Part shown: in pieces, positions 1 to 64,000 of the stretch
Layout: each line of letters opens with the position of its first letter
Numbering within the stretch: position 1 is the first letter of the stretch
Assembly (NCBI RefSeq): GCF_000758705.1
Contig: NZ_CP009287.1
Coordinates: 4,464,001 to 4,528,000 of the forward strand
Direction: 5' to 3'
DNA length: 64,000 nt
Origin: Paenibacillus graminis
Lineage (GTDB): Bacteria > Bacillota > Bacilli > Paenibacillales > Paenibacillaceae
Notes under the pieces: model-generated
Databases searched by the model: none
Told to the model about the DNA's origin: nothing
The model's input: only the letters and a program-made list of their open reading frames with translations
Translations under genes and position numbers: made by a program

Positions 1-1221
1 GAAACGCGGGAAAAGCAGTTCCAGCTGGAACAGCAGGTCCGGCTCAGTGAAATTGAGATTGAGCAGAGCCTGTTTCTGGACATGCTGCTGAATCCCGCCG
101 CTGAAGCTAAATGGCTGCGCACTCTGGAGGAATCGCAGCTCCCGCTACAGGAAGCCCGATTCAAGGTGCTGTTGCTGGAGCTGGACCGGGGCTCTCTGCG
201 TTTCCCGATCGAACAGATTGAAGAGCTGAAGCTGTGGCAGTTTGCCGGAGTCAACGTGCTGAAAGAACTGCTGGGCAGCATAGGCGCAAACAAGGTAATC
301 GCGCTAGACAAAGGGCGTTTTCTTGCCGTCTATACCGGTGCCCTGAAGCTGGAGCGCCCCGGATTTCTGGATCAGGTGCTGGAGTCCTTTGCCGCGAATC
401 TCAAAATGAAATGCTTTTTCCTCGAGTGCAGGTTCGGGCAAGGACTGCAGGGACGGCCTGAGGCACTCAAACGATTAGCGTCTGCCCCCTACCCTTTCTT
501 TTACCGCTCCGATGAGAGCATCGGCATTGAGGAATGGGAACGGTTCGCTTTCTTTCAGCGCATACCGGAACCGATGAGCCGATTCTGGAGCAAGGTGCTC
601 AAGAAAGCGCTGCTGGAGCCGCATCTCAGCACCGCTGCGCTGGAACAGGAACGCAGTTCTTTATTCCGCCAGGCCACAGAGCATGGCTGGGACCCGGAAC
701 AGATCAAATCCCTGTATCTGAGAGTTTTTCTGGATATGAGCCATACCGCCATCGGAGCCGAAGGGGGTGCGGAGCTGGAAGCGGCCTTGCGGAAAAAGCT
801 GGAGCTATGCCAAACCTTTGACTCTGTACACGAAACGACTTGCGCCTACTTCCACAAGCTTCAGCAGCTGCAGGAGGGCGGCAAAAAGATTGACTCATCC
901 ATCTCAAGGATTATTCAGCACATGCGGGAAGATCTCAGCTACCCTTACAAGCTGGAGGAACTGGCTGCTTCGATTAATTACAGCGTGCCCTATTTCAGCT
1001 CCATGTTCAAAAAAGCCGTCGGCGAAAGCTTCGTTCAATATCTGACCCGCCTGCGCATTGAGAAGGCGAAGCTGCTGCTGCTCACCACCGATTACAAGAC
1101 ATTCGAAATTTCCGAATCCATCGGATTCGAGAATTACAGATCGTTTAACCGGATTTTCAAAAAAGAGACTGGCGTCTCCCCTTCCGGTTACCGCCGGAAG
1201 GGGGCGGCGATGTCCGGATGA
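1..1221 (+). CDS. AraC/YesN-type response regulator, 3' part
   Basis: The frame is open from the first base, so the gene begins upstream of the window; the ATG at 82 is internal. The visible 406 residues begin with a charged, coiled-coil-like stretch of the kind that follows the receiver domain in YesN-type regulators. A weakly conserved middle region follows, and the last ~100 residues (bases ~900-1200) form a double helix-turn-helix AraC domain, with the family pattern LEELAASINYSVPYFSSMF and a closing SPSGYR. Proteins of this kind bind DNA and usually pair with a YesM-type kinase to control carbohydrate genes. The receiver domain itself is not visible, so the response-regulator call is inferred. 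The AraC-family call is secure. Confidence 0.85.
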   Translation, partial: ETREKQFQLEQQVRLSEIEIEQSLFLDMLLNPAAEAKWLRTLEESQLPLQEARFKVLLLELDRGSLRFPIEQIEELKLWQFAGVNVLKELLGSIGANKVIALDKGRFLAVYTGALKLERPGFLDQVLESFAANLKMKCFFLECRFGQGLQGRPEALKRLASAPYPFFYRSDESIGIEEWERFAFFQRIPEPMSRFWSKVLKKALLEPHLSTAALEQERSSLFRQATEHGWDPEQIKSLYLRVFLDMSHTAIGAEGGAELEAALRKKLELCQTFDSVHETTCAYFHKLQQLQEGGKKIDSSISRIIQHMREDLSYPYKLEELAASINYSVPYFSSMFKKAVGESFVQYLTRLRIEKAKLLLLTTDYKTFEISESIGFENYRSFNRIFKKETGVSPSGYRRKGAAMSG

Positions 1222-1286
1222 ACCAAGCCGGGGCGTATGGTGCGCTTCGGCTTGGATTTTATTAACTTTATGCGAGGTGGATGTAG

Positions 1287-2192
1287 TTGCACCAGTTCAT
1301 GATTGGGCAATACGGAGGATTTGACTTCAACAAATACCATCGGGATTTCAAGCCTGCATTCTACGGCATTGAAGCCTGCTCCTTCCCGGGAGATGAAGAC
1401 TGCCGCCATTTAATGAAGGAATCAAGAACCAAAGGCTTTCGGGTAGGCGTTCATTATCCGTTCCGGGCGAATGGTTCAACCATACGGGATGCGCTGTTCC
1501 TCTCTCCTGACCAGGACGAACGCGAGGCTGCCTTTGAGCATATACGGGCTGAGCTTGAATATTTGACTTCGCTGAAGCCGGAATATGTATTGTTTCATTA
1601 TCCGAAGCCGGTCATTCTGGATGACCGCGTAGACTGGAAGCTGTGGAGGTTCGGGGACCGCCGCGAGTACGTATTTGAAAGTGAGTGCACCTTAGGCGGG
1701 TTGATTGAACGCAGTGAATTCTTGTTTGAGTGGCTGGACCTCAGGAGCAGGGAGTATCATTTCACCCCTATTCTTGAATTCGACGCTTTGAACAGCTATG
1801 TTTACGAACATGAATTTTTTGAAAATCTATTGCTGAAGTACCCGCAGATTCAACTGTGCCTGGACACCGCTAGACTGTATCTGCAGGACAAGCTTGATCC
1901 CCGGTTTGACGCAAAAGCCGTCTTACGGAAGTATGCCAAATATGCCGGTCTGCTCCATCTCTCCACGGTTCAAGTCAATCACACGGTCCAGAACAGCCAT
2001 TATCCGGTGCTGCCGGAGCTAAGCGTGAAGGACGGCTGGGCACCTATTGCCGAGTTTTTGCAGATCATCCGCGAGGAGAACAACCGGGTAAAAATTATGT
2101 TCGAACACCGCTCCGACTTGATCACTGACGACCAATTACAGCAGTGTTATGACTGGGTCGACGGCATTGTTAACGGTTCTGTATATTTCTAA
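1287..2192 (+). CDS. Sugar phosphate isomerase/epimerase-like TIM-barrel protein
   Basis: This 301-residue protein resembles the xylose-isomerase-like TIM-barrel superfamily (AP_endonuc_2 fold). Visible hallmarks are an early GVHYPFR strand, acidic residues at strand ends (ILEFDAL, LCLDTARL), a histidine-containing LLHLSTVQVNH, and a late IMFEHRSD, which together are consistent with a metal site of Glu/Asp/His. The substrate cannot be read from the sequence. The start is the TTG at 1287, because GAGGTGG sits six bases upstream and no better start is present. It lies 65 bp after the AraC-type regulator on the same strand and may be read with it. Confidence 0.7.
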   Translation: MHQFMIGQYGGFDFNKYHRDFKPAFYGIEACSFPGDEDCRHLMKESRTKGFRVGVHYPFRANGSTIRDALFLSPDQDEREAAFEHIRAELEYLTSLKPEYVLFHYPKPVILDDRVDWKLWRFGDRREYVFESECTLGGLIERSEFLFEWLDLRSREYHFTPILEFDALNSYVYEHEFFENLLLKYPQIQLCLDTARLYLQDKLDPRFDAKAVLRKYAKYAGLLHLSTVQVNHTVQNSHYPVLPELSVKDGWAPIAEFLQIIREENNRVKIMFEHRSDLITDDQLQQCYDWVDGIVNGSVYF

Positions 2193-2265
2193 AAGGACAG
2201 GCGCATGATACAATGTGGAAATCAAGCGCTTGCCTTACATTAACAATCTTAGAGGAGTGAAGGCT

Positions 2266-2700
2266 GTGGCAATTAATGTGTACTTCAATTTTAATGGAAA
2301 TGCCCGTGAAGCTGTAGAGTTTTATGCCGAGGTATTTGGAACGGAAGCCCCGCGGATTATGACCTTTGGAGAAGCGCCCCCAGACCCTTCCCACCCTCTT
2401 CCCGAGGAGGCCAAACATCTGGTAATGCATGCCATGCTGTTCATTGACGGCAGTCCCGTGATGTTCTCGGATGTTTTCCCTGGCATGCCTTATGTAGAAG
2501 GGAACAACGTAAACCTTACGCTGATGAGCGACGATACCGGCAAAATCAAGGACTGGTTCAACAAGCTTAAAGAAGGCGGGACCGTCATCATGGATCTGCA
2601 GGAAACCTTCTGGAGCAAATGCTATGGCAGCCTGAAGGACAAATTCGGGATCATTTGGCAGCTAAGTCATGATAACGGCCAGGGCGCTGGCAACGCTTAA
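2266..2700 (+). CDS. VOC family protein (PhnB-like glyoxalase fold)
   Basis: About 144 residues with the opening VYFNFNGNAREAVEFYAEVFG and the closing KDKFGIIWQL typical of PhnB-like members of the vicinal oxygen chelate superfamily (the 3-demethylubiquinone-methyltransferase-like branch). These small proteins dimerise to form a metal or substrate pocket; the reaction is unknown for most. The frame is open further upstream to a GTG at 2215, but the GTG at 2266 is preferred: AGAGGAG lies nine bases before it and family similarity begins there. A strong terminator follows directly. Confidence 0.85.
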   Translation: MAINVYFNFNGNAREAVEFYAEVFGTEAPRIMTFGEAPPDPSHPLPEEAKHLVMHAMLFIDGSPVMFSDVFPGMPYVEGNNVNLTLMSDDTGKIKDWFNKLKEGGTVIMDLQETFWSKCYGSLKDKFGIIWQLSHDNGQGAGNA

Positions 2701-2712
2701 ATTCACTCCCAC

Positions 2713-2759
2713 AGGATATAGCTCTCTGAACGGTTCAGGAGATGCTGTATCCTTTTTTT
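2713..2759 (+). terminator. Rho-independent terminator after the VOC gene
   Basis: A long imperfect stem runs from AGGATA (2713) to TATCCT (2748-2753), with an inner CTGAACGGTTCAG hairpin, and is followed by a run of seven T. It ends the VOC gene transcript and separates it from the kinase gene. Confidence 0.85.
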
Positions 2760-2824
2760 GATGCAAGCATGTGAACCTGCTGCGAAAGAGGAAAACACGC
2801 AATTTGTGTCGAATAAAAGGATTC

Positions 2825-5800
2825 ATGATGAAGAAACCCGTTGCTTTTTTTCTGAAAAACATAGCTATAGTCTTGATGTATCTGGTCATCCTTTTAGGAC
2901 TGCGCTGGCTTTGGTTCACAGCTTATGCCGCACCCGAGCACCCACAGGCGGTTCAGGGCGTGCTGGATTTGCGCAGCTTTGATATTGAAAACTCCCGGTC
3001 GATTACATTGGATGGCGAATGGGAGTTTTACCCTGAACAATTTTTAACACATGAGGATTTCCCTCAGTCCGGTAAAGACATGGAGAAGCATGGTCTTGTG
3101 AAAGTTCCGGGTGACTGGAGCAGCGGATTTACGGAAGAAGGCCATTCCTCCTTCGGATACGGGACATACAGACTGCGGATTCTGACCGGCCAGCCGCTAA
3201 AAGACCCCTACGGTTTCTGGATTCAGCGCATTCAGGCGGCCTCGGAGATTGAGATTAACGGACAGAAGGAGAATCCCTTTGGCCGTTTGGCGGAATACAA
3301 GGAAGGTTATACCCCTAGGGCAGTGTCCTACACCGCGACTTATACAACCGGAGCAAAGCAGGAGATTGAGCTGCTCGTCCGCGCCGCCAATTTCGACCAC
3401 CCCCGGAAAGGGGGCATCGTCCGTTCCATCCGCTTCGGATCACAAGCTGCGGTAGATACGGAGCGCTGGTATTCCATTGGCTTTCAGCTGGTCGCATTCA
3501 TTATTATGCTGCTGCACGCCTTGTATGCAGGGATTTTATATTGCTTTAACCGGCAAAAAGTCTTTCTTCTTTTTTTCCTGCTCCTTGTCGCAGTCGGCAT
3601 GTCCATCATCTCGGATAATGATACACTGCTGAGGCTCTGGCTGCCGATTAATTATACCTGGCTGCTGAAGATTAAGCTTTTGTCTTATATGTGGCTGTCT
3701 TTTTTTATGCTGCAGCTGTCACAAAGCTTCTCGGGAAGGCCGAAGGCCGGTATTCTTTTCAGAAGCTATGCTGCGGTACTGGGCCTGTATTCGGCTTTTA
3801 TCATAATTATGCCTGCAGAATTTATTCTGTACACTACTCCCTTGTTCAGTATTTTGTATCTGCTCCCTGTAGCCGGTGTTGTCTGGAAGATTGTGCAAAT
3901 GGTGCTGGGAAAACAAGAGGATGCCGTATTTCTGCTGTGTGCCGCGGTCGCCATCCTGTCCAGTGTGCTTTGGGGTGCTTTGGAATCCACGGGAAGTACC
4001 AGCAGCTTCTTTTATCCTGTTGATATTATTATTGCAATTATCGGGTTCTCCGCTTATTGGTTCAAGCGTTACTTCCGTAATTCGGAGGAGAACCTCAAGC
4101 TGAACCGGCAACTGCAGGATAATGACCGTCTAAAGGACCAGTTCCTGGCTAATACTTCGCATGAGCTTAGGACGCCGCTTCATGGCATTATCAGTATTGC
4201 CCAGACTGTCGCAGCCAAGGAACATGCCGTGATGGACCAGAAAAGTGTACAGGACATGGATCTGCTCCTGACCATCAGCCGCCGGATGTCACATCTGCTG
4301 AATGACCTGCTGGACGTAACCCGGCTTCAGGATAAACGGATTGTGCTGCAGCGGGAGCCGCTGTCTATCCAGTCGCTGGTCTCCGGCGTGATTGATATGT
4401 TCGAATTTATGACAGAGGGCCGGGCGCTCACTTTGAAAAACAACATTGCCGGCTCTCTTCCTCCGGTGTTCGCAGATGAGAAGCGACTGGTCCAGATTCT
4501 ATTCAATCTGCTGCACAATGCAGTCAAATATACGATTGAAGGCAGTATAGCTGTAACTGCAGAAACTCAGGGCAAGCAAATGATCATTCATGTTGCCGAT
4601 ACAGGGGCCGGTATGGATGAGGAGACACTCAGCCGGATATTCAAACGCTATGAGCAAGGGCAGCAGGGGATTAATGACGGGGGCGGAATCGGCCTCGGGC
4701 TGAGCATTTGCAAACAACTCGTTGAGCTTCATCATGGAACCCTGACGGTCCGTTCACAACCAGGGCAAGGCTCGGAGTTCACCTTCACTCTTCCCCTGGC
4801 AGAGGTAACCGGCCAACCTTCTTCCCCATTTTCCAGGCAAGAGCTGCCGAAAAATGCGGAATCAACCAGACCTTCCATTCCGGCACACAGCCCTCTCGCA
4901 GACTTGTCCACAATCTGGAGCGCTGCGCATTCCGTAGAATCAGAAGGGGCTGGCGGCCGGATCCATATTCTGGCCGTGGATGATGATTCCGTTAATCTCA
5001 AGGTACTGGCCAGTATCCTCTCTACAGAGAATTACCATATCAGGACCGCGCTAAGCGCTCATGAAGCCTTGGCCATGCTGGGAACAGAGCAGTGGGATCT
5101 GCTGATCGCCGATGTGATGATGCCGCACATGTCCGGCTATGAGCTGACGCGAATTGTGCGTGAGCGTTTTTCATTATCGGAGCTGCCCATTCTGCTTCTG
5201 ACGGCCCGCACACAGCCTGAAGATATTTATACCGGATTTCTGTCCGGTGCGAACGATTACCTGGTCAAACCGGTTGACGGATTGGAGCTGAAATACAGAG
5301 TCCGTTCGCTAACGGGACTGAAGCAATCCATAGATGAGATGCTGCGTATGGAAGCCGCCTATCTCCAGGCGCAGATTCAGCCGCACTTTTTGTTCAACAC
5401 TTTAAATTCAATTATGGCCTTAAGCGAAATCGATACCGCCAAAATGCGCGATCTCAGTGAGGCGTTCTCCTCCTATTTGCGGATCAGCTTCGATTATATG
5501 AATTCGCACCAGCGGGTTGCGCTCTCCCATGAGCTGGAACTGGTCCGGGCTTATGTGTATATCGAGCAAGCCCGGTTCGAAGAAAGGCTGGCCGTCGAAT
5601 GGGATATCGAGGACGGGATTAATCCTTCACTCCCGCCCCTAACGCTGCAGCCTCTGGTGGAGAACGCGGTCAGACACGGTCTGCTTAGCCGCTCGCGCGG
5701 AGGCCTGCTGACCATCCGCATTCGCAGCAGCGGAGGCTTCACTTTCTTCGAGGTCAGGGACAACGGGAAAGGCATGACGCAGGAACAGGTCAGCCGCCTC

Positions 5801-5962
5801 CTGGACAATTCCCGCAAATTCAGCCGCGGGATCGGCCTGCTCAATACAAACCGCCGTCTGACCCAATTGTATGGCCGCGGACTGTCTATTCAGAGTGAGC
5901 CGGGACAAGGAACCTCTGTCTCTTTTATGATACCGGAACCGGGTAACCCGGAAGGAAAATGA
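2825..5962 (+). CDS. Membrane hybrid histidine kinase with two kinase cores (7TM-DISM, HisKA, REC, LytS-type)
   Basis: About 1045 residues. In order: an N-terminal hydrophobic segment (residues ~6-30), an extracellular 7TMR-DISM-extracellular-2-like sensor (~45-200), a seven-helix 7TMR-DISM membrane region (~215-415), a HisKA domain with SHELRTPLHG (His near 445), a HATPase with GIGLGLSICKQL, a receiver domain (AVDDD near 714, LLIADVMMP near 760, KPVDG), then a second kinase core of the LytS/YesM type with QIQPHFLFNTLNS (near 852) and a second ATPase (RGIGLLNTNRRL). Carrying two unrelated kinase cores in one chain is the striking point. The frame extends to a GTG at 2771, but ATG 2825 (or 2828) is preferred because AAAGG precedes it and the hydrophobic segment begins there. 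The ligand and output partner are unknown. Confidence 0.92.
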   Translation: MMKKPVAFFLKNIAIVLMYLVILLGLRWLWFTAYAAPEHPQAVQGVLDLRSFDIENSRSITLDGEWEFYPEQFLTHEDFPQSGKDMEKHGLVKVPGDWSSGFTEEGHSSFGYGTYRLRILTGQPLKDPYGFWIQRIQAASEIEINGQKENPFGRLAEYKEGYTPRAVSYTATYTTGAKQEIELLVRAANFDHPRKGGIVRSIRFGSQAAVDTERWYSIGFQLVAFIIMLLHALYAGILYCFNRQKVFLLFFLLLVAVGMSIISDNDTLLRLWLPINYTWLLKIKLLSYMWLSFFMLQLSQSFSGRPKAGILFRSYAAVLGLYSAFIIIMPAEFILYTTPLFSILYLLPVAGVVWKIVQMVLGKQEDAVFLLCAAVAILSSVLWGALESTGSTSSFFYPVDIIIAIIGFSAYWFKRYFRNSEENLKLNRQLQDNDRLKDQFLANTSHELRTPLHGIISIAQTVAAKEHAVMDQKSVQDMDLLLTISRRMSHLLNDLLDVTRLQDKRIVLQREPLSIQSLVSGVIDMFEFMTEGRALTLKNNIAGSLPPVFADEKRLVQILFNLLHNAVKYTIEGSIAVTAETQGKQMIIHVADTGAGMDEETLSRIFKRYEQGQQGINDGGGIGLGLSICKQLVELHHGTLTVRSQPGQGSEFTFTLPLAEVTGQPSSPFSRQELPKNAESTRPSIPAHSPLADLSTIWSAAHSVESEGAGGRIHILAVDDDSVNLKVLASILSTENYHIRTALSAHEALAMLGTEQWDLLIADVMMPHMSGYELTRIVRERFSLSELPILLLTARTQPEDIYTGFLSGANDYLVKPVDGLELKYRVRSLTGLKQSIDEMLRMEAAYLQAQIQPHFLFNTLNSIMALSEIDTAKMRDLSEAFSSYLRISFDYMNSHQRVALSHELELVRAYVYIEQARFEERLAVEWDIEDGINPSLPPLTLQPLVENAVRHGLLSRSRGGLLTIRIRSSGGFTFFEVRDNGKGMTQEQVSRLLDNSRKFSRGIGLLNTNRRLTQLYGRGLSIQSEPGQGTSVSFMIPEPGNPEGK

Positions 5963-6101
5963 ACGGTTCCCTCCGGCATCGCTAAGCCCACCGGGGTATC
6001 CCGGCATGGCAAATAGCATTTTTATATGCGTTTACATGCTAATCTGTGTTTTAATAAGGATACCGTTATCGGAAAAATCAGCTGCAAAGGAGCCAATACT
6101 T

Positions 6102-6506
6102 ATGGAAATATCCGCCTTTTTGCTGCCCAAAGATCAGGTATCGTACATTACTTCTTCAATCACTATGCTGGAAGCCCTTGAACAACTGGAGCATCATTAT
6201 TATTCAGCCATTCCGATTATTAATGAAGAAGGCAAATATGTAGGAACCCTATCCGAGGGCGACTTATTGTGGAAATTTAAGAATACTGCCGGCCTGAATT
6301 TTGAGAATATGCGTGAAGTGACCGTAAGCGAAATTCAGCAGCATGTGCACAACGAGAGCGTCGAGATTCACGCCCAGATGGAGGATATGCTAACACTGGC
6401 GGCTGACCAGAACTTCGTTCCGGTTGTCGATGACAAGGGAATCTTTCTGGGCATCATCCGCCGGAAAGATATCATTGAATATTACACCCGGAATATCACC
6501 GATTAG
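6102..6506 (+). CDS. CBS-domain pair protein
   Basis: A 134-residue cytosolic protein made almost entirely of two CBS motifs: one around AIPIINEEGKYVGTLSEGDLL, the second around FVPVVDDKGIFLGIIRRKDII. Such pairs bind adenine nucleotides. In Bacillus subtilis the similarly sized CbpB/DarB binds c-di-AMP, but I cannot show orthology from the sequence alone. The frame is open upstream to 6006; ATG 6102 is chosen because AAAGGAG lies nine bases before it and the domain begins just after. It stands alone, convergent with the STAS operon, and ends in a shared terminator. Confidence 0.85.
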   Translation: MEISAFLLPKDQVSYITSSITMLEALEQLEHHYYSAIPIINEEGKYVGTLSEGDLLWKFKNTAGLNFENMREVTVSEIQQHVHNESVEIHAQMEDMLTLAADQNFVPVVDDKGIFLGIIRRKDIIEYYTRNITD

Positions 6507-6525
6507 TTCATGTTCAATCTGCATA

Positions 6526-6571
6526 CAGCAGCGGCTGCGCCGTCCTCTGGAGGACAGCGCAGCCGCTGCTG
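6526..6571. terminator. Two-way stem-loop between convergent genes
   Basis: A perfect 15-bp stem (6526-6540 with 6557-6571, CAGCAGCGGCTGCGC and its complement) whose loop carries a further GTCCTC/GAGGAC pairing. It lies between the converging CBS and STAS genes and probably stops both transcripts, although no long T run follows on either side. Confidence 0.7.
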
Positions 6572-6585
6572 TTGCATGTATGCTT

Positions 6586-6873
6586 TTATACAATTTCAAA
6601 CACATGGGTCAATCTGGTTAATTCGAAAATCTTCAGCACATTGGCATTTAGTGCCTTAAGTTTTATGGTGCCGCCATTCTCTACGCATTTCTTGTAAGAG
6701 CTGACAATCACCCCAAGCCCGGTGCTGTCGATAAAGGCGCAGCCGCCAAAATCAAGCACAAAGCTGGAGAACCCCTCGTCAATATGTCCCCTGATCTTTT
6801 CTCTGAATTCACTGGCCTCTTCCACGGAGAACATCTCCGGCATGTCAATTACAATTTCACTCAACCTGCTCAC
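6586..6873 (-). CDS. STAS-domain anti-sigma factor antagonist-like protein
   Basis: A 95-residue protein that is a single STAS domain of the SpoIIAA/RsbV kind, with the phosphoacceptor motif FIDSTGLG (Ser50). In known partner-switching systems the unphosphorylated form captures an RsbW-like kinase and releases that kinase's target, and a PP2C phosphatase restores the unphosphorylated state. Both other players are encoded upstream in this operon. The GTG start at 6873 overlaps the end of the chemoreceptor gene by 17 bases, so translation is probably coupled. No sigma factor lies beside it, so the target is unknown. Confidence 0.88.
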
Positions 6874-8875
6874 CCCTGATTATAAATTTCTCTACGAGAA
6901 TCTCCAGTTCATTCGCCATGGCGCTTACTTCCTGGGCTGAAGCTGCAAAGTTTGTAACGGTTGCCGCCTGCTCCTCTGTCGCACTGGATACATTCTCGCT
7001 GTTGATGGCTGCCAGTTCCGAAATGGACCCCATGGAATCAATCAGCTTGATAATCTGATCGGAGGTTGCCACCTCGTCTTGGGTAATATCCAGAATCTCC
7101 TTAACACTGCCCGTAATAAGCTCAACAGAATTGATAATATGTACAAAGGCATGATCCGTCTCGGTCACCACGCGTACGCCGCCCTCAACCGCCTCTGTTG
7201 CCCCTCTCATGGAATCTACCGCCTGAGTAATCCGCGTTATCATGTCGCTCACCAGAGCTGAGATTTCAGTCGCCTGCCTATGGGTTTCATCTGACAGCTT
7301 CCGCACCTCTTCGGCCACCACACTGAACCCCCGGCCATGTTCCCCTGCCCGTGCCGCTTCAATAGCCGCATTGAGTGCCAGCAAATTGGTTTGCTGGGCA
7401 ATCGCGTTGATCGTGCCAATGATTGTGGATACCTGGTCTGACAGCTCACTAACGGCCTGCAGCTGCTCTTCCGTCTCCTGAGTGCTGCTGCTGATGGTGT
7501 TCATCGCTTCAACAGTGTCCATCACCTGCGCTCTTCCCCGCTGGGCCGCCTGATTGGTGATATCCGCATTGCCGGAAGTAGCCGCTGCTTTGCTCTGGGC
7601 CATCTGCACCAGACTGGAGAGCTGCACCAGCACCTGGGAGGCATTTACAACTGACTGGTTGTTGTTCTCCGCTCCAGCGGCAATTTCCTGAGTACTCGAA
7701 CTGATCTCCTCAATCGATGCGCTGATTTCCTCCGAAGAGGCTGCCATTTCTTCCGACATCGAGGTCAGGGAGACCGAACCTGCCCTTACCTTTTCAATGA
7801 TGGCCTTCTGCTTGTCAATCATCGTATTGAAAGCTTCACTCAGCTCCTGCAGCTCGTCTCCCGAGCGGATGGAGGTATGAACGGTCAGATTGCCTTCACC
7901 GGCACGTGACATTGCCTGTTCCAGCTTAATAACCGGATTCACAATATTCCGCGTAGTGAAGAAATAAGCCACCAGTAAGGCGATCAATATGAAGGCTATA
8001 ATAATGATCAGGGTTGTGTTGCGGATTTCCGTTGCCGGGGCCATATAATCCTGGACATTGGCGGTAGTGGCCACTACCCAGTTCCCCGCAGGCTGGAAGG
8101 ACATATATTTATGTACGCCTTCATAGGTGTAGAAGCCGTCGGAGGCCTTGCCGCTTTTCATGACCTGGACGAGAGCATTCAATTCCTTGTTGCTGTTGCC
8201 GTCCAGCGTCTCCTTAAGAATCTTGCCTTGTTCCGGATGATAGACAATCAGACCCGTCCGATCGATCATGTATCCATAACCGCTGTCACCAATCTTGACC
8301 TCCGCTACCGGTGCGGAAAGGGAATTGAACATAACCGTTCCGATCAGCACACCGGTAATTTGTCCATTCTGCTCCAGCGGCCGGGCGATGGCGACAATAT
8401 GCTGGTTGCTGTCTTTGGAGAAAAGGACTTCACTGATGGCCTCTTTCCCCTGCAGAGCCTGTTGAAAATAATCCTGGTCCTGCGCACTTATACCAGGATT
8501 CCCCGAGCTGCTGGTGAGCAGCACTTGTCCGTCCGTGCCGGCGATCATTAACGACTCCAGCTGCTTCGCATGATCCTGCTGTATCCCGGAAATATAGGTA
8601 TAAGCCTTTTTTTTGGCAGCATCACCGGCCGGGTTAGCGGCAAAGGCGGCCAGAGTATCGTTTTTGCTCGCTATACTTAGATAACTCCCCACAGCATCAA
8701 GTTCGGAATCAACCGCTTTTGCTGCCGAGGCTGTGGTATCACGCAGCTCCTCTTCAATGGTCTGCTGCAGTGTGTTAGAGGCCAGATTATAAGAAATAAT
8801 GCCTGAAATCGCCAACGGCACACTGATAATCAGAAACAGCAGGATGCTTATCTTTACTTTCAAACTTAATTTCAC
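6857..8875 (-). CDS. Methyl-accepting chemotaxis protein with Cache sensor domain
   Basis: 672 residues: an N-terminal membrane helix (~9-31), an extracellular double-Cache-like sensor (~40-275, with [16 protein letters not shown]), a second membrane helix (~284-306), a HAMP linker, and a long helical signalling domain with the conserved hairpin tip [18 protein letters not shown] near residue 495. These receptors normally control CheA. Here the gene lies between an RsbW-like gene and a STAS gene, which overlaps its 3' end. The receptor may therefore feed a partner-switching output, or the phosphatase branch may act on chemotaxis; both are inference. No cheA or cheW is in the window. Confidence 0.93.
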
Positions 8876-8896
8876 AGAATTCTCTCCTTTTTCAGT

Positions 8897-9289
8897 CTAC
8901 GAAGGACATACACACTTACTTATGTACATGGTGTTGCAAATCATCTCTGCCTTGTCCGAGAAGCAGCGGATAAGGTATAGACCTCTCCCGCCTTCATCCA
9001 GCAGCTCATCACTGCTGATCGCTTCCGGGAACACCAAAGACCCTGATCCTTCTCCTGAGTCCTCGACCTGGAGCTCAAGCTGCTTGCCGCTAAGCAGATA
9101 CCGGACAATAATCGGCTTGGTGCAGTCGCTAAGATTACCGTGATAGTAGGCATTGGTGATGGCCTCAATTAGAATCAGCCGAATATCAAACGCATAGTCC
9201 TCCAGTCCAAGCTCCTGAATAATCCCGTCGATGATTCCCTGATGCTGCTCCAATCCATAGAGCCGAATTTCCTTTTGAACAGCGTTCAT
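8897..9289 (-). CDS. RsbW/SpoIIAB-like ATP-binding protein
   Basis: 130 residues forming a HATPase_c_2 (GHKL) domain: N box EAITNAYYHGN, G1 box EDSGEG, G2 box EGGRGLYLI. Relatives are serine kinases that phosphorylate STAS antagonists and sequester sigma factors or other targets. The ATG at 9289 is preferred over an in-frame ATG at 9304, because the latter lies inside the sequence forming the ribosome-binding site GAAGGAG. The gene begins 19 bases after the phosphatase gene and precedes the chemoreceptor gene by 21 bases. Confidence 0.87.
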   Translation of the reverse strand: MNAVQKEIRLYGLEQHQGIIDGIIQELGLEDYAFDIRLILIEAITNAYYHGNLSDCTKPIIVRYLLSGKQLELQVEDSGEGSGSLVFPEAISSDELLDEGGRGLYLIRCFSDKAEMICNTMYISKCVCPS

Positions 9290-9308
9290 AATACACTCCT
9301 TCATTCAT

Positions 9309-10739
9309 TCATTTAATGCTCAGGTTAAGCCAGGTGCAGTCATCCTGCAGCGGAGCCTCAGCAACTTTGTCCGTCAGATACTCATAGCTGCGGCTCAGTT
9401 CCTGACTGCCAAAGAGAAGCTCCATCCCGTCGCTGTAGAAGCAAAAACGGTCCCCGGAGTAAAAGGGGATGGTAATCTCCTCAAACTCGCTGTTTCCGAA
9501 CATGCCAAGCGGCGCGCCCCTCACCGTAAGGCATTGGCTATCCTGGTCCTTTGGCACATAGATAAATTCATTAATCCCTGCACCCGCCGCCTTCAGCACA
9601 CCTGCTCCAAAATCGAGCTGAAAGCAGCAGGCGGCAATATAATCTTCGCCCAGATGCAGCATTGCCTTCTGGTTCAGCTCCTTGATGGCCTGCAGCGGAT
9701 CAACGGTAACCTCCAGACAATCCGCAAACAGCACCCGGAGAGCTGATATGTTCAGTGCGGCCGTGATCCCCTTGCCGGTCACATCCCCGATCATGCCGAT
9801 CACCCGCTCCTCATCAATCTTATGAAAAATGAAGAAATCCCCGCTAAGGGTTCGTGCCGGAATATACAGCTTCTCCAGCTCTGCCTTGTCTTCCAGCGGA
9901 AAAACTACAGTATGCCGGTGATTCTGCAGCTTAACCGCCCGCTCCACTTCTTTTTTGCTCTCCGTGATGTCCCTCAGCACCAGCTGCAGCGCTTTTTCTT
10001 CCTCATAAATAATCGGCACCCCTGAAATCTCCACATCAAAAATCCGTTTGTCATAGCGGATCAGCCGCTGTTCAATACGGAACCTCTCTTTGACCGTTGC
10101 CCCCCAGGCCATGAGCTTATTATATTTGGCGCTTTTAAGATATTCCTCGCTAAAAAAAGCTTCGATCCTCTGGCCGATCAGCTCTTTTTTCTTTTTGCCA
10201 AACATTTTTTCACTTTGCTTGTTGGCAAACAGAATCCTGCCTCCGCTGTAGACCAGGATGGCTTCGGGGCATAGCTCGACCAGATCCCTGTACCGCTCCT
10301 CACTCTCCCGAAGCCGCTGCTCAGAGCGCACACGTTCGCTGATATCGTGAATCACTGTATAGATACATGACTTCCCCAGCATGGACATCATCCCGGTGTG
10401 AATCTCCACATCAATCTGCTGTCCTCCCGCGAGCATGTGCTTGTCCATATAAACCCTGTTTCTGCCATGCGCCCCGCCAGGCATCCCGTGCTTGATGAAT
10501 GTTTCCATCCCGGATGCTTGATCCGCCTGCAGATCGGTAATATGGAGCTTCCGGAAGATGCGGAGCGGATATCCGTAGAAATCACAGGCTGCGCGGTTGG
10601 CATCGGTGATGGAACCATCCACGGGGTCCACCAGCAAAGTGATCAGATGATTGTTCTCATAAATGCAGCCATAATGCTCCATGCACTGTGCCGGGCTGGG
10701 GCTCCTGTACAGATTTTTGCATTGTTTGTCTACTGCCAT
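9309..10739 (-). CDS. PAS-PAS-PP2C (SpoIIE-type) serine phosphatase
   Basis: 476 residues: two PAS domains (~22-130 and ~150-265, the second beginning ESEERYRDLVELCPEAILV) followed by a SpoIIE/RsbU-type PP2C domain from ~290 to the end. Metal-binding aspartates are visible in SGDFF, IGDVTGKG and FYSDGM. The expected job is to dephosphorylate the STAS protein encoded at the end of the operon in response to a signal sensed by the PAS domains. The protein has no membrane segment, so sensing is probably cytosolic. It is the first gene of a four-gene minus-strand operon. Confidence 0.9.
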   Translation of the reverse strand: MAVDKQCKNLYRSPSPAQCMEHYGCIYENNHLITLLVDPVDGSITDANRAACDFYGYPLRIFRKLHITDLQADQASGMETFIKHGMPGGAHGRNRVYMDKHMLAGGQQIDVEIHTGMMSMLGKSCIYTVIHDISERVRSEQRLRESEERYRDLVELCPEAILVYSGGRILFANKQSEKMFGKKKKELIGQRIEAFFSEEYLKSAKYNKLMAWGATVKERFRIEQRLIRYDKRIFDVEISGVPIIYEEEKALQLVLRDITESKKEVERAVKLQNHRHTVVFPLEDKAELEKLYIPARTLSGDFFIFHKIDEERVIGMIGDVTGKGITAALNISALRVLFADCLEVTVDPLQAIKELNQKAMLHLGEDYIAACCFQLDFGAGVLKAAGAGINEFIYVPKDQDSQCLTVRGAPLGMFGNSEFEEITIPFYSGDRFCFYSDGMELLFGSQELSRSYEYLTDKVAEAPLQDDCTWLNLSIK

Positions 10740-11010
10740 ATTTCTTCCTCTATTCTGATTCAGCTATTGAAGTCTTACCATTATATGCATTTCAATTGCA
10801 TTCAGCCGTGAATTCCGACACATACAGCAAAAAAAACCTGTCAGAAGCTCGATCCGTGTCAATAACGCCATGGGAGATAATACACGAAAATTACTTCTGA
10901 TAGTTGCATTGCCTGACTACGCTTTGGGGAAATCCTCGGATAGCATTCTTGAGGCTCTGATTTCTCTAAATAGTCCAATCTCGGACAAATTAACCGATCC
11001 TAGACGAATC

Positions 11011-11223
11011 AAGGTATTTATACCTTTGATTTCTCCATATGGACCGATCTCAGGCCAATCAAAGGTATTTATACCTCTGTTTTCTCCATATGGATCGATC
11101 TCAGACCAATCAAGGGTATTTTTACCTCTATTTTCTCCATATGGACCGATCTCTGGCCAATCAAGGGTATTTATACCTCTGTTTTCTCCATATGGACTAA
11201 TCTCTGGCCAATCAAGGGTATTT
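11011..11223. repeat. 51-bp tandem repeat array (AAGGTATTTATACC type)
   Basis: Four 51-bp units begin at 11011, 11062, 11113 and 11164, with a short fifth start at 11215 and a degenerate copy near 10959-10990. Each unit carries AAGGTA-TTTA-TACCTT or a close variant (a small hairpin) and most carry the palindrome CCATATGG. Because 51 is a multiple of three, both strands are open and encode 17-residue repeats, but nothing else suggests a protein. The rest of the 10740-11302 gap holds an AT-rich segment with a TATAAT-like motif on the minus strand near 10777 and no gene. Confidence 0.9.
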
Positions 11224-11250
11224 CCGGGAGGCACCTAGCACCACATAAAA

Positions 11251-11288
11251 AACCGGGCGCTCCCTCCTACGAAGGTGAACGCCCGGTT
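11251..11288 (-). terminator. Terminator of map
   Basis: A nine-base stem AACCGGGCG/CGCCCGGTT with an A run on the plus-strand left side, i.e. a T run after the stem in the minus direction. It follows the map stop codon by about 15 bases. Confidence 0.85.
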
Positions 11289-11302
11289 CCAGGATATGCA
11301 GC

Positions 11303-12049
11303 TTACAGCTCTGTTAAAATAATGGTGCCTTGCGGAGTAATGGCGAGCGTATGCTCATACTGTGCGGACAGGCCGCCGTCGATGGTGCGTGCAGTCCATC
11401 CGTCCGCATCGACCTTGGTACGGTAGCTTCCGGTGTTCAGCATCGGCTCGATGGTAAATACCATACCTTCCTTGATGCGCGGTCCCTTGCCTGCAGGTCC
11501 ATAATGCGGCACCTCAGGTGCTTCATGCATCTCGGAGCCGATGCCATGCCCGATAAAGTCACGCACGACCGAGAAGCCATTCGACTCGGCATAGACCTGT
11601 ACGGCATGGGCGACATCTCCGATCCGGTTGCCGGCGACGGCTTGCTCAATGCCTTTGAACAAAGATTCTTTAGTGGTATCCAGCAGCTTCTGTGCCTGTT
11701 CGCTGATGCTGCCGACTGCGTAGGACCAAGCCGAATCGGCCAGCCAGCCGTTCAGGTTCACAACCATATCAATGGTCACGATATCCCCGTCTTTCAGCTC
11801 CTCCCGCTTCGGAAATCCATGGCAGATCACATCATTTACGGATGCGCAGGTTGCGTAAGGATAGCCGTGATAGCCTTTTTGCTCCGGGGTTGCTCCTTGG
11901 GAGAGGATGAATTTCTCTGCAAACTGATCGATTTCCCAGGTGGTTATTCCGGGTTGGATCATTTGAGCGATCTGCCGGTGGCATTCCGCAAGAATTTTGC
12001 CGGCTGCCCGCATTTTTTCAATCTCTTCCATTGTTTTCATGATGATCAT
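11303..12049 (-). CDS. map: Type I methionine aminopeptidase
   Basis: 248 residues, the usual length. It removes the initiator methionine from new proteins in the cytosol. The M24 metallopeptidase motifs are all present: YHGYPYATCASVND, ICHGFPK with the active-site His, IVTIDMVV and DSAWSY with metal aspartates, FIGHGIG with a metal His, and FTIEPML with a metal Glu. The start at 12049 follows AGAGG by eight bases; the frame is open to 12076 and a second ATG lies at 12040. It stands alone, not in a ribosomal protein operon, so it may be a second copy in this genome. Confidence 0.95.
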   Translation of the reverse strand: MIIMKTMEEIEKMRAAGKILAECHRQIAQMIQPGITTWEIDQFAEKFILSQGATPEQKGYHGYPYATCASVNDVICHGFPKREELKDGDIVTIDMVVNLNGWLADSAWSYAVGSISEQAQKLLDTTKESLFKGIEQAVAGNRIGDVAHAVQVYAESNGFSVVRDFIGHGIGSEMHEAPEVPHYGPAGKGPRIKEGMVFTIEPMLNTGSYRTKVDADGWTARTIDGGLSAQYEHTLAITPQGTIILTEL

Positions 12050-12125
12050 TCGTTTCGCCTCTTCTGTACAGAACACATTACTTACTATAATGGCTCTTGG
12101 ATATGATTTAATGGTACTCCTCTAT

Positions 12126-12154
12126 ATTATGAAAGATAACCGTCGAAAATCCAA
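12126..12154 (-). promoter_or_regulatory. Sigma-A-like promoter of map
   Basis: In the minus direction TTGGAT (12154-12149) is followed after 17 bases by CATAAT (12131-12126), about 76 bases upstream of the start codon. Confidence 0.55.
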
Positions 12155-12282
12155 ATTTAATCTTGTCTATGTAACAATCTTTCCAAAATCCCACTAAATA
12201 AACAATGCAGCGGCCTGTAAGGAGGGATTGTTCAGATTCCAGGAACTGATTTGAACCTAACCAATAGGTTGGCTGCCAAAAC

Positions 12283-12626
12283 GAACAAAACGGCTGCGCC
12301 GTCCTTGATTGGATAAGGTAGCTGGTTGGGATTTCAGTTTAGCGTTGCCTGGAGAACCCTTTATGAATCCTTCGGCAATTCTAAGTGGAAAAAGGGTAAC
12401 TAATTTGCTCGTGCACCATGTTCCCCGCAAGTTTAGTGGAAAAAGGATAACTAATTCAGCTCATTTCACTCCTGAAGAAGGAATATGGCCCAATTAAGTT
12501 TCCTTTTTCCACTTGAAGCTCACATTTGTTGATTTCAGGGAAGAATAAGTTCCCTTTTTCCAACTAGCGCTGCAAAGAAGCAAGCAAGTAAGCAGTGCTA
12601 GCTGGAAAAAAGCTATCGAATCCGGC
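12283..12626. repeat. Dispersed intergenic repeat, copy 1 (~345 bp)
   Basis: This stretch matches 33127-33472 along its whole length and 45430-45620 in its middle. It opens with GAACAAAACGGCTGCGCC, contains two direct copies of a GTGGAAAAAGG..AACTAATT motif and, further on, two CCTTTTTCCACTT/CCTTTTTCCAACT motifs that are their inverse complements, and ends with TGGAAAAAAGCTATCG. Small open frames inside it are not credible genes. It fills most of the 12050-12737 gap. Confidence 0.88.
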
Positions 12627-12696
12627 TAATTTCTATCCTTTGGGTGAATTCACTTAATCTACAAGAAAGAAATCATAAATTCCTAAAAAAAGAACA

Positions 12697-12727
12697 AACC
12701 CGCCCTCCTATAAAGGGAGAACGGGTT
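12697..12727 (-). terminator. Terminator of the sulfite reductase operon
   Basis: The stem AACCCG..CCCTCCT with AGGGAGaaCGGGTT is flanked by a seven-A run on the plus strand, giving a T run after the stem in the minus direction. It lies 11 bases beyond the cysI stop. Confidence 0.8.
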
Positions 12728-12737
12728 CATTTGCGGT

Positions 12738-14462
12738 TCAGTCATGAAAGTTGAGTCCAGAGGTAACCGCCTTGACATATCCGCTGCGGATTACAAAATC
12801 CCCGAAGTGCTCGCCGGTCTGGCGTTCCTTGGCGTAGCGGTGAATGATTGGTTCAAGCGTCTCCAGAATTTCCTTCTCATCGATGTTTTCCTTATACAGC
12901 TTATTCAGCCGGTCCCCGGTAAAGCCTGCCCCCAGATACATATTGTATCTGCCTGGAGCCTTCCCGATAAACGAGATTTCCCCCAGTGCGGGTCTGGCGC
13001 AGCCATTGGGGCAGCCGGTCATGCGGATGATGATTTCCTCATCCCGCAGCCCCGCCTCGTTAATAATCGGCTCCAGCTTATCCAGCAGGTGCGGAAGGTA
13101 ACGCTCTGCTTCGGCCATGGCCAGTCCGCACGTCGGCAGCGCCACGCAGGACATTGAACTCCGCCGCAGTGCCGAATGATGCGCACCATCCGTCAATCCA
13201 TACTGCTTGGCGAGCTCCACAACCTTGCGTTTCTTCGCACTGCTGACATTGGCGATCATCAGATTCTGATTGGGGGTCAGCCGGAAATCCCCATCGTGGA
13301 TTAGAGCGATTTCCCGCAGGCCTGTCATAAGCCTGCTGCTTTCCGTATCCTGAATCCGTCCGCTCTGGATATACAGCGTCAGGTTCCATTTGCCGTTCAC
13401 ACCCTTCACCCAGCCATAACGGTCTCCGTTATGTTCAAAGTGATAGGACCGTGCCGGTTCCAGCGCCCAGCCCAGCCGGTGCTGCAGCTCGCCGGTAAAC
13501 CATTCCAGACCGTGCCGGTCGATGGTGTATTTGAAGCGGGCATTTTTGCGGACAGAGCGGTTGCCGTAATCCCGCTGGATCGTGACAGTCTTCTCTGCCA
13601 GATCAATTACCTGCTCCGGCCGGCAGAAGCCGATCACCCGCCCAAGCTGCGGGTAAGTATTCGTGTCGCCATGGGTCATCCCCATGCCGCCGCCTACCGA
13701 AACATTGAACCCGGCCAATTTGCCGTCTTCCAGAATGGCAATCAAGCCAAGATCCTGGGAGAACACATCCACATCGTTGGATGGAGGGACGGCGAGGCCG
13801 ATTTTGAACTTGCGCGGCAGGTAGACAGGGCCATAGATCGGTTCCACCTCTACGCCCTCTTTGCTGTCCACTACCTTTTCACCGTCGAGCCAGATTTCGT
13901 GGTAGGCCGGCGTGCGCGGCGACAGATGATCACTGATCCGGCGCGCCCACTCATAGACCTCGGCGTGGACCTCCGACTGGTACGGATTGGGACCGCTCAT
14001 CACATTGCGGTTGACGTCCCCGCAGGCAGCGAGGGTGGTCATCAGCGTATCATTAATGGTCTTGATCGTTTTTTTCAGATTCCACTTGAGTACACCGTGC
14101 ATTTGAAAAGCCTGTCTGGTAGTCAGCCGCAAGGTGCCGTTGCCGTATTTGTGGGCCAGCTCATCCATGACCAGCCACTGGGCCGGAGTAGCCACACCGC
14201 CTGGTGCTACTACGCGCAGCATGAACTGAAAAGCCGGCTCCAGCTTCGAGCGTTCCCGTTCGCTGCGCAAATCCCGGTCATCCTGCATGTAGCTGCCGTG
14301 GAACTTAAGCAGCCTGTTGTCATCTTCAGGAAGGCTCCCGGTAATCGGGTTACTCAGCGTTTCGACAAGCGCTCCCCGCAGATAGTTGCTCTCCAGCTTA
14401 ATATGTTCAACATCGCTTGGCGGGCCGCCGACGGGCTTCACCGCTGATTCATTATTCGCCAT
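12738..14462 (-). CDS. cysI: Assimilatory sulfite reductase, hemoprotein subunit
   Basis: 574 residues, the usual length. With CysJ it reduces sulfite to sulfide with six electrons for cysteine synthesis in the cytosol. The siroheme/[4Fe-4S] cysteines are visible as CVALPTC (near residue 437) and CPNGC (near 484). The two ferredoxin-like repeats are recognisable ([28 protein letters not shown]). The ATG follows AAGGAG by ten bases. It lies 38 bases downstream of cysJ, the same order as in Bacillus subtilis. Confidence 0.97.
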
Positions 14463-14500
14463 TGCTGGTAGTCTCCTTCCGCACTCACTGTTTGTTAATG

Positions 14501-16360
14501 CTAATACACATCGCGCTGGTAGCGCTGCTCCTGCTGCAGGTTGTCCAGATAGGCCGCTGCTGCTTCAGGGCTAAGTCCGCCCTCCTCTTGGATGACACTA
14601 ATCAGCGCAGAGTGTACGTCATGAGCCATATGCTTCTCATCACCGCAGACATAGATATGGGCGCCTTCCTGAAGCCAGGCATACAGCTCATGGCTGTGCT
14701 CCAGTATGCGGTGCTGCACATATACCTTCTCTTCGGTATCCCGGGAAAAAGCCACTTCCAGCTTCGTCAGCACCCCGTCCTTGAGCATCCGCTGCCAGTC
14801 CGTCTGGTAGAGGAAGTCCGTCACGAAATGACGGTCGCCGTAGAACAGCCATGTCTTGCCTTCTGCACCCTGCTCTTCCCGCTCCTCCAGGAACGAACGG
14901 AACGGTGCAACTCCCGTGCCGGGTCCGATCATAATTACAGGCACATCGGGATTCGCCGGAAGCTTGAAATTCGGATTATTCTGAATATAAATCGGCAGCG
15001 TGTCTCCAGGCTGCACACGTTCGGCGCAGTGCACTGAGCAGACACCATAGCGTTCACGTCCATGGGATTCATAACGTACCGCGCGTACCGTGAAATGAAC
15101 CTCATCGGGATTGGCATTATAACTGCTGGCTATAGAGTACAGTCTGGCCGGCAGCTTGCGCAGAATCGTTACAAAGCTGCGGGCCGGAACATCCCATGGC
15201 GAGAAGTCTTGAATCAGGTCCAGCAGATCGCGTCCCTGGATATATTCCTTAAGCTGCGGTGCCCGGTCCGGCAGCAGAAGCTCATGAAGACCTGCAGCTG
15301 TGGACAGCTTCGCTGCCTGTTCCAGCAGCGGTTTGGTCAGAACCGTAATTTCATAGTGGCGGAGGAGCGCTTCACGCAGCGGGCCCTCTTCGCCTTTTTT
15401 ATTCAGGGGAACAGGTTCTTCGGAACCCCAGCCCATAGCGGCAATAATCTCATCTACCAGGCGGGGGTGATTCTCAGGGTAGACTCCCAGGGCGTCGCCC
15501 GGTTCGAAGGTTATGTTCGATCCTGCCAGCGACAGCTCCAGATGACGGGTTTCCCGGTCCGAGCCGCGGCCGTTCAGATTCAGATTCTCCAGGACTTCAG
15601 CCTGAAAAGGATGATTGCGTGAATAAGCCGATTGCAGCGATTCCGCATGTTCTGCCGCAAGCACGGCTTCTTCAGCAATAGCCGGAGCGCTTCCAGCACC
15701 GTTCAGAGCGGTAATCACTTGTTCCATCCACGCAGCAACCTGCTCGTCATAGTCCAGATCGCAGTCGACGCGCGGACTCAGACGGTGGCCGCCGAGTTCT
15801 TCCAGCTTCTGATCGAAGTCCTTGCCGGTCTGGCAAAAGAATTCATAAGAGGTATCCCCGAGTGCCAGCACTGAAAAGCGCAAATGCTCCAACCGCGGGG
15901 CTCTTTTACTATTGAGAAATTCATGAAAAGAACGTGCGTTATCCGGTGGTTCGCCCTCGCCATGAGTGCTGACCAGGATCAGCAGGTTCTCCACCTTCTT
16001 CAGCGTGTTGGGCTTAAAGCTGTTCATTGCAGACACTGTGATCCCGAACCCTTGCTCCTTCAGCTTGCCCGACAGGCTGGATGCAAGGCGCTGGCAGTTG
16101 CCGGTCTGTGATCCGAATAGCACGGTGACCTCACGGGAAATGGCTGGCTCTACCACACCGCCTGCGGCTGCCGTGCTTGCGGACGGGGCTGCAAGCACAG
16201 CGGGCGCTGCGGCGGAAACCGCTGCTGCCCCCTGCAGGGTCATTGCCGATATATAACCGCCAAGCCAAATTTGCTGTGTCTGCGTCAATGTCGGCAGAAG
16301 CCGGTTAAGAAGCTCAACCTGTTCCTCGTTAAAAGGACTGTTCGTAACTTGTAATTGCAA
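14501..16360 (-). CDS. cysJ: Assimilatory sulfite reductase, flavoprotein subunit
   Basis: 619 residues. It passes electrons from NADPH through FAD and FMN to CysI. An N-terminal flavodoxin domain ([25 protein letters not shown]) follows an Ala-rich linker; the FAD domain shows RLYSIASS and the NADPH domain [16 protein letters not shown]. The frame extends to 16411, but the TTG at 16360 is preferred. It gives the N-terminus [10 protein letters not shown], which agrees with the Bacillus subtilis protein as I remember it, and a GAGGAGAGG site lies upstream. Regulation is likely at a promoter between here and the tetR terminator. Confidence 0.96.
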
Positions 16361-16513
16361 CAATATCGACCTCTCCTCAGCATAAAAATCTTGCTTCCCT
16401 CTTAACATCATAAATTCAGGCTATCACAATTATTTGAAACGATCAACGAACCTCCAACCAGCCAAAATCAATCATTTAATCCAATAAATTCAATAAAACG
16501 CAGAAAAGCCGCT

Positions 16514-16540
16514 TAAATCAGAGTAAAAAGCTCTGATTTA
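16514..16540 (-). terminator. Stem-loop after the TetR gene
   Basis: A perfect ten-base stem TAAATCAGAG/CTCTGATTTA with loop TAAAAAG, 49 bases beyond the tetR stop. There is no long T run, so its strength is uncertain. Confidence 0.6.
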
Positions 16541-16588
16541 ACCAGCTTCATTATAATTTATGATAACTTCTATTAGATAAAATGATAC

Positions 16589-17182
16589 TTAAATTTGCCC
16601 CGGAACCAGTCCAGAGACTTTAGCCGGGCCCATAGTCAGCAGCTGCACCAACTGTCCGGCCATGAACGCAGGCGAATATTTCATCCCGTTATCCAGCCAC
16701 CACGTAATTGCCCCAAGATACAATGAGGACATCAGCTCTACAAATAAATCCTTCGAAATTAAGGGCTGATCCCGGAATCCTTCATCCAGCTTTTGCTTAA
16801 GCAGGCTTCCCAGATCGAAACGAAAGCTGTGAATTCCCCGTCCGCTGAGCATGATCTGATAAAAGAGTGCATCTTCAGCAACGGTTGCCAGTATCTTTTC
16901 CAAATTACGGGTTAAATCCCCGACGGCCAAAAGCCCCCCTTGCACATGAGCAGCAGGAGTAATGAGTGCCGTTACCTTGCCGGTAATTTCAGAGGTGATT
17001 TTCTCCAGAAGCTCATACTTATCCGTGTAATGCAGGTAAAAGGTAGAACGGTTTATTTTGGCGCGGCCGGCGATATCATTAATAGTCACGCTGTCAAACC
17101 CTTTTTCGGCGATTAAGCTAACCAGGGCATCCCGGATCAGCTTTTTCGTCTTCACTACACGCAAATCGGTTTCTCTAGACAT
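16589..17182 (-). CDS. TetR family transcriptional regulator
   Basis: 197 residues. The N-terminal DNA-binding domain (~8-55) has the TetR pattern TINDIAGRAKINRSTFYLHYTDKYELLEKI; the C-terminal part resembles the TetR_C_7 ligand/dimer domain. The ATG follows GGAGGGG. It is divergent from an alpha/beta hydrolase gene with a 152-bp gap, the usual layout for a local repressor and its target; the ligand is unknown. Confidence 0.9.
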   Translation of the reverse strand: MSRETDLRVVKTKKLIRDALVSLIAEKGFDSVTINDIAGRAKINRSTFYLHYTDKYELLEKITSEITGKVTALITPAAHVQGGLLAVGDLTRNLEKILATVAEDALFYQIMLSGRGIHSFRFDLGSLLKQKLDEGFRDQPLISKDLFVELMSSLYLGAITWWLDNGMKYSPAFMAGQLVQLLTMGPAKVSGLVPGQI

Positions 17183-17269
17183 ATTCGTCCCCTCCGTCTA
17201 TCATCTCCGCGATACACCACACTTGCAGCCGTATTGGCCCTTATCCGGCAAAAACCCAAGAATCAGTCA

Positions 17270-17298
17270 TTGCGGCCAGCTTCTCAGAAAATTATAGT
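17270..17298 (+). promoter_or_regulatory. Promoter of the hydrolase gene
   Basis: TTGCGG (17270-17275), 17 bases, then TATAGT (17293-17298), 37 bases before the hydrolase ATG and within the tetR/hydrolase divergent region, where a TetR operator would be expected. Confidence 0.55.
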
Positions 17299-17334
17299 TC
17301 GTTATATCCGATAGAGAAAGCAGGCGATTGAAGT

Positions 17335-18504
17335 ATGGCAGAGAGACAAAGATCTACAGCAGATTTTCCGGTAGGCTTTGATGAGGAGCTTCATCCGGAG
17401 TTCAGTATCAATTTTCAAATGAACCGGTTTTACAGCTGGACTAATGATTCGGAGATGCTTGAGGAATTGCGTTCAGCGGCCCCGGACATTCATAGTTACG
17501 CGGAGTTAATCGAAATTTATCTGAAGCTGGGACAGCAGGCAGTGGCGGCGGATAAAAAGCTCAAAGCTGCCAATTATCTGCGCGGTGCCGAATTTTATAT
17601 GCCGGAGGACCATCCCTTGAAGCACACTTCCCGCCAGCAATTCATTGCTCTAGCAAGAACACATTATCATGTGGAAGACAAGCAGCATTTTGACATTTCC
17701 TATGGCAAAGGATTTCTCTCCGCCTACCGTTTCGCACCACAAGCACCGGCAAAGGGTTCTATCGTCCTGTTCGGCGGCTTTGACAGCTATATCGAAGAAA
17801 TCTTATTGATGGCGCTTGTGTTCAAGGATGCGGGCTATGATGTGGTTTGCTTTGACGGGCCCGGACAAGGAGCTGCTTTGGAGGACTGGCATTTGCCGAT
17901 GACCCATGAATGGGAGAAGCCGGTAACAACGGTGTTGGATTTTTTCAACTTAAAAGAGGTGACCCTGATCGGCTTATCACTCGGCGGCTGTCTGGCCCTG
18001 CGGGCTGCAGCATATGAAAATAACAGGATCAAACGGGTGGTGGCGGATGATATATGTGCAGACTTTTACAAAGTTCTATTAAGACAGACGGGGCCCCTGG
18101 AAGACAGCATCAGCACTCTGATGGTACAAGAAAATGAAGCGGAAATCAATGCGCTCTTCAGCCGTTTAATGAAACAGAATTTAATGCTGGAATGGGGCAT
18201 CCGGCAGGGGATGCATGTAACCGGAAGCCAGACACCCTATGGATTTCTGAAGCAATCGATGCTCTATACTACAGCGGAGATTTCTCCGCTTCTCTCACAG
18301 GATGTTCTTCTTCTGGCGGGGCAGGAGGATCATTACATCCCCCTTGTTCAGTTTGGCGAGCAGATCAGCTCCCTCACCTCTGTACGGTCACTGGCCACCC
18401 GTTTGTTCACGCGTAAGGAGCAGGCCCAGAACCACTGTCACGTAGGAAATATCGGTCTTTCCATTAATGTGATTCTGAACTGGCTGCAGCAACTGGAGGA
18501 GTGA
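17335..18504 (+). CDS. Alpha/beta hydrolase
   Basis: 389 residues. An N-terminal helical cap region (~1-120) is followed by a hydrolase fold with oxyanion strand IVLFGGFDSY, nucleophile elbow GLSLGGC, a likely acid in GQEDHYIP and a late NHCHVG histidine. The layout resembles the FrsA/DUF1100-like and dihydropseudooxynicotine-hydrolase-like branches. There is no signal peptide, so it is cytosolic; the substrate is not evident. The divergent TetR gene suggests induction by the substrate or a related compound. Confidence 0.85.
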   Translation: MAERQRSTADFPVGFDEELHPEFSINFQMNRFYSWTNDSEMLEELRSAAPDIHSYAELIEIYLKLGQQAVAADKKLKAANYLRGAEFYMPEDHPLKHTSRQQFIALARTHYHVEDKQHFDISYGKGFLSAYRFAPQAPAKGSIVLFGGFDSYIEEILLMALVFKDAGYDVVCFDGPGQGAALEDWHLPMTHEWEKPVTTVLDFFNLKEVTLIGLSLGGCLALRAAAYENNRIKRVVADDICADFYKVLLRQTGPLEDSISTLMVQENEAEINALFSRLMKQNLMLEWGIRQGMHVTGSQTPYGFLKQSMLYTTAEISPLLSQDVLLLAGQEDHYIPLVQFGEQISSLTSVRSLATRLFTRKEQAQNHCHVGNIGLSINVILNWLQQLEE

Positions 18505-18519
18505 GTCGTACCTTGCTCT

Positions 18520-18978
18520 TTATCTTTTGGTCATAACCCGCTTGAGCGGTTCTTTCAGCAGGTGAACTACTACCAGCAGACCTCCGGCGTTGATCGCCAG
18601 GTCTGCGAGATTCAGGATGCCTCCCCGGCTGCCGAAGACCAGAAAATCGGTCACCTGGTGGTAAATAACCCGGTCAATGGCGTTGCCGGCAGCCCCGCCG
18701 GCCAGGAACCCCGTGGCCGCTTCCAGAATGGGGCCGCGAAGTTCCCCCTTGCGTCTGTAATAAAATATTCCAGCAACAAAGAGCACAGCGATGATGGCAA
18801 AATATTTGCCATAACCCTGAAATGAGCTGAATGCTGCCCCGCTGTTCTCATAATATGTAAATTGCAAGTGTCCGCTCCACACCTGAATGGTCTCCCCAAG
18901 CTGCATATTGGAGCGTACCCCCCACTTGGCAGCCTGGTCTACGATTACAACCAAGATGGTTATCAGATAAAATAGCAT
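18520..18978 (-). CDS. lspA: Lipoprotein signal peptidase (signal peptidase II)
   Basis: 152 residues with four predicted membrane helices. It cleaves the signal peptide of diacylglyceryl-prolipoproteins at the membrane. The two catalytic aspartates lie in GNAIDRV and NLADLAIN, and ENSGAAF matches the family motif. The frame is open to 18999, but ATG 18978 is preferred since GAGGGGGG precedes it by eight bases and the family N-terminus (MLFYLI..DQ..K) begins there. It stands alone rather than beside ileS or rluD, so it may be a second copy. It converges with the hydrolase gene with a 15-bp gap. Confidence 0.93.
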   Translation of the reverse strand: MLFYLITILVVIVDQAAKWGVRSNMQLGETIQVWSGHLQFTYYENSGAAFSSFQGYGKYFAIIAVLFVAGIFYYRRKGELRGPILEAATGFLAGGAAGNAIDRVIYHQVTDFLVFGSRGGILNLADLAINAGGLLVVVHLLKEPLKRVMTKR

Positions 18979-19181
18979 CACAGCCGCCCCCCTCTTCATC
19001 CGGAAAAATGAACAAGCCTATGGATTCTAAACACAGCTTATCACATTACAGCCTCTGGAATCATCCCTCTGTCCCCTCACTTCCCACACTTCCCTTCCAC
19101 CAGCCAGATCCTTCATGTTACAGCGGATAGTGCATGGGTTAAACATTCTTAAGTTAACAAATGATTCTGGAGGATGATTCC

Positions 19182-19886
19182 ATGGATTATGTGTCTGTAC
19201 TGGTGAAGCTTACAGCCGGATTTGTCGGGTTATGGGCTATGGCAAGATTATTGGGCAAAAAGGAAATTTCCGCACTAACCCCTTTCGATTTTATCTCGGC
19301 CGTAATTCTTGGCGATTTGGTAGGGAATACCATCTATGAGCCGGATAAATCTGTACTGCTGCTGTTGTTTGCGCTGGCTGTCTGGACGGTGCTTTCCATT
19401 ATATTTGAAAAGATTACCCAGCGGGTGCGCAAGCTGCGCAAACCGCTGGAGGGAGAGCCGGAGATCCTTATCCGGGACGGGAAGATCGACCTCGCCAAGC
19501 TGCGCAAAAATAATCTTGACTTCGAGCAGCTGCGGATGATGCTGCGTGCGAAGGATACGTTCTCGATGAATGAGGTGGCATATGCCATCTATGAAACCAA
19601 CGGATCACTGAGCATCCTTAAGAAGCCGCAATTCGAGCCTGCCACGCGGGAGGAGCTGGACATCAAACCGCAGCACACCCGGCTGCCCCGCAGTCTGGTG
19701 GAATCCGGTGTGGTGCAGCAGGCCACGCTGGCCAGTCTGGGGTACGACGAGACCTGGCTGCGCAGGAAGCTTCAGGAGGAAGGTCACCCGGATCTTGATT
19801 CTGTAGCTTATGCGGAAATCAACGAAGAGGGGGAGCTGGCAATCATCCCTTCAACCTTGCAGCATGCGAAACCAGGTGAATATTAA
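19182..19886 (+). CDS. YetF-like DUF421 membrane protein
   Basis: 234 residues. The N-terminal third has about three membrane helices with the family motif RLLGKKEISALTPFDFISAVILGDLVGN. The rest is the cytosolic DUF421 domain, including GEPEILIRDGKID and LRMMLRAKDTFSMNEVAYAIYE. Bacillus subtilis has several paralogues (YetF, YdfR, YdfS), some made during sporulation; the biochemical role is not established here. ATG 19182 follows CTGGAGG at the right distance, though the frame extends to 19161. Confidence 0.88.
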   Translation: MDYVSVLVKLTAGFVGLWAMARLLGKKEISALTPFDFISAVILGDLVGNTIYEPDKSVLLLLFALAVWTVLSIIFEKITQRVRKLRKPLEGEPEILIRDGKIDLAKLRKNNLDFEQLRMMLRAKDTFSMNEVAYAIYETNGSLSILKKPQFEPATREELDIKPQHTRLPRSLVESGVVQQATLASLGYDETWLRRKLQEEGHPDLDSVAYAEINEEGELAIIPSTLQHAKPGEY

Positions 19887-20009
19887 GCCCGGGAATAAAA
19901 CACCGCATCATGGCGGATTGAAACCAACTAGGAGCTTACAACCGTAGGGATTCACCACCATTCCAAAATCAATGGGGGCACGCTGGAGGCCCGGATTGTT
20001 GTACCATTG

Positions 20010-20110
20010 GCAAGATTAGCGTCTTGTGACTTGCATAGAGCTCACTTTGTTGCACAAGAGCAAGATTAGCATCTTTTGGGTTGCTTTTGGGTTGCTTTGA
20101 GCTCAAATTG
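20010..20110. repeat. Degenerate ~50-bp direct repeat
   Basis: GCAAGATTAGC(G/A)TCTT begins at 20010 and again at 20060, and each copy ends with a GAGCTCA-containing segment. The second copy also holds two GGGTTGCTTTT/G steps. It lies in the gene-free 19887-20391 stretch; no coding is seen. Confidence 0.5.
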
Positions 20111-20167
20111 CCTTCCCTAGCTCTCTACCCGCCCTATCTTACGACATAAATTCCCTGCACAAAGGCA

Positions 20168-20391
20168 TACCTGCCTTCGGCCCTTCAACAACGGCATTTC
20201 TGCCGTTGTTTCCAGGCTTACCTGCCTTCGGCCCCTCAACAACGGCATTTCTGCCGTTGTTTCCGGTCATACCTGCCTTCGGCTCTTCATCAACGGCATT
20301 TCTGCCGTTGTTTCCAGGCTTACCTGCCTTCGGCCCCTCAACAACGGCATTTCTGCCGTTGTTTCCAGGCTTACCTGCCTTCGGTCCTTCA
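20168..20391. repeat. 51-bp hairpin repeat array, left part
   Basis: Units of exactly 51 bp begin (TACCTGCCTTCGG) at 20168, 20219, 20270, 20321 and 20372; the last is cut after 20 bases by the insertion sequence. Each full unit contains the perfect hairpin AACAACGGCA-TTTC-TGCCGTTGTT. Unit bodies differ at only a few positions. The array continues on the far side of the insertion sequence at 22357. Confidence 0.95.
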
Positions 20392-22356
20392 GGGGCTGTC
20401 CCAAAAGTAGATTTTCTATGAAGGGGGACAGTTCTCTTCATTCTTAAAACCACAAAAAGTGAGCAGAGCAGCGATTCTCCCGTTACTGGAGAATCGCTGC
20501 TCTGCGTTCTTGGTCATTGGCTGCTTGCTTTAGCAGATTATGGGCGAGGGAAAGCCACCCGACTTCGAGGGTCACTTTTTCCATCCCTCGAAGCAGAAAT
20601 CGCCGGAAGCCCCGGTTGTTCTTCAGTTGTCCAAACACACTCTCCGGTTCTGTCATCCGGCGCACGGCCAAATCGTAACCTTCTTCACTCCGTAGAATCT
20701 CCCGAGCCTGACTTTGGTACCGCAGCCGTTCCAAACTGACGACCACTTCCCGATTTCCCGTCGTTTTTGTACAACGTTCCTTCAGTAGGCAACCAGCGCA
20801 ACTTGGGCTACGGTAATGACGTTTTCTGATTTTATATCCGCTCTCCAACGTTTCCTTGCTTTCTTTGCGGAAATGCAACGTTTGTCCGGCTGGGCATGTC
20901 CATGTATCCCCGGCTTCGTCGTACGTCCAGTTCTCAATCTTTCCGATACTCTCTTTCCAGGCTTTGCTCTTTTCTTTGTGGTAGCTCCCGTATTTGACCA
21001 CGGCCTTCACGTGTTCGTTTTCCAAATACGCATAGTTCTCTTCACTGCCGTAGCCTGCATCCGCAATCACCGCCCTCGGAAGCTTCCCCAGGATCTGTCT
21101 TGCTTTTTCCAAATGTGGCTGCAAGCAGCGGGTATCGGTGGGTCTTTGGTGTAGACTGTAGGCCAAAATAAACTGGTTTTCGGTCCCAATCTGTACATTG
21201 TAGCCCGGTTTGAGTTGACCATTTCGCATGTGATCTTCCTTCATCCGCATGAAGGTGGCATCCGGGTCCGTCTTACTGAAGCTGTTTCGGTCCCCGAGCA
21301 GGGTTTGGTATTGCTCATATTTCAGCAGTCTGGGCAGCAGATCCTTGCGGAGCTGCCGAACGGCTTTTTTCAGTGGTTTGTCCTTAGGCTTGTCCAGCAG
21401 TTGCGACTCTAGCTCCCGGGTCATTTGTTCAAGTTTCTCACTACTCATCTCGGTGGGCTCACCTAGTTCGCTCAGGTCTTGGCCGCGGTGTTCCTGTTCT
21501 TCTTGTTCCTCCGCAGCCTCAATGTCGGCAAACAATGTATGTACCTTTTCTTGCAGCTTGGACTTATGTTTACTAACGGCTTTCCCCCAAACAAAGGTGT
21601 AGCGATTGGCATTGGCCTCGATCTTGGTACCATCCACAAAGTAATGCTCCAGAGACACGTATTTTTCGTCAGCCAGAAACTGAAGCACGGCTGTAAATAC
21701 CGTTTCAAGGACATTCCTCATTCGCTGGGAACGGAAGCGATTCAGCGTGCGAAAGTTGGGGCGTTGCCGTCCGGCGATCCACATAAAGGGAATGTTCTCC
21801 CGTACTGCTTTGGCGATTTGACGAGAGGAATACATTCGCTGGGCGTAAGCGTAGATAATGACTTTGGTGAGCATCTTAGGGTGATAGCTGTCGCGGCCGC
21901 CGCCGGGGTAAGCCGCGTCAAAGATGGCGTCGTCTAGCCGATTTATAGCGGCATTCACGACACGAACGAGGTGGTTTTCTGGAAATATCTTCTTCTAAAT
22001 CCATTGGCAGGTAAAGTTGGTCCATGGTATATTGAATGTACAAAGAAATCGCTCCTTTTGAGATGGTTGGTGGTACTTCCATTTTACCAAAAGGGCGATT
22101 TCTTTTGTGATTTAAGAGAAGAATTTAGAAACTTTTCCCGCTTAAACAGCGGAGAGGACGGACTGATTGTGGAAAAGCGGAAGCGTTCGCCTTGGTCTCC
22201 GGATTTTCACCGCTAAGGGGAATAAAAAAAATCTGGAGAGCACAGCGATTGGAACAACGGTCTGTTCGCGCAGCGTCCACCCAAGTACTCACGTTGATCC
22301 TACTTAAAAACAGAGGGCTATCCCAAGCGCCATTTCATGGCTTTTGGGACAGCCCC
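20392..22356 (-). mobile_element. IS1182-type insertion sequence
   Basis: About 1965 bp bounded by perfect 16-bp terminal inverted repeats: GGGGCTGTCCCAAAAG at 20392-20407 and its complement at 22341-22356. It contains one IS1182-type transposase gene on the minus strand, and next to its stop a perfect 18-bp stem (around 20465-20508). The right end carries two more hairpins, TCTCCGGATTTT/AAAATCTGGAGA near 22195-22233 and one formed by GGCTATCCCAAGCGCCAT with the right terminus. It lies inside a 51-bp hairpin repeat unit; no target duplication is visible. Confidence 0.92.
20483..22043 (-). pseudogene. IS1182-type transposase, frameshifted near its N-terminus
   Basis: The main frame (20483-21958, 491 residues) starts with NAAINRLDDAIFDAAYPGGGR and contains IS1182 features: AYAQRMYSSRQIAKAVREN, FVDGTKIEANANRYTFVW, ADAGYGSEENY and a C-terminal EPESVFGQLKNNRGFRRF. 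Upstream, a TTG at 22043 (AAGGAG eight bases before it) opens a frame encoding YIQYTMDQLYLPMDLEEDI, the expected family N-terminus. The two frames are joined only if one T is removed near 21983-21986 (ATTTCC for ATTCC), which restores IPENHLVRVVNAA. It is thus a one-base insertion; programmed frameshifting is possible but no classic slippery site is seen. Confidence 0.85.
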
Positions 22357-22675
22357 TTCCAGGCTTACCTGCCTTCGGCCACTCAACAAAGGCATTTCTG
22401 CCGTTGTTTCCAGGCTTACCTGCCTTCGGTCCTTCAACAACGGCATTTCTGCCGTTGTTTCAGGCTTACCTGCCTTCGGCCACTCAACAAAGGCATTTCT
22501 GCCGTTGTTTCCGGTCATACCTGCCCTCGGCACTTCAACAACGGCATTTCTGCCGTTGTTTCCGGTCATACCTGCCTTCGGCTCTTCAACAACGGCATTT
22601 CTGCCGTTGTTTCCAGGCTTACCTGCCTTCGGCCCTTCAACAACGGCGTTTCTCTGCCGTTGTTTCCGGTCCACA
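22357..22675. repeat. 51-bp hairpin repeat array, right part
   Basis: Starting with the last bases of the interrupted unit, further units begin at 22366, 22417, 22467, 22518, 22569 and 22620. One unit is a base short (22417-22466). The hairpin is the same as in the left part, with some arms reading CAACAAAGG or CAACAACGGCG, so a few stems have a mismatch. Confidence 0.95.
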
Positions 22676-22755
22676 TCCGGCCTTTAAAAAGCCCCTAACT
22701 TCTTACACCCTTTATCCACAACAGAAAAAACCCACCATTTCCTAATCTACCAAAA

Positions 22756-22789
22756 AACGCGAGTGTCTCCCGCAGGATACACTCGCGTT
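22756..22789 (-). terminator. Terminator beyond the aldo/keto reductase 3' repeat array
   Basis: A perfect 11-base stem AACGCGAGTGT/ACACTCGCGTT with an A run on its plus-strand left side, hence a T run in the minus direction. It is the first convincing terminator downstream of the aldo/keto reductase gene, about 440 bases past its stop. Confidence 0.85.
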
Positions 22790-22874
22790 GTCCGCCCGCC
22801 GCATGTTTCTGCGGCAGGCATTGCCTTGCCTACATTGTCAAGCCGGAACGTTTACAAGGCGTCTTCTTGCCTTA

Positions 22875-23233
22875 CTTCCGCCGGAACGCTTACCCCCGGC
22901 CTCTTGCCCTGCTTCCGCCGGAACGCTTACCAACCGGCCTTTTTGCCCTGCTTCCGCCGGAACGCTTACCCCCGGCCTCTTGCCCTGCTTCCGCCGGAAC
23001 GCTTACCACCCGGCCTCTCGCCCTGCTTCCGCCGGAACGCTTACCAACCGGCCTCTTGCCCTGCTTCCGCCGGAACGCTTACCACCCGGCCTCTCGCCCT
23101 GCTTCCGCCGGAACGCTTACCCCCGGCCTCTTGCCCTGCTTCCGCCGGAACGCTTACCAACCGGCCTCTTGCCCTGCTTCCGCCGGAACGCTTACCAACC
23201 GGCCTCTCGCCCTGCTTCCGCCGGAACGCTTAC
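22875..23233. repeat. 37-39 bp tandem array in the 3' UTR of the aldo/keto reductase gene
   Basis: Ten starts of CTTCCGCCGGAACGCTTACC at 22875, 22912, 22951, 22988, 23026, 23064, 23102, 23139, 23177 and 23215. Units vary only in a short ACC(A/C)nCCGG segment and in TT/TC before GCCCTG. A looser copy precedes the first. Each unit has the palindrome TTCCGCCGGAA. The last unit runs into the reductase gene and supplies its TAA stop. The open frames here are repeats without stops rather than genes. Confidence 0.95.
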
Positions 23234-24204
23234 CAGGCGTAAGCCTCCGGTGCCGGGCGGCCCGGTCCCGGGAAAATCTCGTCCAGCTTCTTCAGCGCAT
23301 CCGCTTCGAGCACGATCTCGGTCACTCTCAGCGAGTCCTCGAACTGTTCGAGCGTCCGCGGCCCGATAATCGGCGCGGTCACCGCCGGATTGGCCAGCAC
23401 CCAGGCCAGCGCCACCTGGTCTTCATGCTCCCCGAGCTCCTTGCAGAGCGCGGAGAACTGCTCCAGCTGGCTGCGGTGCTGCTCCAGCTTGGCCGAGCGG
23501 GCGCTGCGCACGCCGGTCTTGGACAGCGCATTGCGTCCCAGCAGGCCGCCGGCCAGCGGACTCCAAGGAATGACTCCCAGGCCCAGCTCCTGCGAAGCCG
23601 GAAGGACCTCCAGTTCCGGTGTCCGTTCCAGCAGGTTGTACAGATGCTGCTCGGAGACAAGCCCGAGGAAATGGCGTTCCTTGGCCTTAGCCTGGGCGGA
23701 GGCAATATGCCAGCCCGCAAAATTGCTGGACCCGATGTAATCGGCTTTGCCCTGGGAAACCAGAATTTCAAAAGCCCCCCACAGCTCATCCCAGGAAACA
23801 TTGCGGTCAATATGATGCATCTGGTACAGTTCAATATGGTCGGTCTGCAGGCGTTTCAGCGAGCCTTCAAAATGCCGTCTGATCTTGTATGCGGACAAAC
23901 CGGGGCCTGAATTGGGGCCGTCCTGCTCGTCGAACATATCATTGTATACCTTGGTCGCCAGCACGACCTTCTCCCGCCGGCCGCCGCCCTGCTGAAACCA
24001 GCGGCCGATAATTTCTTCGGTCCAGCCGCGCCGGTCATTACCGCCATACACGTTGGCGGTATCAAAAAAGTTGATGCCCGCATCCAAGGCGGCATCCATA
24101 ATCTGGAATGCTTCTTTCTCCTCAGTCTCCGGACCAAAATTCATCGTCCCCAAGCATAATTGGCTGACCTTCAAACCGGATTTTCCCAAATAACTGTACT
24201 TCAT
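23230..24204 (-). CDS. Aldo/keto reductase
   Basis: 324 residues. An NADPH-dependent TIM-barrel oxidoreductase: the tetrad is visible as Asp and Tyr in FFDTANVYG, Lys in LATKVY and His in YQMHH; the cofactor loop shows WSPLAGGLL and a late IIGPRTLEQ. The substrate is not predictable. The ATG at 24204 follows GGGAGG. The promoter has a MerR-type shape, and the 3' end is embedded in a tandem repeat array, so the last codons EAYAW adjoin repeat DNA. Confidence 0.93.
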   Translation of the reverse strand: MKYSYLGKSGLKVSQLCLGTMNFGPETEEKEAFQIMDAALDAGINFFDTANVYGGNDRRGWTEEIIGRWFQQGGGRREKVVLATKVYNDMFDEQDGPNSGPGLSAYKIRRHFEGSLKRLQTDHIELYQMHHIDRNVSWDELWGAFEILVSQGKADYIGSSNFAGWHIASAQAKAKERHFLGLVSEQHLYNLLERTPELEVLPASQELGLGVIPWSPLAGGLLGRNALSKTGVRSARSAKLEQHRSQLEQFSALCKELGEHEDQVALAWVLANPAVTAPIIGPRTLEQFEDSLRVTEIVLEADALKKLDEIFPGPGRPAPEAYAW

Positions 24205-24251
24205 CCGCAATTCCTCCCTTTCATTCCTGAGTGGTTGTTTGCTTCGATTCC

Positions 24252-24282
24252 ACTATATACCTTAGAGTCCACTGTAAGGCAA
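24252..24282 (-). promoter_or_regulatory. MerR-type promoter of the aldo/keto reductase gene
   Basis: In the minus direction TTGCCT, a 19-base spacer and TATAGT. The spacer region holds the imperfect palindrome CCTTACAGTGGACTCTAAGG. The overlong 19-base spacer with a central palindrome is the signature of promoters activated by MerR-family proteins. No MerR gene is adjacent, so the activator would act in trans. Confidence 0.75.
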
Positions 24283-24289
24283 GCCCTGT

Positions 24290-27200
24290 TTACAAGTCAT
24301 TATCGGGAAAAAGTACTTCCCCCGACTTCAGCTTGATTTCTACAATTTCCTGCAGTGTATTCGACAGCTCACCCGGAGGATAAGGTTTGGTCAGATAAGT
24401 CTTCACGTTTTCAAGCAGGCTTTTATCCGTTTGGTCCAGTGCCGAGGAGATCACAATCGGAACCTTCTCCGTCCGGGGATCATTTTTGAGCATACGGATC
24501 AGATCCCACCCGTCCAGCTCCACACCCAGCATCAGATCTACGACAATGGCCACAAAAGGCGTCTTTAGCGCCTGGTCGAATGCTTTTTGCGGATGGTAAT
24601 GATGGGTGACCCGGAAGCCTTTGCCCTTCAGCTCTTCCGAGAGCAGCAGCGACAGGCTGTAATCATCCTCCACAATCATCACACTCGGCTTCTCTTCCTT
24701 GTCCGCACCCCACTTGGACATTTCCTCCACAGGCCTGCTGTCTTCCGCAAGCTGTACAGGGAGGCTGAACCATACGGTAGTACCTTCACCCTCCACCGAA
24801 TCAATGCCGATGGTCCCCTTGTGCTTTTCAATAATTTCCTTGCAGATGGCGAGACCGAGCCCGGTTCCCCCAATCCGCTTGGAGGCGCTGTTGTCCACTC
24901 TTCTGAATTTCTGGAACAGCTGGCCAATCTGATTCTTGGGGATTCCCAGCCCCTGATCCTGAATCTGTACCAGAATCCGGCCCGGCTCATTGTGGAGCAT
25001 CACCTTGACTTCATGGCTTCCCGGTGAGAATTTGATGGCATTGCTGAGCAGATTGGTGAGCACCTGGACTATTTTGTCCTTGTCCACAGACACTTCATCA
25101 AGCACTGCCTCGTCTTCAAAAAGGATATGATGGGTGCTGCTGAGCTTATACTGGTCAATCACGCCGAGCACAATTTCGCTGAGATGGGCCGGTTCCACAT
25201 TATACTGCTGTGTACCTGACTCCATTCTCTGCAGATCCAGAAAATCATTGATCAGCTCCGTCAGGCGTTTGGCTTCCTTGTGAATCGTCTCCAGATACTT
25301 CAGCTGCTTCTCCGGCTTCATGGTTTTGGACAGCAGCAGCTCCGTGAAACCAAGAACACTCGACAGCGGTGTCCGCAATTCATGGCTGACCGTGCTGACC
25401 AGCTCTGACTTCATCACATCAAGCTCGTATTCACGGGTAATATCGCGGTGTACGAACAACGTGCCGATCCGTTCCTCACGCCGCAGCACAGGAATGGCAT
25501 AGACGTCCACATGCTGAATCTCTTCCTTGCCCAGCGAGTATTTCATTGTACTGGAATCCATCGCTGTTTCAGCCATCGCATTCTCATAGAAGCTGCGCAG
25601 TTCCGCCGATTCATTGGACTTGCCGGTGAACGCATCCAGCCAATCCTCCGCAGGAATAAGCGAGCCTTCGGTCCATTCGTAGTGGAACAACTGGCTAAGA
25701 GCCTTGTTGATATGCTGCATGACGCCTTCGGTATTGACGAACTGGATTCCCTCATTGACATTGTTGACGATATCCTGGTTCAGCTTGCGCCCGTGTTCGA
25801 TTTCTTCGTACATCATGATCCGCTCAATGGCCAGCGCCACCCGGCTCACAAGGCCCTGAATTTCGCTGATCTCCTCTTCGGTGAAGGGATGGCCGATCCG
25901 GCTGCCGCAGAATACCGCCAGTATCTCGCCGCTTCCGCCCACAACAGAAGTATAGTAGTCGTAGCAAACAACTTCATCAGGTGAAATGCCCTGTTCCCGC
26001 GGCGAACCTGTTCTTTTGACAATATAGGATTTATCCTCTTGCAGGCGATGCAGCATATCAAGATGGTTATGATCAAGGTACTGCTCCACCTTCTCCTGCG
26101 GCACACCTTTGACAATGGCGATTTTGTCCTTGACGAGAAAAAAGAGGCTGGAATCAAACGCATAAATCTGGTTCATGAACCTGCTGAATTTCTCGGCGAA
26201 TTCCTGCTTGTCCAGTGTATAAGTAAGCTCATGATTCAACTGGTTATAGCGTTCAAGCATCACTGTGGTCTGCTCCGTATTCTGGAGCGTAACCGCCAGC
26301 TGCTGCTGTACACTTTTGAGGGAAGTGATATTGTTCGCAATCAGGATATACTGGTAGACCCTGCCTTCATCATTCAAATATGGCATAACCGTCATATGAA
26401 GCCACACGGACGCCGAACCATCCTTCACCAGAGTCTCCACTTCTCCGCTCCAGATCCCGCCGGTCGATAGTTTGTTGAAGATCTGCTCAAGCTGGGAATC
26501 GGTAATATTAAGCAGTTCCAATAACCGGAAAGGATAACCTAGCATTTCGGAATGGCTGTAACCTGTATATTTGCTCAGATTGTCGTTGGCGTAAGTGAAC
26601 AGTCCTTTATCCGACAAAATACCGACGGCTGAGGTCTGATTGAGCGCCTTCATGATGCTTTCAATTTCAATCAGAGAGCGCTCCAGCTTGAACTGCTGGT
26701 CCTGAAGCTCATCCTGCTGAGCCTGCAGCTCTTCGTTCTGCATCGTCAGCTCTTCTTCCTTGTCCTGGATGCTGTGGGCCATATTCAGAAATGCCTCATA
26801 CAAGCGTCCGATCTCATCCTGCTTATGCAGTCTGCCGAGCAGAACCGCCTCACCCGCCGCAAGCGAATGGGTAGCCTCCTCCAGCCGGACAATCGGATCA
26901 ATCAGTACTTTCAGCATCCGCCAGATCATCAGTGTGAAAAAGAGGAGCAAAAAAGCGCTGATGCCAAAAGCGGCGACGGTATAGCCGTCGGCCTTCCGGA
27001 TCGAACGGTCCGCCATCTCACTTAATTGCTTATCAGAGTTGTCCTTGAAGGCCTTGGTATAGGCGAGAAAATCATTCAAAGCCTGCGTGCTGCCGCTCTG
27101 CGAAAGGGTCCGGATTCCCTCATAATCATCACTTTCAACCAATTGAATCGCCTTTGGCAGCGTCTTGCTTTTGTAGTTAGTATAAAATGTTGACAGCGCA

Positions 27201-27544
27201 TCCCGGTATTCCGCCTCCTCCGGCGACAAATTCAGCGTGGCGTATTGATCCAGAATGCCGTCCAGATTCTCAAGCGCTGTATTCAGCAGAGTCAGCTCAT
27301 TGCTGTTCTTCAGGGCAACATAACCTCTGGCCCGGAAAAACACCTCGTTCAGCGCACCGGCCAGCGCGTCTATGGTATTTGCTTTGGTCTGCAAGACCTC
27401 CCGCTCCGCCCTCAGCCTGCTTTGCTGCGAGTTAATATAGAAGAAGAGGATGGTCACTGTCACGACCAGGAGCAGAAATAATAAGGTAATGATACGGTAA
27501 TATTTCGTTTTGATGCTGCGGTTAGAGAGTATCGCTGTTCTCAT
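24290..27544 (-). CDS. Membrane hybrid sensor histidine kinase (HAMP-PAS-GAF-PAS-HisKA-HATPase-REC)
   Basis: 1084 residues. Membrane helices near 17-40 and 190-212 flank a helical extracellular sensor. Then come HAMP (~213-267), a Gln/Glu-rich coiled coil (~265-300), PAS (~300-420), GAF-like (~440-590), PAS (~595-710), HisKA with SHELRTPLSS (His near 719), a HATPase (GGTGLGLAICKEI) and a C-terminal receiver (IVEDDYS; phosphoacceptor in VVDLML near 1003; KPYPP). It overlaps the end of a single-domain response regulator gene by 23 bases and ends a three-gene signalling cluster with an HPt-GGDEF protein. Confidence 0.93.
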   Translation of the reverse strand: MRTAILSNRSIKTKYYRIITLLFLLLVVTVTILFFYINSQQSRLRAEREVLQTKANTIDALAGALNEVFFRARGYVALKNSNELTLLNTALENLDGILDQYATLNLSPEEAEYRDALSTFYTNYKSKTLPKAIQLVESDDYEGIRTLSQSGSTQALNDFLAYTKAFKDNSDKQLSEMADRSIRKADGYTVAAFGISAFLLLFFTLMIWRMLKVLIDPIVRLEEATHSLAAGEAVLLGRLHKQDEIGRLYEAFLNMAHSIQDKEEELTMQNEELQAQQDELQDQQFKLERSLIEIESIMKALNQTSAVGILSDKGLFTYANDNLSKYTGYSHSEMLGYPFRLLELLNITDSQLEQIFNKLSTGGIWSGEVETLVKDGSASVWLHMTVMPYLNDEGRVYQYILIANNITSLKSVQQQLAVTLQNTEQTTVMLERYNQLNHELTYTLDKQEFAEKFSRFMNQIYAFDSSLFFLVKDKIAIVKGVPQEKVEQYLDHNHLDMLHRLQEDKSYIVKRTGSPREQGISPDEVVCYDYYTSVVGGSGEILAVFCGSRIGHPFTEEEISEIQGLVSRVALAIERIMMYEEIEHGRKLNQDIVNNVNEGIQFVNTEGVMQHINKALSQLFHYEWTEGSLIPAEDWLDAFTGKSNESAELRSFYENAMAETAMDSSTMKYSLGKEEIQHVDVYAIPVLRREERIGTLFVHRDITREYELDVMKSELVSTVSHELRTPLSSVLGFTELLLSKTMKPEKQLKYLETIHKEAKRLTELINDFLDLQRMESGTQQYNVEPAHLSEIVLGVIDQYKLSSTHHILFEDEAVLDEVSVDKDKIVQVLTNLLSNAIKFSPGSHEVKVMLHNEPGRILVQIQDQGLGIPKNQIGQLFQKFRRVDNSASKRIGGTGLGLAICKEIIEKHKGTIGIDSVEGEGTTVWFSLPVQLAEDSRPVEEMSKWGADKEEKPSVMIVEDDYSLSLLLSEELKGKGFRVTHHYHPQKAFDQALKTPFVAIVVDLMLGVELDGWDLIRMLKNDPRTEKVPIVISSALDQTDKSLLENVKTYLTKPYPPGELSNTLQEIVEIKLKSGEVLFPDNDL

Positions 27545-27902
27545 TTAGAATGCCCTCCACAATTTGCAGGAGTTCCATAGGGCTGAACGGCTTGGGCATA
27601 AAAAACCGCGCTCCGGCTTCCCGGGCTTTACTGCGGTCGTTCTCCTGAGCCTTGGCGGTCAGCATCATGATGGGCATGGCGTTTTTTTGTTCTGCGTCCA
27701 GCGCCTCCAGCACTTCAATTCCGGTCATCTCGGGCATCATATAATCCAGAATGACCAGATCATACAGCTGCTCTGACAGCTTGGTAAGTGCCTCGGCACC
27801 GTTCTCGGCTGTATGAATCTCCACATGCTCCAGGTCCTCCAGCGTGTCTTCAATCAGCATCCGCAGAACCTCTTCATCATCCACTATAAGTACTTTTTGC
27901 AT
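27522..27902 (-). CDS. Single-domain response regulator
   Basis: 126 residues, a receiver domain only: acidic cluster IVDDEE, phosphoacceptor in LVILDYMMP (near residue 54), Thr in MLTAKA and Lys in FMPKPF. With no output domain it probably acts in a phosphorelay or on a protein target. It lies between the HPt-GGDEF protein and the hybrid kinase, and its 3' end overlaps the kinase start, so the products are likely made together. Confidence 0.92.
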   Translation of the reverse strand: MQKVLIVDDEEVLRMLIEDTLEDLEHVEIHTAENGAEALTKLSEQLYDLVILDYMMPEMTGIEVLEALDAEQKNAMPIMMLTAKAQENDRSKAREAGARFFMPKPFSPMELLQIVEGILNENSDTL

Positions 27903-27951
27903 TTCTGCTTCTCACCTTTCTGCTCCTCTTGATGACGTGCAATTTTCTGTA

Positions 27952-29592
27952 TCAGAACAGAAATCTGTGTGCCAGCCGCTCTATTCTGCTCAGCAGTTCC
28001 GGCAGATGAAAAGGCTTCACCACGTAATCGTCAGCCCCCGTCTGCAAGGCATGGATGATGTCGCGCTGGTTATTCCGTCCGGTCAGCATAATCACTAGAA
28101 TATTCACTTCCGGGTAGCTGCTGCGAATCCGCTCCAGGACCTCCAGCCCGTCCAGCTCCGGCATGATGCCATCAAGCAAAATAATATATTTGCCGCCTTG
28201 CGCATACCAGTCCGATTCCAGAAACTGCGGGCCGCCTGCATAGCTGCTGACCTTCACATGGCCAATGCCCGCCGGTTCCCAGGCTGCAAAATGATGGGTC
28301 ACAATCCGGCGGATCAGAGCGTCGTCATCTACGACAATCACATTCAGCAGCGATTCTTCTAAGCCTGTGCCGAGCTGCTTGGTATACAGGGTGGTCCGGT
28401 TCCTTCCTTCAGCCTTGCTGGCATATAACGCCTGGTCTGCTTCCCCGATCAGCCGGTCCGGTTCATGAAGTTCTTCGCGGACCTCCGTAATGCCGGCTGA
28501 GAAAGTAACATGAAACTGCTCCTTTTTGGCGGTAAAACTTCTTGCGGCAAGCTCATGCTGAATCCGCTGCACCACCAGAAGCGCTGAAGCCGAATCCGTA
28601 TTCGGCATAAATAAGGCAAATTCTTCTCCGCCGAACCGGCAGAAGGTATCTTCTACACGTATGGAACGGCGCACCACCTCGGAAAAGGCCTGAAGCACTT
28701 CATCGCCGACCAGGTGGCCATAACTGTCATTCACATGCTTGAAATGATCCAGATCCATCAGCGCCACCGAAAAAATCCGGCCGGTCCGCCGGAAATCGGA
28801 GACAAGCTGCTTCATCGTCTGATTGAAGTACTTGCGGTTGAACGCACCGGTCAGCTCATCCACAATAACCGATTCCTGCCACTCCCGCTTCAGCTCAAAA
28901 CGGTTCTTGATCAGCACCAGGAACAGGTCGATGTCCAGCGGCTTCGCCAGATAGTCCATCACACCGAGCGAATAGGCGTACATTTGAATATCCTTGGAAT
29001 GCTCGCCGCTGACGATGATGATGGGAATCCGTTCTTTTTTGGCCTTGCCGATGATTTGCCTCAGCACATCAATTCCACTCTGGTCCGGAAGCAGAATATC
29101 CAGCAGGATCAGATCCGGCTTGCTCTCATAAAATATCTTCAGTCCGCGCTCGGCGGACAAGGCGATGCTGACATAATAGGACTGCTTTTCTAGAGATTCG
29201 CGTAAAAAAGCCACCAGCTCAACATCATCATCAATGATCAGAATCTCATGCTGGTGGTGAATGCCGTGTAAGGGATCCGTTTCCGGCGGATGAGAACCGT
29301 GCAGCATCGGATGTGCTGCATCTTGTTCATCGTCAAAAAGCTCCAAAAGCGGGTATAAGTAATCCCCCCATTCCGCTTCCGTCCAGCTTCGTTGGACATC
29401 CTCCGAGAAATACAGCATGATGCTGCCCGCCTGCTTCTCGACCTTGACGAGTCCCACAGTTCCGGCGGTACCCTTTAGATTATGCAGGAAACGGTAAATA
29501 TCTTTTTCGTTAACAAATTCCTGTGAAGACCAATTGTGGAGCGTTTGTCTGGTACGCTGCTCGACCAGCTCTTTGTATTTTCTCGTTGTCAT
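27952..29592 (-). CDS. HPt-REC-GGDEF-REC signalling protein (diguanylate cyclase)
   Basis: 546 residues: an N-terminal HPt-like helical domain with FLHNLKGTAG (His near 37), a receiver (~115-230; IIDDDVE, LILLDILLPD, KPLDI), a GGDEF domain (~245-415) with an intact active site (RFGGEEF, DELTGAFNRKYF, MDLDHFKHVND), and a second receiver (~420-540; VVDDDA, ILLDGIMPE, KPFHLPE). It should make c-di-GMP under phosphorelay control, with the adjacent hybrid kinase and single receiver as likely partners. The HPt, two receivers, cyclase and neighbouring REC could form a complete relay. Confidence 0.92.
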   Translation of the reverse strand: MTTRKYKELVEQRTRQTLHNWSSQEFVNEKDIYRFLHNLKGTAGTVGLVKVEKQAGSIMLYFSEDVQRSWTEAEWGDYLYPLLELFDDEQDAAHPMLHGSHPPETDPLHGIHHQHEILIIDDDVELVAFLRESLEKQSYYVSIALSAERGLKIFYESKPDLILLDILLPDQSGIDVLRQIIGKAKKERIPIIIVSGEHSKDIQMYAYSLGVMDYLAKPLDIDLFLVLIKNRFELKREWQESVIVDELTGAFNRKYFNQTMKQLVSDFRRTGRIFSVALMDLDHFKHVNDSYGHLVGDEVLQAFSEVVRRSIRVEDTFCRFGGEEFALFMPNTDSASALLVVQRIQHELAARSFTAKKEQFHVTFSAGITEVREELHEPDRLIGEADQALYASKAEGRNRTTLYTKQLGTGLEESLLNVIVVDDDALIRRIVTHHFAAWEPAGIGHVKVSSYAGGPQFLESDWYAQGGKYIILLDGIMPELDGLEVLERIRSSYPEVNILVIMLTGRNNQRDIIHALQTGADDYVVKPFHLPELLSRIERLAHRFLF

Positions 29593-29719
29593 TATTTCTC
29601 CTTCAAGCCGCTAATATAAACAAGTTACTTAATCATAGCTTCTCAGCCCTGTCAACTGTATTCTATGAAAAAAGGGGCTTAAGATCAAATCTATGAAGAT
29701 ATGGACAAAAAAACTTCGG

Positions 29720-29748
29720 TTGTAGAGTTGCCGTTCCTTTGCCATAAT
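29720..29748 (+). promoter_or_regulatory. Promoter of the ACT-UPF0210 pair
   Basis: TTGTAG (29720-29725), a 17-base spacer and CATAAT (29743-29748), about 75 bases before the TTG start of the ACT gene. Confidence 0.6.
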
Positions 29749-29825
29749 GATTGAAATGGTTCATTCCGTTAAAGCGGCGGATGGACAAAGCACCAGATAA
29801 ATCAGTATAAATAGGAGGCTTTACA

Positions 29826-30095
29826 TTGAAGGGGATTATCACAGTACTGGGAAAAGACAAAGTCGGTATTATTGCCAAGGTCTGCACCTATCTCGCAGGC
29901 CACAATTTGAACATTCTGGACATCTCACAGACCATCATACAGGATTACTTCAACATGATGATGATCGTGGATATTTCCGCACCCAGCAAATCCTTTGAGG
30001 AGATTGTGGAGGATCTGCAGCAGGTGGGTGAAGAGATCGGCGTGGAAATCAAGCTTCAGCATGAGGATATCTTCAATATTATGCATCGGATTTAA
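29826..30095 (+). CDS. ACT domain protein (UPF0237-like)
   Basis: 89 residues, a single ACT domain beginning ITVLGKDKVGIIAKVCTYLA, like the UPF0237/GcvR-type stand-alone ACT proteins. ACT domains bind small ligands, often amino acids. The start is TTG, eight bases after AGGAGG. It lies 48 bases before a UPF0210 gene; the two families often occur side by side in Gram-positive bacteria, which suggests regulation of the partner by ligand binding, but neither function is established. Confidence 0.9.
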   Translation: MKGIITVLGKDKVGIIAKVCTYLAGHNLNILDISQTIIQDYFNMMMIVDISAPSKSFEEIVEDLQQVGEEIGVEIKLQHEDIFNIMHRI

Positions 30096-30143
30096 ACCAT
30101 TAAAAATTAAGATATGGCAAAAATAAATGAAGGAGTTAAACCT

Positions 30144-31502
30144 ATGATTTCAATTGTGGAAGTACAGGAAACGAATAAAATGATCCGGGAAATGAACCTG
30201 GATGTCCGTACCATTACGATGGGAATCAGCCTGATGGACTGTGCCCACGCAGATATGCGTGTGTTCAATCAGAATGTGTATGATAAAATCACCCGCTCCG
30301 CCGAGAAGCTGGTCAAAACCGGCGAAGATCTGGAGCGGCAATTCGGTGTGCCGATCGTCAACAAACGGATATCGGTTACCCCGATCTCCATTGCCGCCGG
30401 AGCGGTCCACACCGATACCTACGTGCCGGTTGCCGAAGTTCTGGACAAGGCAGCCAAGGAGGTCGGTGTGAACTTCATCGGCGGCTTCTCGGCGCTGGTG
30501 CAGAAGGGCTGCACCACAGGCGACCGGATTCTGATCGAGAGCATTCCTGAAGCGCTGGCCGTAACAGAAAGAGTATGTTCTTCTGTCAATGTCGGCTCCT
30601 CGCGCAGCGGAATCAACATGGATGCTGTGAAGCTGATGGGCGATATCATCCTTCAGACCGCAGAGCGCACCAAAGAGCGCGACTCCATCGGCTGCGCCAA
30701 ACTGGTGGTTTTCTGCAATGCCGTGGAGGACAACCCGTTCATGGCCGGTGCGTTTCACGGAGTCGGTGAACGCGAATGTGTGATCAACGTGGGCGTCAGC
30801 GGTCCCGGTGTTATTAAGCGGGCGCTGGAGGAAGTAAAGGGGCATGATTTCGAGACTCTTTGCGAGACGATCAAGCGGACCGCCTTCAAGGTTACCCGCG
30901 TGGGCCAGCTGGTTGCCCAGGAAGCTTCCAAACGGCTGGGCGTGCCTTTTGGCATTATCGATCTGTCTCTGGCGCCAACCCCGCTGATCGGGGATTCCAT
31001 CGCCGAGATCTTTCAGGTGATGGGGCTGGAAGAAGCCGGGGCACCCGGCACAACTGCCGCACTTGCTATTCTTAACGACAATGTCAAAAAAGGCGGCGTT
31101 ATGGCTTCATCCTACGTTGGCGGACTCAGCGGCGCTTTTATCCCGGTCAGCGAAGACCACGGCATGATTCAGGCGGTGCAGCGCGGGGCGCTGACACTGG
31201 AGAAGCTGGAAGCGATGACCTGTGTCTGCTCGGTAGGCCTGGATATGATTGCTATTCCCGGCAGCACCAGCAAAGAAACCATCGCCGGCATCATCGCCGA
31301 CGAAGCCGCCATCGGCATGGTCAACAACAAGACCACCGCAGTCCGCGTAATTCCGGTTATCGGTAAGGAAGTCGGCGAAATGGTGGAGTTCGGCGGTCTG
31401 CTCGGCTATGCGCCGGTGATGGCCGTGAACAAGTTTGACTGCTCCGGGTTCGTTAACCGGGGCGGACGTATTCCGGCTCCGATCCACAGCTTTAAGAACT
31501 AG
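30144..31502 (+). CDS. PFL/UPF0210 family protein of unknown function
   Basis: 452 residues. It belongs to the UPF0210 (DUF711) family; characteristic stretches include [19 protein letters not shown], an Ala/Gly-rich region [17 protein letters not shown], the cysteine-containing [16 protein letters not shown] and an [18 protein letters not shown] end. It is distantly related to glycyl-radical/PFL-like folds by name, but no activity is known and I see no glycyl-radical motif. The frame extends to 30114, but ATG 30144 follows GAAGGAG and starts the conserved region. Paired with the ACT gene. Confidence 0.88.
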
Positions 31503-31512
31503 ACTTATGAAG

Positions 31513-31550
31513 AAGCGCCGCCTGCCCGGCAACGGGGAGACGGCGCTTTT
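31513..31550 (+). terminator. Terminator of the ACT-UPF0210 operon
   Basis: The stem AAGCGCCG/CGGCGCTT is followed by TTGTTG; it lies 11 bases after the UPF0210 stop. Confidence 0.8.
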
Positions 31551-31623
31551 GTTGTGTATTATAGATACCGGAGACCTAGCTCCTGAAAAGGAGCTGAATG
31601 TTCCAAAGGCGGGGCCGCAAGGG

Positions 31624-32562
31624 TCAGTTCGCCACATGCTTCAGCTTGCCGGGAGCCATAACCAGGTACAGCTCCTGAATCTGCTCCCCGCTTTTGTCCA
31701 GTGTTAGACAGAGCACCGCTCGGACCTCTCCTTGCTGCTTGAACACAAGATTCGGCTCGCCGTTGATGCTGACGACCGCGCCCTCCCACTCACGCATCCG
31801 CTGGAGTACTCTCCGCGAAGTCAGCAGTGCCAGCACGCCTTTGCGTCCCACCATAGGTCTAAGAATCGTATGCACTTCCTGCCCGCCCCCGTCACCGACA
31901 AGCACAGGCTGTTCAGCCAGCAGCGCAAGCATTCCGCCAACATCATAAGCGGCAAAAGCGGCGGTGAACCGTTGCAGCAGCTTTTCTCTTGAAGCGGGGT
32001 TCCCCTCCCCTGATGCCGCTGGCGGCAACTGCTCCGATTGCAGCGTGCGTTTGGCCCGGCTGAAAATTTGCCGGCAGTTGCTCTCAGACTTGCCAACCAT
32101 CTCCGCTATAGCATCATATTCGTACTGAAAAGCCTCTCTCAGCACAAACACCGCTCTTTCCGTGGGAGACAGCCGCTCCAGCAGCACCAGAAAAGCATAT
32201 GACAGCGTATCCTTCCGCTCCGCTGACGCTTCCGGCCCGTCGTAAGCCTCGCTTACAGGCTCGGGCAGCCATTCTCCAATATAAGTCTCTCTGCGGCTGC
32301 GCGCAGAGCTGAGAATATTCAGGCAGCGGTTGGTAATCCCCTTAGCCACGTAAGCCTTCATATTGAGAATACCGCTGAGCTCCCTCTGCTGCAGCCCGGC
32401 AAAACAGTCCTGCACGGCATCCTCCGCATCAGCCACAGTTCCCAGCATTCTGTAAGCAATCGAGAAGGCATAACGATTATAGCTGCGGTAGATTTCCTCC
32501 ACCGTGAGATCTTCCACTGTCTGTGGAGTCATGCTGCCAGCCTTGCTGTCCCGGTCCTTCAC
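31624..32562 (-). CDS. ECF41-type RNA polymerase sigma factor with fused C-terminal domain
   Basis: 312 residues, longer than a simple ECF sigma. The sigma-2 region (~22-88, SYNRYAFSIAYRMLGTVADAEDAVQDCF) and sigma-4 region (~125-178, LLERLSPTERAVFVLREAFQYEYDAIAEMVGKSESNCRQ) are linked by the ECF41 hallmark WLPEP. The last ~120 residues form a SnoaL/NTF2-like domain with DGGG and a C-terminal GKL; in this family that extension regulates activity in place of an anti-sigma factor. The GTG start follows AGGAGG by seven bases. It lies 41 bases downstream of the carboxymuconolactone-decarboxylase-like gene, the classic partner. Confidence 0.95.
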   Translation of the reverse strand: MKDRDSKAGSMTPQTVEDLTVEEIYRSYNRYAFSIAYRMLGTVADAEDAVQDCFAGLQQRELSGILNMKAYVAKGITNRCLNILSSARSRRETYIGEWLPEPVSEAYDGPEASAERKDTLSYAFLVLLERLSPTERAVFVLREAFQYEYDAIAEMVGKSESNCRQIFSRAKRTLQSEQLPPAASGEGNPASREKLLQRFTAAFAAYDVGGMLALLAEQPVLVGDGGGQEVHTILRPMVGRKGVLALLTSRRVLQRMREWEGAVVSINGEPNLVFKQQGEVRAVLCLTLDKSGEQIQELYLVMAPGKLKHVAN

Positions 32563-32603
32563 TGCTGTCCCTCCTGTGCTTCTAACCTAAATTCTGTTGT
32601 GGA

Positions 32604-33050
32604 TCAGTTAAAACAACCCGGATACATTCCGGTAGAGATCGCGATGCGGTTCCAGTTGTTGATAGTATTGATGACCATAATCCAGTCCACGAACTCCTCC
32701 TGGCTGATATGCTCCATAACCTTGTCATACAACGCCGCAGGAACCCCAGCTTGACTAATAAGGGTTACTGTCTCGGCAAGTTCAAGCAGTGCTTTTTCCT
32801 TTTCCGTAAACAACGGCACCTCATGCCATGCACTGAGCAGCAAAATATGGTCCGCATAATCGCCCAGCTTCATCAGGTCCTTCGCATGCATATCCAGGCA
32901 GAAGGCACAGCCGTTGATCTGGGAGACGCGTATTTTCACTAACTCATATAATACCTTATCCTTGATTCGTCCGCCTCCATACTGCTCCAGTGTCATCATT
33001 GTCCGGAAAGCCTGCTCATTTACCGCTCTGTAATTAAATCTTAAACTCAT
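32604..33050 (-). CDS. Carboxymuconolactone decarboxylase-like (AhpD fold) protein, ECF41 partner
   Basis: 148 residues. The AhpD-type motif CAFCLDMHAKD (two Cys and a His) marks a redox-active thiol site, so a peroxidase or alkylhydroperoxidase-like reaction is plausible rather than decarboxylation. ECF41 sigma factors commonly control and are encoded with genes of this family. The frame extends to 33089, but ATG 33050 follows GGAGG by eight bases and starts the conserved part. Confidence 0.93.
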   Translation of the reverse strand: MSLRFNYRAVNEQAFRTMMTLEQYGGGRIKDKVLYELVKIRVSQINGCAFCLDMHAKDLMKLGDYADHILLLSAWHEVPLFTEKEKALLELAETVTLISQAGVPAALYDKVMEHISQEEFVDWIMVINTINNWNRIAISTGMYPGCFN

Positions 33051-33084
33051 TCTAATCGCCTCCATTATGTGTGTACATACTGAA

Positions 33085-33111
33085 GACAATGTACCTTGCG
33101 GATTTGTGACA
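33085..33111 (-). promoter_or_regulatory. ECF41-type promoter
   Basis: In the minus direction TGTCACA (33111-33105), exactly 16 bases, then TGTC (33088-33085). The published ECF41 motif is TGTCACA-N16-CGTC, so this differs at one base. It lies about 35 bases upstream of the decarboxylase-like gene and so would drive that gene and the sigma gene behind it. Confidence 0.85.
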
Positions 33112-33126
33112 AAGACCTCAAAAGCA

Positions 33127-33472
33127 GAACAAAACGGCTACGCCGCCCTTCACTGGATAACGTAGCTGTCTTGGATTTCAATTTAGCGTTGCCTGGAGGA
33201 CCTTTCATGAATCCGGCGGAAATTCCAAGTGGAAAAAGGATCATTCATTTGCCCCAGCACACGGATCTCCGCAGTCTATGTTGGAAAAAGGATCACTGAT
33301 TCAGCTCATTTCGCTCCCGATTAAGTAAAATCACCAATTAAGTTACCTCATTCTACTTAAATCTCCCATTTGTAGATTTGGAGGGGAAATAAGTTCCCTT
33401 TTTCCAACTAGCGGTTGTTCACCTGCTTCTTCGCCAGCGCGGGTTGGAAAAGGCTATCGCCCTTGGCTCCGG
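33127..33472. repeat. Dispersed intergenic repeat, copy 2 (~345 bp)
   Basis: It matches 12283-12626 in order and orientation: GAACAAAACGGCTACGCC, TTTAGCGTTGCCTGGAGGA, GTGGAAAAAGGATCA, TTGGAAAAAGGATCACTGATTCAGCTCATTTCGCTCC, AATAAGTTCCCTTTTTCCAACTAGCG and a final TTGGAAAAGGCTATCG. Between the sigma promoter and the MFS terminator the 33112-33576 stretch holds only this repeat and a short unremarkable tail. Confidence 0.88.
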
Positions 33473-33576
33473 AGCTAGCGGAACTTTACCACTCAGCCTC
33501 CATGTCTTGCGCTTGGGGTGCTTTTAAGAATCCGCCGGGAACTTCCCCATGAAGATGTCGGCCATGCCAGATGACA

Positions 33577-33615
33577 AAAAAAGCCTCCCGGCCTGAACTC
33601 AGGCTGGAAGGTTTT
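33577..33615 (-). terminator. Terminator of the MFS gene
   Basis: The stem AGCCTcCCgGCCTG/CAGGCtGGaAGG(T) has A runs on the left and T runs on the right, so it may work both ways. It lies 47 bases beyond the MFS stop in the minus direction. Confidence 0.75.
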
Positions 33616-33661
33616 TGACTTGAATTGGGCTTACGATGTGAGCGGAGAGGCCGAGGGAATC

Positions 33662-35125
33662 TCAGGCTGCGGCTCTCTTTGCCTTCTTTGCTCTTTTGAT
33701 CGATATCATCCGCCAGCCTGTCAGCAGCGCCGATACCAGGCAGATAGCCGAAGAGGTCATGAACACGACATGCATGCCGGAGAGAAATACATCCGGACGA
33801 CCCGGGATAAGGTCGGTTACCCGGTAGCCGGCTTTGCTGCTCATTACGTTGAACAGTATAGAGGTGGCAATGGTGATGCCGACAACCATCCCCACATTGC
33901 GGACCAGCGAGTTGACGCTGCCCGCTGAGCCGAGCTGGGTCCGCGGGACGGTGGACATCACCAGTGAGTTATTCGGCGACTGGAACAACCCGCTGCCGAT
34001 CCCCAGCATGGCAATCCAGACGCCCACCAGCGCGACGGCACTTCCATCATGCAGACGGGCCAAACCAAATTGTGCGATCACCATGACAATCAGACCGGCG
34101 AAGGTAAGGAATTCCGAACCGATTTTGTCGGACAATGCCCCGCTCAGCGGAGCGACAATGACCATGGAGATCGGAAACAGCATGAGCAGAAAACCTGCAT
34201 AAAATGGCGACAGGTTCAGCATGTTCTGCGCATAAAACGGGGCGATGATGTTAAAGCAGAAATTCGCTACGAATACCAGAAAACCGCATAGTATGCTGAG
34301 CGAAAATAACGGATTCTTGAACAGGGACAGCTGCAATAGCGGCTGGCTCCGGCGCAGCTCTACAATAAGAAAGACCATAAAAGCTGCGGCTGCGGCCGCC
34401 AGCGCCGAGATAATCCGGCTGTCTCCATAGCCGAGCTGCTGTCCGAGCAGCAGGCCTGCAAACAAGGCCACTATAAATATGGCGAACAGCAGGCTGCCGG
34501 GAAGGTCAATCTTGGCTTTTACCCGGATCAGATCCTTGGGCAGAACCTTCCACCCCAGCACGATGGCGATCAGACCAATCGGAACGTTCACCCAGAAAAT
34601 ATATTCCCATCCCAAAGAAGAGACGATTATCCCCCCCAGGCTGGGGCCGGCAATACTGCCAAGCGACACAAAGGTACCGATCAGTCCCAGCGCCTTGCCC
34701 CGTTCAGTGGCCGGAAAAATATCCGTGACAATTCCCTGGCTGTTGGCCATGGTCATCGAAGCGCCGATTGCCTGAACGACCCGCGAAGCAATCAGCAGCG
34801 GCAGGCTTGCGCTCAGGCCGCAGAGCAGCGAGCCGACGACGAAGATAATCGTGCCGATTTTAAAAATCCGGATCTTACCGGCGATATCCCCAAGCTTTCC
34901 GAAGAACAGCACGGCTGAGCAAATCGCCATCAAATAACCTGTCGTGACCCATTCCACCTTCGCTACCGGCAGGTGGAGCTGCTTCACGAGTACCGGCAGG
35001 GCAATGTTCACAATGCTTCCGTCGAGCGTGGACATAAAGGTGAACAGATTCAGCACGATCAGAATGATCCAGCGTTTCTTCTGGACCGCCGCATCCTCCT
35101 GATAAGTAGCAGTCATTGTACTCAT
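33662..35125 (-). CDS. MFS drug transporter, DHA2 (14-TM) type
   Basis: 487 residues, about 14 membrane helices. Motif A appears as GKLGDIAGKIRIF, and LDGSIVNIALPVLVKQL is the usual first-helix DHA2 pattern; RVVQAIGASMTMANSQGIVTDIFP is also typical. It should export a hydrophobic or cationic compound with proton influx. The frame extends to 35134, but ATG 35125 follows AGAGGTG. It is divergent from a MarR regulator, with two palindromes between them. Confidence 0.92.
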   Translation of the reverse strand: MSTMTATYQEDAAVQKKRWIILIVLNLFTFMSTLDGSIVNIALPVLVKQLHLPVAKVEWVTTGYLMAICSAVLFFGKLGDIAGKIRIFKIGTIIFVVGSLLCGLSASLPLLIASRVVQAIGASMTMANSQGIVTDIFPATERGKALGLIGTFVSLGSIAGPSLGGIIVSSLGWEYIFWVNVPIGLIAIVLGWKVLPKDLIRVKAKIDLPGSLLFAIFIVALFAGLLLGQQLGYGDSRIISALAAAAAAFMVFLIVELRRSQPLLQLSLFKNPLFSLSILCGFLVFVANFCFNIIAPFYAQNMLNLSPFYAGFLLMLFPISMVIVAPLSGALSDKIGSEFLTFAGLIVMVIAQFGLARLHDGSAVALVGVWIAMLGIGSGLFQSPNNSLVMSTVPRTQLGSAGSVNSLVRNVGMVVGITIATSILFNVMSSKAGYRVTDLIPGRPDVFLSGMHVVFMTSSAICLVSALLTGWRMISIKRAKKAKRAAA

Positions 35126-35155
35126 GATCAACACCTCTAACTCTTATTCCAAAAC

Positions 35156-35173
35156 TAGTTGCGCCCGCAACCA
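35156..35173. promoter_or_regulatory. MarR-type operator, site 1
   Basis: TAGTTGCG-CC-CGCAACCA, one base short of a perfect palindrome, in the MFS/marR divergent region. It shares its half-site TAGTTGCG with site 2. Confidence 0.8.
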
Positions 35174-35201
35174 AACTTCGTCTTCCCAGTGTACCGCAAC
35201 T

Positions 35202-35219
35202 TAGTTGCGTGCGCAACTA
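35202..35219. promoter_or_regulatory. MarR-type operator, site 2
   Basis: TAGTTGCG-TG-CGCAACTA, a perfect 18-bp palindrome, 46 bp from site 1. It overlaps the putative -35 of the marR promoter. Confidence 0.85.
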
Positions 35220-35233
35220 TTTTATTGTACTAT
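35205..35233 (+). promoter_or_regulatory. Promoter of the MarR gene
   Basis: TTGCGT (35205-35210), 17 bases, TACTAT (35228-35233). The -35 element lies inside operator site 2, so a bound MarR protein would block its own transcription. Confidence 0.6.
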
Positions 35234-35288
35234 TTTAAATTATAAGAAAGTGCCTGCTGTCCGCAGGATTTTAACCAAAGAGGTGTCC

Positions 35289-35723
35289 ATGTTGAATTCA
35301 AATAGAGAACCCATCGGGAAGCTGATCTCCCAGCTTTATCGCCAGAATCAAAAGTTTCTGGTCAAAGAACTGCTGCCTTACGGTATCGGCAGCGGCGGAC
35401 AGCACATCTTTTTGAAGCTGATTGTGAACCGTCCCGGCATTACCCAGGATCAAATGACTAATGAAATGAAATTCGATAAAGCCACAACTGCCCGCTCGGT
35501 GAAGAAGCTGGAGGAAGCCGGTTATATTGAGCGGAGAACCGATCCCAAGGACCGCCGCTCTTCCCTGCTGTATCCGACCCCCAAGGCGGTTAAGTTCGCT
35601 CCTGTCCTTCAGTCGATCCTGGCAGACTTAGACAGCAAGCTTACCTTCGAATTAACTGAAGAAGAAGCCGACCAGCTTGTTGCTTTGCTTCAAAAGGTCA
35701 GCAAAAATTCGGCCAATCTATGA
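35289..35723 (+). CDS. MarR family transcriptional regulator
   Basis: 144 residues. A winged helix-turn-helix with the MarR pattern ITQDQMTNEMKFDKATTARSVKKLEEAGYIERRTDPKDRRS, including the wing. It likely represses the divergent MFS gene and itself through the two TAGTTGCG palindromes. The frame extends to 35205, but ATG 35289 follows AGAGGTG at five bases. The inducing compound is unknown. Confidence 0.92.
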   Translation: MLNSNREPIGKLISQLYRQNQKFLVKELLPYGIGSGGQHIFLKLIVNRPGITQDQMTNEMKFDKATTARSVKKLEEAGYIERRTDPKDRRSSLLYPTPKAVKFAPVLQSILADLDSKLTFELTEEEADQLVALLQKVSKNSANL

Positions 35724-35799
35724 ATATGCCACAATATTTTTTGATTCTGGCAATATGAAAGCTTGAACTGTGACGAACTGGCCATCGATTACTAAGGCG

Positions 35800-35841
35800 A
35801 TGTAGGAGATGCGTGGGAATGAGTTAACCACGCCCCTACAT
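35800..35841. terminator. Stem-loop between converging MarR and binding-protein genes
   Basis: ATGTAGG..GCGTGG pairs with CCACGC..CCTACAT around an 11-base loop; outer CTTGAAC/GTTCAAG bases may extend it. There is no T run, so termination strength is doubtful. Confidence 0.55.
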
Positions 35842-35843
35842 GT

Positions 35844-37553
35844 TCAAGTTCCTGCTGATTCTGATTCCTGCCTCCCCGCATCCCTGCTGTTCACAATCTG
35901 CGCCACCTCTTGGGTAATGGCATCGCCGCCCAGGCTCTTCCACTTGGCTGCAAAGAGGTCAAAATCGCTGAGCGGTGAATCGCCGACAATAATGTTCAGG
36001 AAGGTCTCGCTCTCCAGCTTCTGCAGCTCGGGCCAATGGCTCCGCATATGCATTGTGCTTCCGTAAAAGACACTGCGCACTCTCTCTATAGGGGTTGTGG
36101 ATAATACAGAGACTCCGTATTTGTAGGCATTGGCCGCTTTCCAGCCCTCCAGATTTTTTTTGGGCTGCTCCTCATCGGCAAGCCAGAGATCATACAACAA
36201 ATGAGTGTCCGGGTCCAGAGCATCCGGATCAATCTTGCCATGGAGTGCCTGCTGCATATCCGCATAATGCTTCTCAATGGCATCTGTATAATCAATCAGC
36301 AGATCGAAAGGATAATACGCCCTCGGCTGGATGCCGGTCTGCGCCGAGAAATCATCCAGGCTCCGGACCGCCTCCAGATTCGGATCTCTTCGCCGTTCCA
36401 GCCGGGTGAACGCATTCAGCAGCTTCACCACAGCTTCGGGATGCTCATAGCCTTTGCGGACGACAAGATAGCGGTCGGTGACCGGAGCCATATGAGTTAC
36501 GAATTTGCCTGAGGCATCAAGCGGGGCGGCAAAGGCCCTCCATTCCGCCCTGGTATCCAGGGCAACCGCTTCCGACAGGGGATAATAGGGCATCCACCAC
36601 GGGCCGAAGAACATCCCCGCTTTGCCGGAAATAATCGGCTCCTGCGTTTCCTTATACAGGGCAAAGTCCGGGTCAATCAACCCCCGCTTATACCAGTCGG
36701 CCAGCTTGCCCAGCGCTTCCTTGGCCTCCGGGGTGATCGAACCATAGACAATGTTGCCCCGGCTGTCCCTGATCCAATTGGTAGGGAACGCATGTAATGC
36801 GCTGAACAAGGTGTCCAAGCCGTTGACATGGGGCTTCGTGCCGTACACGATATTGTTGTATGCGCTAAGGCCAACGGTATCCCGCTTCCCGTTGCCATCC
36901 GGGTCTTGCTCGATAAACGCCTTGGCGATGGCTTCAATATCTTCAAAGGTGCGCGGAGCCGGCAGCTCCACCCGGTCCAGCCAATCCTGGCGGACCCACA
37001 GCAGGGACGGCGAATCCGCATGGATCGCCACGTTGGGCAGGCCATAGAGCCTGCCGTTCCGCATTCCATCCTGAGGCGCTTCGCCCTGGGTCGAATCGTA
37101 CATATCCTTGATCAGCTCAGACCCGTACTCCTTATAGGTTTCGGTGAGATCCGCAATCATATCGCTATCGATCAATTTTTTCAGCTGGTCCCTGTCCACA
37201 ACCATTGCGTCAGGCAGATCGTTGCTGTCGATGGCCAGCTGCGCTTTTTGCGTAAAAGCTTCTTCCCCTTTCGCTTCCCAGGAATGAATGACCTTGATAT
37301 TCGTCAGACTCTCCAAGTAGCGGGAAATCGGATTATTATCATTGCTGTCTCCCGTATTGAGCCGGGAGTCGGGCACTTTGAAGCCGATCCGCATCACTAC
37401 CGGCTCTTCATATCTCCCGTAAGCAGCAGATTCCGCCTGAGTTGCCCGAGTGTCTGTACCCCCTGAGCCTGCGGCTGGGGCATTCCCCTCCCGGCAGGCC
37501 GCGAGGCAGACCAGCGCCACAGCCGGAAGAACATATTTGACGGCTCTGTTCAC
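35844..37553 (-). CDS. Extracellular solute-binding lipoprotein (sugar ABC type)
   Basis: 569 residues with a lipoprotein signal: hydrophobic stretch and lipobox CLAAC (Cys20). The mature part resembles the large family 1 binding proteins of LplA/YtcQ type, with WVRQDWLDRVELPAPRTFEDIEAI and a FFGPWWMPYYPLSEA stretch. It presumably binds an oligosaccharide outside the cell. The GTG start overlaps the stop of the response regulator gene (GTGA), so it is the sixth gene of the cluster. Placing a binding protein right after a YesN-type regulator suggests it may serve in sensing rather than uptake, which is inference. Confidence 0.88.
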   Translation of the reverse strand: MNRAVKYVLPAVALVCLAACREGNAPAAGSGGTDTRATQAESAAYGRYEEPVVMRIGFKVPDSRLNTGDSNDNNPISRYLESLTNIKVIHSWEAKGEEAFTQKAQLAIDSNDLPDAMVVDRDQLKKLIDSDMIADLTETYKEYGSELIKDMYDSTQGEAPQDGMRNGRLYGLPNVAIHADSPSLLWVRQDWLDRVELPAPRTFEDIEAIAKAFIEQDPDGNGKRDTVGLSAYNNIVYGTKPHVNGLDTLFSALHAFPTNWIRDSRGNIVYGSITPEAKEALGKLADWYKRGLIDPDFALYKETQEPIISGKAGMFFGPWWMPYYPLSEAVALDTRAEWRAFAAPLDASGKFVTHMAPVTDRYLVVRKGYEHPEAVVKLLNAFTRLERRRDPNLEAVRSLDDFSAQTGIQPRAYYPFDLLIDYTDAIEKHYADMQQALHGKIDPDALDPDTHLLYDLWLADEEQPKKNLEGWKAANAYKYGVSVLSTTPIERVRSVFYGSTMHMRSHWPELQKLESETFLNIIVGDSPLSDFDLFAAKWKSLGGDAITQEVAQIVNSRDAGRQESESAGT

Positions 37554-38947
37554 CGCTCCATCCCCTCCGCACGGTATTCGCTTGGCAGCTTGCCGACATG
37601 TTCACGGAACAGCCTGCTGAAATAGCGGTCATCCTCAAAGCCTGATCTGCCGGCGATTTCGCATATCGGATCATAAGTTTCCAGCAGAAGAGTCTTGGCC
37701 AGCTCCAGCCGCATGCCCCGGAGGCTCTCGCCGAAGGTTTCACCGGCAAAACGGGCAAAGCACTGGCTGAAGTAGCCGCGGCTCATGTTGATCTCGGCGG
37801 CGACATCGCCCTGGTTGATCTTGTCTCCGGCATGGGTCCTCATGTAGCGCACCGCACGGATCAGGCAGAATACTACCTCTTTGCTGAGCCCCAGCTCAAG
37901 CATCCGCTGCTGGGCACACCCGGAAAACTGCCGCAGCCAGCTTTTCCATTGGCCCCAGTTCAGGTTCCCGGCAGCAGAGGCTTTCAGCTGTGCCGCTTCT
38001 TCAGCCTTCAGGAGCAGTCCGCTCCAGTCATGGAGCAGCAAGTGGCTGAAGGCCGAAATCTGTTCCTGCGCGGGCTGCCTCTGCTGCACCCCGGCTGTAA
38101 ACCCCTCCCAAGCCTCCCGGTCCAGGGTCCATCTCAGATTCTGCGCCTCTGACAGCATATCTTCTCCTGCAGGCAGCCGTTCCCCGGCTATTCGTTTCAG
38201 CCCGCCAAAATCCAGCCTGGCCGGCTCCTCAGCCCCGCAGTAATAAAACAGCGCATGCCGGACAGTCTTGCCCAGCACTTCCTCTGCCTCCTGAAGCAGC
38301 TGATTCTTCAGTCCGCTCACCAGCGCCGCTTGCCAGCCTCCGCCCAGCACCGTTTGGAGTTCCCGGCAGGTTTCGTTGTCCGGATACCGGCTGAGCAGCG
38401 GCGTCATCCACATGTTCTGAAACGCAATCAGCGGATTATTTTTTGTTACCGACAGCCGAAACAGCTCTTCTTCATTGCCTCCCGGCAGCTGCGGAAGATA
38501 GAGCAGCGCGAGATCAGCAGCCATCACCTTGCCTTCTCCACGCGCCAGCAACTCCCGGGTGCTGTCTTCCCATTTCACCCGCTCGACCAGGCGGCGGATG
38601 GTCTCATCGGCGTTCTCCACTTCCAGCAATGTTTTGACAATATAATCAACCGCTCCCAGACGCATCGCCTCCTGCACATAATCAAACTCATGATGGCAGG
38701 TCAGCACAACACAGCGAATGGCCGGATAACGCTGGCGGACCTGCCGGATCAGCTCGAAACCGGACATGCCTGGCATGGTCAGATCCACAAACAGCAGGTC
38801 TGCTTCCTGCTCCCGGAGGAGCGTAAGCGCCGCGTTGCCGTCTCCCGCCTCGCCGACGATCACCACTCCGAAGGACGACCAGTCAATCAGCGAGATGAAG
38901 CCTTTGCGCACCAGACGCTCATCATCGACTACAACAGCTTTAATCAT
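37550..38947 (-). CDS. YesN-type response regulator (REC + AraC HTH)
   Basis: 465 residues. The receiver domain (~1-125) has VVDDERLVRKG, phosphoacceptor LLFVDLTMPGMSG (near 55) and a conserved Lys in DYIVKTLLE. A long middle region follows, and the C-terminal AraC helix-turn-helix (~365-462) shows QGDVAAEINMSRGYFSQCFARFAGETF and a closing LPSEYR. It should activate the sugar transporter genes of this cluster when phosphorylated by the kinase encoded just upstream, which it overlaps by eight bases. Confidence 0.94.
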   Translation of the reverse strand: MIKAVVVDDERLVRKGFISLIDWSSFGVVIVGEAGDGNAALTLLREQEADLLFVDLTMPGMSGFELIRQVRQRYPAIRCVVLTCHHEFDYVQEAMRLGAVDYIVKTLLEVENADETIRRLVERVKWEDSTRELLARGEGKVMAADLALLYLPQLPGGNEEELFRLSVTKNNPLIAFQNMWMTPLLSRYPDNETCRELQTVLGGGWQAALVSGLKNQLLQEAEEVLGKTVRHALFYYCGAEEPARLDFGGLKRIAGERLPAGEDMLSEAQNLRWTLDREAWEGFTAGVQQRQPAQEQISAFSHLLLHDWSGLLLKAEEAAQLKASAAGNLNWGQWKSWLRQFSGCAQQRMLELGLSKEVVFCLIRAVRYMRTHAGDKINQGDVAAEINMSRGYFSQCFARFAGETFGESLRGMRLELAKTLLLETYDPICEIAGRSGFEDDRYFSRLFREHVGKLPSEYRAEGMER

Positions 38948-40691
38948 CGAAGTCCTCCTTGCCTTTTATGGGGATGATAATGGATACGGTGGTTCCTTCA
39001 TTTGCAGCGCTATGGATTTGCAGTGTCATCTGCTCTCCGTAATACGTTCTCAGCATACGCATGACGTATGAGAATCCGATTCCAAGCCCGCGCCCCGTTA
39101 CCCCGTCATCCGAGAGCAGTTCTGCGATCCGGGCTTCATCCATGCCGGTTCCGGTATCCCTGACACACAGCTGCACTTCCCCGGGGCCATGCGCCGTAAT
39201 AATCACATCCACTCTGCCGTTGTCGTTAAGGCCGTGATAAATCGAGTTTTCCACCAGCGGCTGCAGCAGGAACCGGGGGACCGCTGCGCCCAGCACTGTC
39301 TCATCCGCCTGCACGTTGAACTCAAATTCATAGTCATAGCGGATGCGCTGCAGCTCCATATAATTGCGTATCGCTTCAATCTCCTCCCCGATCGTAACAA
39401 TAATACTCTGCTTGCCGAGGTTATAATGGAGTACCTTCACCAGCAGCGTCACCAGCTTGTCGATTTCCTTCTGGCCGTTCAGGCGGGCCAGCCATTGTAC
39501 CGTATTCAGTGTGTTATGCAGAAAATGGGGGTTGATCTGACTGAGCAGCTTCTCGATTTCGAACTGGCTTTTCTGCTTCTCATTGCGGGCTACAGCCAGA
39601 ATCAGCTCATTGACCTGATCCTTCATCTGCTGGAAGTTCATCAGCACGAAGTCGAACTCCGCAACGTTCGTAAAAGCCACCGGAGCCGTTACATTCTCCG
39701 CCATCCGGATAATTTCGAGGTTCACCTTGCGCAAAGGGCCGTAGATCCTTTTCCAGATCAGCCAGGCCAGCATTCCGGCAAACAGCAGAGTCGAAAGGGC
39801 GAGCAAAATCATTTTGTAGAACCAGGAAGAGATTTCACTGCTATATACTGATTTCTTAACCGCGGCCATAAGCTTCCAGCCCTGCGGACTCTCGTAGCGG
39901 AACAGATGATAGCCATCCAGCACCTCATGGGCAGGACCCTTGCTTGCCCGGGCTGCTTCCACAACAGATGCAGGCAATTCACCGTCAATCACATGAACAT
40001 CCTTGTTATTCTGGTTGACCAGCAGATGATTCACCTGCATCCCGTAAGCCTGCGGATTGAAGATTTTGCGCAGCAGGCTGTAATTCGTCTCCAGATAGAT
40101 GTACAGCTCATGCCGGCCGTTCACACGGACGATCCGCCGCTCCGAAAAAACTACATTGTCGCCAACCGCATACATCGTTTCGTGCGGCCCGTAATAATCA
40201 GCCCCGTTGTAGCGCATAAAGGACGGAAGCCTGCCAAGATCGAAATCCCGCCGCGTACTCATATTAGTGAACAGAACAGGGTCATCGCTGCCTGGCATAA
40301 TATATGCCGTTAAGCCGATGTAAGGATTGGTGAAGTTGACGAGATTGATCTTCTGGTTGATTGAATTCATGATCCGGGATTTGCGGTAAATCTGTTTCTC
40401 CTCCAGAAAGGAAGACATCTCTTCCACGATTTGACCATCCAGCGCAAACTGCTTCGAGGCAAAATCCAGATTATCGATGGCGTTCTCCAGGATCAGCGCC
40501 TCCTGCTGCAGGCTTGCCCGGATGCCGCTGCCGATTTTGCCGGAAAGAATGGAATAAATCGATGTATAGGATACTATTCCGACTATAAGCAGCGGGAGCA
40601 GCGTTCCGACGAGCAGATATATCACCAGCGTCGTCCGCAGCGATTGGCCTGCCGGAGTCTGCCGGAGCGCTTTCCTTTTGAGTATCCGCAC
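38940..40691 (-). CDS. YesM-type sensor histidine kinase
   Basis: About 583 residues. Two membrane helices (near 20-42 and 290-312) flank an extracellular sensor; a HAMP region follows, then the His_kinase motif QINPHFLHNTLNTVQWLA and a HATPase (QPLVENSIYHGLN; GLGIGFSYVMRML). It is the partner of the overlapping YesN-type regulator. The frame is open to a TTG at 40709, but the GTG at 40691 follows GGAGGAG and is preferred; the other start cannot be excluded. Confidence 0.92.
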   Translation of the reverse strand: MRILKRKALRQTPAGQSLRTTLVIYLLVGTLLPLLIVGIVSYTSIYSILSGKIGSGIRASLQQEALILENAIDNLDFASKQFALDGQIVEEMSSFLEEKQIYRKSRIMNSINQKINLVNFTNPYIGLTAYIMPGSDDPVLFTNMSTRRDFDLGRLPSFMRYNGADYYGPHETMYAVGDNVVFSERRIVRVNGRHELYIYLETNYSLLRKIFNPQAYGMQVNHLLVNQNNKDVHVIDGELPASVVEAARASKGPAHEVLDGYHLFRYESPQGWKLMAAVKKSVYSSEISSWFYKMILLALSTLLFAGMLAWLIWKRIYGPLRKVNLEIIRMAENVTAPVAFTNVAEFDFVLMNFQQMKDQVNELILAVARNEKQKSQFEIEKLLSQINPHFLHNTLNTVQWLARLNGQKEIDKLVTLLVKVLHYNLGKQSIIVTIGEEIEAIRNYMELQRIRYDYEFEFNVQADETVLGAAVPRFLLQPLVENSIYHGLNDNGRVDVIITAHGPGEVQLCVRDTGTGMDEARIAELLSDDGVTGRGLGIGFSYVMRMLRTYYGEQMTLQIHSAANEGTTVSIIIPIKGKEDFDD

Positions 40692-40820
40692 GTCCTTCTT
40701 CTCCTCCAATGAAAGCGTTTCACCTAGTACTCCAAGAATACCAGATTTATCTTAATTCGAACAGAATAAGGCAGAGCAGCTACCTCACCGCCCTGCCCTG
40801 CTTCTATTTGCCCGAGTGGC

Positions 40821-42650
40821 TTACTTCACACTTTTGCGGGCTTCGAACAGCTCTTCCGCTTTTTTGACCGAGAAGTCCATCACATCGGCATAGCCGAGTC
40901 CGTTCACTTTATCATGCATTTCTTTGTTCAGCTTGTCGTATTCCGCCTGATTTTTGGCAAAAACCATCTTCCAGGAAATCTGCTGAATCACGGTTCCAAT
41001 CTGCTTATTCTTCTGCTCCAGCGTTTTGTCCATCGTCAGCGGTGCTTTACCGGTGAAGCCCTGAGGCGCAACGGCAAGCCGTTTATTTTTCTCAAAATAT
41101 TCCTTCGCTGTCAGCACGCCCATCTTTGCTCTCCAGTCGCTATCGAGCTTCGTAGGGTTGCGCTCCAATGATGTTGTCCATAAGTTATGGTCATAAGGCT
41201 CGCTGGTCTGCGGATTCACCATTGCGGGCACAATAAACGAAAAGTTCATCTGATTCGAGCCATAGTAATAGTCGCCGCCTCCGTATTCATCGGGAACCTT
41301 CGTGTTCTGCTGATCCGCGTACGCCTTCCAACCGAAATCGGTAACTACCGGCTTGCCGCTGCTGTCAATATCCCAGGCCAGCCCCTGCGGTCCGTTCGGT
41401 ACCGCCGTTCCGCTGCCTGCCGAGATCATCGCGCCTTCAGGCGTATACATCCAATTGAGGAATTCCATAATCCGCGCAGGCTCCTTGGCTTTCGCGCCGA
41501 TCGCGATGATGCCATTCCCGCCGTAAACGTTGAAGCCTGTGGAATACATCAGCTCATCCTTGAACGGTACAAGTGCGAAGCCCTTGCCTTCTGCTGTTCT
41601 TTCCGGCGTATTGTAGTTGGCAGCGCCCAGCCACGGGAACCAGGAGAAAAGCAGACGGCCATCCTTATACTTGGCCACCACATCATCAAATTTCTGCGTC
41701 AGCGAGTCGGGGTCCAGCAGCCCCATCTGGTTCGCCTCGTAATACAGCTTGAGCGATTTCATGTACCAGCTGTCCCCGGAGATGAAATCATAATATTTCT
41801 CTTCGTCCGCTTTGACATAAAGTGCTGTGTCGGGAATTTCGTCATAGCCCGTCATATTCGCGAACTGCTTTGCCAGCGTCATTTTATAGTTGCCGTCCCA
41901 GTCGGACCAGAGCGAGAAGGCATAGGTTTTTTTCCCCTGCTCATTCTTGGGTTCAAGCTCCTGCATCTTCTTCAGCACCGGCAGATAATCCTCAATGGTG
42001 CTGATTTCCGGAGCACCGGTTTGCTGATACAGATCCCAGCGCAGATCCGGTCCCCAAGTCATATCTTTTCCTTCGGAAGGTCCCGAGGGATTCGTGGCAA
42101 CACTGTTCCCGATGCCGTACACCGCGCTGCCCCCGCCAAAAGCAACCTTTGCTTTCTCTACGGCTTTCGGAAACTGCTTCGTGATATCCGTACCGTATTT
42201 ATCCAGCAGCCCATCCCGGGTCCAGTCCAGCAGCAGCTTGCCTTTGATCGCATTCGGATAATGGTTCTTGTCGTCCCCGAAGACAATGATATCGCCGAGA
42301 TTGCCGGAGGCCATCATAGCGGAGATTTTGGTGTCCCCGCCGGTTAAATTGGAGGCGACAATGTCCAGCTCGATGTTGAACTTGTCTTTGATAATTTTGG
42401 CGAACCAGCCGGTCTGCGGCCCTGCATAGTTGGCAGTGGTAGAGAATACTGTCAGCTTCAGCGGCTTGGAATGGTCGAGCGCCCCGTCACTGGGCACTGC
42501 GGACCCAGCCGCAGCATCCGTCGCTTGAGCCGCCGGCTTGCCGGTGCTCTCTGCCGTGTTCGTCTTGCCTGAGTTTCCGTTACCTCCGCCGCAGGATGCC
42601 AGCACCAGCACCATGCTCAGCAGAATGAGCGGCAGCTTTTTAAATTTCAT
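40821..42650 (-). CDS. Extracellular solute-binding lipoprotein of the LplBC-type transporter
   Basis: 609 residues. Lipoprotein signal with lipobox LVLASC (Cys20), then a Gly/Ser/Ala-rich linker and a large family 1 binding domain (LTVFSTTANYAGPQTGWFAK; WMYTPEGAMISAGSGTAVPNG). It should bind the sugar for the two permeases encoded upstream. The frame extends to 42752, but ATG 42650 follows AGGAGG by nine bases and starts the signal peptide. No ATPase is in the cluster; such systems usually share MsmX. Confidence 0.93.
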   Translation of the reverse strand: MKFKKLPLILLSMVLVLASCGGGNGNSGKTNTAESTGKPAAQATDAAAGSAVPSDGALDHSKPLKLTVFSTTANYAGPQTGWFAKIIKDKFNIELDIVASNLTGGDTKISAMMASGNLGDIIVFGDDKNHYPNAIKGKLLLDWTRDGLLDKYGTDITKQFPKAVEKAKVAFGGGSAVYGIGNSVATNPSGPSEGKDMTWGPDLRWDLYQQTGAPEISTIEDYLPVLKKMQELEPKNEQGKKTYAFSLWSDWDGNYKMTLAKQFANMTGYDEIPDTALYVKADEEKYYDFISGDSWYMKSLKLYYEANQMGLLDPDSLTQKFDDVVAKYKDGRLLFSWFPWLGAANYNTPERTAEGKGFALVPFKDELMYSTGFNVYGGNGIIAIGAKAKEPARIMEFLNWMYTPEGAMISAGSGTAVPNGPQGLAWDIDSSGKPVVTDFGWKAYADQQNTKVPDEYGGGDYYYGSNQMNFSFIVPAMVNPQTSEPYDHNLWTTSLERNPTKLDSDWRAKMGVLTAKEYFEKNKRLAVAPQGFTGKAPLTMDKTLEQKNKQIGTVIQQISWKMVFAKNQAEYDKLNKEMHDKVNGLGYADVMDFSVKKAEELFEARKSVK

Positions 42651-42672
42651 GGCTTCATACCTCCTAAAAGTT

Positions 42673-42802
42673 TTGTGAGCGTTGCTTGCTAGAAAGTCTT
42701 CGTACAAAACTCGATTCGAACGGCATAGACTTAAGTATTGTGAGCGTCGCATGCTTGAATTACTTCATACAAAACCCGCTTCGAAAGCATTGACTTAAGG
42801 CT
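42673..42802. repeat. 65-bp leader duplication upstream of the binding-protein gene
   Basis: Two imperfect direct copies (TTGTGAGCGT..TACAAAAC..TTCGAA..GACTTAAG) begin at 42673 and 42738. In the transcribed minus direction the proximal copy ends in CACAAAACTTTTAGGAGG, the ribosome-binding site of the gene, and AGTTTTGT upstream can pair with ACAAAACT next to it. The same leader pattern stands upstream of rplY (55772-55825). Confidence 0.75.
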
Positions 42803-42816
42803 GGTGGACACACCGG

Positions 42817-43710
42817 TCAGCCTTTGACGGCACCGATCATAATGCCCTTAACAAAAAAACGCTGGAAAAACGGATACACGATCAGAATCGGCAGCACAAC
42901 GATCATCGTTACGGTCATCCGGACGGAGGTCGGTGTCTGCATGTTCTGCACGCTGGCCGCCATATCCGGGGAGCTGCGGATGAGTGCAGCCAGCGAGCTG
43001 GACTCATTCAGATACCGCCAGAGCAGGAACTGCAGCGTGTAATATTTGGTATCCGTCATCAGAAATGCCGTGTCAATGAAGGAATTCCACTGGTTGACTG
43101 CCGAAAAAATCGTAATCGTCGCCAGAATCGGAGTAGTCAGCGGGACGATGATGCTCCAAAAGGACCGCAGAACACCCGCCCCGTCCATCGCTGCTGACTC
43201 CTCCAGTGAAGGCGGAACAGCCTCCACGAAGGTTTTGACGAGAATGATGTTGAATGGAGTAATGATTGTCGGCAAAATATAGGCCAGATAATTGTTGGTC
43301 AAGTGCAGATTGTGCATGGTGATGTACCAGGGAATCAGCCCTGCGCTGAAATACATGGTGACGACAACACTGCGGTACCAGATCTGCCGGCCCCACATCT
43401 CCTTCTTCGTGAACAGATAGCCGAGAAAGGCTGAAGCGCCCACGGTGAGGAAGGTGCCCGCTAGGGTCCGATATACAGACACCAGCGCCGCATGGCTGAG
43501 TCCGCTGATCCGCAGCACCTTCGAGTAGTTGTCAAAATGGATCTGCTGGGGGTAGAACTTAATGTCACCCGCCGCGCTGAGATCATTCGAGCTGATGGTA
43601 TTGATGAAGAGGTAATAGAACGGGTAGATGCAGCTCAGGGTGAACACACCGAAGAGCACATAGATGATTCCCTGGAACAGGGCATCGCCGGGCTTCAGCT
43701 TTTTTAGCAA
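42817..43710 (-). CDS. Carbohydrate ABC transporter permease, LplC/YtcP type
   Basis: 297 residues with six membrane helices. The EAA loop motif is visible as SLEESAAMDGAGVLRSFWSIIVPLTTPILAT, which contacts the ATPase. The start is a TTG preceded by AAGGAAGG. It follows the first permease gene by 15 bases and is separated from the binding-protein gene by the duplicated leader. Confidence 0.93.
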   Translation of the reverse strand: MLKKLKPGDALFQGIIYVLFGVFTLSCIYPFYYLFINTISSNDLSAAGDIKFYPQQIHFDNYSKVLRISGLSHAALVSVYRTLAGTFLTVGASAFLGYLFTKKEMWGRQIWYRSVVVTMYFSAGLIPWYITMHNLHLTNNYLAYILPTIITPFNIILVKTFVEAVPPSLEESAAMDGAGVLRSFWSIIVPLTTPILATITIFSAVNQWNSFIDTAFLMTDTKYYTLQFLLWRYLNESSSLAALIRSSPDMAASVQNMQTPTSVRMTVTMIVVLPILIVYPFFQRFFVKGIMIGAVKG

Positions 43711-43725
43711 ATGGAATCACCTTCC

Positions 43726-44685
43726 TTAAATGATCGACTCATCGCGCACTACCTTGGACAGCGTATTGGCCGCAAACAGCAGGATGACACTGACGACCGA
43801 CTTCAGCATACTGACCGCCGTGGCGAACGGAAAATTGTTGGCAAAAGCGATGTTATACACATACAGGTCCAGCACTTCTATCGCATCCTTGTTCATCGCA
43901 TTCTGGAAGGCAAAATACTGCTCCATGCCGTTATTGACAAAATTGCCGATGGAGAGCAGCAGCAGCACGAAGAAGGTCGGGATGATGCCGGGAACGGTGA
44001 TGTGCCAGATTTTGCGGAACCGGCTGGCCCCGTCCACTTCCGCCGCTTCATACAGCTCCTGGTCTATGCCGGCTATCGCCGCCAGGTACAGGATCGCACC
44101 CCAGCCAAGGGATTTCCACCAATACCAGGCAATCATGGTCAACCAGACATGAGAGCTGGAAGCCAGAAAATTGAATTCCTCATTCACGATCCCCAGCTGC
44201 ACCAGAAAGTGGTTCACAACACCGTTATCCACGGAAAACAGTGAAAAGGCCAGCGCATAAACGAGAATCCAGCTGATAAAATTCGGAATCGTCGTCAGGG
44301 TCTGCACAAATTTCCGGTACCAGCCCGCCCGTATCTCCGTCAGCAGGATGGCAAAAATGACCGGAAAAACCGAGGTGACCAGCCCCAGTGAACTCATCGC
44401 CACCGTATTTTTCAGCACGCGCAGCACCTCCCCGGTCTGCGTGGGATTGGCAACGAGGGTGCGGAACCACTTCAGCCCGACATAGGGTGTGTCCGACAGC
44501 GGAATGCCGGGGATGAAATCATAGAAGGCGTAGATCCACCCGCTGACCGGCAAATAATAGAACACAAAGGTCACGGCAAGAAAAGGAAGCGCCAAAAGAA
44601 ACAGCTTGTATTTGTTCTGCAGTTTCCAACGGGATGGCCGGACCGGTTCCACGCCGCGAAGCAGCTCGCCTGAAGGTACCCCCAT
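43726..44685 (-). CDS. Carbohydrate ABC transporter permease, LplB type
   Basis: 319 residues with six membrane helices and the EAA motif LYEAAEVDGASRFRKIWHITVPGI. The N-terminus WKLQNKYKLFLLALPFLA is typical of LplB-like permeases in Paenibacillus. It is the first gene of the six-gene transporter/two-component cluster. The ATG follows GAGGAG. A CcpA-site match lies 25-40 bases upstream, and just beyond it a terminator-like hairpin. Confidence 0.93.
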   Translation of the reverse strand: MGVPSGELLRGVEPVRPSRWKLQNKYKLFLLALPFLAVTFVFYYLPVSGWIYAFYDFIPGIPLSDTPYVGLKWFRTLVANPTQTGEVLRVLKNTVAMSSLGLVTSVFPVIFAILLTEIRAGWYRKFVQTLTTIPNFISWILVYALAFSLFSVDNGVVNHFLVQLGIVNEEFNFLASSSHVWLTMIAWYWWKSLGWGAILYLAAIAGIDQELYEAAEVDGASRFRKIWHITVPGIIPTFFVLLLLSIGNFVNNGMEQYFAFQNAMNKDAIEVLDLYVYNIAFANNFPFATAVSMLKSVVSVILLFAANTLSKVVRDESII

Positions 44686-44710
44686 ATTGAATCTCCTCTA
44701 TCCAGATTTT

Positions 44711-44725
44711 TGTTTGCGCTTTCAT
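44711..44725 (-). promoter_or_regulatory. cre site (CcpA) upstream of the sugar transporter operon
   Basis: Read on the minus strand: ATGAAAGCGCAAACA, which matches every fixed position of the cre consensus WTGNAANCGNWWNCA. Its place between a hairpin and the lplB-like start codon suggests carbon catabolite repression of the cluster. Confidence 0.75.
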
Positions 44726-44733
44726 CTTAGACT

Positions 44734-44759
44734 AAAAAACCTCCCTCCCGGGAGAGAGG
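44734..44759 (-). terminator. Terminator-like hairpin in front of the transporter operon
   Basis: CCTCTCTCCCGGGAGGGAGG followed by TTTTTT in the minus direction. No promoter is recognisable between it and the lplB-like start 50 bases on, so it may be an attenuator inside the leader rather than the end of an upstream gene. No gene precedes it on this strand for 1.2 kb. Confidence 0.7.
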
Positions 44760-44902
44760 CCGGAATGGCCTTCTGGGAGAGCGGTAATACAGTTTCGGAC
44801 GATTTTCACAGGCGAGCGGACGAATTTCCTGCTGCCGCCTTTCTGATCCTCCCTGTGAGGGCTAAAGAAAGGCTGGTCTGCCTTTGTATCCAGGCAGACC
44901 AG

Positions 44903-45361
44903 CCTACGGCACTCCAACAACGGCAGTTCTGCCGTTGTTTCTGCACAAACCCGCCTACGGCGCTCCAACAACGGCAGTTTTGCCGTTGTTTCTGCATAAA
45001 CCCGCCTACGGCGCTCCAACAACGGCAGTTTTGCCGTTGTTTCTGCACAAACCCGCCTACGGCGCTCCAACAACGGCAGTTTTGCCGTTGTTTCTGCACA
45101 TCCCCGCCTACGGCGCTCCAACAACGGCAGTTTTGCCGTTGTTTCTGCACATACCCGCCTACGGCGCTCCAACAACGGCAGTTTTGCCGTTGTTTCTGCA
45201 CAAACCCGCCTACGGCGCTCCAACAACGGCAGTTCTGCCGTTGTTTCTGCATAAACCCGCCTACGGCGCTCCAACAACGGCAGTTCTGCCGTTGTTTCTG
45301 CACAAACCCGCCTACGGCGCTCCAACAACGGCAGTTTTGCCGTTGTTTCTGCACATCCCCC
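44903..45361. repeat. 51-bp hairpin repeat array, nine units
   Basis: Nine exact 51-bp units begin (CCTACGG) at 44903 and every 51 bases to 45311. Each holds the perfect stem AACAACGGCA/TGCCGTTGTT with loop GTTC or GTTT; most differences between units are in the loop or in the CACAAA/CATAAA/CACATC spacer. The hairpin is the same as in the 20.2-22.7 kb arrays, although the flanks differ. It lies in the 44686-45939 gap, where I see no gene. Confidence 0.95.
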
Positions 45362-45429
45362 TAACGGGGCCCGTTCAAAAAGTTTGTGTAAGAAGTGCAC
45401 GTATCTTCTTTACGCTTCATTAGTTGTTT

Positions 45430-45620
45430 AGGTGGAAAAAGTATAACTAATTTGCTTGAGCATCGAGCAACCCGGCAGGCTAAGTGGAAAAAGGCACACT
45501 AATTCAGCCCGTTTCGCTCCATATAAGGGAAAATTGCTAAATTAAGTTCCTTTTTTCCACTTAAATCTCTCGATTGTTGATTTCTTAGGAATTTAAGTTC
45601 CTTTTTTCCACTTGGCTTGC
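45430..45620. repeat. Dispersed intergenic repeat, partial copy 3
   Basis: It carries the two GTGGAAAAAG..ACTAATT motifs and the two inverse TTAAGTTCCTTTTTTCCACTT motifs of the ~345-bp repeat, but lacks the first ~100 and last ~50 bases. It follows the nine-unit hairpin array and is followed directly by a lone hairpin unit. Confidence 0.82.
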
Positions 45621-45621
45621 C

Positions 45622-45661
45622 GCTTCGGCGCTCCAACAACGGCAGTTCTGCCGTTGCTTCT
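45622..45661. repeat. Single 51-bp-family hairpin unit
   Basis: CTTCGGCGCTCCAACAACGGCAG-TTC-TGCCGTTGCTTCT matches the core of the nine-unit array but stands alone. Confidence 0.85.
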
Positions 45662-45728
45662 CCCCCTACAGAAGATCATCATATTTTTCCTAAGTAACTT
45701 AAAATATCCCCACGAGCGGGGCCTTTGC

Positions 45729-45767
45729 GCTGGGCCTTTATGCTGGGCCTTTATGCTGGGCCTTTGC
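45729..45767. repeat. 13-bp tandem repeat, three copies
   Basis: GCTGGGCCTTTAT or a one-base variant three times in a row, in gene-free DNA. Confidence 0.85.
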
Positions 45768-45825
45768 ATGGAGCTGATTCCGGTACTTTGCGGGGACCCC
45801 GATTTATACTTTCTGATATGTAAAA

Positions 45826-45869
45826 AAAGAGCCGTTCATCTGCAAGCTCCGCAAATGAACAGCTCTTTT
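45826..45869 (-). terminator. Terminator of the gluconolactonase/FAH operon
   Basis: AAAGAGCcGTTCAT pairs with ATGAACaGCTCTTT around a 15-base loop, with A and T runs on both sides; about 70 bases beyond the FAH stop. Confidence 0.85.
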
Positions 45870-45939
45870 ACATCCATCTCATCAATACTGCTGCTGCCTG
45901 ATTACAGCAGCCAGTCTAAGCAATGCTATACTGACCGGC

Positions 45940-46853
45940 TTAAGCTTCTTCCGCAACCATCCGGTTCGTCAGCCTTCCCAGCTTTTCTATCTCCACGGTA
46001 ACCTCGTCACCCGGTTGGAGGTAGACCTGCTTCTCCGGCGGATACCCCATCATGACACCCTCCGGAGTTCCGGTAAGGATGATGTCACCCGGCGACAGGG
46101 TCATGCAGCTGGAGATGTAGCTGATGATCTGCCTGCAGCCGAAAATCATGTCCGAGGTGTTGGAGTCCTGCCGGACTTCTCCGTTCACTGAACAGCTAAT
46201 GCGCAGAAATCCGGGATCGCCAACCTCATCTTCCGTTACTACATAAGGCCCGGCCGGCGCAAACCGGTCGCAGGATTTGCCCGCCAGCCACTGGCTGGTG
46301 CGCGTCTGCAGATCACGGGCGGACAGATCGTTGGCGGCAAAATAACCGAACACTGCATCAAGCGCCTCTTCCTCGCTTACGTTTTTGACCGTCCTGCCGA
46401 TCATAATGCCCAGTTCTGCTTCATAATCGACCTTCTGCGTCGAGCTTGGAAGCGGTACTTCCATGCCGTGACCGGCCAGGCTGTTCGAAAACTTGCTGAA
46501 AAGAATCGGGTATTCCGGCAGCGGCATTCCGGTTTCTTCAGCATGTCTGCGGTAATTCAGCCCGATGCAGATGATTTTGCCGGGATGGCTGTACACGGTG
46601 CGAATTCAAGCAAGGTTTCATCTCTGTAAAAAGCCTTCGCTCCTTCATCATGATAAGGCAGCGTGCCGGCAAATTTACGCAGGCTGCCGAGCGCCGCTTC
46701 CCCTCCATCGAGCAATTCTCTCAGCGTTGCCGGAACAGCCTCCGCTGCCAGCTGCGGCAGTGGATTCAGCGCCGCCGCCACATCCAGAATGCCCTCTTCC
46801 CTCTTCACACCCAGCCGCAGGTTGCCTGATTCCCAAAAATTCATTAGCTTCAT
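45940..46853 (-). pseudogene. Fumarylacetoacetate hydrolase family gene, frameshifted
   Basis: Two overlapping frames together make one ~300-residue FAH-family protein. The first (ATG 46853 after GGAGAGG) encodes the N-terminal domain, MKLMNFWESGNLRLGVKREE to LLEFAP. The second, from 46596 to 45940, encodes the catalytic domain: IICIGLNYRRHAEETG, metal-binding DYEAELGIMIG, NDLSARDLQ and TGTPEGVMMG. They join if one base is added near 46590-46596 (CCGTGTACAGCC). Intact relatives act on 2-keto-3-deoxy sugar acids or acylpyruvates. The break may be a real mutation or a sequencing error; all catalytic motifs remain in the second frame. Confidence 0.83.
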
Positions 46854-46873
46854 CTGTGCCTCTCCTATCTGGT

Positions 46874-47749
46874 TTAACCTGCAAAACGATTCGCCGTCAC
46901 TCCCCTGATGCCCGTATTTGCCTTGAACAGCCCGCCTGCAAGCGGCCACCGCTGCAACTCCTCAGGACTCATACCGCCACGTGCCGAAGTAATATACAGC
47001 TGATCCAGGTGCTCGCCTCCAAAAGCGCATGAAGTTACGAGCGGTGCAGGTACTTCAATTTTTCCAAGCTGTTCGCCGGTGTGGGGGTTCCAGCGGGAGA
47101 CACAGCCGCCGTTCCAATGGGCCACCCAGATCATTCCCTCGCTGTCGATGGTCATTCCATCCGGTCCGCCCGCACCTTCCGGGAACCGCACCACTGTTCT
47201 GCGTCCGCTGACCGTGCCGTTCTGCAGATCATAATCCATTACATCCACGCCCCGGGTCAAGGTATCAATGTAATACATCAGTCCGCGGCTGTCATCCCAC
47301 GCCAGGCCGTTGGAGATGCCGATCCCCGACAGTGCCTTCCGCACTTTGCCTCCAGGCTCCATCACATATAAGCTTCCCGCATCCCGCTTGTCCTCCATGC
47401 TCATGGTGCCGAACCATAGTCTGCCCTTGCTGTCGCATTTCGCATCGTTCAGCCGGTTGCCGGGAAGATCTTTCTCTACTTGAGCCAGCAACTCCAAAGA
47501 CTGATCTTCCTGAAATTTGTAAATCCCATCCTGCAAAGCCACCACCCAGCCGCCGCTAACTGCGGGAACAGCCGCGCTGATCTTTTGCCCAAAAGCATAA
47601 ATCCGCTCGCTGAGTGTCACGGGGTCGACAATCCGCAGCTGTCTGCCATCAATATTCACCCAATACAGCCGGCCAGCCTCTGAATCCCAATGAGCCCCCT
47701 CGCCAAGCTCCGCTTGTACGTCCAATATCATTTCAGCCTGTATAATCAC
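46874..47749 (-). CDS. SMP-30/gluconolactonase family protein
   Basis: 291 residues, a six-bladed beta-propeller lactonase. Metal and substrate positions appear in ELGEGAHWD (Glu), NRLNDAKCD (Asn), GISNGLAWD (Asn) and GPDGMTID (Asp). It would hydrolyse a sugar lactone. The start is a GTG at 47749, seven bases after AGGAGG; the frame extends to 47797. The FAH-family gene follows by 20 bases, so the pair resembles a non-phosphorylative sugar acid route in which lactonase and a keto-deoxy-acid enzyme cooperate. Confidence 0.92.
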   Translation of the reverse strand: MIIQAEMILDVQAELGEGAHWDSEAGRLYWVNIDGRQLRIVDPVTLSERIYAFGQKISAAVPAVSGGWVVALQDGIYKFQEDQSLELLAQVEKDLPGNRLNDAKCDSKGRLWFGTMSMEDKRDAGSLYVMEPGGKVRKALSGIGISNGLAWDDSRGLMYYIDTLTRGVDVMDYDLQNGTVSGRRTVVRFPEGAGGPDGMTIDSEGMIWVAHWNGGCVSRWNPHTGEQLGKIEVPAPLVTSCAFGGEHLDQLYITSARGGMSPEELQRWPLAGGLFKANTGIRGVTANRFAG

Positions 47750-47924
47750 TGGTAATCCTCCTAACTCCACTCCAGAATATGACACCATTCTCTTCATTCT
47801 ACCTGTGCAGAGTATAATTATCCACTATCCGCCGACCTGACAGACACCTGTCCAGTTTCACATGATATTCTGAAGTTAGGCATGAATTCAAAGGATAGCC
47901 ACTAAAAAATACGGAGGGATACTA

Positions 47925-48524
47925 ATGAAATACGAATGGAAAAAACAGGACAAAGCGCTGATTACGGTACCCGAATACAACTACTTCATGCTGAAGGGTG
48001 AAGGTAACCCAAACAGTGAGGACTTTGCCCAGGCGGTGGGTGTGCTCTACTCCCTCACTTATGCGATCAAAATGCTGCCCAAAAAAGGTCCGGCACCGGA
48101 AGATTACTATGAATACAGCATTTTCCCCCTGGAGGGAGTATGGGATCTCAGCGAAAAAGGCCGCAGCCAGGCAGCCCTCGACAAAAACGAATTGGTGTAC
48201 ACTATAAAGATCCGGCTACCGGATTTCGTCACCCCGGCTCTTGCCGGCGGTATTCTGGAGAAGGTGCAGGGCACGAAGCCGCACCCATTGCTGCAAAAAG
48301 CCGTCTTCGGCAGTTCCGAAGACGGCCTATCTGTCCAAATGCTGCATACAGGCCCTTATGATGAGGAACCTGCAAGCTTCAGGAAGATGGAACAATACTG
48401 CGCGGAGCATGGACTGCGGCGGCTCTCCAAGACCCACCGGGAAATTTATGTCACGGATGCGCGCCGAACACAGCCCGGGAAGCTGAAAACCGTGCTGCGT
48501 TTCCTGGTCGCAGAAGAGAAGTAG
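47925..48524 (+). CDS. GyrI-like small-molecule-binding domain protein
   Basis: 199 residues beginning MKYEWKKQDKALITVPEYNYFMLKGEGNPNSEDF, which matches GyrI-like/SOUL-type ligand-binding proteins of the kind annotated in many Paenibacillus genomes. There is no HTH, so it is a stand-alone binding domain. The late VQMLHTGPYDEEPASF is the typical SHV-like core. The ATG follows GGAGGG. Its ligand is unknown; it is divergent from the gluconolactonase gene and converges with an MFS gene. Confidence 0.87.
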   Translation: MKYEWKKQDKALITVPEYNYFMLKGEGNPNSEDFAQAVGVLYSLTYAIKMLPKKGPAPEDYYEYSIFPLEGVWDLSEKGRSQAALDKNELVYTIKIRLPDFVTPALAGGILEKVQGTKPHPLLQKAVFGSSEDGLSVQMLHTGPYDEEPASFRKMEQYCAEHGLRRLSKTHREIYVTDARRTQPGKLKTVLRFLVAEEK

Positions 48525-48536
48525 TCTGCAGCCGGT

Positions 48537-48568
48537 CTGCCTGCCGGACTACTCCGCCCCGCAGGCAG
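48537..48568. terminator. Stem-loop between converging GyrI-like and MFS genes
   Basis: CTGCCTGC/GCAGGCAG with a 16-base loop; no T run follows, so its role in termination is uncertain. Confidence 0.4.
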
Positions 48569-48570
48569 CA

Positions 48571-50106
48571 TCAGTGTCCGGAAGGCATCTGCCCTTCAGC
48601 CGAAGCATCCATCTTCTGGCGGCCCATGAAGCAGGCGGCCAGAAGTGCCAGAAGCGCAGGTAGAGCAGCCCAGGCGAAGGTGCTGGTAATGGAGAATGAC
48701 AGCCCGTCGGTAATTTTACTCAGAATTTCCGGCGGAATCTGTGCCCGTGTCTCCGGGGAGAGCAGCGCATGCGGGTCCTTGAAATCCAGCGCGCCGCCAG
48801 GTGCGGCTCCGGCAGTCCCCGTGAATACTTCGGTCAGCTTCGAGCTGAGATAATGGCTCTGAATGATCCCGAAGGCTGTGATTCCGATGGTCATCCCAAG
48901 CGAACGGATGAAGTTCAGCGTTGCGCTGGCCGAGCCGCGCTGCTGGGGGGTCAGGCCATGGATTGCGGCCGTACTGAGCACCGAGAAGGAGGCGCCGACT
49001 CCGAGTCCGATGAGGATCATATAGAGCGTGACGAGAAGGCGCGAGGCATCCGGTGCCAGGGTCGCTACAAGACCCGTACCGAGTACAAGCAGGGCCAGTG
49101 TGGGCACCATCAGGCTGCGGTAGCTGGTCTTGGCCATCAGGAACCCTCCGGTAGAGGCGGTAATGACCGAGGCGACCATCATCGGCAGCAGCACCAGCCC
49201 GGAATTCGTGGCCGAGCCGCCCAGCACGCCTTGGATGAAAATTGGAATATACACCGAGGCGGCGATAAATGCCGCACCGCTAAACAAGGCACATAAAATG
49301 CTGGAGGCATATAATCTCTGTCTGAATAAGGCAAAAGAGATTATGGGTTCCTTGGCCTTCGTCTCTGCGAACAGGAACAGCACCGCCAGTACGGCAAACG
49401 CCGCGAATAAGCCCAGGATCAGCGCGGAGTTCCAAGCATACTCTTTGCCGCCCAGTTCGAGTGCGAACATTAAGCTGATTACAGCGCCCAGCAATGTTCC
49501 CGCACCCGGCCAGTCAATGGGCTGCTTCGAATGCTCCACCGATTCCCGGTAGAAGCTGACCACCATAACAAATGCGATTACTCCCAGGGGAAGGTTGATA
49601 TAGAAGACCCACTGCCAGGCAATGTGATCCGTAATGTAGGCTCCGAGAAGCGGCCCAAAAATGCTGGACAGCCCGAACACCGCACCAAAGGCGCCGCCCA
49701 GCTTGCCGCGTGTCTCCAGCGGAACAGCGTCGAACATAATGGCAAAAGCAATGGGCACCAGCGCGCCGCCGCCGATTCCTTGAAGGGCCCGGTAAGCTGC
49801 CAGTTGGGTGATGGTGTCTGCGGTCCCGCACAGGGCTGAACCGGTCATAAATACAATGATCCCGAAAATGAAAAATTTTTTGCGCCCGTACATATCAGAC
49901 AGCTTGCCGAAAATCGGCATCCCCGCCATCTCGGCAACCAGATACGCCGAAGTAACCCAGACGAATTTGTCCATTCCACCCAGCTCACCAACGATGTTGC
50001 CCATGGCTGTGGCCACGATCGTGCTGTCCATGGAGGCCATCAGGATGCCCAGCAGTAAACCTGCAATAACAATGCCGAGATTCGGCGTTTTTTGAGCTGA
50101 GCTCAT
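48571..50106 (-). CDS. MFS drug transporter, DHA2 (14-TM, EmrB-like) type
   Basis: 511 residues, about 14 membrane helices. Typical patterns are MASMDSTIVATAMGNIVGELGG in helix 1, the motif A loop FGKLSDMYGRKKFFIFG, and RALQGIGGGALVPIAFAIMFDAVP. It should export drugs with proton exchange. The frame extends to 50115, but ATG 50106 follows AAGGAG by eight bases. It stands alone; no local regulator is evident. Confidence 0.92.
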   Translation of the reverse strand: MSSAQKTPNLGIVIAGLLLGILMASMDSTIVATAMGNIVGELGGMDKFVWVTSAYLVAEMAGMPIFGKLSDMYGRKKFFIFGIIVFMTGSALCGTADTITQLAAYRALQGIGGGALVPIAFAIMFDAVPLETRGKLGGAFGAVFGLSSIFGPLLGAYITDHIAWQWVFYINLPLGVIAFVMVVSFYRESVEHSKQPIDWPGAGTLLGAVISLMFALELGGKEYAWNSALILGLFAAFAVLAVLFLFAETKAKEPIISFALFRQRLYASSILCALFSGAAFIAASVYIPIFIQGVLGGSATNSGLVLLPMMVASVITASTGGFLMAKTSYRSLMVPTLALLVLGTGLVATLAPDASRLLVTLYMILIGLGVGASFSVLSTAAIHGLTPQQRGSASATLNFIRSLGMTIGITAFGIIQSHYLSSKLTEVFTGTAGAAPGGALDFKDPHALLSPETRAQIPPEILSKITDGLSFSITSTFAWAALPALLALLAACFMGRQKMDASAEGQMPSGH

Positions 50107-50151
50107 AGGACCCACTCCTTATTTTTTATAGTATGAATTTCACTTGGGGCA

Positions 50152-50820
50152 TTACACTTTCATCTGATTCCTCACAATAGCATTCTGATGGATATCCAGA
50201 GAATCACGGTATTCAACTGTGCCAATTTCACAGCCGGTACCTATGACCACTCTCCCGCCTCTGACCGTTTCGGCTGCCGTACCCTGCAGCTCCACCTGAT
50301 CTCCTTCAATCAAACCCGCAGCGAAGCTCAAATGTCCGGGATGTCCCGGTCTGATCAGCGCCCCGCCAAGGCTGCGTTTGATCTTGACGCTTCCGCCCCC
50401 GACCTCGGCTGCCCTGCTCGGACCATACAGCGATATTTCCAGCGTCTCCGCACTGAGCAGCCCGTCTACCTGGACCGCACCGCTAATCTGCATTTCCTCA
50501 GCATCACAATTGCCGGCTACGCTCAGATTCCCGGTGAATTTGATACCATCCACATGTACGCTTTCCGCCCTGATCTCCCCTTGTCCGCGCAGGGACTCAC
50601 CCTCGATGCCGCCTTTCACGGAGCATTCTCCTGTAAGCTTCATATTTTCCATGACCAGGCTGCCATTGACCTTGGTTTCACCCATCAGTGTCAATTTCCG
50701 GCAATCCACATCCCCATTGAATGTGCATTCCCCGGTCACCTTGACGTCCAGGAAACATCCGCCCGCCGATGTTGAATTCCCCAGTATTTTCAGATTTGTC
50801 CGGTTTGCTGTCTCATCCAC
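50152..50820 (-). CDS. Bactofilin-family polymer-forming protein (second of two)
   Basis: 222 residues rich in the short Gly/Val/Leu beta-helix pattern of bactofilins (LTLMGETKVNGSLVMENMKLTGECSVKGG). These proteins self-assemble into filaments. In Bacillus subtilis the yhbEF pair (BacE, BacF) is linked to flagellar assembly. The GTG start at 50820 follows GGAGGAG and overlaps the stop of the upstream bactofilin gene by eight bases, so the two are translationally coupled. Confidence 0.9.
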   Translation of the reverse strand: MDETANRTNLKILGNSTSAGGCFLDVKVTGECTFNGDVDCRKLTLMGETKVNGSLVMENMKLTGECSVKGGIEGESLRGQGEIRAESVHVDGIKFTGNLSVAGNCDAEEMQISGAVQVDGLLSAETLEISLYGPSRAAEVGGGSVKIKRSLGGALIRPGHPGHLSFAAGLIEGDQVELQGTAAETVRGGRVVIGTGCEIGTVEYRDSLDIHQNAIVRNQMKV

Positions 50821-51499
50821 CGATCTTCTCCTCCATTCCCACACGGGCTCCGGGATGCACCGTCAGCCTGTCACGGTACTCTACCCGGCCAACGCGGCAG
50901 CCCTCTCCAATGATAATTACAGTACCTCTTACAACCTCTGCTTCCGTATATTCCAGGTCAAGAAAATCACCTTCAATTACCCTTGCCTGTAATTCTGCCC
51001 TCAATTTCGGGATCATGCCGCCAGCCAGCCTGCTCCAGGCTCCCGAACCGCCTTTGCGGATAACCAGACTCTCCACGCCTATCTCTTTTACCTTAGCCTG
51101 ACCCTGCAAAACCAACTCGACACTTCCAGCGCTGAGGAAGCCCCCGATCGCAACAACACCTTCAGCGGTAAAGTTCTCCAGCTCACAGTCGCCTTTGATG
51201 TCAGCCATCCCGTTCAGCGTAAAGCTTTCTCCGTGCAGGCCGCCTTCAACCTTCAGCAGCCCGTCATGCTTCATCGTGCCGACCCGCAGGCCGCCGCCTA
51301 TTTTGAGATCACCGTTCGTTTCCATTTGCTCTACCGTGAGACTGCCGCCCAACCTCATCCGGCCGTTTCCTGTAAATGTCCGGGCTGTCACCGGGCCGTT
51401 GATCCGGCTTAGTCCCTCCAGACTGACATGGTTATAGGCTCCGCCTGCTGCCCCTCCTATCCCCGCAATCTGTAAATCTGCCGCTGCATCTTTATCCAT
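50813..51499 (-). CDS. Bactofilin-family polymer-forming protein (first of two)
   Basis: 228 residues with the same beta-helix repeat pattern as its neighbour (MRLGGSLTVEQMETNGDLKIGGGLRVG) and a similar end (VEYRDRLTVHPGARV against VEYRDSLDIHQNAIV), so the two arose by duplication. It precedes the second bactofilin gene with an eight-base overlap and follows the yhbD-like gene by 79 bases. Confidence 0.9.
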   Translation of the reverse strand: MDKDAAADLQIAGIGGAAGGAYNHVSLEGLSRINGPVTARTFTGNGRMRLGGSLTVEQMETNGDLKIGGGLRVGTMKHDGLLKVEGGLHGESFTLNGMADIKGDCELENFTAEGVVAIGGFLSAGSVELVLQGQAKVKEIGVESLVIRKGGSGAWSRLAGGMIPKLRAELQARVIEGDFLDLEYTEAEVVRGTVIIIGEGCRVGRVEYRDRLTVHPGARVGMEEKIGG

Positions 51500-51578
51500 A
51501 ATCTAACCTCCCCAATTATGCCAACCTACCGCAAACGGTTGAATCACTCATTATCTGTCTGCGGCCTGCCCCAGTCCT

Positions 51579-52208
51579 TCAACCCAGCTTGCCCTGCAGC
51601 TGTTCTGTCAGATCATCAAGTGTAATCCTGCTGATCAGCCGTACTCCCTCATCAAAAACAAGCTCTGACGGAGCCAGAGCCTGGAGGAAAAAGCCGACCC
51701 CCATTTTACGTGCAAAAAACAGCTCCCAGCGCTTGCCCTGAAATTGCGGCCGATTCACATTCAGCGTGTGGTGTAGGAGATCGGCCTCCTCCAGGCTCAA
51801 TTCCCCCTTGCCGAGCAGGAGGTCAACAGCAACCAGATGAAGCAGCTGATCAAATGAATATTTATGTTCGTTCCTGTCACGCTGCCCATACCGCTCCAAA
51901 GTTATCGATGAAACAATGTTACGTTCTCTGACCTCTTCCAAGGTCAGCAATTGTTTTTGCACCCATGTCATATCCGACAGCTTGCCTGCCAGCTCATCCA
52001 AAGAAAGGTCATCTTTCTTGCTCAGAATATGCTGAATGCGCCCCAGCATTCGTTCCTTCGGAAAAAAGGTTTCCTGTCCGGTAAATGTTGACTTGCGGAT
52101 GAACCAATTCTCCGGAATCAGCTGCTTTCGTTTCCAGCGGTACAGCTGTCCGTAAGAGATTCCGGTTAAATCCAGCAGCTCCTTCTTGGAGATCAAATCT
52201 TCTTCCAT
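51579..52208 (-). CDS. yhbD: YhbD-like DUF4004 regulator of the bactofilin operon
   Basis: 209 residues. The N-terminal ~60 form a MerR-like helix-turn-helix: LISKKELLDLTGISYGQLYRWKRKQLIPENWFIRKSTFTGQETFFPKE resembles Bacillus subtilis YhbD. The rest is the DUF4004 region. In B. subtilis yhbD-yhbE-yhbF is also the gene order, which supports the symbol. It may bind the palindrome in its own promoter. The frame extends to 52229; ATG 52208 is preferred since AGGGGTG precedes it. Confidence 0.88.
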   Translation of the reverse strand: MEEDLISKKELLDLTGISYGQLYRWKRKQLIPENWFIRKSTFTGQETFFPKERMLGRIQHILSKKDDLSLDELAGKLSDMTWVQKQLLTLEEVRERNIVSSITLERYGQRDRNEHKYSFDQLLHLVAVDLLLGKGELSLEEADLLHHTLNVNRPQFQGKRWELFFARKMGVGFFLQALAPSELVFDEGVRLISRITLDDLTEQLQGKLG

Positions 52209-52227
52209 GGTGATCACCCCTAGCAGC

Positions 52228-52256
52228 ATCGTAACATAACACTGTTACGTTGTAAA
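52228..52256 (-). promoter_or_regulatory. Promoter and palindromic operator of the yhbD-bactofilin operon
   Basis: In the minus direction TTTACA (52256-52251), 17 bases, TACGAT (52233-52228). The spacer and -10 region contain the inverted repeat CGTAACA-N6-TGTTACG (52230-52249). YhbD, a likely HTH protein encoded just below, is the natural candidate to bind it. Confidence 0.7.
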
Positions 52257-52334
52257 CAAAGGAGTCCCTGCCTACCTATCCATTTCCGTAAGCTTTCTAA
52301 CTTGTCTCACTGCACTTCCGATTGTATTCCATGT

Positions 52335-52372
52335 CAAAAAAGCGGACCTCCGCCCTGAGGAGGATTTCCGCT
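52335..52372 (-). terminator. Terminator of the GNAT gene
   Basis: AGCGGA..CCTCC/GGAGG..TCCGCT followed by TTTTTT in the minus direction, 25 bases after the stop. Confidence 0.85.
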
Positions 52373-52397
52373 CATTCTTCAAGCCTATTCTATTGCA

Positions 52398-53534
52398 TTA
52401 TACAAAATTCAGTCCCGAAGCATAGGGAAGCGGAACCGGGAACAGCTCCTTCAGCTGTTCCCGGCTTGCGGCCGGCAGTTCAAGCTGCGGATCGGTGTCA
52501 AAAAACAGCGAAATCAGCTCCTTGTCATTCAGATGAACCGCCGTTCCATTCACAGTCAGCACAGTTTCTCCCCCTGGAGCAGCATAGTGAACCTTAACAC
52601 CGTTGACGGCTTCCGGGGATTTCTGCTGCAGATATGGATGAATTTGCAGCCAGAGCCGGACGGGGTTGATGATTTTGACTGTGCCAGGATTAGGTGTTTC
52701 CAGATAAGCGCTGTTTCCCAAGGCTTCTATCATCTCCGTCTCATGCCATGGAACCGGTAACATAAGCTCAGAAATCCCATTCGCTGCAATCGCCCAGGTG
52801 ATCGCTTGAAGGGCGGCCTCCGGTGCTCCGCCCCATTCGATAACAAGCGGTACGGCATCCGTCTTCAGCTCCTTTCTTACGGCGATAACAGCATAAGCCA
52901 GCAAGCGGCCATCCGTTTCCGCAACATAGATCTTTTGCTTTAGCTTATATATATCTGAGATGGCTTCAGCTCTTACAAGTGTGGCCAGCTCATATAAACT
53001 GCGATTAAACCGCACTTCACGGTTCTCTGCCAGCCTTTGCAGCCCAAACCAGTCCTGTTCTTCTGCCTCGCGGACGAAGGCCGGGCCAGCTGCTGCCTTT
53101 CTGACTGCTTCATTCTCTGTAGTCAGCAGGTAGCTGCGCACAGATCCGAAGGTATGGCATCCCTGCCGAATGTAGAGATCCCGTGTACCCGATACGAGCA
53201 GCAGCGAACCGCCTGATCTGTCGATATGATCAAACACGCGTTGCAGTATGGCATTAGCATAGCCTTTTCCCCGATATTCAGGGTGCGTGCATACCGAGCC
53301 AAGTGAGAATATCGGCACAGACGCAGCGCCTATCTGTATAAAACCCGGAACAAGTCCGGCAAAAGCAACAAGCTGCCCGTCCTTAAATACACCGGGTGAA
53401 CTCATGAAACTGCCGGAGAAAATCCCCGGAAATTTGGCTGCCATTGAGGTCTGTTCCTCTCCCCGAAAGACCAGATCCGACAGCTCTGCCGCCTTTTTCA
53501 ATTCTTCACGCGAGACAAAACGAATATCGCCCAT
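52398..53534 (-). CDS. GNAT family N-acetyltransferase (Eis-like)
   Basis: 378 residues. An N-terminal GNAT domain with the acetyl-CoA loop CTHPEYRGKGYANAIL, followed by a second degenerate acetyltransferase half and a C-terminal SCP-like part (late HLNDKELISLFFDTDP), the layout of Eis-type enzymes. It is cytosolic, and the acceptor is unknown. It stands alone with its own terminator. Confidence 0.85.
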   Translation of the reverse strand: MGDIRFVSREELKKAAELSDLVFRGEEQTSMAAKFPGIFSGSFMSSPGVFKDGQLVAFAGLVPGFIQIGAASVPIFSLGSVCTHPEYRGKGYANAILQRVFDHIDRSGGSLLLVSGTRDLYIRQGCHTFGSVRSYLLTTENEAVRKAAAGPAFVREAEEQDWFGLQRLAENREVRFNRSLYELATLVRAEAISDIYKLKQKIYVAETDGRLLAYAVIAVRKELKTDAVPLVIEWGGAPEAALQAITWAIAANGISELMLPVPWHETEMIEALGNSAYLETPNPGTVKIINPVRLWLQIHPYLQQKSPEAVNGVKVHYAAPGGETVLTVNGTAVHLNDKELISLFFDTDPQLELPAASREQLKELFPVPLPYASGLNFV

Positions 53535-53656
53535 GTTCCATTCCTCTCTCCCATACGCTCAGATCTCGCTGCATTAATTTCGCAGCACATGGTCCGTGCC
53601 GATTATATCAGCAGTATATAACACTTCGGGCCTCAAAATCGAATAACGGTTAACGA

Positions 53657-55006
53657 TCAGCTTCTGATCACACCTTTCTCCCTGGCTTCACGCAGCCACT
53701 TGGGAAACTCGTTGAACAAACGGTCGTACAGCTCTTCGTCGCTGACTTCATCCAGGTCATCCAGGGCAAAAAAATCCGCATTGTCCACATATCGTCCCCG
53801 CAGATCATCCAGCTCCCGCAGCACGCCGTAATCCGCATGGCCAAGACCGACAAATTGCCAGAAAATATTGTGCTTTGAGCTGTCAATCAGCAGCTTGGAG
53901 ATCTTCGGCGTCTCGTAAATTCCGCCATCACTGAAAAATACGACGTACACCGGCAGGGTGCCCGGATCTTCCCTGGTATATTTTTTGATGATGTCTGCCA
54001 TGACAACAGGTTCATTATTGCCGATGCCAAGGCCCCCGAACATGCGCGGCCCCGGATAGGTGCGTTTCACATAGTCCTCATATCCGGCTTCACCTACACT
54101 GGGCATCCGTTTGCTTTTGGTGGCAAAAAACCAGACATCCAGCATTCCGTCATCATCCATGCTGGCGGCCACGGCAAGTATCCGTTCAAAAGCACGCTGG
54201 ACCACTCCCTTCTGGTAAAGCGCTGACATGGAACCGGACGCGTCAAAAACGACGGCTACGCGTGCTTTTTCCTGCTCCATATTCTTTTTGCGCAGTGAAA
54301 GCTTCACCTGCTGCTTGTGCAGGTCGATCTTGGTCAGGTTGAGCCTCAGCGGGGGAGCTGGCTGTGCCGGCGGCGATGCCGCCGATGCTGCTGCCGTTTC
54401 GGCGAAGGAAGCTGACAGCTCGGCAGCAGCCGCAGCCGTATGACCCGGTTCGCCTGTACTGGCAGCCTCCGCTGCCGGTTCATCCTCCACCTCCACGCCA
54501 TGGGCTTCCGCCAGCGGCTTCAGCCCGCCGTGAAAACCGCGCCCAACGGCCCGCAGCTTGAAGCCCTGTCCGTGGCGGTACAGCTCGGCAAGAACCAGGG
54601 AGGTTTCAGCCTTGCCTTCAGTCATGGCGAATACAAGCTCCGTATTCCCTGCCGCAGCACTGATCTTGCAGCCTCTGACCTCGGCAAAGGTTCCCGGCCC
54701 GTCCAGCGTCGCGGCGAACACGCATTTTTCAACACCAGAGCTCTGCAAGGCACGCAGATCGATGACAAACTCGCCGCTGTATTTATCGATCGGCTCAAAC
54801 CGCACGGCCCGCTGCGGATCTACGGGCTGGTTATAGAAAATAAAATAATCGTCCGCAGGCACCCTTCCGTCCGGTCCCACCATAAAACAGCTGAGATCCA
54901 GCTCCGCGGGGGAGCTGTTGCAGGATATTTTCACTGTCGCATTCATTGAAGCCTCATCCAGTTTGGCATTTGAGCCGCTGATCAGATTAATGATTGTCCC
55001 GTCCAT
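53657..55006 (-). CDS. TerD domain-VWA fusion protein
   Basis: 449 residues. The N-terminal ~165 are a TerD domain (INLISGSNAKLDEASMNATVKISC; FVIDLRAL), then an Ala/Pro-rich linker (~170-220), then a von Willebrand A domain with the metal-binding MIDAS motif VVFDASGSMS, a conserved Thr in KYTREDPG and an Asp in FFSDGG. TerD proteins bind calcium and belong to tellurite/stress gene sets; the VWA partner suggests protein assembly. The ATG at 55006 follows AAAGGAG; the frame extends to 55069. It lies downstream of rplY but behind a terminator. Confidence 0.9.
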   Translation of the reverse strand: MDGTIINLISGSNAKLDEASMNATVKISCNSSPAELDLSCFMVGPDGRVPADDYFIFYNQPVDPQRAVRFEPIDKYSGEFVIDLRALQSSGVEKCVFAATLDGPGTFAEVRGCKISAAAGNTELVFAMTEGKAETSLVLAELYRHGQGFKLRAVGRGFHGGLKPLAEAHGVEVEDEPAAEAASTGEPGHTAAAAAELSASFAETAAASAASPPAQPAPPLRLNLTKIDLHKQQVKLSLRKKNMEQEKARVAVVFDASGSMSALYQKGVVQRAFERILAVAASMDDDGMLDVWFFATKSKRMPSVGEAGYEDYVKRTYPGPRMFGGLGIGNNEPVVMADIIKKYTREDPGTLPVYVVFFSDGGIYETPKISKLLIDSSKHNIFWQFVGLGHADYGVLRELDDLRGRYVDNADFFALDDLDEVSDEELYDRLFNEFPKWLREAREKGVIRS

Positions 55007-55070
55007 ATGCAGTTCTCCTTTTGCTCCCAAGTTAAGGGTGTTAATCCCCATTCCGTTCCTATGCAGCAAA

Positions 55071-55109
55071 AGGAGCAGACAGCTCCCCGGAAAGGATGTG
55101 TCTGCTCCT
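55071..55109 (-). terminator. Terminator of rplY
   Basis: A perfect 11-base stem AGGAGCAGACA/TGTCTGCTCCT with only a four-base T run in the minus direction, 44 bases after the rplY stop and about 65 bases before the TerD-VWA start. Confidence 0.75.
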
Positions 55110-55152
55110 GATAGCTGCGTATATTAGTACGCTATTCAGATCGTAATACGAT

Positions 55153-55764
55153 TTATTCCTCTGTCTTCTGTTCTGCGGAAGCCTCGGAAGCTGCAGGCTC
55201 GTCCGCTTCAGCATCTGCTGGCTCTTGTGCTACAGGCGGTGCAATCCGCACAATCAGCGTATCTTCAGGGGTCAGCACTTCCCAGCCTTCATGCTTCGGC
55301 AGATCCGAAACCAGCAGCTGGTCGCCAACGTCGAGTCCGCTGATATCCACTTCAAAGGTGGCGGTCAGCTTGTCCGGCAGTGTGCGGATATCCAGCTCAT
55401 ACAATTCAACCTGCTGAATGCCGCCGCTCTTCACGCCGGCAGGATCTCCGGTGAAGTGGAAAGCCACCTTGGTATCCAGTTCAGCCTTCATGTCAATCTG
55501 GTGAAGGTCCACATGCAGCAGCTTCCGGGACAATGGCTGGCGCTGCACTTCCTGGATCACTACGTTTTTGGAGCCGGAATCCGGTAGTTCCACCTTGAGG
55601 ATGGCCCGCGGGTTTTTGCCCAGAATCTCGTTCAATGTCTTCGCATCCGCTGTAAAGGACTGGCTATCTGAACCTGCACCGTAGACGACAACCGGTACAA
55701 AGCCTTTGCTCCGCTGTGAAGAGGTCGAGCCGGATCTTTCAGTCAAACGTACTGTGGTATTCAT
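55153..55764 (-). CDS. rplY: Ribosomal protein L25 / general stress protein Ctc
   Basis: 203 residues. The N-terminal L25 domain shows VVYGAGSDSQSF and AILKVELPDSGSKNVVIQEVQR, followed by the long TL5/CTC-type beta domain (FHFTGDPAGVKSGGIQQ; LPKHEGWEVLTPEDTLIVRIAPP) and an acidic Ala/Glu tail. It binds 5S rRNA; in B. subtilis Ctc is stress-induced. ATG 55764 follows AGGAGG by nine bases; the frame extends to 55827. Its leader resembles that of the binding-protein gene at 42650. Confidence 0.94.
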   Translation of the reverse strand: MNTTVRLTERSGSTSSQRSKGFVPVVVYGAGSDSQSFTADAKTLNEILGKNPRAILKVELPDSGSKNVVIQEVQRQPLSRKLLHVDLHQIDMKAELDTKVAFHFTGDPAGVKSGGIQQVELYELDIRTLPDKLTATFEVDISGLDVGDQLLVSDLPKHEGWEVLTPEDTLIVRIAPPVAQEPADAEADEPAASEASAEQKTEE

Positions 55765-55771
55765 GATATTT

Positions 55772-55825
55772 CCTCCTAAAAGTTTTTTGAGCGATAGCAG
55801 CATTGAATAGTTCATTGTACAAAAC
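55772..55825 (-). promoter_or_regulatory. rplY leader with the shared GTTTTGTAC..CGCTCA..AACTTTTAGGAGG pattern
   Basis: It matches the leader at 42660-42710 upstream of an unrelated gene: the blocks GTTTTGTAC, CGCTCA, AAAACTTTTAGGAGG are shared, with a variable ~20-base middle. A short stem can form between the GTTTT block and the AAAAC block just upstream of the ribosome-binding site. Confidence 0.65.
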
Positions 55826-55865
55826 AAAAAAACAAGACCAATTAGAGCTGCAGGTCTAATTAGTC
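55820..55865 (-). terminator. Terminator of the oligopeptide ABC operon
   Basis: GACTAATTAGA/TCTAATTGGTC with an eight-base loop, followed by TTGTTTTTTTG in the minus direction, 100 bases beyond the oppF-like stop. Confidence 0.8.
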
Positions 55866-55965
55866 TCTTATTAAACGTATTTACCTACATTGGAATCAGT
55901 ATAGCACTGCTGATATGGCAAGTCAAAAAAAGGAAATTTTCAATTTTGAGCCGGATTTATTTGAA

Positions 55966-56931
55966 TCAAGCCAAATGACAAGCCACAAAATGTCCGCCTC
56001 CGGCATCACGGAAAACGGGGTTCTCTGCTTTGCACACCTCTACGGCAAACGGGCAGCGGGTATGAAATTTGCAGCCGGAGGGCGGATTCGCCGGGCTGGG
56101 AATATCCCCTTTCAGGACGATCCGTTCCCTTTTCAGCCTCGGAACCGGAACGGGCACCGCAGAGAGCAGAGCCTTGGTATAGGGATGCAGCGGGTTATGG
56201 AACAGCTCGTCCCGGGCAGCCGTCTCGACCATGGAACCGAGATACATGACCCCGATCCGGGAGCATAAATGCTCGACTACACTAAGATCGTGGGAGATGA
56301 ATAAATAGGCCAGGCCCTTGCTTTGCTGCAGCTTGCTGAACAGATTGATAATCTGGGCCTGGATCGACACATCCAGCGCCGATACCGGCTCATCGGCAAT
56401 GATGAGATCCGGGTTCAAAATCAGCGCCCGGGCGATTCCGATCCGCTGGCGCTGTCCGCCGGAGAATTCATGCGGGAAGCGGTCGATGTGGTACGAGGAT
56501 AACCCGCAGGCTGCTAGCGATTCCAGAACCAGCTCCCGCACTTCATGTTTGGAGCATAAACCATGGTCCAGCAGGGCTTCGCCGATCGCATCGCCTACCC
56601 GCACACGCGGATTGAGTGCGCTGTACGGGTCCTGAAAGATCAGCTGCATCCGCGGCCGCAGCAGCCGGAGCTCTGCAGGGGAGAGGCTGTGAATGTCTGC
56701 TCCTTTGAACTTCACCTCGCCGGACGTTTTCTCGGTCAAACGCAGAATCGTCCGGCCGACCGTGCTTTTGCCGCTGCCGGATTCTCCGACCAGCCCAAAG
56801 GTTTCGCCCGGCTGAAGTGTGAGGCTAATGTCATCTACGGCCTTCACATGCCCAACGGTGCGGTTCAGCAGCCCCTGGGTGACCGGAAAATATTTCTTCA
56901 GATGCCTAACCTCAAGCAGTGCGTCAGACAT
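55966..56931 (-). CDS. Oligopeptide/dipeptide ABC transporter ATPase (OppF/AppF type)
   Basis: 321 residues. Walker [10 protein letters not shown] (near 45), Q-loop, signature [11 protein letters not shown] (near 157) and Walker B LIIADEP, followed by the C-terminal oligopeptide-type extension. It powers the permease pair together with the OppD-type ATPase, whose gene it overlaps by eight bases. It is the last gene of the five-gene operon. Confidence 0.94.
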
Positions 56932-57907
56932 GGACTTCCGCCTCCTCGTACAGCCAGCAGGCTGTCTTTTGTCCGCCGCCCAGCTCCTTTAAGAGGGGCT
57001 GGCGGCTGCGGCAGACCGGCATACAATGCTCGCAGCGGTCATGGAAATAACAGGAGGGTTCAAGTGTAAGCGGATTTGGCACCTGACCCGGAATGGAATA
57101 CAGCTCCTCCAGGCGCTGGCCTACCACCGGCTTGGACTTCAGCAGCCCTCGGGTATATGGATGCTTGGGATGATTGAACAGCTCCACAACCCCGCCCTCT
57201 TCAACGATTTGGCCCGAATACATCACAATCACATAATCGGCCATTTCAGCAACAACTCCCAGATCATGGGTAATCAGCAGAATGGACATTCCGCCGCTTT
57301 CTTTAAATTCCCGCAGCATATCGAGAATCTGGGCCTGGATGGTCACATCGAGCGCGGTGGTCGGCTCGTCGGCAATCAGCAGCTTCGGGTTGCAGGAGAC
57401 GGCAATGGCAATCATGATCCGCTGAAGCATCCCGCCGCTTAACTCATGAGGATAGCTGCCAAAAATCTGCTCAGGGCGCGCAATGCCCACCTGCGTAATC
57501 AGCTCGATTGCCCGGATACGCGCCTGTTTCTTGGTCAGCTTCATATGCACCATCAACGGCTCCATAATCTGCTCCCCGATCTTCATGACCGGATTGAGCG
57601 ATGACATCGGCTCCTGAAAAATCATGGCGATTTCATTGCCCCGGATAGCACGCAGTGTATTCTTGTCAAGCCGCAGCAAATCTTCCCCCGCAAAATCAAT
57701 CCGCCCTCCGTTCACCTGTCCGCCTGGCGCTTCCACCAGCCCCATTATGGACATGGCAGTTACACTTTTTCCGCAGCCGGATTCACCGACAATGCAGACC
57801 GTCTCTCCTTCGCGGACCTGGAAGCTTACTTTATCCACTGCGGTCACTTTTCCTTCTTCTGTATGAAAAACGGTGTTTAGTCCTTCAATTTTCATTAAAT
57901 GCTTCAT
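56924..57907 (-). CDS. Oligopeptide/dipeptide ABC transporter ATPase (OppD/AppD type)
   Basis: 327 residues. Walker [10 protein letters not shown], signature [13 protein letters not shown], Walker B LLIADEP, and a C-terminal Cys-containing motif ([14 protein letters not shown]) of the kind seen in the oligopeptide ATPases, where the cysteines can bind a metal cluster. The chosen ATG 57907 gives [10 protein letters not shown]; an ATG four codons later is equally placed. It follows the DppC-type permease gene by 14 bases. Confidence 0.94.
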
Positions 57908-57921
57908 CAGCTGCTGGCCAC

Positions 57922-58845
57922 CTACCTCTTCTGTTTGGGATCAAGCACGTCTCTGAGGCCGTCACCGAATATATTAATGGCAATCACTGTGGCAAAAATG
58001 GACAAGCCCGGAGGAATCCACAGCCATGGATGATCCTGAAAATCAATCATATTGTTCGCCGCGTCAATCATGTTGCCCCAGGTCGGCGTAGGCGGCATGA
58101 CGCCCAGCCCGAAAAAGCTGAGCACCGATTCGCTGAGAATCGCTCCGCCGATGTTCAGTGTAGCCATGACAATCAGCAGCGGGACTACATTCGGGAGCAG
58201 ATGATGGAACAGCTTCCGGCTGTCGCGCAGGCCCAGCACAACAGCAGCCTGCATAAATTCCCGTTCCCGCAGGCTGAGCATCTGCCCCCGTACCATCCGG
58301 GCAAGTCCCGGCCAATTCACAATGCTGAGCATCAGCATGACGATATACATCCGGTAGTCTGTCGGAACCTTCCATTCCGAGAGCAGCGCCCCGAAGATAA
58401 ACAGCAGCGGCAGGCCGGGTATCGTCATCAGCAGGTCGGCGATCCGCATAATAATCTGATCTGCTATGCCGCGGTAATAACCGGCAACCGCCCCCAGCAG
58501 AGCGCCAATGAACACGGACAGCACCATGGAAGCCAGACCTACAGTCAGTGAAATCCGTCCGGCCTGCATCACCCGGGTCAGGATGTCCCGGCCCAAGGCA
58601 TCGGTCCCCAGCAAATGCTGCAGGTTCGGCGCTTTGTTCATCATTGCCATATTGATTTTGTTATCCGCATAAGGCGAAAAGAACGGGCCGATAAAACATA
58701 AAGCAAACATAAACACAACCACTCCAAAACCTGCTACAGCGAGCTTGTTTTTCATCAGCCTTTTCAAAGACTGTCTGAACAGGGAGGACTTTAACCTCTG
58801 TACCTGCGGCTCGCGCAGCCCGGCCAACCTGCTGTCAACTGTCAT
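57922..58845 (-). CDS. Peptide ABC transporter permease (DppC/AppC type)
   Basis: 307 residues with six membrane helices. The N-terminal HLLGTDALGRDILTRVMQAGRISL and the EAA-like loop REREFMQAAVVLGLRDSRKLFHHLLPNVVP are the DppC patterns. It pairs with the permease encoded 15 bases upstream to form the channel. Confidence 0.94.
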   Translation of the reverse strand: MTVDSRLAGLREPQVQRLKSSLFRQSLKRLMKNKLAVAGFGVVVFMFALCFIGPFFSPYADNKINMAMMNKAPNLQHLLGTDALGRDILTRVMQAGRISLTVGLASMVLSVFIGALLGAVAGYYRGIADQIIMRIADLLMTIPGLPLLFIFGALLSEWKVPTDYRMYIVMLMLSIVNWPGLARMVRGQMLSLREREFMQAAVVLGLRDSRKLFHHLLPNVVPLLIVMATLNIGGAILSESVLSFFGLGVMPPTPTWGNMIDAANNMIDFQDHPWLWIPPGLSIFATVIAINIFGDGLRDVLDPKQKR

Positions 58846-58860
58846 AACGGCATCTCCCTC

Positions 58861-59814
58861 CTATAACCGGACGCGCGGATCGGCAACCCGGTACAGAATA
58901 TCCGAGAGCAGCGTTCCGATAACGGTCAGAATGGCAATAAACATCGTAAAGCCCATGAGCAGCGGGTAATCCCGCAGCCCGAAGGATTTCATATACAGCT
59001 GGCCGATCCCCGGCCAGTTGAAGATTTGCTCAATGATCAGCGAACCGCCGAACAGTGCCGGAAGCTCGAAGCCGACCAGGGTAATGGCCGGCAGCAGGGC
59101 ATTGCGCAGCGCATGGCGGAACAGCACCTTCCGCTCCTTCAGCCCTTTGGCCCGCGCGGTGCGGATATAGTCCTGCTTCAGCACGTCAATCATATTGCTG
59201 CGGAAATAACGGGTTAATGAACCCAGGCCAAGCAGAGTCATCACCACGACGGGAAGCGCCATATGCCGCACCACTTCCTTGAGATAGGCCATCCCCGCGG
59301 CATGGCTGCCCGTGGTAATCATCCCGCCCGGCGGGAGCCACTTCAGATCCACCGCCAGAATCTTGATCAGGAACAAGCCGATAAAAAAGGACGGCAGCGA
59401 CATTGCGGCAAAGATAGCCACCATTACCAGCGTGTCGAACCAGGAATACTGCTTATAGGCCGAGATCACGCCAACAATGACCGCAATTACCCAGGTTAGA
59501 AAGGTAGACACGGCGGCCAGCAAAAAAGAATTCCAGATATAATCGTTAAACAACTGAAGCACCGGCTTCTGCTGGGCAAGCGAATACCCGAAATCCCCGT
59601 GAAAAGCATGGTTCATCCAGATGCCGTAACGTTCCAGCACCGGCTTGTTCAAGCCGTAGATTTCCCGCAGTTCTGCTTTGCGCTCCGCAGTCAGCTTAAT
59701 ATTGCCCGTAATGAAATCGCCCGGCGTCGATGCATACAGGACGAAGATCAGCAGTGACGCCGCAAACAGAATGATGAGCATGTACAGCAGTCTTTTTGTC
59801 AGATAGGTACTCAT
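58861..59814 (-). CDS. Peptide ABC transporter permease (DppB/AppB type)
   Basis: 317 residues with six membrane helices. RLLYMLIILFAASLLIF and the loop DYIRTARAKGLKERKVLFRHALRNALLP are typical of DppB-like permeases. It follows the binding-protein gene by 60 bases and starts the permease pair. Confidence 0.94.
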   Translation of the reverse strand: MSTYLTKRLLYMLIILFAASLLIFVLYASTPGDFITGNIKLTAERKAELREIYGLNKPVLERYGIWMNHAFHGDFGYSLAQQKPVLQLFNDYIWNSFLLAAVSTFLTWVIAVIVGVISAYKQYSWFDTLVMVAIFAAMSLPSFFIGLFLIKILAVDLKWLPPGGMITTGSHAAGMAYLKEVVRHMALPVVVMTLLGLGSLTRYFRSNMIDVLKQDYIRTARAKGLKERKVLFRHALRNALLPAITLVGFELPALFGGSLIIEQIFNWPGIGQLYMKSFGLRDYPLLMGFTMFIAILTVIGTLLSDILYRVADPRVRL

Positions 59815-59874
59815 GCGCCGCTCCTTATAAGTCGTCCCCTGCCCGTTACAGCTAAGCAGGGGACGAACGTGTAG

Positions 59875-61629
59875 TTATTTCAGTGTCCACTCCGGAAGGC
59901 TGCCGGCAAGTCCGATGAACGGGCTGACGGTCAAATTTTGTATGCGCCCGTTGTAGGCATAGACTGTTTTTTTGTAGCTGGTGAAAAGTATCGGCAGTTC
60001 ATCATTGAAAAGCTGGTACAGCTCCTTGTAGACGGCTTTGCGCTGTTCAATATCGGTGGTAGCGAGCGCTTTGTTGTACAGTTCAAGAAATTTCGGATTG
60101 TCATAGTCAGTGATCTCTCCGTCAAAGAACTGCATGAACCCGTCTGCCGGATCAGTCAGCATACTGGTAGAGAAGGATACCAGATCGTAATCTCCGCCTT
60201 CTACCTTGGACACCAGCGAGTTAAAGTCGGCAAAAACCTCCGGCTGGAATTCAATACCCAGCGCTTCAAAGTTCTCCTTGGCTACAGCGATGAAAATATC
60301 GGTGTTTTTGCTTTTGGAGCCGAGATAATGGATCGTCAGCGGTTTGCCGGCTTTTTCGCGTATTCCGTTTGCGCCAACAGTCCAGCCGGCTTGATCCAGC
60401 AGCTGTTTGGCTTTTTCCGGATCATATTTGTAAGGATTGATGCCTTCCTCGGTATAGGCCCAGGAGATCGGAGAAGCCGGAATATTGGCTATGGAGCCCG
60501 CTCCCTGCGCAGCATCTACGTAAATGCTCTGGCGGTCCAGCCCGTACATAATTGCCTGTCTGACCTCTTTATCCTTCAGCTGCTCATGCTTCAGATTGAC
60601 CTGCATGTAGCCGTAGTTGCTGGGTGTATATGGAATGATGTTTACAAATCCGAGTGCTTTCAGCTTCTCAATATTTTCATCCGTGGCGCTGAAGGAGGCG
60701 TAATCGACCTCTCCGGTCTCCAGGAACTGCCACACATCGCCTTCGGAGGTTTTATAGATGAAATGCTCTGTTTTGGGTTTGCCTTTGAAGTAATTTTCAT
60801 TGGCTGTAAAGCGCACCTCCTGCCCGGGCAGGAATTTTTCCAGCTTGTAGGGGCCGTCGCCGAGCGGATGCTCGTGCAGCTTTTTGATGTATTCCAGGTG
60901 GCCGAACGTATAGTCCTTGCCGTAATAAGCTTTGGAGAGCACATTGGAGCCGAGTGTCACCAGCGCTGTAGCATTTGGTTTCTCCAATGTTACCGAGATC
61001 GTCTGCGGGTCGATGACTTTGATGCCTTCAACTGTTTTGGCCGTGCCTTCTTTATAGGCTTTGCCGCCTTTTACGTTCATGGAAGGCACAGAAGAGCCGC
61101 CGTCATAGGCTTTGTCATATTGAATGGACCAGGTAAAAGCCACATCATCCGCGGTAAGCGGCGAGCCGTCGCTGAACTTCAAGCCTTTCCGCAAGTGGAA
61201 GGTGTATGTAAGCTGATCATCCGATACATCCCAGCTCTCGGCAAGCTCGGGTGCAGGAATACCTTTGTCATCCACCGTTACGAGGGAGGCATACAGCAGG
61301 GAAGATACGTTGCCGTCATAGCCGCTCTCTTGAAAATAAGGCGTAAATGCGCCGCTGGGATCGGTCAGGCCGACAATAATCGTATCCGTGCGGTTCTGGG
61401 CGACAGCCGGAAGCTTGGATAAATCCGCTGCTGTAAAAGGCTCGCTCAGCGCACCCGCAGGCACTGGTGCCGGTGATGCCGGCGCCTCAGTTCCGGCTGT
61501 ACCCGGATCAGCAGTTGCAGACGCCGGAGTGTTGCCTGATGCAGAATTGCTGCTGTTGTCCGAGCAGGCTGCGAGCAGCATGGAACCGGCAATCAGCAGT
61601 GTAGACAATACGAGCGTACTTTTTCTCAT
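59875..61629 (-). CDS. Peptide-binding lipoprotein (SBP family 5)
   Basis: 584 residues. Lipoprotein signal with lipobox LLAAC (Cys22), a Ser/Ala/Pro-rich linker to ~75, then a family 5 binding domain ([65 protein letters not shown]). It binds peptides outside the cell for the permease/ATPase set encoded behind it, and is the first gene of the operon. Confidence 0.95.
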
Positions 61630-61708
61630 ACAATCATCTCTCTTCTCTCCAAAATGAATAAAACTTATAATTCCTACCCACTAAGTATGTTTAAGACCGA
61701 TAGTTCAC

Positions 61709-61737
61709 ATTATAGGAAAAGTTTGTGGTTCTGTAAA
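61709..61737 (-). promoter_or_regulatory. Sigma-A promoter of the peptide transporter operon
   Basis: In the minus direction TTTACA, exactly 17 bases, TATAAT; about 80 bases before the ATG. Just upstream a GTAAAGAGAGAA..TTCTCTGTAAAC pair of half-sites could be an operator. Confidence 0.8.
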
Positions 61738-61793
61738 GAGAGAACTTCACTAAATTTCTCTGTAAACAGAATTCATCCGGAAAAACCGCAGCA

Positions 61794-61833
61794 TAAAAAG
61801 CCAAAGCTTTCTCTTCTGCAGAGAATACTTTGA
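61794..61833 (-). terminator. Terminator of the ArsR-like regulator gene
   Basis: CAAAGtaTTCTCTgcagAAGAGAAaGCTTTG then GCTTTTT in the minus direction, about 27 bases after the stop. Confidence 0.75.
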
Positions 61834-61860
61834 CTTGTTATGATGCCGGAGGGCCGGAAG

Positions 61861-62763
61861 TTATTGCAAATATTCAAGCAGCTGCTCATTCATCCGGTGG
61901 ATTCCTTCCAGGCGCAGACTATAGGCGGTAACGTTCTCCCCTTCGATGTAGGCATGAAGGAGGCCCGCACATCGGAGGCTGAAAAGATGGTCATGAACAA
62001 TCCCCTTGGAGATTCCGGCCTGCCTGGCGATTTCGGTAAAGGTTTTGCGCCCGCCGCCAAGCGATTGGAGGATCTTCAGACGGCTCTTCTCCCCCAGGCT
62101 GCGCAGAGTCCTGTACATCGAAGGCGATATTTCTTCATCCGTTACTGAGACTCTCGCCGCATAATGGCATATTGTCAGCGGACCGAAGCTGTAGATAATA
62201 TTGGCAGGCTGAAAATGAAACTGCGGAATCAGCACCAGCTTGCGCAGTCCGTCTCCCGGCAGAAAATAAAAACCGTTCGTTGTCCTGTTCACAAAATCGG
62301 ATACTGCTTTCTTGTCCGCTTCCAGTCTCTGCTTGTCCGCATGCTGCCGCAGTTTGCCGATGATCTCAGGGCTAGTGCCCCTGAAATACTGCCGGTTCCA
62401 CTCGGACAGCAGAAAGTGCATACGGCTGCGGAAATGATCCATCTGCACCGGGAACACGCTGACGTATTCCGCAAGCGTCTCATAAATCTCTCCTACCGGC
62501 AAGCGCTCCAGCCAGTCCAGGACAATGTCTACGCTTTCCTTCACAGGACACTGATAGATCAGCAGATTCAGCAGCTTCCAGTCATTGCCGAGCTCCGTCT
62601 CCTCCAGAGCGGACAACAGCTCCGGGCTAAGCTTGCCCGCTACTTCAGCAGACCAGGAGGTGCCCAGATCCATCTTTTTATTGGATTTCTTGCATATAAA
62701 CGTATGTATGCTGCTCACTAATTCATATACCGGCTCAAACTCAATCTCAACCTCATATTCCAT
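61861..62763 (-). CDS. Regulator with DUF5937-like N-terminus and C-terminal ArsR-type helix-turn-helix
   Basis: 300 residues. The last ~80 form a winged helix: SLGEKSRLKILQSLGGGRKTFTEIARQAGISKGIVHDHLFSLRCAGLLHAY, an ArsR-like pattern. The larger N-terminal part resembles the DUF5937-type regulators found beside transporters. It lies upstream of the peptide transporter operon on the same strand, separated by a terminator and the operon's own promoter, so control of the operon is plausible but unproven. ATG 62763 is chosen over 62769 as AGGGGG is seven bases away. Confidence 0.85.
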   Translation of the reverse strand: MEYEVEIEFEPVYELVSSIHTFICKKSNKKMDLGTSWSAEVAGKLSPELLSALEETELGNDWKLLNLLIYQCPVKESVDIVLDWLERLPVGEIYETLAEYVSVFPVQMDHFRSRMHFLLSEWNRQYFRGTSPEIIGKLRQHADKQRLEADKKAVSDFVNRTTNGFYFLPGDGLRKLVLIPQFHFQPANIIYSFGPLTICHYAARVSVTDEEISPSMYRTLRSLGEKSRLKILQSLGGGRKTFTEIARQAGISKGIVHDHLFSLRCAGLLHAYIEGENVTAYSLRLEGIHRMNEQLLEYLQ

Positions 62764-62814
62764 GGCCATTCCCCCTGATGCAACTTCTATTCATCACAGC
62801 GATAGTGTTTTAAT

Positions 62815-62842
62815 ATTATGGCATTTCACGGAGCATACGCAA
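62815..62842 (-). promoter_or_regulatory. Promoter of the ArsR-like regulator gene
   Basis: In the minus direction TTGCGT, 16 bases, CATAAT; about 50 bases before the ATG. Confidence 0.5.
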
Positions 62843-62975
62843 GTTATTCTAAATCACCTTACTTATCCAGTTATACAGATGCGGCTTAATTACAATCTAC
62901 TGCAAGTTCGCCTTCTCGCTTTTTCCAGATCAGGGTAGTAAAATATAGTCACTATATTAGATTGGAGTGAAGAAT

Positions 62976-63257
62976 ATGGAATCGATTGAACAGGGAGAAG
63001 GAAGATTTTATATAGCTGGTGACGGTAAGGACCTTGCCGAGATTACATACAGAACGGATGAAGCAACGGGAAATTGGGTTATCGACCATACCTTTGTCTC
63101 AGAAGATCTGCGCGGCCAAGGTGCCGGTGAGAAGCTCGTGCGGGCGGTTGTGGATAAAGCCCGGGCAGAGCAGGTTAAGATTGTGCCCCAATGCCCTTAT
63201 GCTGCCCATCAGTTCAAGAAGCATGAGGAATACGGGGATGTGCTCAGCAGCAGCTGA
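62976..63257 (+). CDS. Small YjdJ-type GNAT N-acetyltransferase-like protein
   Basis: 93 residues, the short YjdJ-type (N-acetyltransferase-related) fold: VIDHTFVSEDLRGQGAGEKLVRAVVDKARA carries the acetyl-CoA loop RGQGAG, and the end KIVPQCPYAAHQFKKHEEY is characteristic of this short family. ATG 62976 follows TGGAGTG; the frame extends to 62967. A second acetyltransferase gene follows. Confidence 0.9.
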   Translation: MESIEQGEGRFYIAGDGKDLAEITYRTDEATGNWVIDHTFVSEDLRGQGAGEKLVRAVVDKARAEQVKIVPQCPYAAHQFKKHEEYGDVLSSS

Positions 63258-63300
63258 GAATGGTCTATAGGACCATAGTAACTTTTAGGAGGATATGCGT

Positions 63301-64000
63301 TTGACTACCGCTGATACATTGAAGGATATAGAGGAATTGCAGCAGCGCTGCGAGCAATACGAAGGCATCAGCCTGAAGCTGAACTGGGACATGCTGCGCT
63401 TGTCTCCGGAATCCGGGGGAGCGGAATGGCTGGTCATCTATGAAGAAGAAGTGTTGGTAGGTTTTATAGGACTATACGGATTCGCAGGAGATATGGAAAT
63501 CTGCGGCATGGTGCGGCCGGGGTACCGCCGCAGAGGAATATTCACCTCGCTCTGGGAGCGGGCACAGAGCATTATCAAGCGTAATAATATCAGGACGCTG
63601 CTGCTTAATGCTCCGGCCAGTTCAGCCTCGGCGGCAGGTTTTCTGAAGACCCTGCCCCTGGCATTCAACCATGCGGAATATCAGATGAAATGGGACGGGT
63701 CTTCTGTACCGCAAGGTTCGCCGGAAGCCAGTTCAGCCGCAGGGGCCGTAATCCTGCGGCCTGCACGTCAGGATGAAGCGGATATTCTTGTTGAGCTGGA
63801 CTGCGCTGGGTTTAACATGTCCAAAGAAGATGCCGCCGAAATGTACACTCAGCAGATGAACGAGAATCAGCAGGAACAGATCATTATCGAAATGAACGGA
63901 CAACCCGCCGGCAAGATGCGGCTGTGGACGGAGGACAACGAAACCTGGATCTACGGGTTCACAGTGGACAAGAACCTGCGCGGGCTGGGCATCGGCCGGA
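63301..64000 (+). CDS. GNAT N-acetyltransferase with two GNAT halves, 5' part
   Basis: The frame runs off the window end after 233 codons. The first half has the acetyl-CoA loop VRPGYRRRGIFTSLWERA, and the second ends in VDKNLRGLGIGR, so this is a tandem GNAT protein. TTG 63301 is preferred because AGGAGG lies eight bases before it; an in-frame ATG at 63295 would be only two bases from that site. The leader contains ATGGTC-TATAG-GACCAT followed by AACTTTTAGGAGG. Position behind the short GNAT gene suggests one operon. Confidence 0.88.
   Translation, partial: MTTADTLKDIEELQQRCEQYEGISLKLNWDMLRLSPESGGAEWLVIYEEEVLVGFIGLYGFAGDMEICGMVRPGYRRRGIFTSLWERAQSIIKRNNIRTLLLNAPASSASAAGFLKTLPLAFNHAEYQMKWDGSSVPQGSPEASSAAGAVILRPARQDEADILVELDCAGFNMSKEDAAEMYTQQMNENQQEQIIIEMNGQPAGKMRLWTEDNETWIYGFTVDKNLRGLGIGR

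Follow-up and report, generated by a model that had tools for sequence, protein, structure and literature searches.

Tandem 51-bp hairpin repeats oriented with replication in the chromosomes of Paenibacillus

Introduction

KOPS and SRS sites are 8-mers oriented with replication, and mycobacteria have many intergenic MIRU/VNTR loci in which units of about 50 bp stand in tandem; for these we know of neither fork orientation nor hairpin covariation. The repeats described here share with KOPS/SRS a skew to the leading strand, but they are long hairpin arrays rather than 8-mers, and a model of their units (R1, described below) has no match listed in about half of the genus genomes searched. REP/BIME elements are also alike, as short extragenic hairpins in hundreds of copies, clustered and targeted by insertion sequences (IS). 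A previous sequence-only reading of this DNA considered REP/BIME-like behaviour, and that holds loosely (the repeats are interspersed, form hairpins and are IS targets), but not for the Y1/RAYT partner, which is a defining trait of REPs; being an IS target is common among them without defining them. The Y1 domain PF01797 has no match in 11 of the 35 array-rich genomes (G059, G039 and G076 are among the 11), which takes the repeats out of the REP/RAYT group. BIME units alternate in orientation according to a passage of PMC2817692, whereas the 51-bp arrays are head-to-tail and oriented with replication.

Pneumococcal BOX elements are dispersed intergenic repeats with a hairpin module (boxB) in variable tandem number, and like the 51-bp arrays they are over-represented between convergent genes. 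BOX has the end modules boxA and boxC; we noticed none here, where array ends were viewed by unit extension only. A passage of PMC3049150 places BOX, RUP and SPRITE on the leading strand in 60.8-63.3% of cases, following the coding bias, whereas the 51-bp arrays are on the leading strand in 94-100% of cases vs 66-71% of genes. The IS200/IS605 elements IS608 and ISDra2 have terminal secondary structures and target the lagging-strand template, as described in part of PMC6006769; the 51-bp arrays differ in that they need no Y1 transposase and are tandem arrays without defined ends.

The repeats thus resemble interspersed palindromic repeats such as REP and BOX and are, by the tests made here, members of neither. 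What is new is that they are nearly fully polarised with the fork, independently of genes, while the known BOX, RUP and SPRITE follow the gene strand. Our literature search, which lay mostly outside subscription journals, found no description of this repeat. By a term search of PMC5670726, "stem-loop" occurs in one riboswitch passage and "repeat" and "hairpin" are absent, and the passages of PMC10030826 that were retrieved contain nothing of this kind.

Results

Three arrays in the window

The window is a stretch of 64 kb from the chromosome of the host, Paenibacillus graminis (genome G000). The word AACAACGGCA is present in 36 copies in the window, both strands counted; shuffled sequences give an expectation of 0.16, and 0/100 shuffles reach 36. 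The repeats that the sequence-only reading had reported at two loci are therefore real at both, although it overlooked a third array and an IS that splits the first one. The left part of array A (20163..20391, minus strand) has four hairpins at 20187-20363 with period 51 and stem AACAACGGCA/TGCCGTTGTT; the right part (22357..22667, minus strand) has six hairpins at 22385-22664. Between them, at 20392..22356 (minus strand), is an IS with inverted ends GGGGCTGTCCCAAAAG/CTTTTGGGACAGCCCC, which is not part of the repeat and carries a DDE transposase ORF (20483-21958, minus strand; Pfam DDE_Tnp_1_6/DUF772). The region 20.16-22.67 kb is thus one interrupted array of 10 hairpins, and one hairpin is missing at the junction of the IS. 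Array B (44898..45355, minus strand) has nine hairpins at 44916-45347 with period 51. The lone unit previously placed at 45.62 kb is located at 45635..45658 (minus strand) and has the stem type of array B with one mismatch. Array C (10993..11223, minus strand) has four hairpins and a partial fifth, also with period 51; its stem differs from that of A and B, being of the type ATCAAAGGTA-TTTA-TACCTTTGAT, while period and anatomy are alike.

Tandem Repeats Finder reports period 51 at 20163-20391, 22357-22667 and 44898-45355. The period had been described as exact, but in array A it is not so throughout; the right part of array A has a single 50-bp step, between hairpins 22436 and 22486, and the last unit of array A has a loop 2 nt longer. 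A perfect 10-bp stem common to the two loci had also been proposed: it is common to arrays A and B, but four units of array A (20289, 22385, 22486 and 22639) have a stem mismatch, as does the lone unit. The DNA between hairpins differs by locus, as had been noted: its length is constant at 27 nt in arrays A, B and C (a 24-nt hairpin in a 51-bp unit) and its sequence is array-specific. The forward unit, with the A-rich loop, is on the minus strand in array A, which is the leading strand here.

Array A is between a YetF-like gene and an aldo/keto reductase gene, array B between genes for a transporter permease and an FAA hydrolase, and array C between genes for a SpoIIE/PAS protein and a peptidase M24. 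These flanking genes are conserved and the neighbourhood is intact in relatives without the array, which agrees with the intergenic position first assigned to the arrays. Arrays often have a neighbour of another repeat type, T3, which is also spaced by 51 bp. In the window, a T3 repeat adjoins array B at 45426..45617 (no strand assigned), with two forward and two reverse GTGGAAAAAG-like motifs that are 51-52 bp apart within each pair, and a T3 element is found near array C at 12385..12573 (no strand assigned, end approximate), with motifs at 12385, 12436 and 12502.

Distribution and genomic position

Arrays A and B are members of a larger repeat superfamily. In the host chromosome, a single contig of 7.17 Mb, there are 244 matches to the stem pattern CAACGGNANNNNTNCCGTTG and 0 to its reversed control. 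A pattern of three hairpins with 51-bp steps is found in at least 120 stretches of named genomes, 84 of those listed being titled Paenibacillus; the species include Paenibacillus jilunlii, phytohabitans, piscarius, tritici, albidus, camerounensis and ihuae. The other 36 listed stretches look unrelated by consensus. Together with three Paenibacillus stretches without such units, these 36 were excluded before the covariation and unit comparisons (39 of the at least 120, by title and consensus only). We built model R1 from 62 units of other genomes (0 from the host and 1 from G059, the second genome studied in detail). R1 has matches (E<=1e-5) in at least 47/100 genomes of the genus and in at least 33/296 genomes of the order, 31 of which are in the genus, and the two outside it have single weak matches. 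Since R1 searches score a limited number of candidates in each genome, the counts are minimum values and a missing match is no proof of absence; in this strict search, 53/100 genus genomes have no R1 match among those listed, and any benefit to the cell is thus probably dispensable. The 244 copies in the host and the R1 matches in at least 47 genus genomes establish that arrays occur in other genomes and exclude a locus-specific satellite. We also reject an origin from phages or plasmids: none of the 120 viral loci listed as pattern matches has a cluster of two or more units, and phage and plasmid records contain nothing that matches two tested arrays.

The host sample of 1.99 Mb comprises 20 stretches (390 kb, around hits or contig ends) and 80 contiguous blocks. 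All clusters in the host and in G059 fall in gaps between genes when the arrays are masked with stops before ORF calling, a result that is partly built in by the mask. On the raw sequence, an ORF that has 150 or more codons beyond the array touches 15 of the 31 host and 27 G059 clusters, and by our own reading most of these ORFs overlap the array margin only. An ORF runs across the array in 3/58 clusters (1150181 in the host, L424 and L437), with 155-190 codons outside, and one cluster (L420) is entered by an ORF starting well inside the array. The best frame is open in 19/26 and 16/27 arrays, and it is not one common frame. We reject a protein-coding repeat, because deviations in length are mostly of one base and the arrays share no open frame. 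The arrays are chromosomal and apparently non-coding. Gaps between convergent genes make up 11/29 of the array-bearing gaps vs 207/1064 of the others (p 0.03).

Unit anatomy and the 51-bp step

Each tandem unit is 51 bp long and consists of a hairpin, whose stem has at most 10 bp and whose A-rich loop has 4 nt, and of a variable spacer of 27 nt; units are arranged head-to-tail within arrays. In Paenibacillus units the stem has GGNA/TNCC at the top and the spacer sequence is array-specific. In a scan without any spacing requirement, the step from hairpin to hairpin is 51 bp in 180/195 cases in G059 (50 or 52 in 9) and in 165/196 cases in the host, and the remaining steps in both are mostly 50 or 52. 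Amongst clusters of at least three units, the modal period is 51 in 27/27 in G059 and 25/26 in the host. In the host sample, 29/55 Tandem Repeats Finder rows (at least 2.9 copies, periods 25-120) have period 51. A spacing that stays fixed over diverged spacers suggests constraint and is not explained by slippage alone. Unit identity is 0.92-0.94 within arrays and at best 0.61-0.94 between arrays; with units that agree within arrays and a consensus that differs between loci, recent copying from locus to locus looks rare. Unit extension found no fixed phase at the array boundaries, and thus no defined insertion unit. Divergence is higher in the last hairpin of an array (forward direction) than in the first (identity 0.894 vs 0.933, p 0.002). 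The spacer folds into small hairpins in some arrays, but a search for a second covarying stem found no strongly covarying pair there.

Stem covariation

The sequence-only reading had proposed covariation in the stem as a check, and the stem does covary between arrays and species. Of 113 array units, 97 have a Watson-Crick pair at 9-16, which the search pattern leaves free (41 expected), with three pair types, and 98 have one at 6-19 (49 expected). We also analysed alignment A1, with 62 non-redundant units that passed a score threshold and an identity filter at 82% (0 from the host; the 1 from G059 is not from the arrays tested in that genome). Six columns of this alignment are set by the scan pattern and are uninformative on covariation. 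The covariation score is 0.311 vs 0.125 in shuffles (0/500 reach it), and at most 0.089 when the partner is slid; paired cells are 84.4% vs 74.1% in shuffles. Two of the five measures are not above shuffles: pairs changed on both sides (5 vs 5.8) and further pair types (13 vs 13.3) show no excess. Each of the two outer stem pairs is formed in only 34/62 units. These alignments show a stem that is kept by compensatory change.

Orientation relative to replication

The host contig starts with dnaA at base 88, and its GC skew is positive at the start, negative at the end, and flips at 3.65 Mb. The A-rich loop is mostly on the plus strand in the right half of the chromosome and on the minus strand in the left half. 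The host sample has 33 clusters of at least two units, and of the 32 that can be scored, 30 are on the leading strand and 2 against it. Host genes are on the leading strand in 1195/1690 cases (71%), a count that includes some false ORFs made by the mask around arrays. Clusters follow the fork in 5/5 cases between two lagging-strand genes, 11/12 between convergent genes, 4/4 between divergent genes and 10/11 between two leading genes, that is, in 20/21 cases not flanked by two leading-strand genes. In G059, where stretches were chosen around R1 matches, 27/27 clusters are on the leading strand (an IS splits two of the 25 loci concerned), with 248/377 genes (66%) there. The 14 clusters of G059 whose flanking genes are not both leading all follow the fork, including both of those between two lagging-strand genes. 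Orientation follows replication, whichever way the neighbouring genes point, in almost every array examined, and since clusters beside lagging-strand genes still follow the fork, we reject the idea that it merely reflects the strand of the genes. Amongst the R1 matches listed for G059, all are on the plus strand below 3.54 Mb and all on the minus strand above 4.55 Mb. The matches listed for G039, G047 and G076 give the same two-block picture, with a shifted start in G076 and one exception in G047.

Exact hairpin words are similarly one-sided. The leading:lagging counts are 86:0, 15:0, 14:0, 11:0, 10:0 and 6:1 in the host, and 70:0, 51:0, 10:0, 5:0 and 17:2 in G059, in lists that leave out single copies and shorter words contained in longer ones. 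The words with exceptions are GGCAAAAATGCC in the host (6:1) and GGCATAAATGCC in G059 (17:2). Such one-sided words, 86:0 in the host and 70:0 in G059, mean that base-composition skew is not the cause of the orientation. After correction for composition, the spacer orientation agrees in 23/23 G059 arrays and 15/20 host arrays. A T-richer loop is on the leading strand in 12/205 tandem hairpins in the host and 2/198 in G059. An earlier and cruder count by loop only had 34/38 host clusters leading; a few of the 38 arose by chance within genes.

There are true wrong-way arrays, though few, so the orientation rule is strong and not absolute. Two of them, an 11-unit array in G047 (6590603-6591113) and a 9-unit array in the host (4002076-4002558), are in regions where the local GC skew is normal for the replichore. 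In the host array at 684.7-685.6 kb most units score higher on the lagging strand, and one more lagging match, at 1575895, is among the matches listed. Host arrays at 2.64, 3.00 and 3.58 Mb have near-equal scores on both strands.

Change between relatives and insertion sequences

At the site of array B, the host has nine units and its close relatives G052 and G047 have four and two, and G026, G054 and G059 have no hairpin units in a neighbourhood that is kept. At the site of array C, G029 has seven units and G047 one or two, and a T3 element is present in G052. In G076 and G059, the intergenic site of array A is occupied by arrays of different stem. Conversely, the host lacks an array at four of the five G059 array loci that have two-sided synteny in the host sample (six rows, as an IS divides one array in two), and the intergenic sequences there align too poorly to show how insertion occurs. 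From the differing unit numbers at the same sites we infer that arrays arise, gain and lose units and become homogenised in place.

One IS occupies the repeats far more often than other sites. In G059, 7/8 copies of this IS (Pfam rve) are inside hairpin arrays and 1/8 is in a T3 repeat, with flanks read by eye. Two of these copies sit in hairpin loops of two arrays, and for both the 4-bp target repeat is the hairpin loop itself. REPs are likewise known as IS targets, according to part of PMC1525189.

Discussion

We tentatively propose that the units of these replication-oriented tandem hairpin repeats work as hairpins of single-stranded DNA while on the lagging-strand template, a reading that we take as possible and just short of probable. 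By the geometry of replication, the lagging strand of the right replichore is copied from the plus strand, and the A-rich-loop hairpin would thus be the form exposed there as single strand at the fork. Such a hairpin could let an array gain, lose and homogenise units by slippage or template switching, and could let new units enter in one direction only. A trans-acting partner, if there is one, could be something other than a Y1 transposase, which is ruled out as the agent in at least 11 array-rich genomes. More doubtful is that the arrays are an element class living on the fork, with units copied, homogenised and inserted only as single-stranded DNA on the lagging-strand template by a non-Y1 factor.

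The nearest competitor, unlikely but serious, is that the arrays are polar protein-binding sites, in which duplex palindromes bind a chromosomal protein cooperatively at about five helical turns (51 bp), the asymmetric loop and spacer give a direction, as for SRS/KOPS read by SpoIIIE/FtsK, and selection keeps the orientation. It explains the fixed spacing better than single-stranded hairpins do: the 51-bp step persists over diverged spacers with deviations of mostly one base and not three, and T3 repeats with the same spacing often adjoin the arrays. Near-complete orientation is also in its favour, but full wrong-way arrays persist, and such sites are probably dispensable given the genus genomes without a listed match in the strict search. 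KOPS-type sites are expected to be dense around the terminus, but amongst the G059 matches listed there are none at 3.54-4.55 Mb around it. Nor did we notice, in an unsystematic look, a short invariant SRS-like motif common to all arrays.

We regard as improbable that the arrays are REP/BIME- or MITE-like selfish elements, oriented by an IS200/IS605-like transposase acting on single-stranded DNA at the fork. The hairpins are interspersed at many loci per genome, relatives have sites without arrays, IS targeting is as described for REPs in part of PMC1525189, and Y1 matches are somewhat more frequent in array-rich genomes (24/35) than in those without R1 matches listed (27/53). But amongst the array-rich genomes (those with at least 30 R1 matches), six of the 11 without PF01797 are single-contig assemblies, the arrays have no fixed ends, and the different consensus at each locus makes copying between loci look rare.

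A structured RNA or 3'-UTR element, mostly transcribed with the fork because most genes are, had been named by the sequence-only reading as possible; we retain it as a quite improbable rival. Stem covariation and some excess between convergent genes are what such an element would have, but the orientation ignores gene direction (five host clusters and both G059 clusters beside lagging-strand genes), G-U vs A-C cells in the three inner variable pairs are 16 vs 11, with no clear strand preference, and the window has no Rfam hit at the gathering threshold. Finally, neutral satellites made by random tandem duplication, without function or special propagation, would fit the copy-number differences at the same loci and the array-specific spacers, but leave the stem covariation, the common 51-bp period and the replication orientation unexplained; this most remote of the readings is largely refuted already.

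Repeats that are almost fully polarised with the fork, independently of genes, point to replication-coupled spread or to a polar chromosomal function. Fork direction may be read from the arrays as a sequence marker; they may also serve as typing loci that vary fast and as a model of IS targeting. If the arrays are indeed an element class that lives on the fork, the hundreds of units per chromosome would be a built-in record of fork direction.

Second repeat type and insertion sequences

A second repeat type, T3, is often found next to hairpin arrays; it occurs at 35 loci in the 1.99 Mb host sample, with one element beside array B (window 45426-45617) and another near array C (window 12385-12573). 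A typical T3 has two forward and two reverse copies of a motif, approximately GTGGAAAAAGTATNACTAAT, at about 0, 51, 117 and 168 bp. The 51-bp step is common to both repeat types; T3 is without the hairpin of the arrays.

In the genus genome G059, one rve-type IS has eight copies, all identical (loci L441-L448, at 243558, 1844639, 1875975, 2347091, 2567648, 4597036, 4880455 and 5280882), of which seven are in hairpin arrays and one is in T3. Two of them are inserted in hairpin loops, and the target duplication is the loop itself. Array A carries an IS with a DDE_Tnp_1_6 transposase (window 20392-22356); at the junction, where a hairpin would be expected, there is none. Beyond array A, a 38-bp tandem repeat of 10.4 copies (window 22842-23235), without relation to the 51-bp period, adjoins the 3' end of an aldo/keto reductase gene.

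Divergence and location of the arrays

Across 105 arrays of at least four units each, read in the forward direction, identity is lower for the last hairpin (0.894) than for the first (0.933; p 0.002), as if arrays decayed or grew from one end. Among the matches listed, the hairpin-unit model has zero hits in G059 around the terminus (3.54-4.55 Mb). The same intergenic site is occupied in distant species, by array A in the host, at 4624351 in G059 and at 14240-15216 of locus L411 in G076, by arrays whose stems differ in sequence from that of array A. These cases may reflect either common ancestry with sequence turnover or a hotspot.
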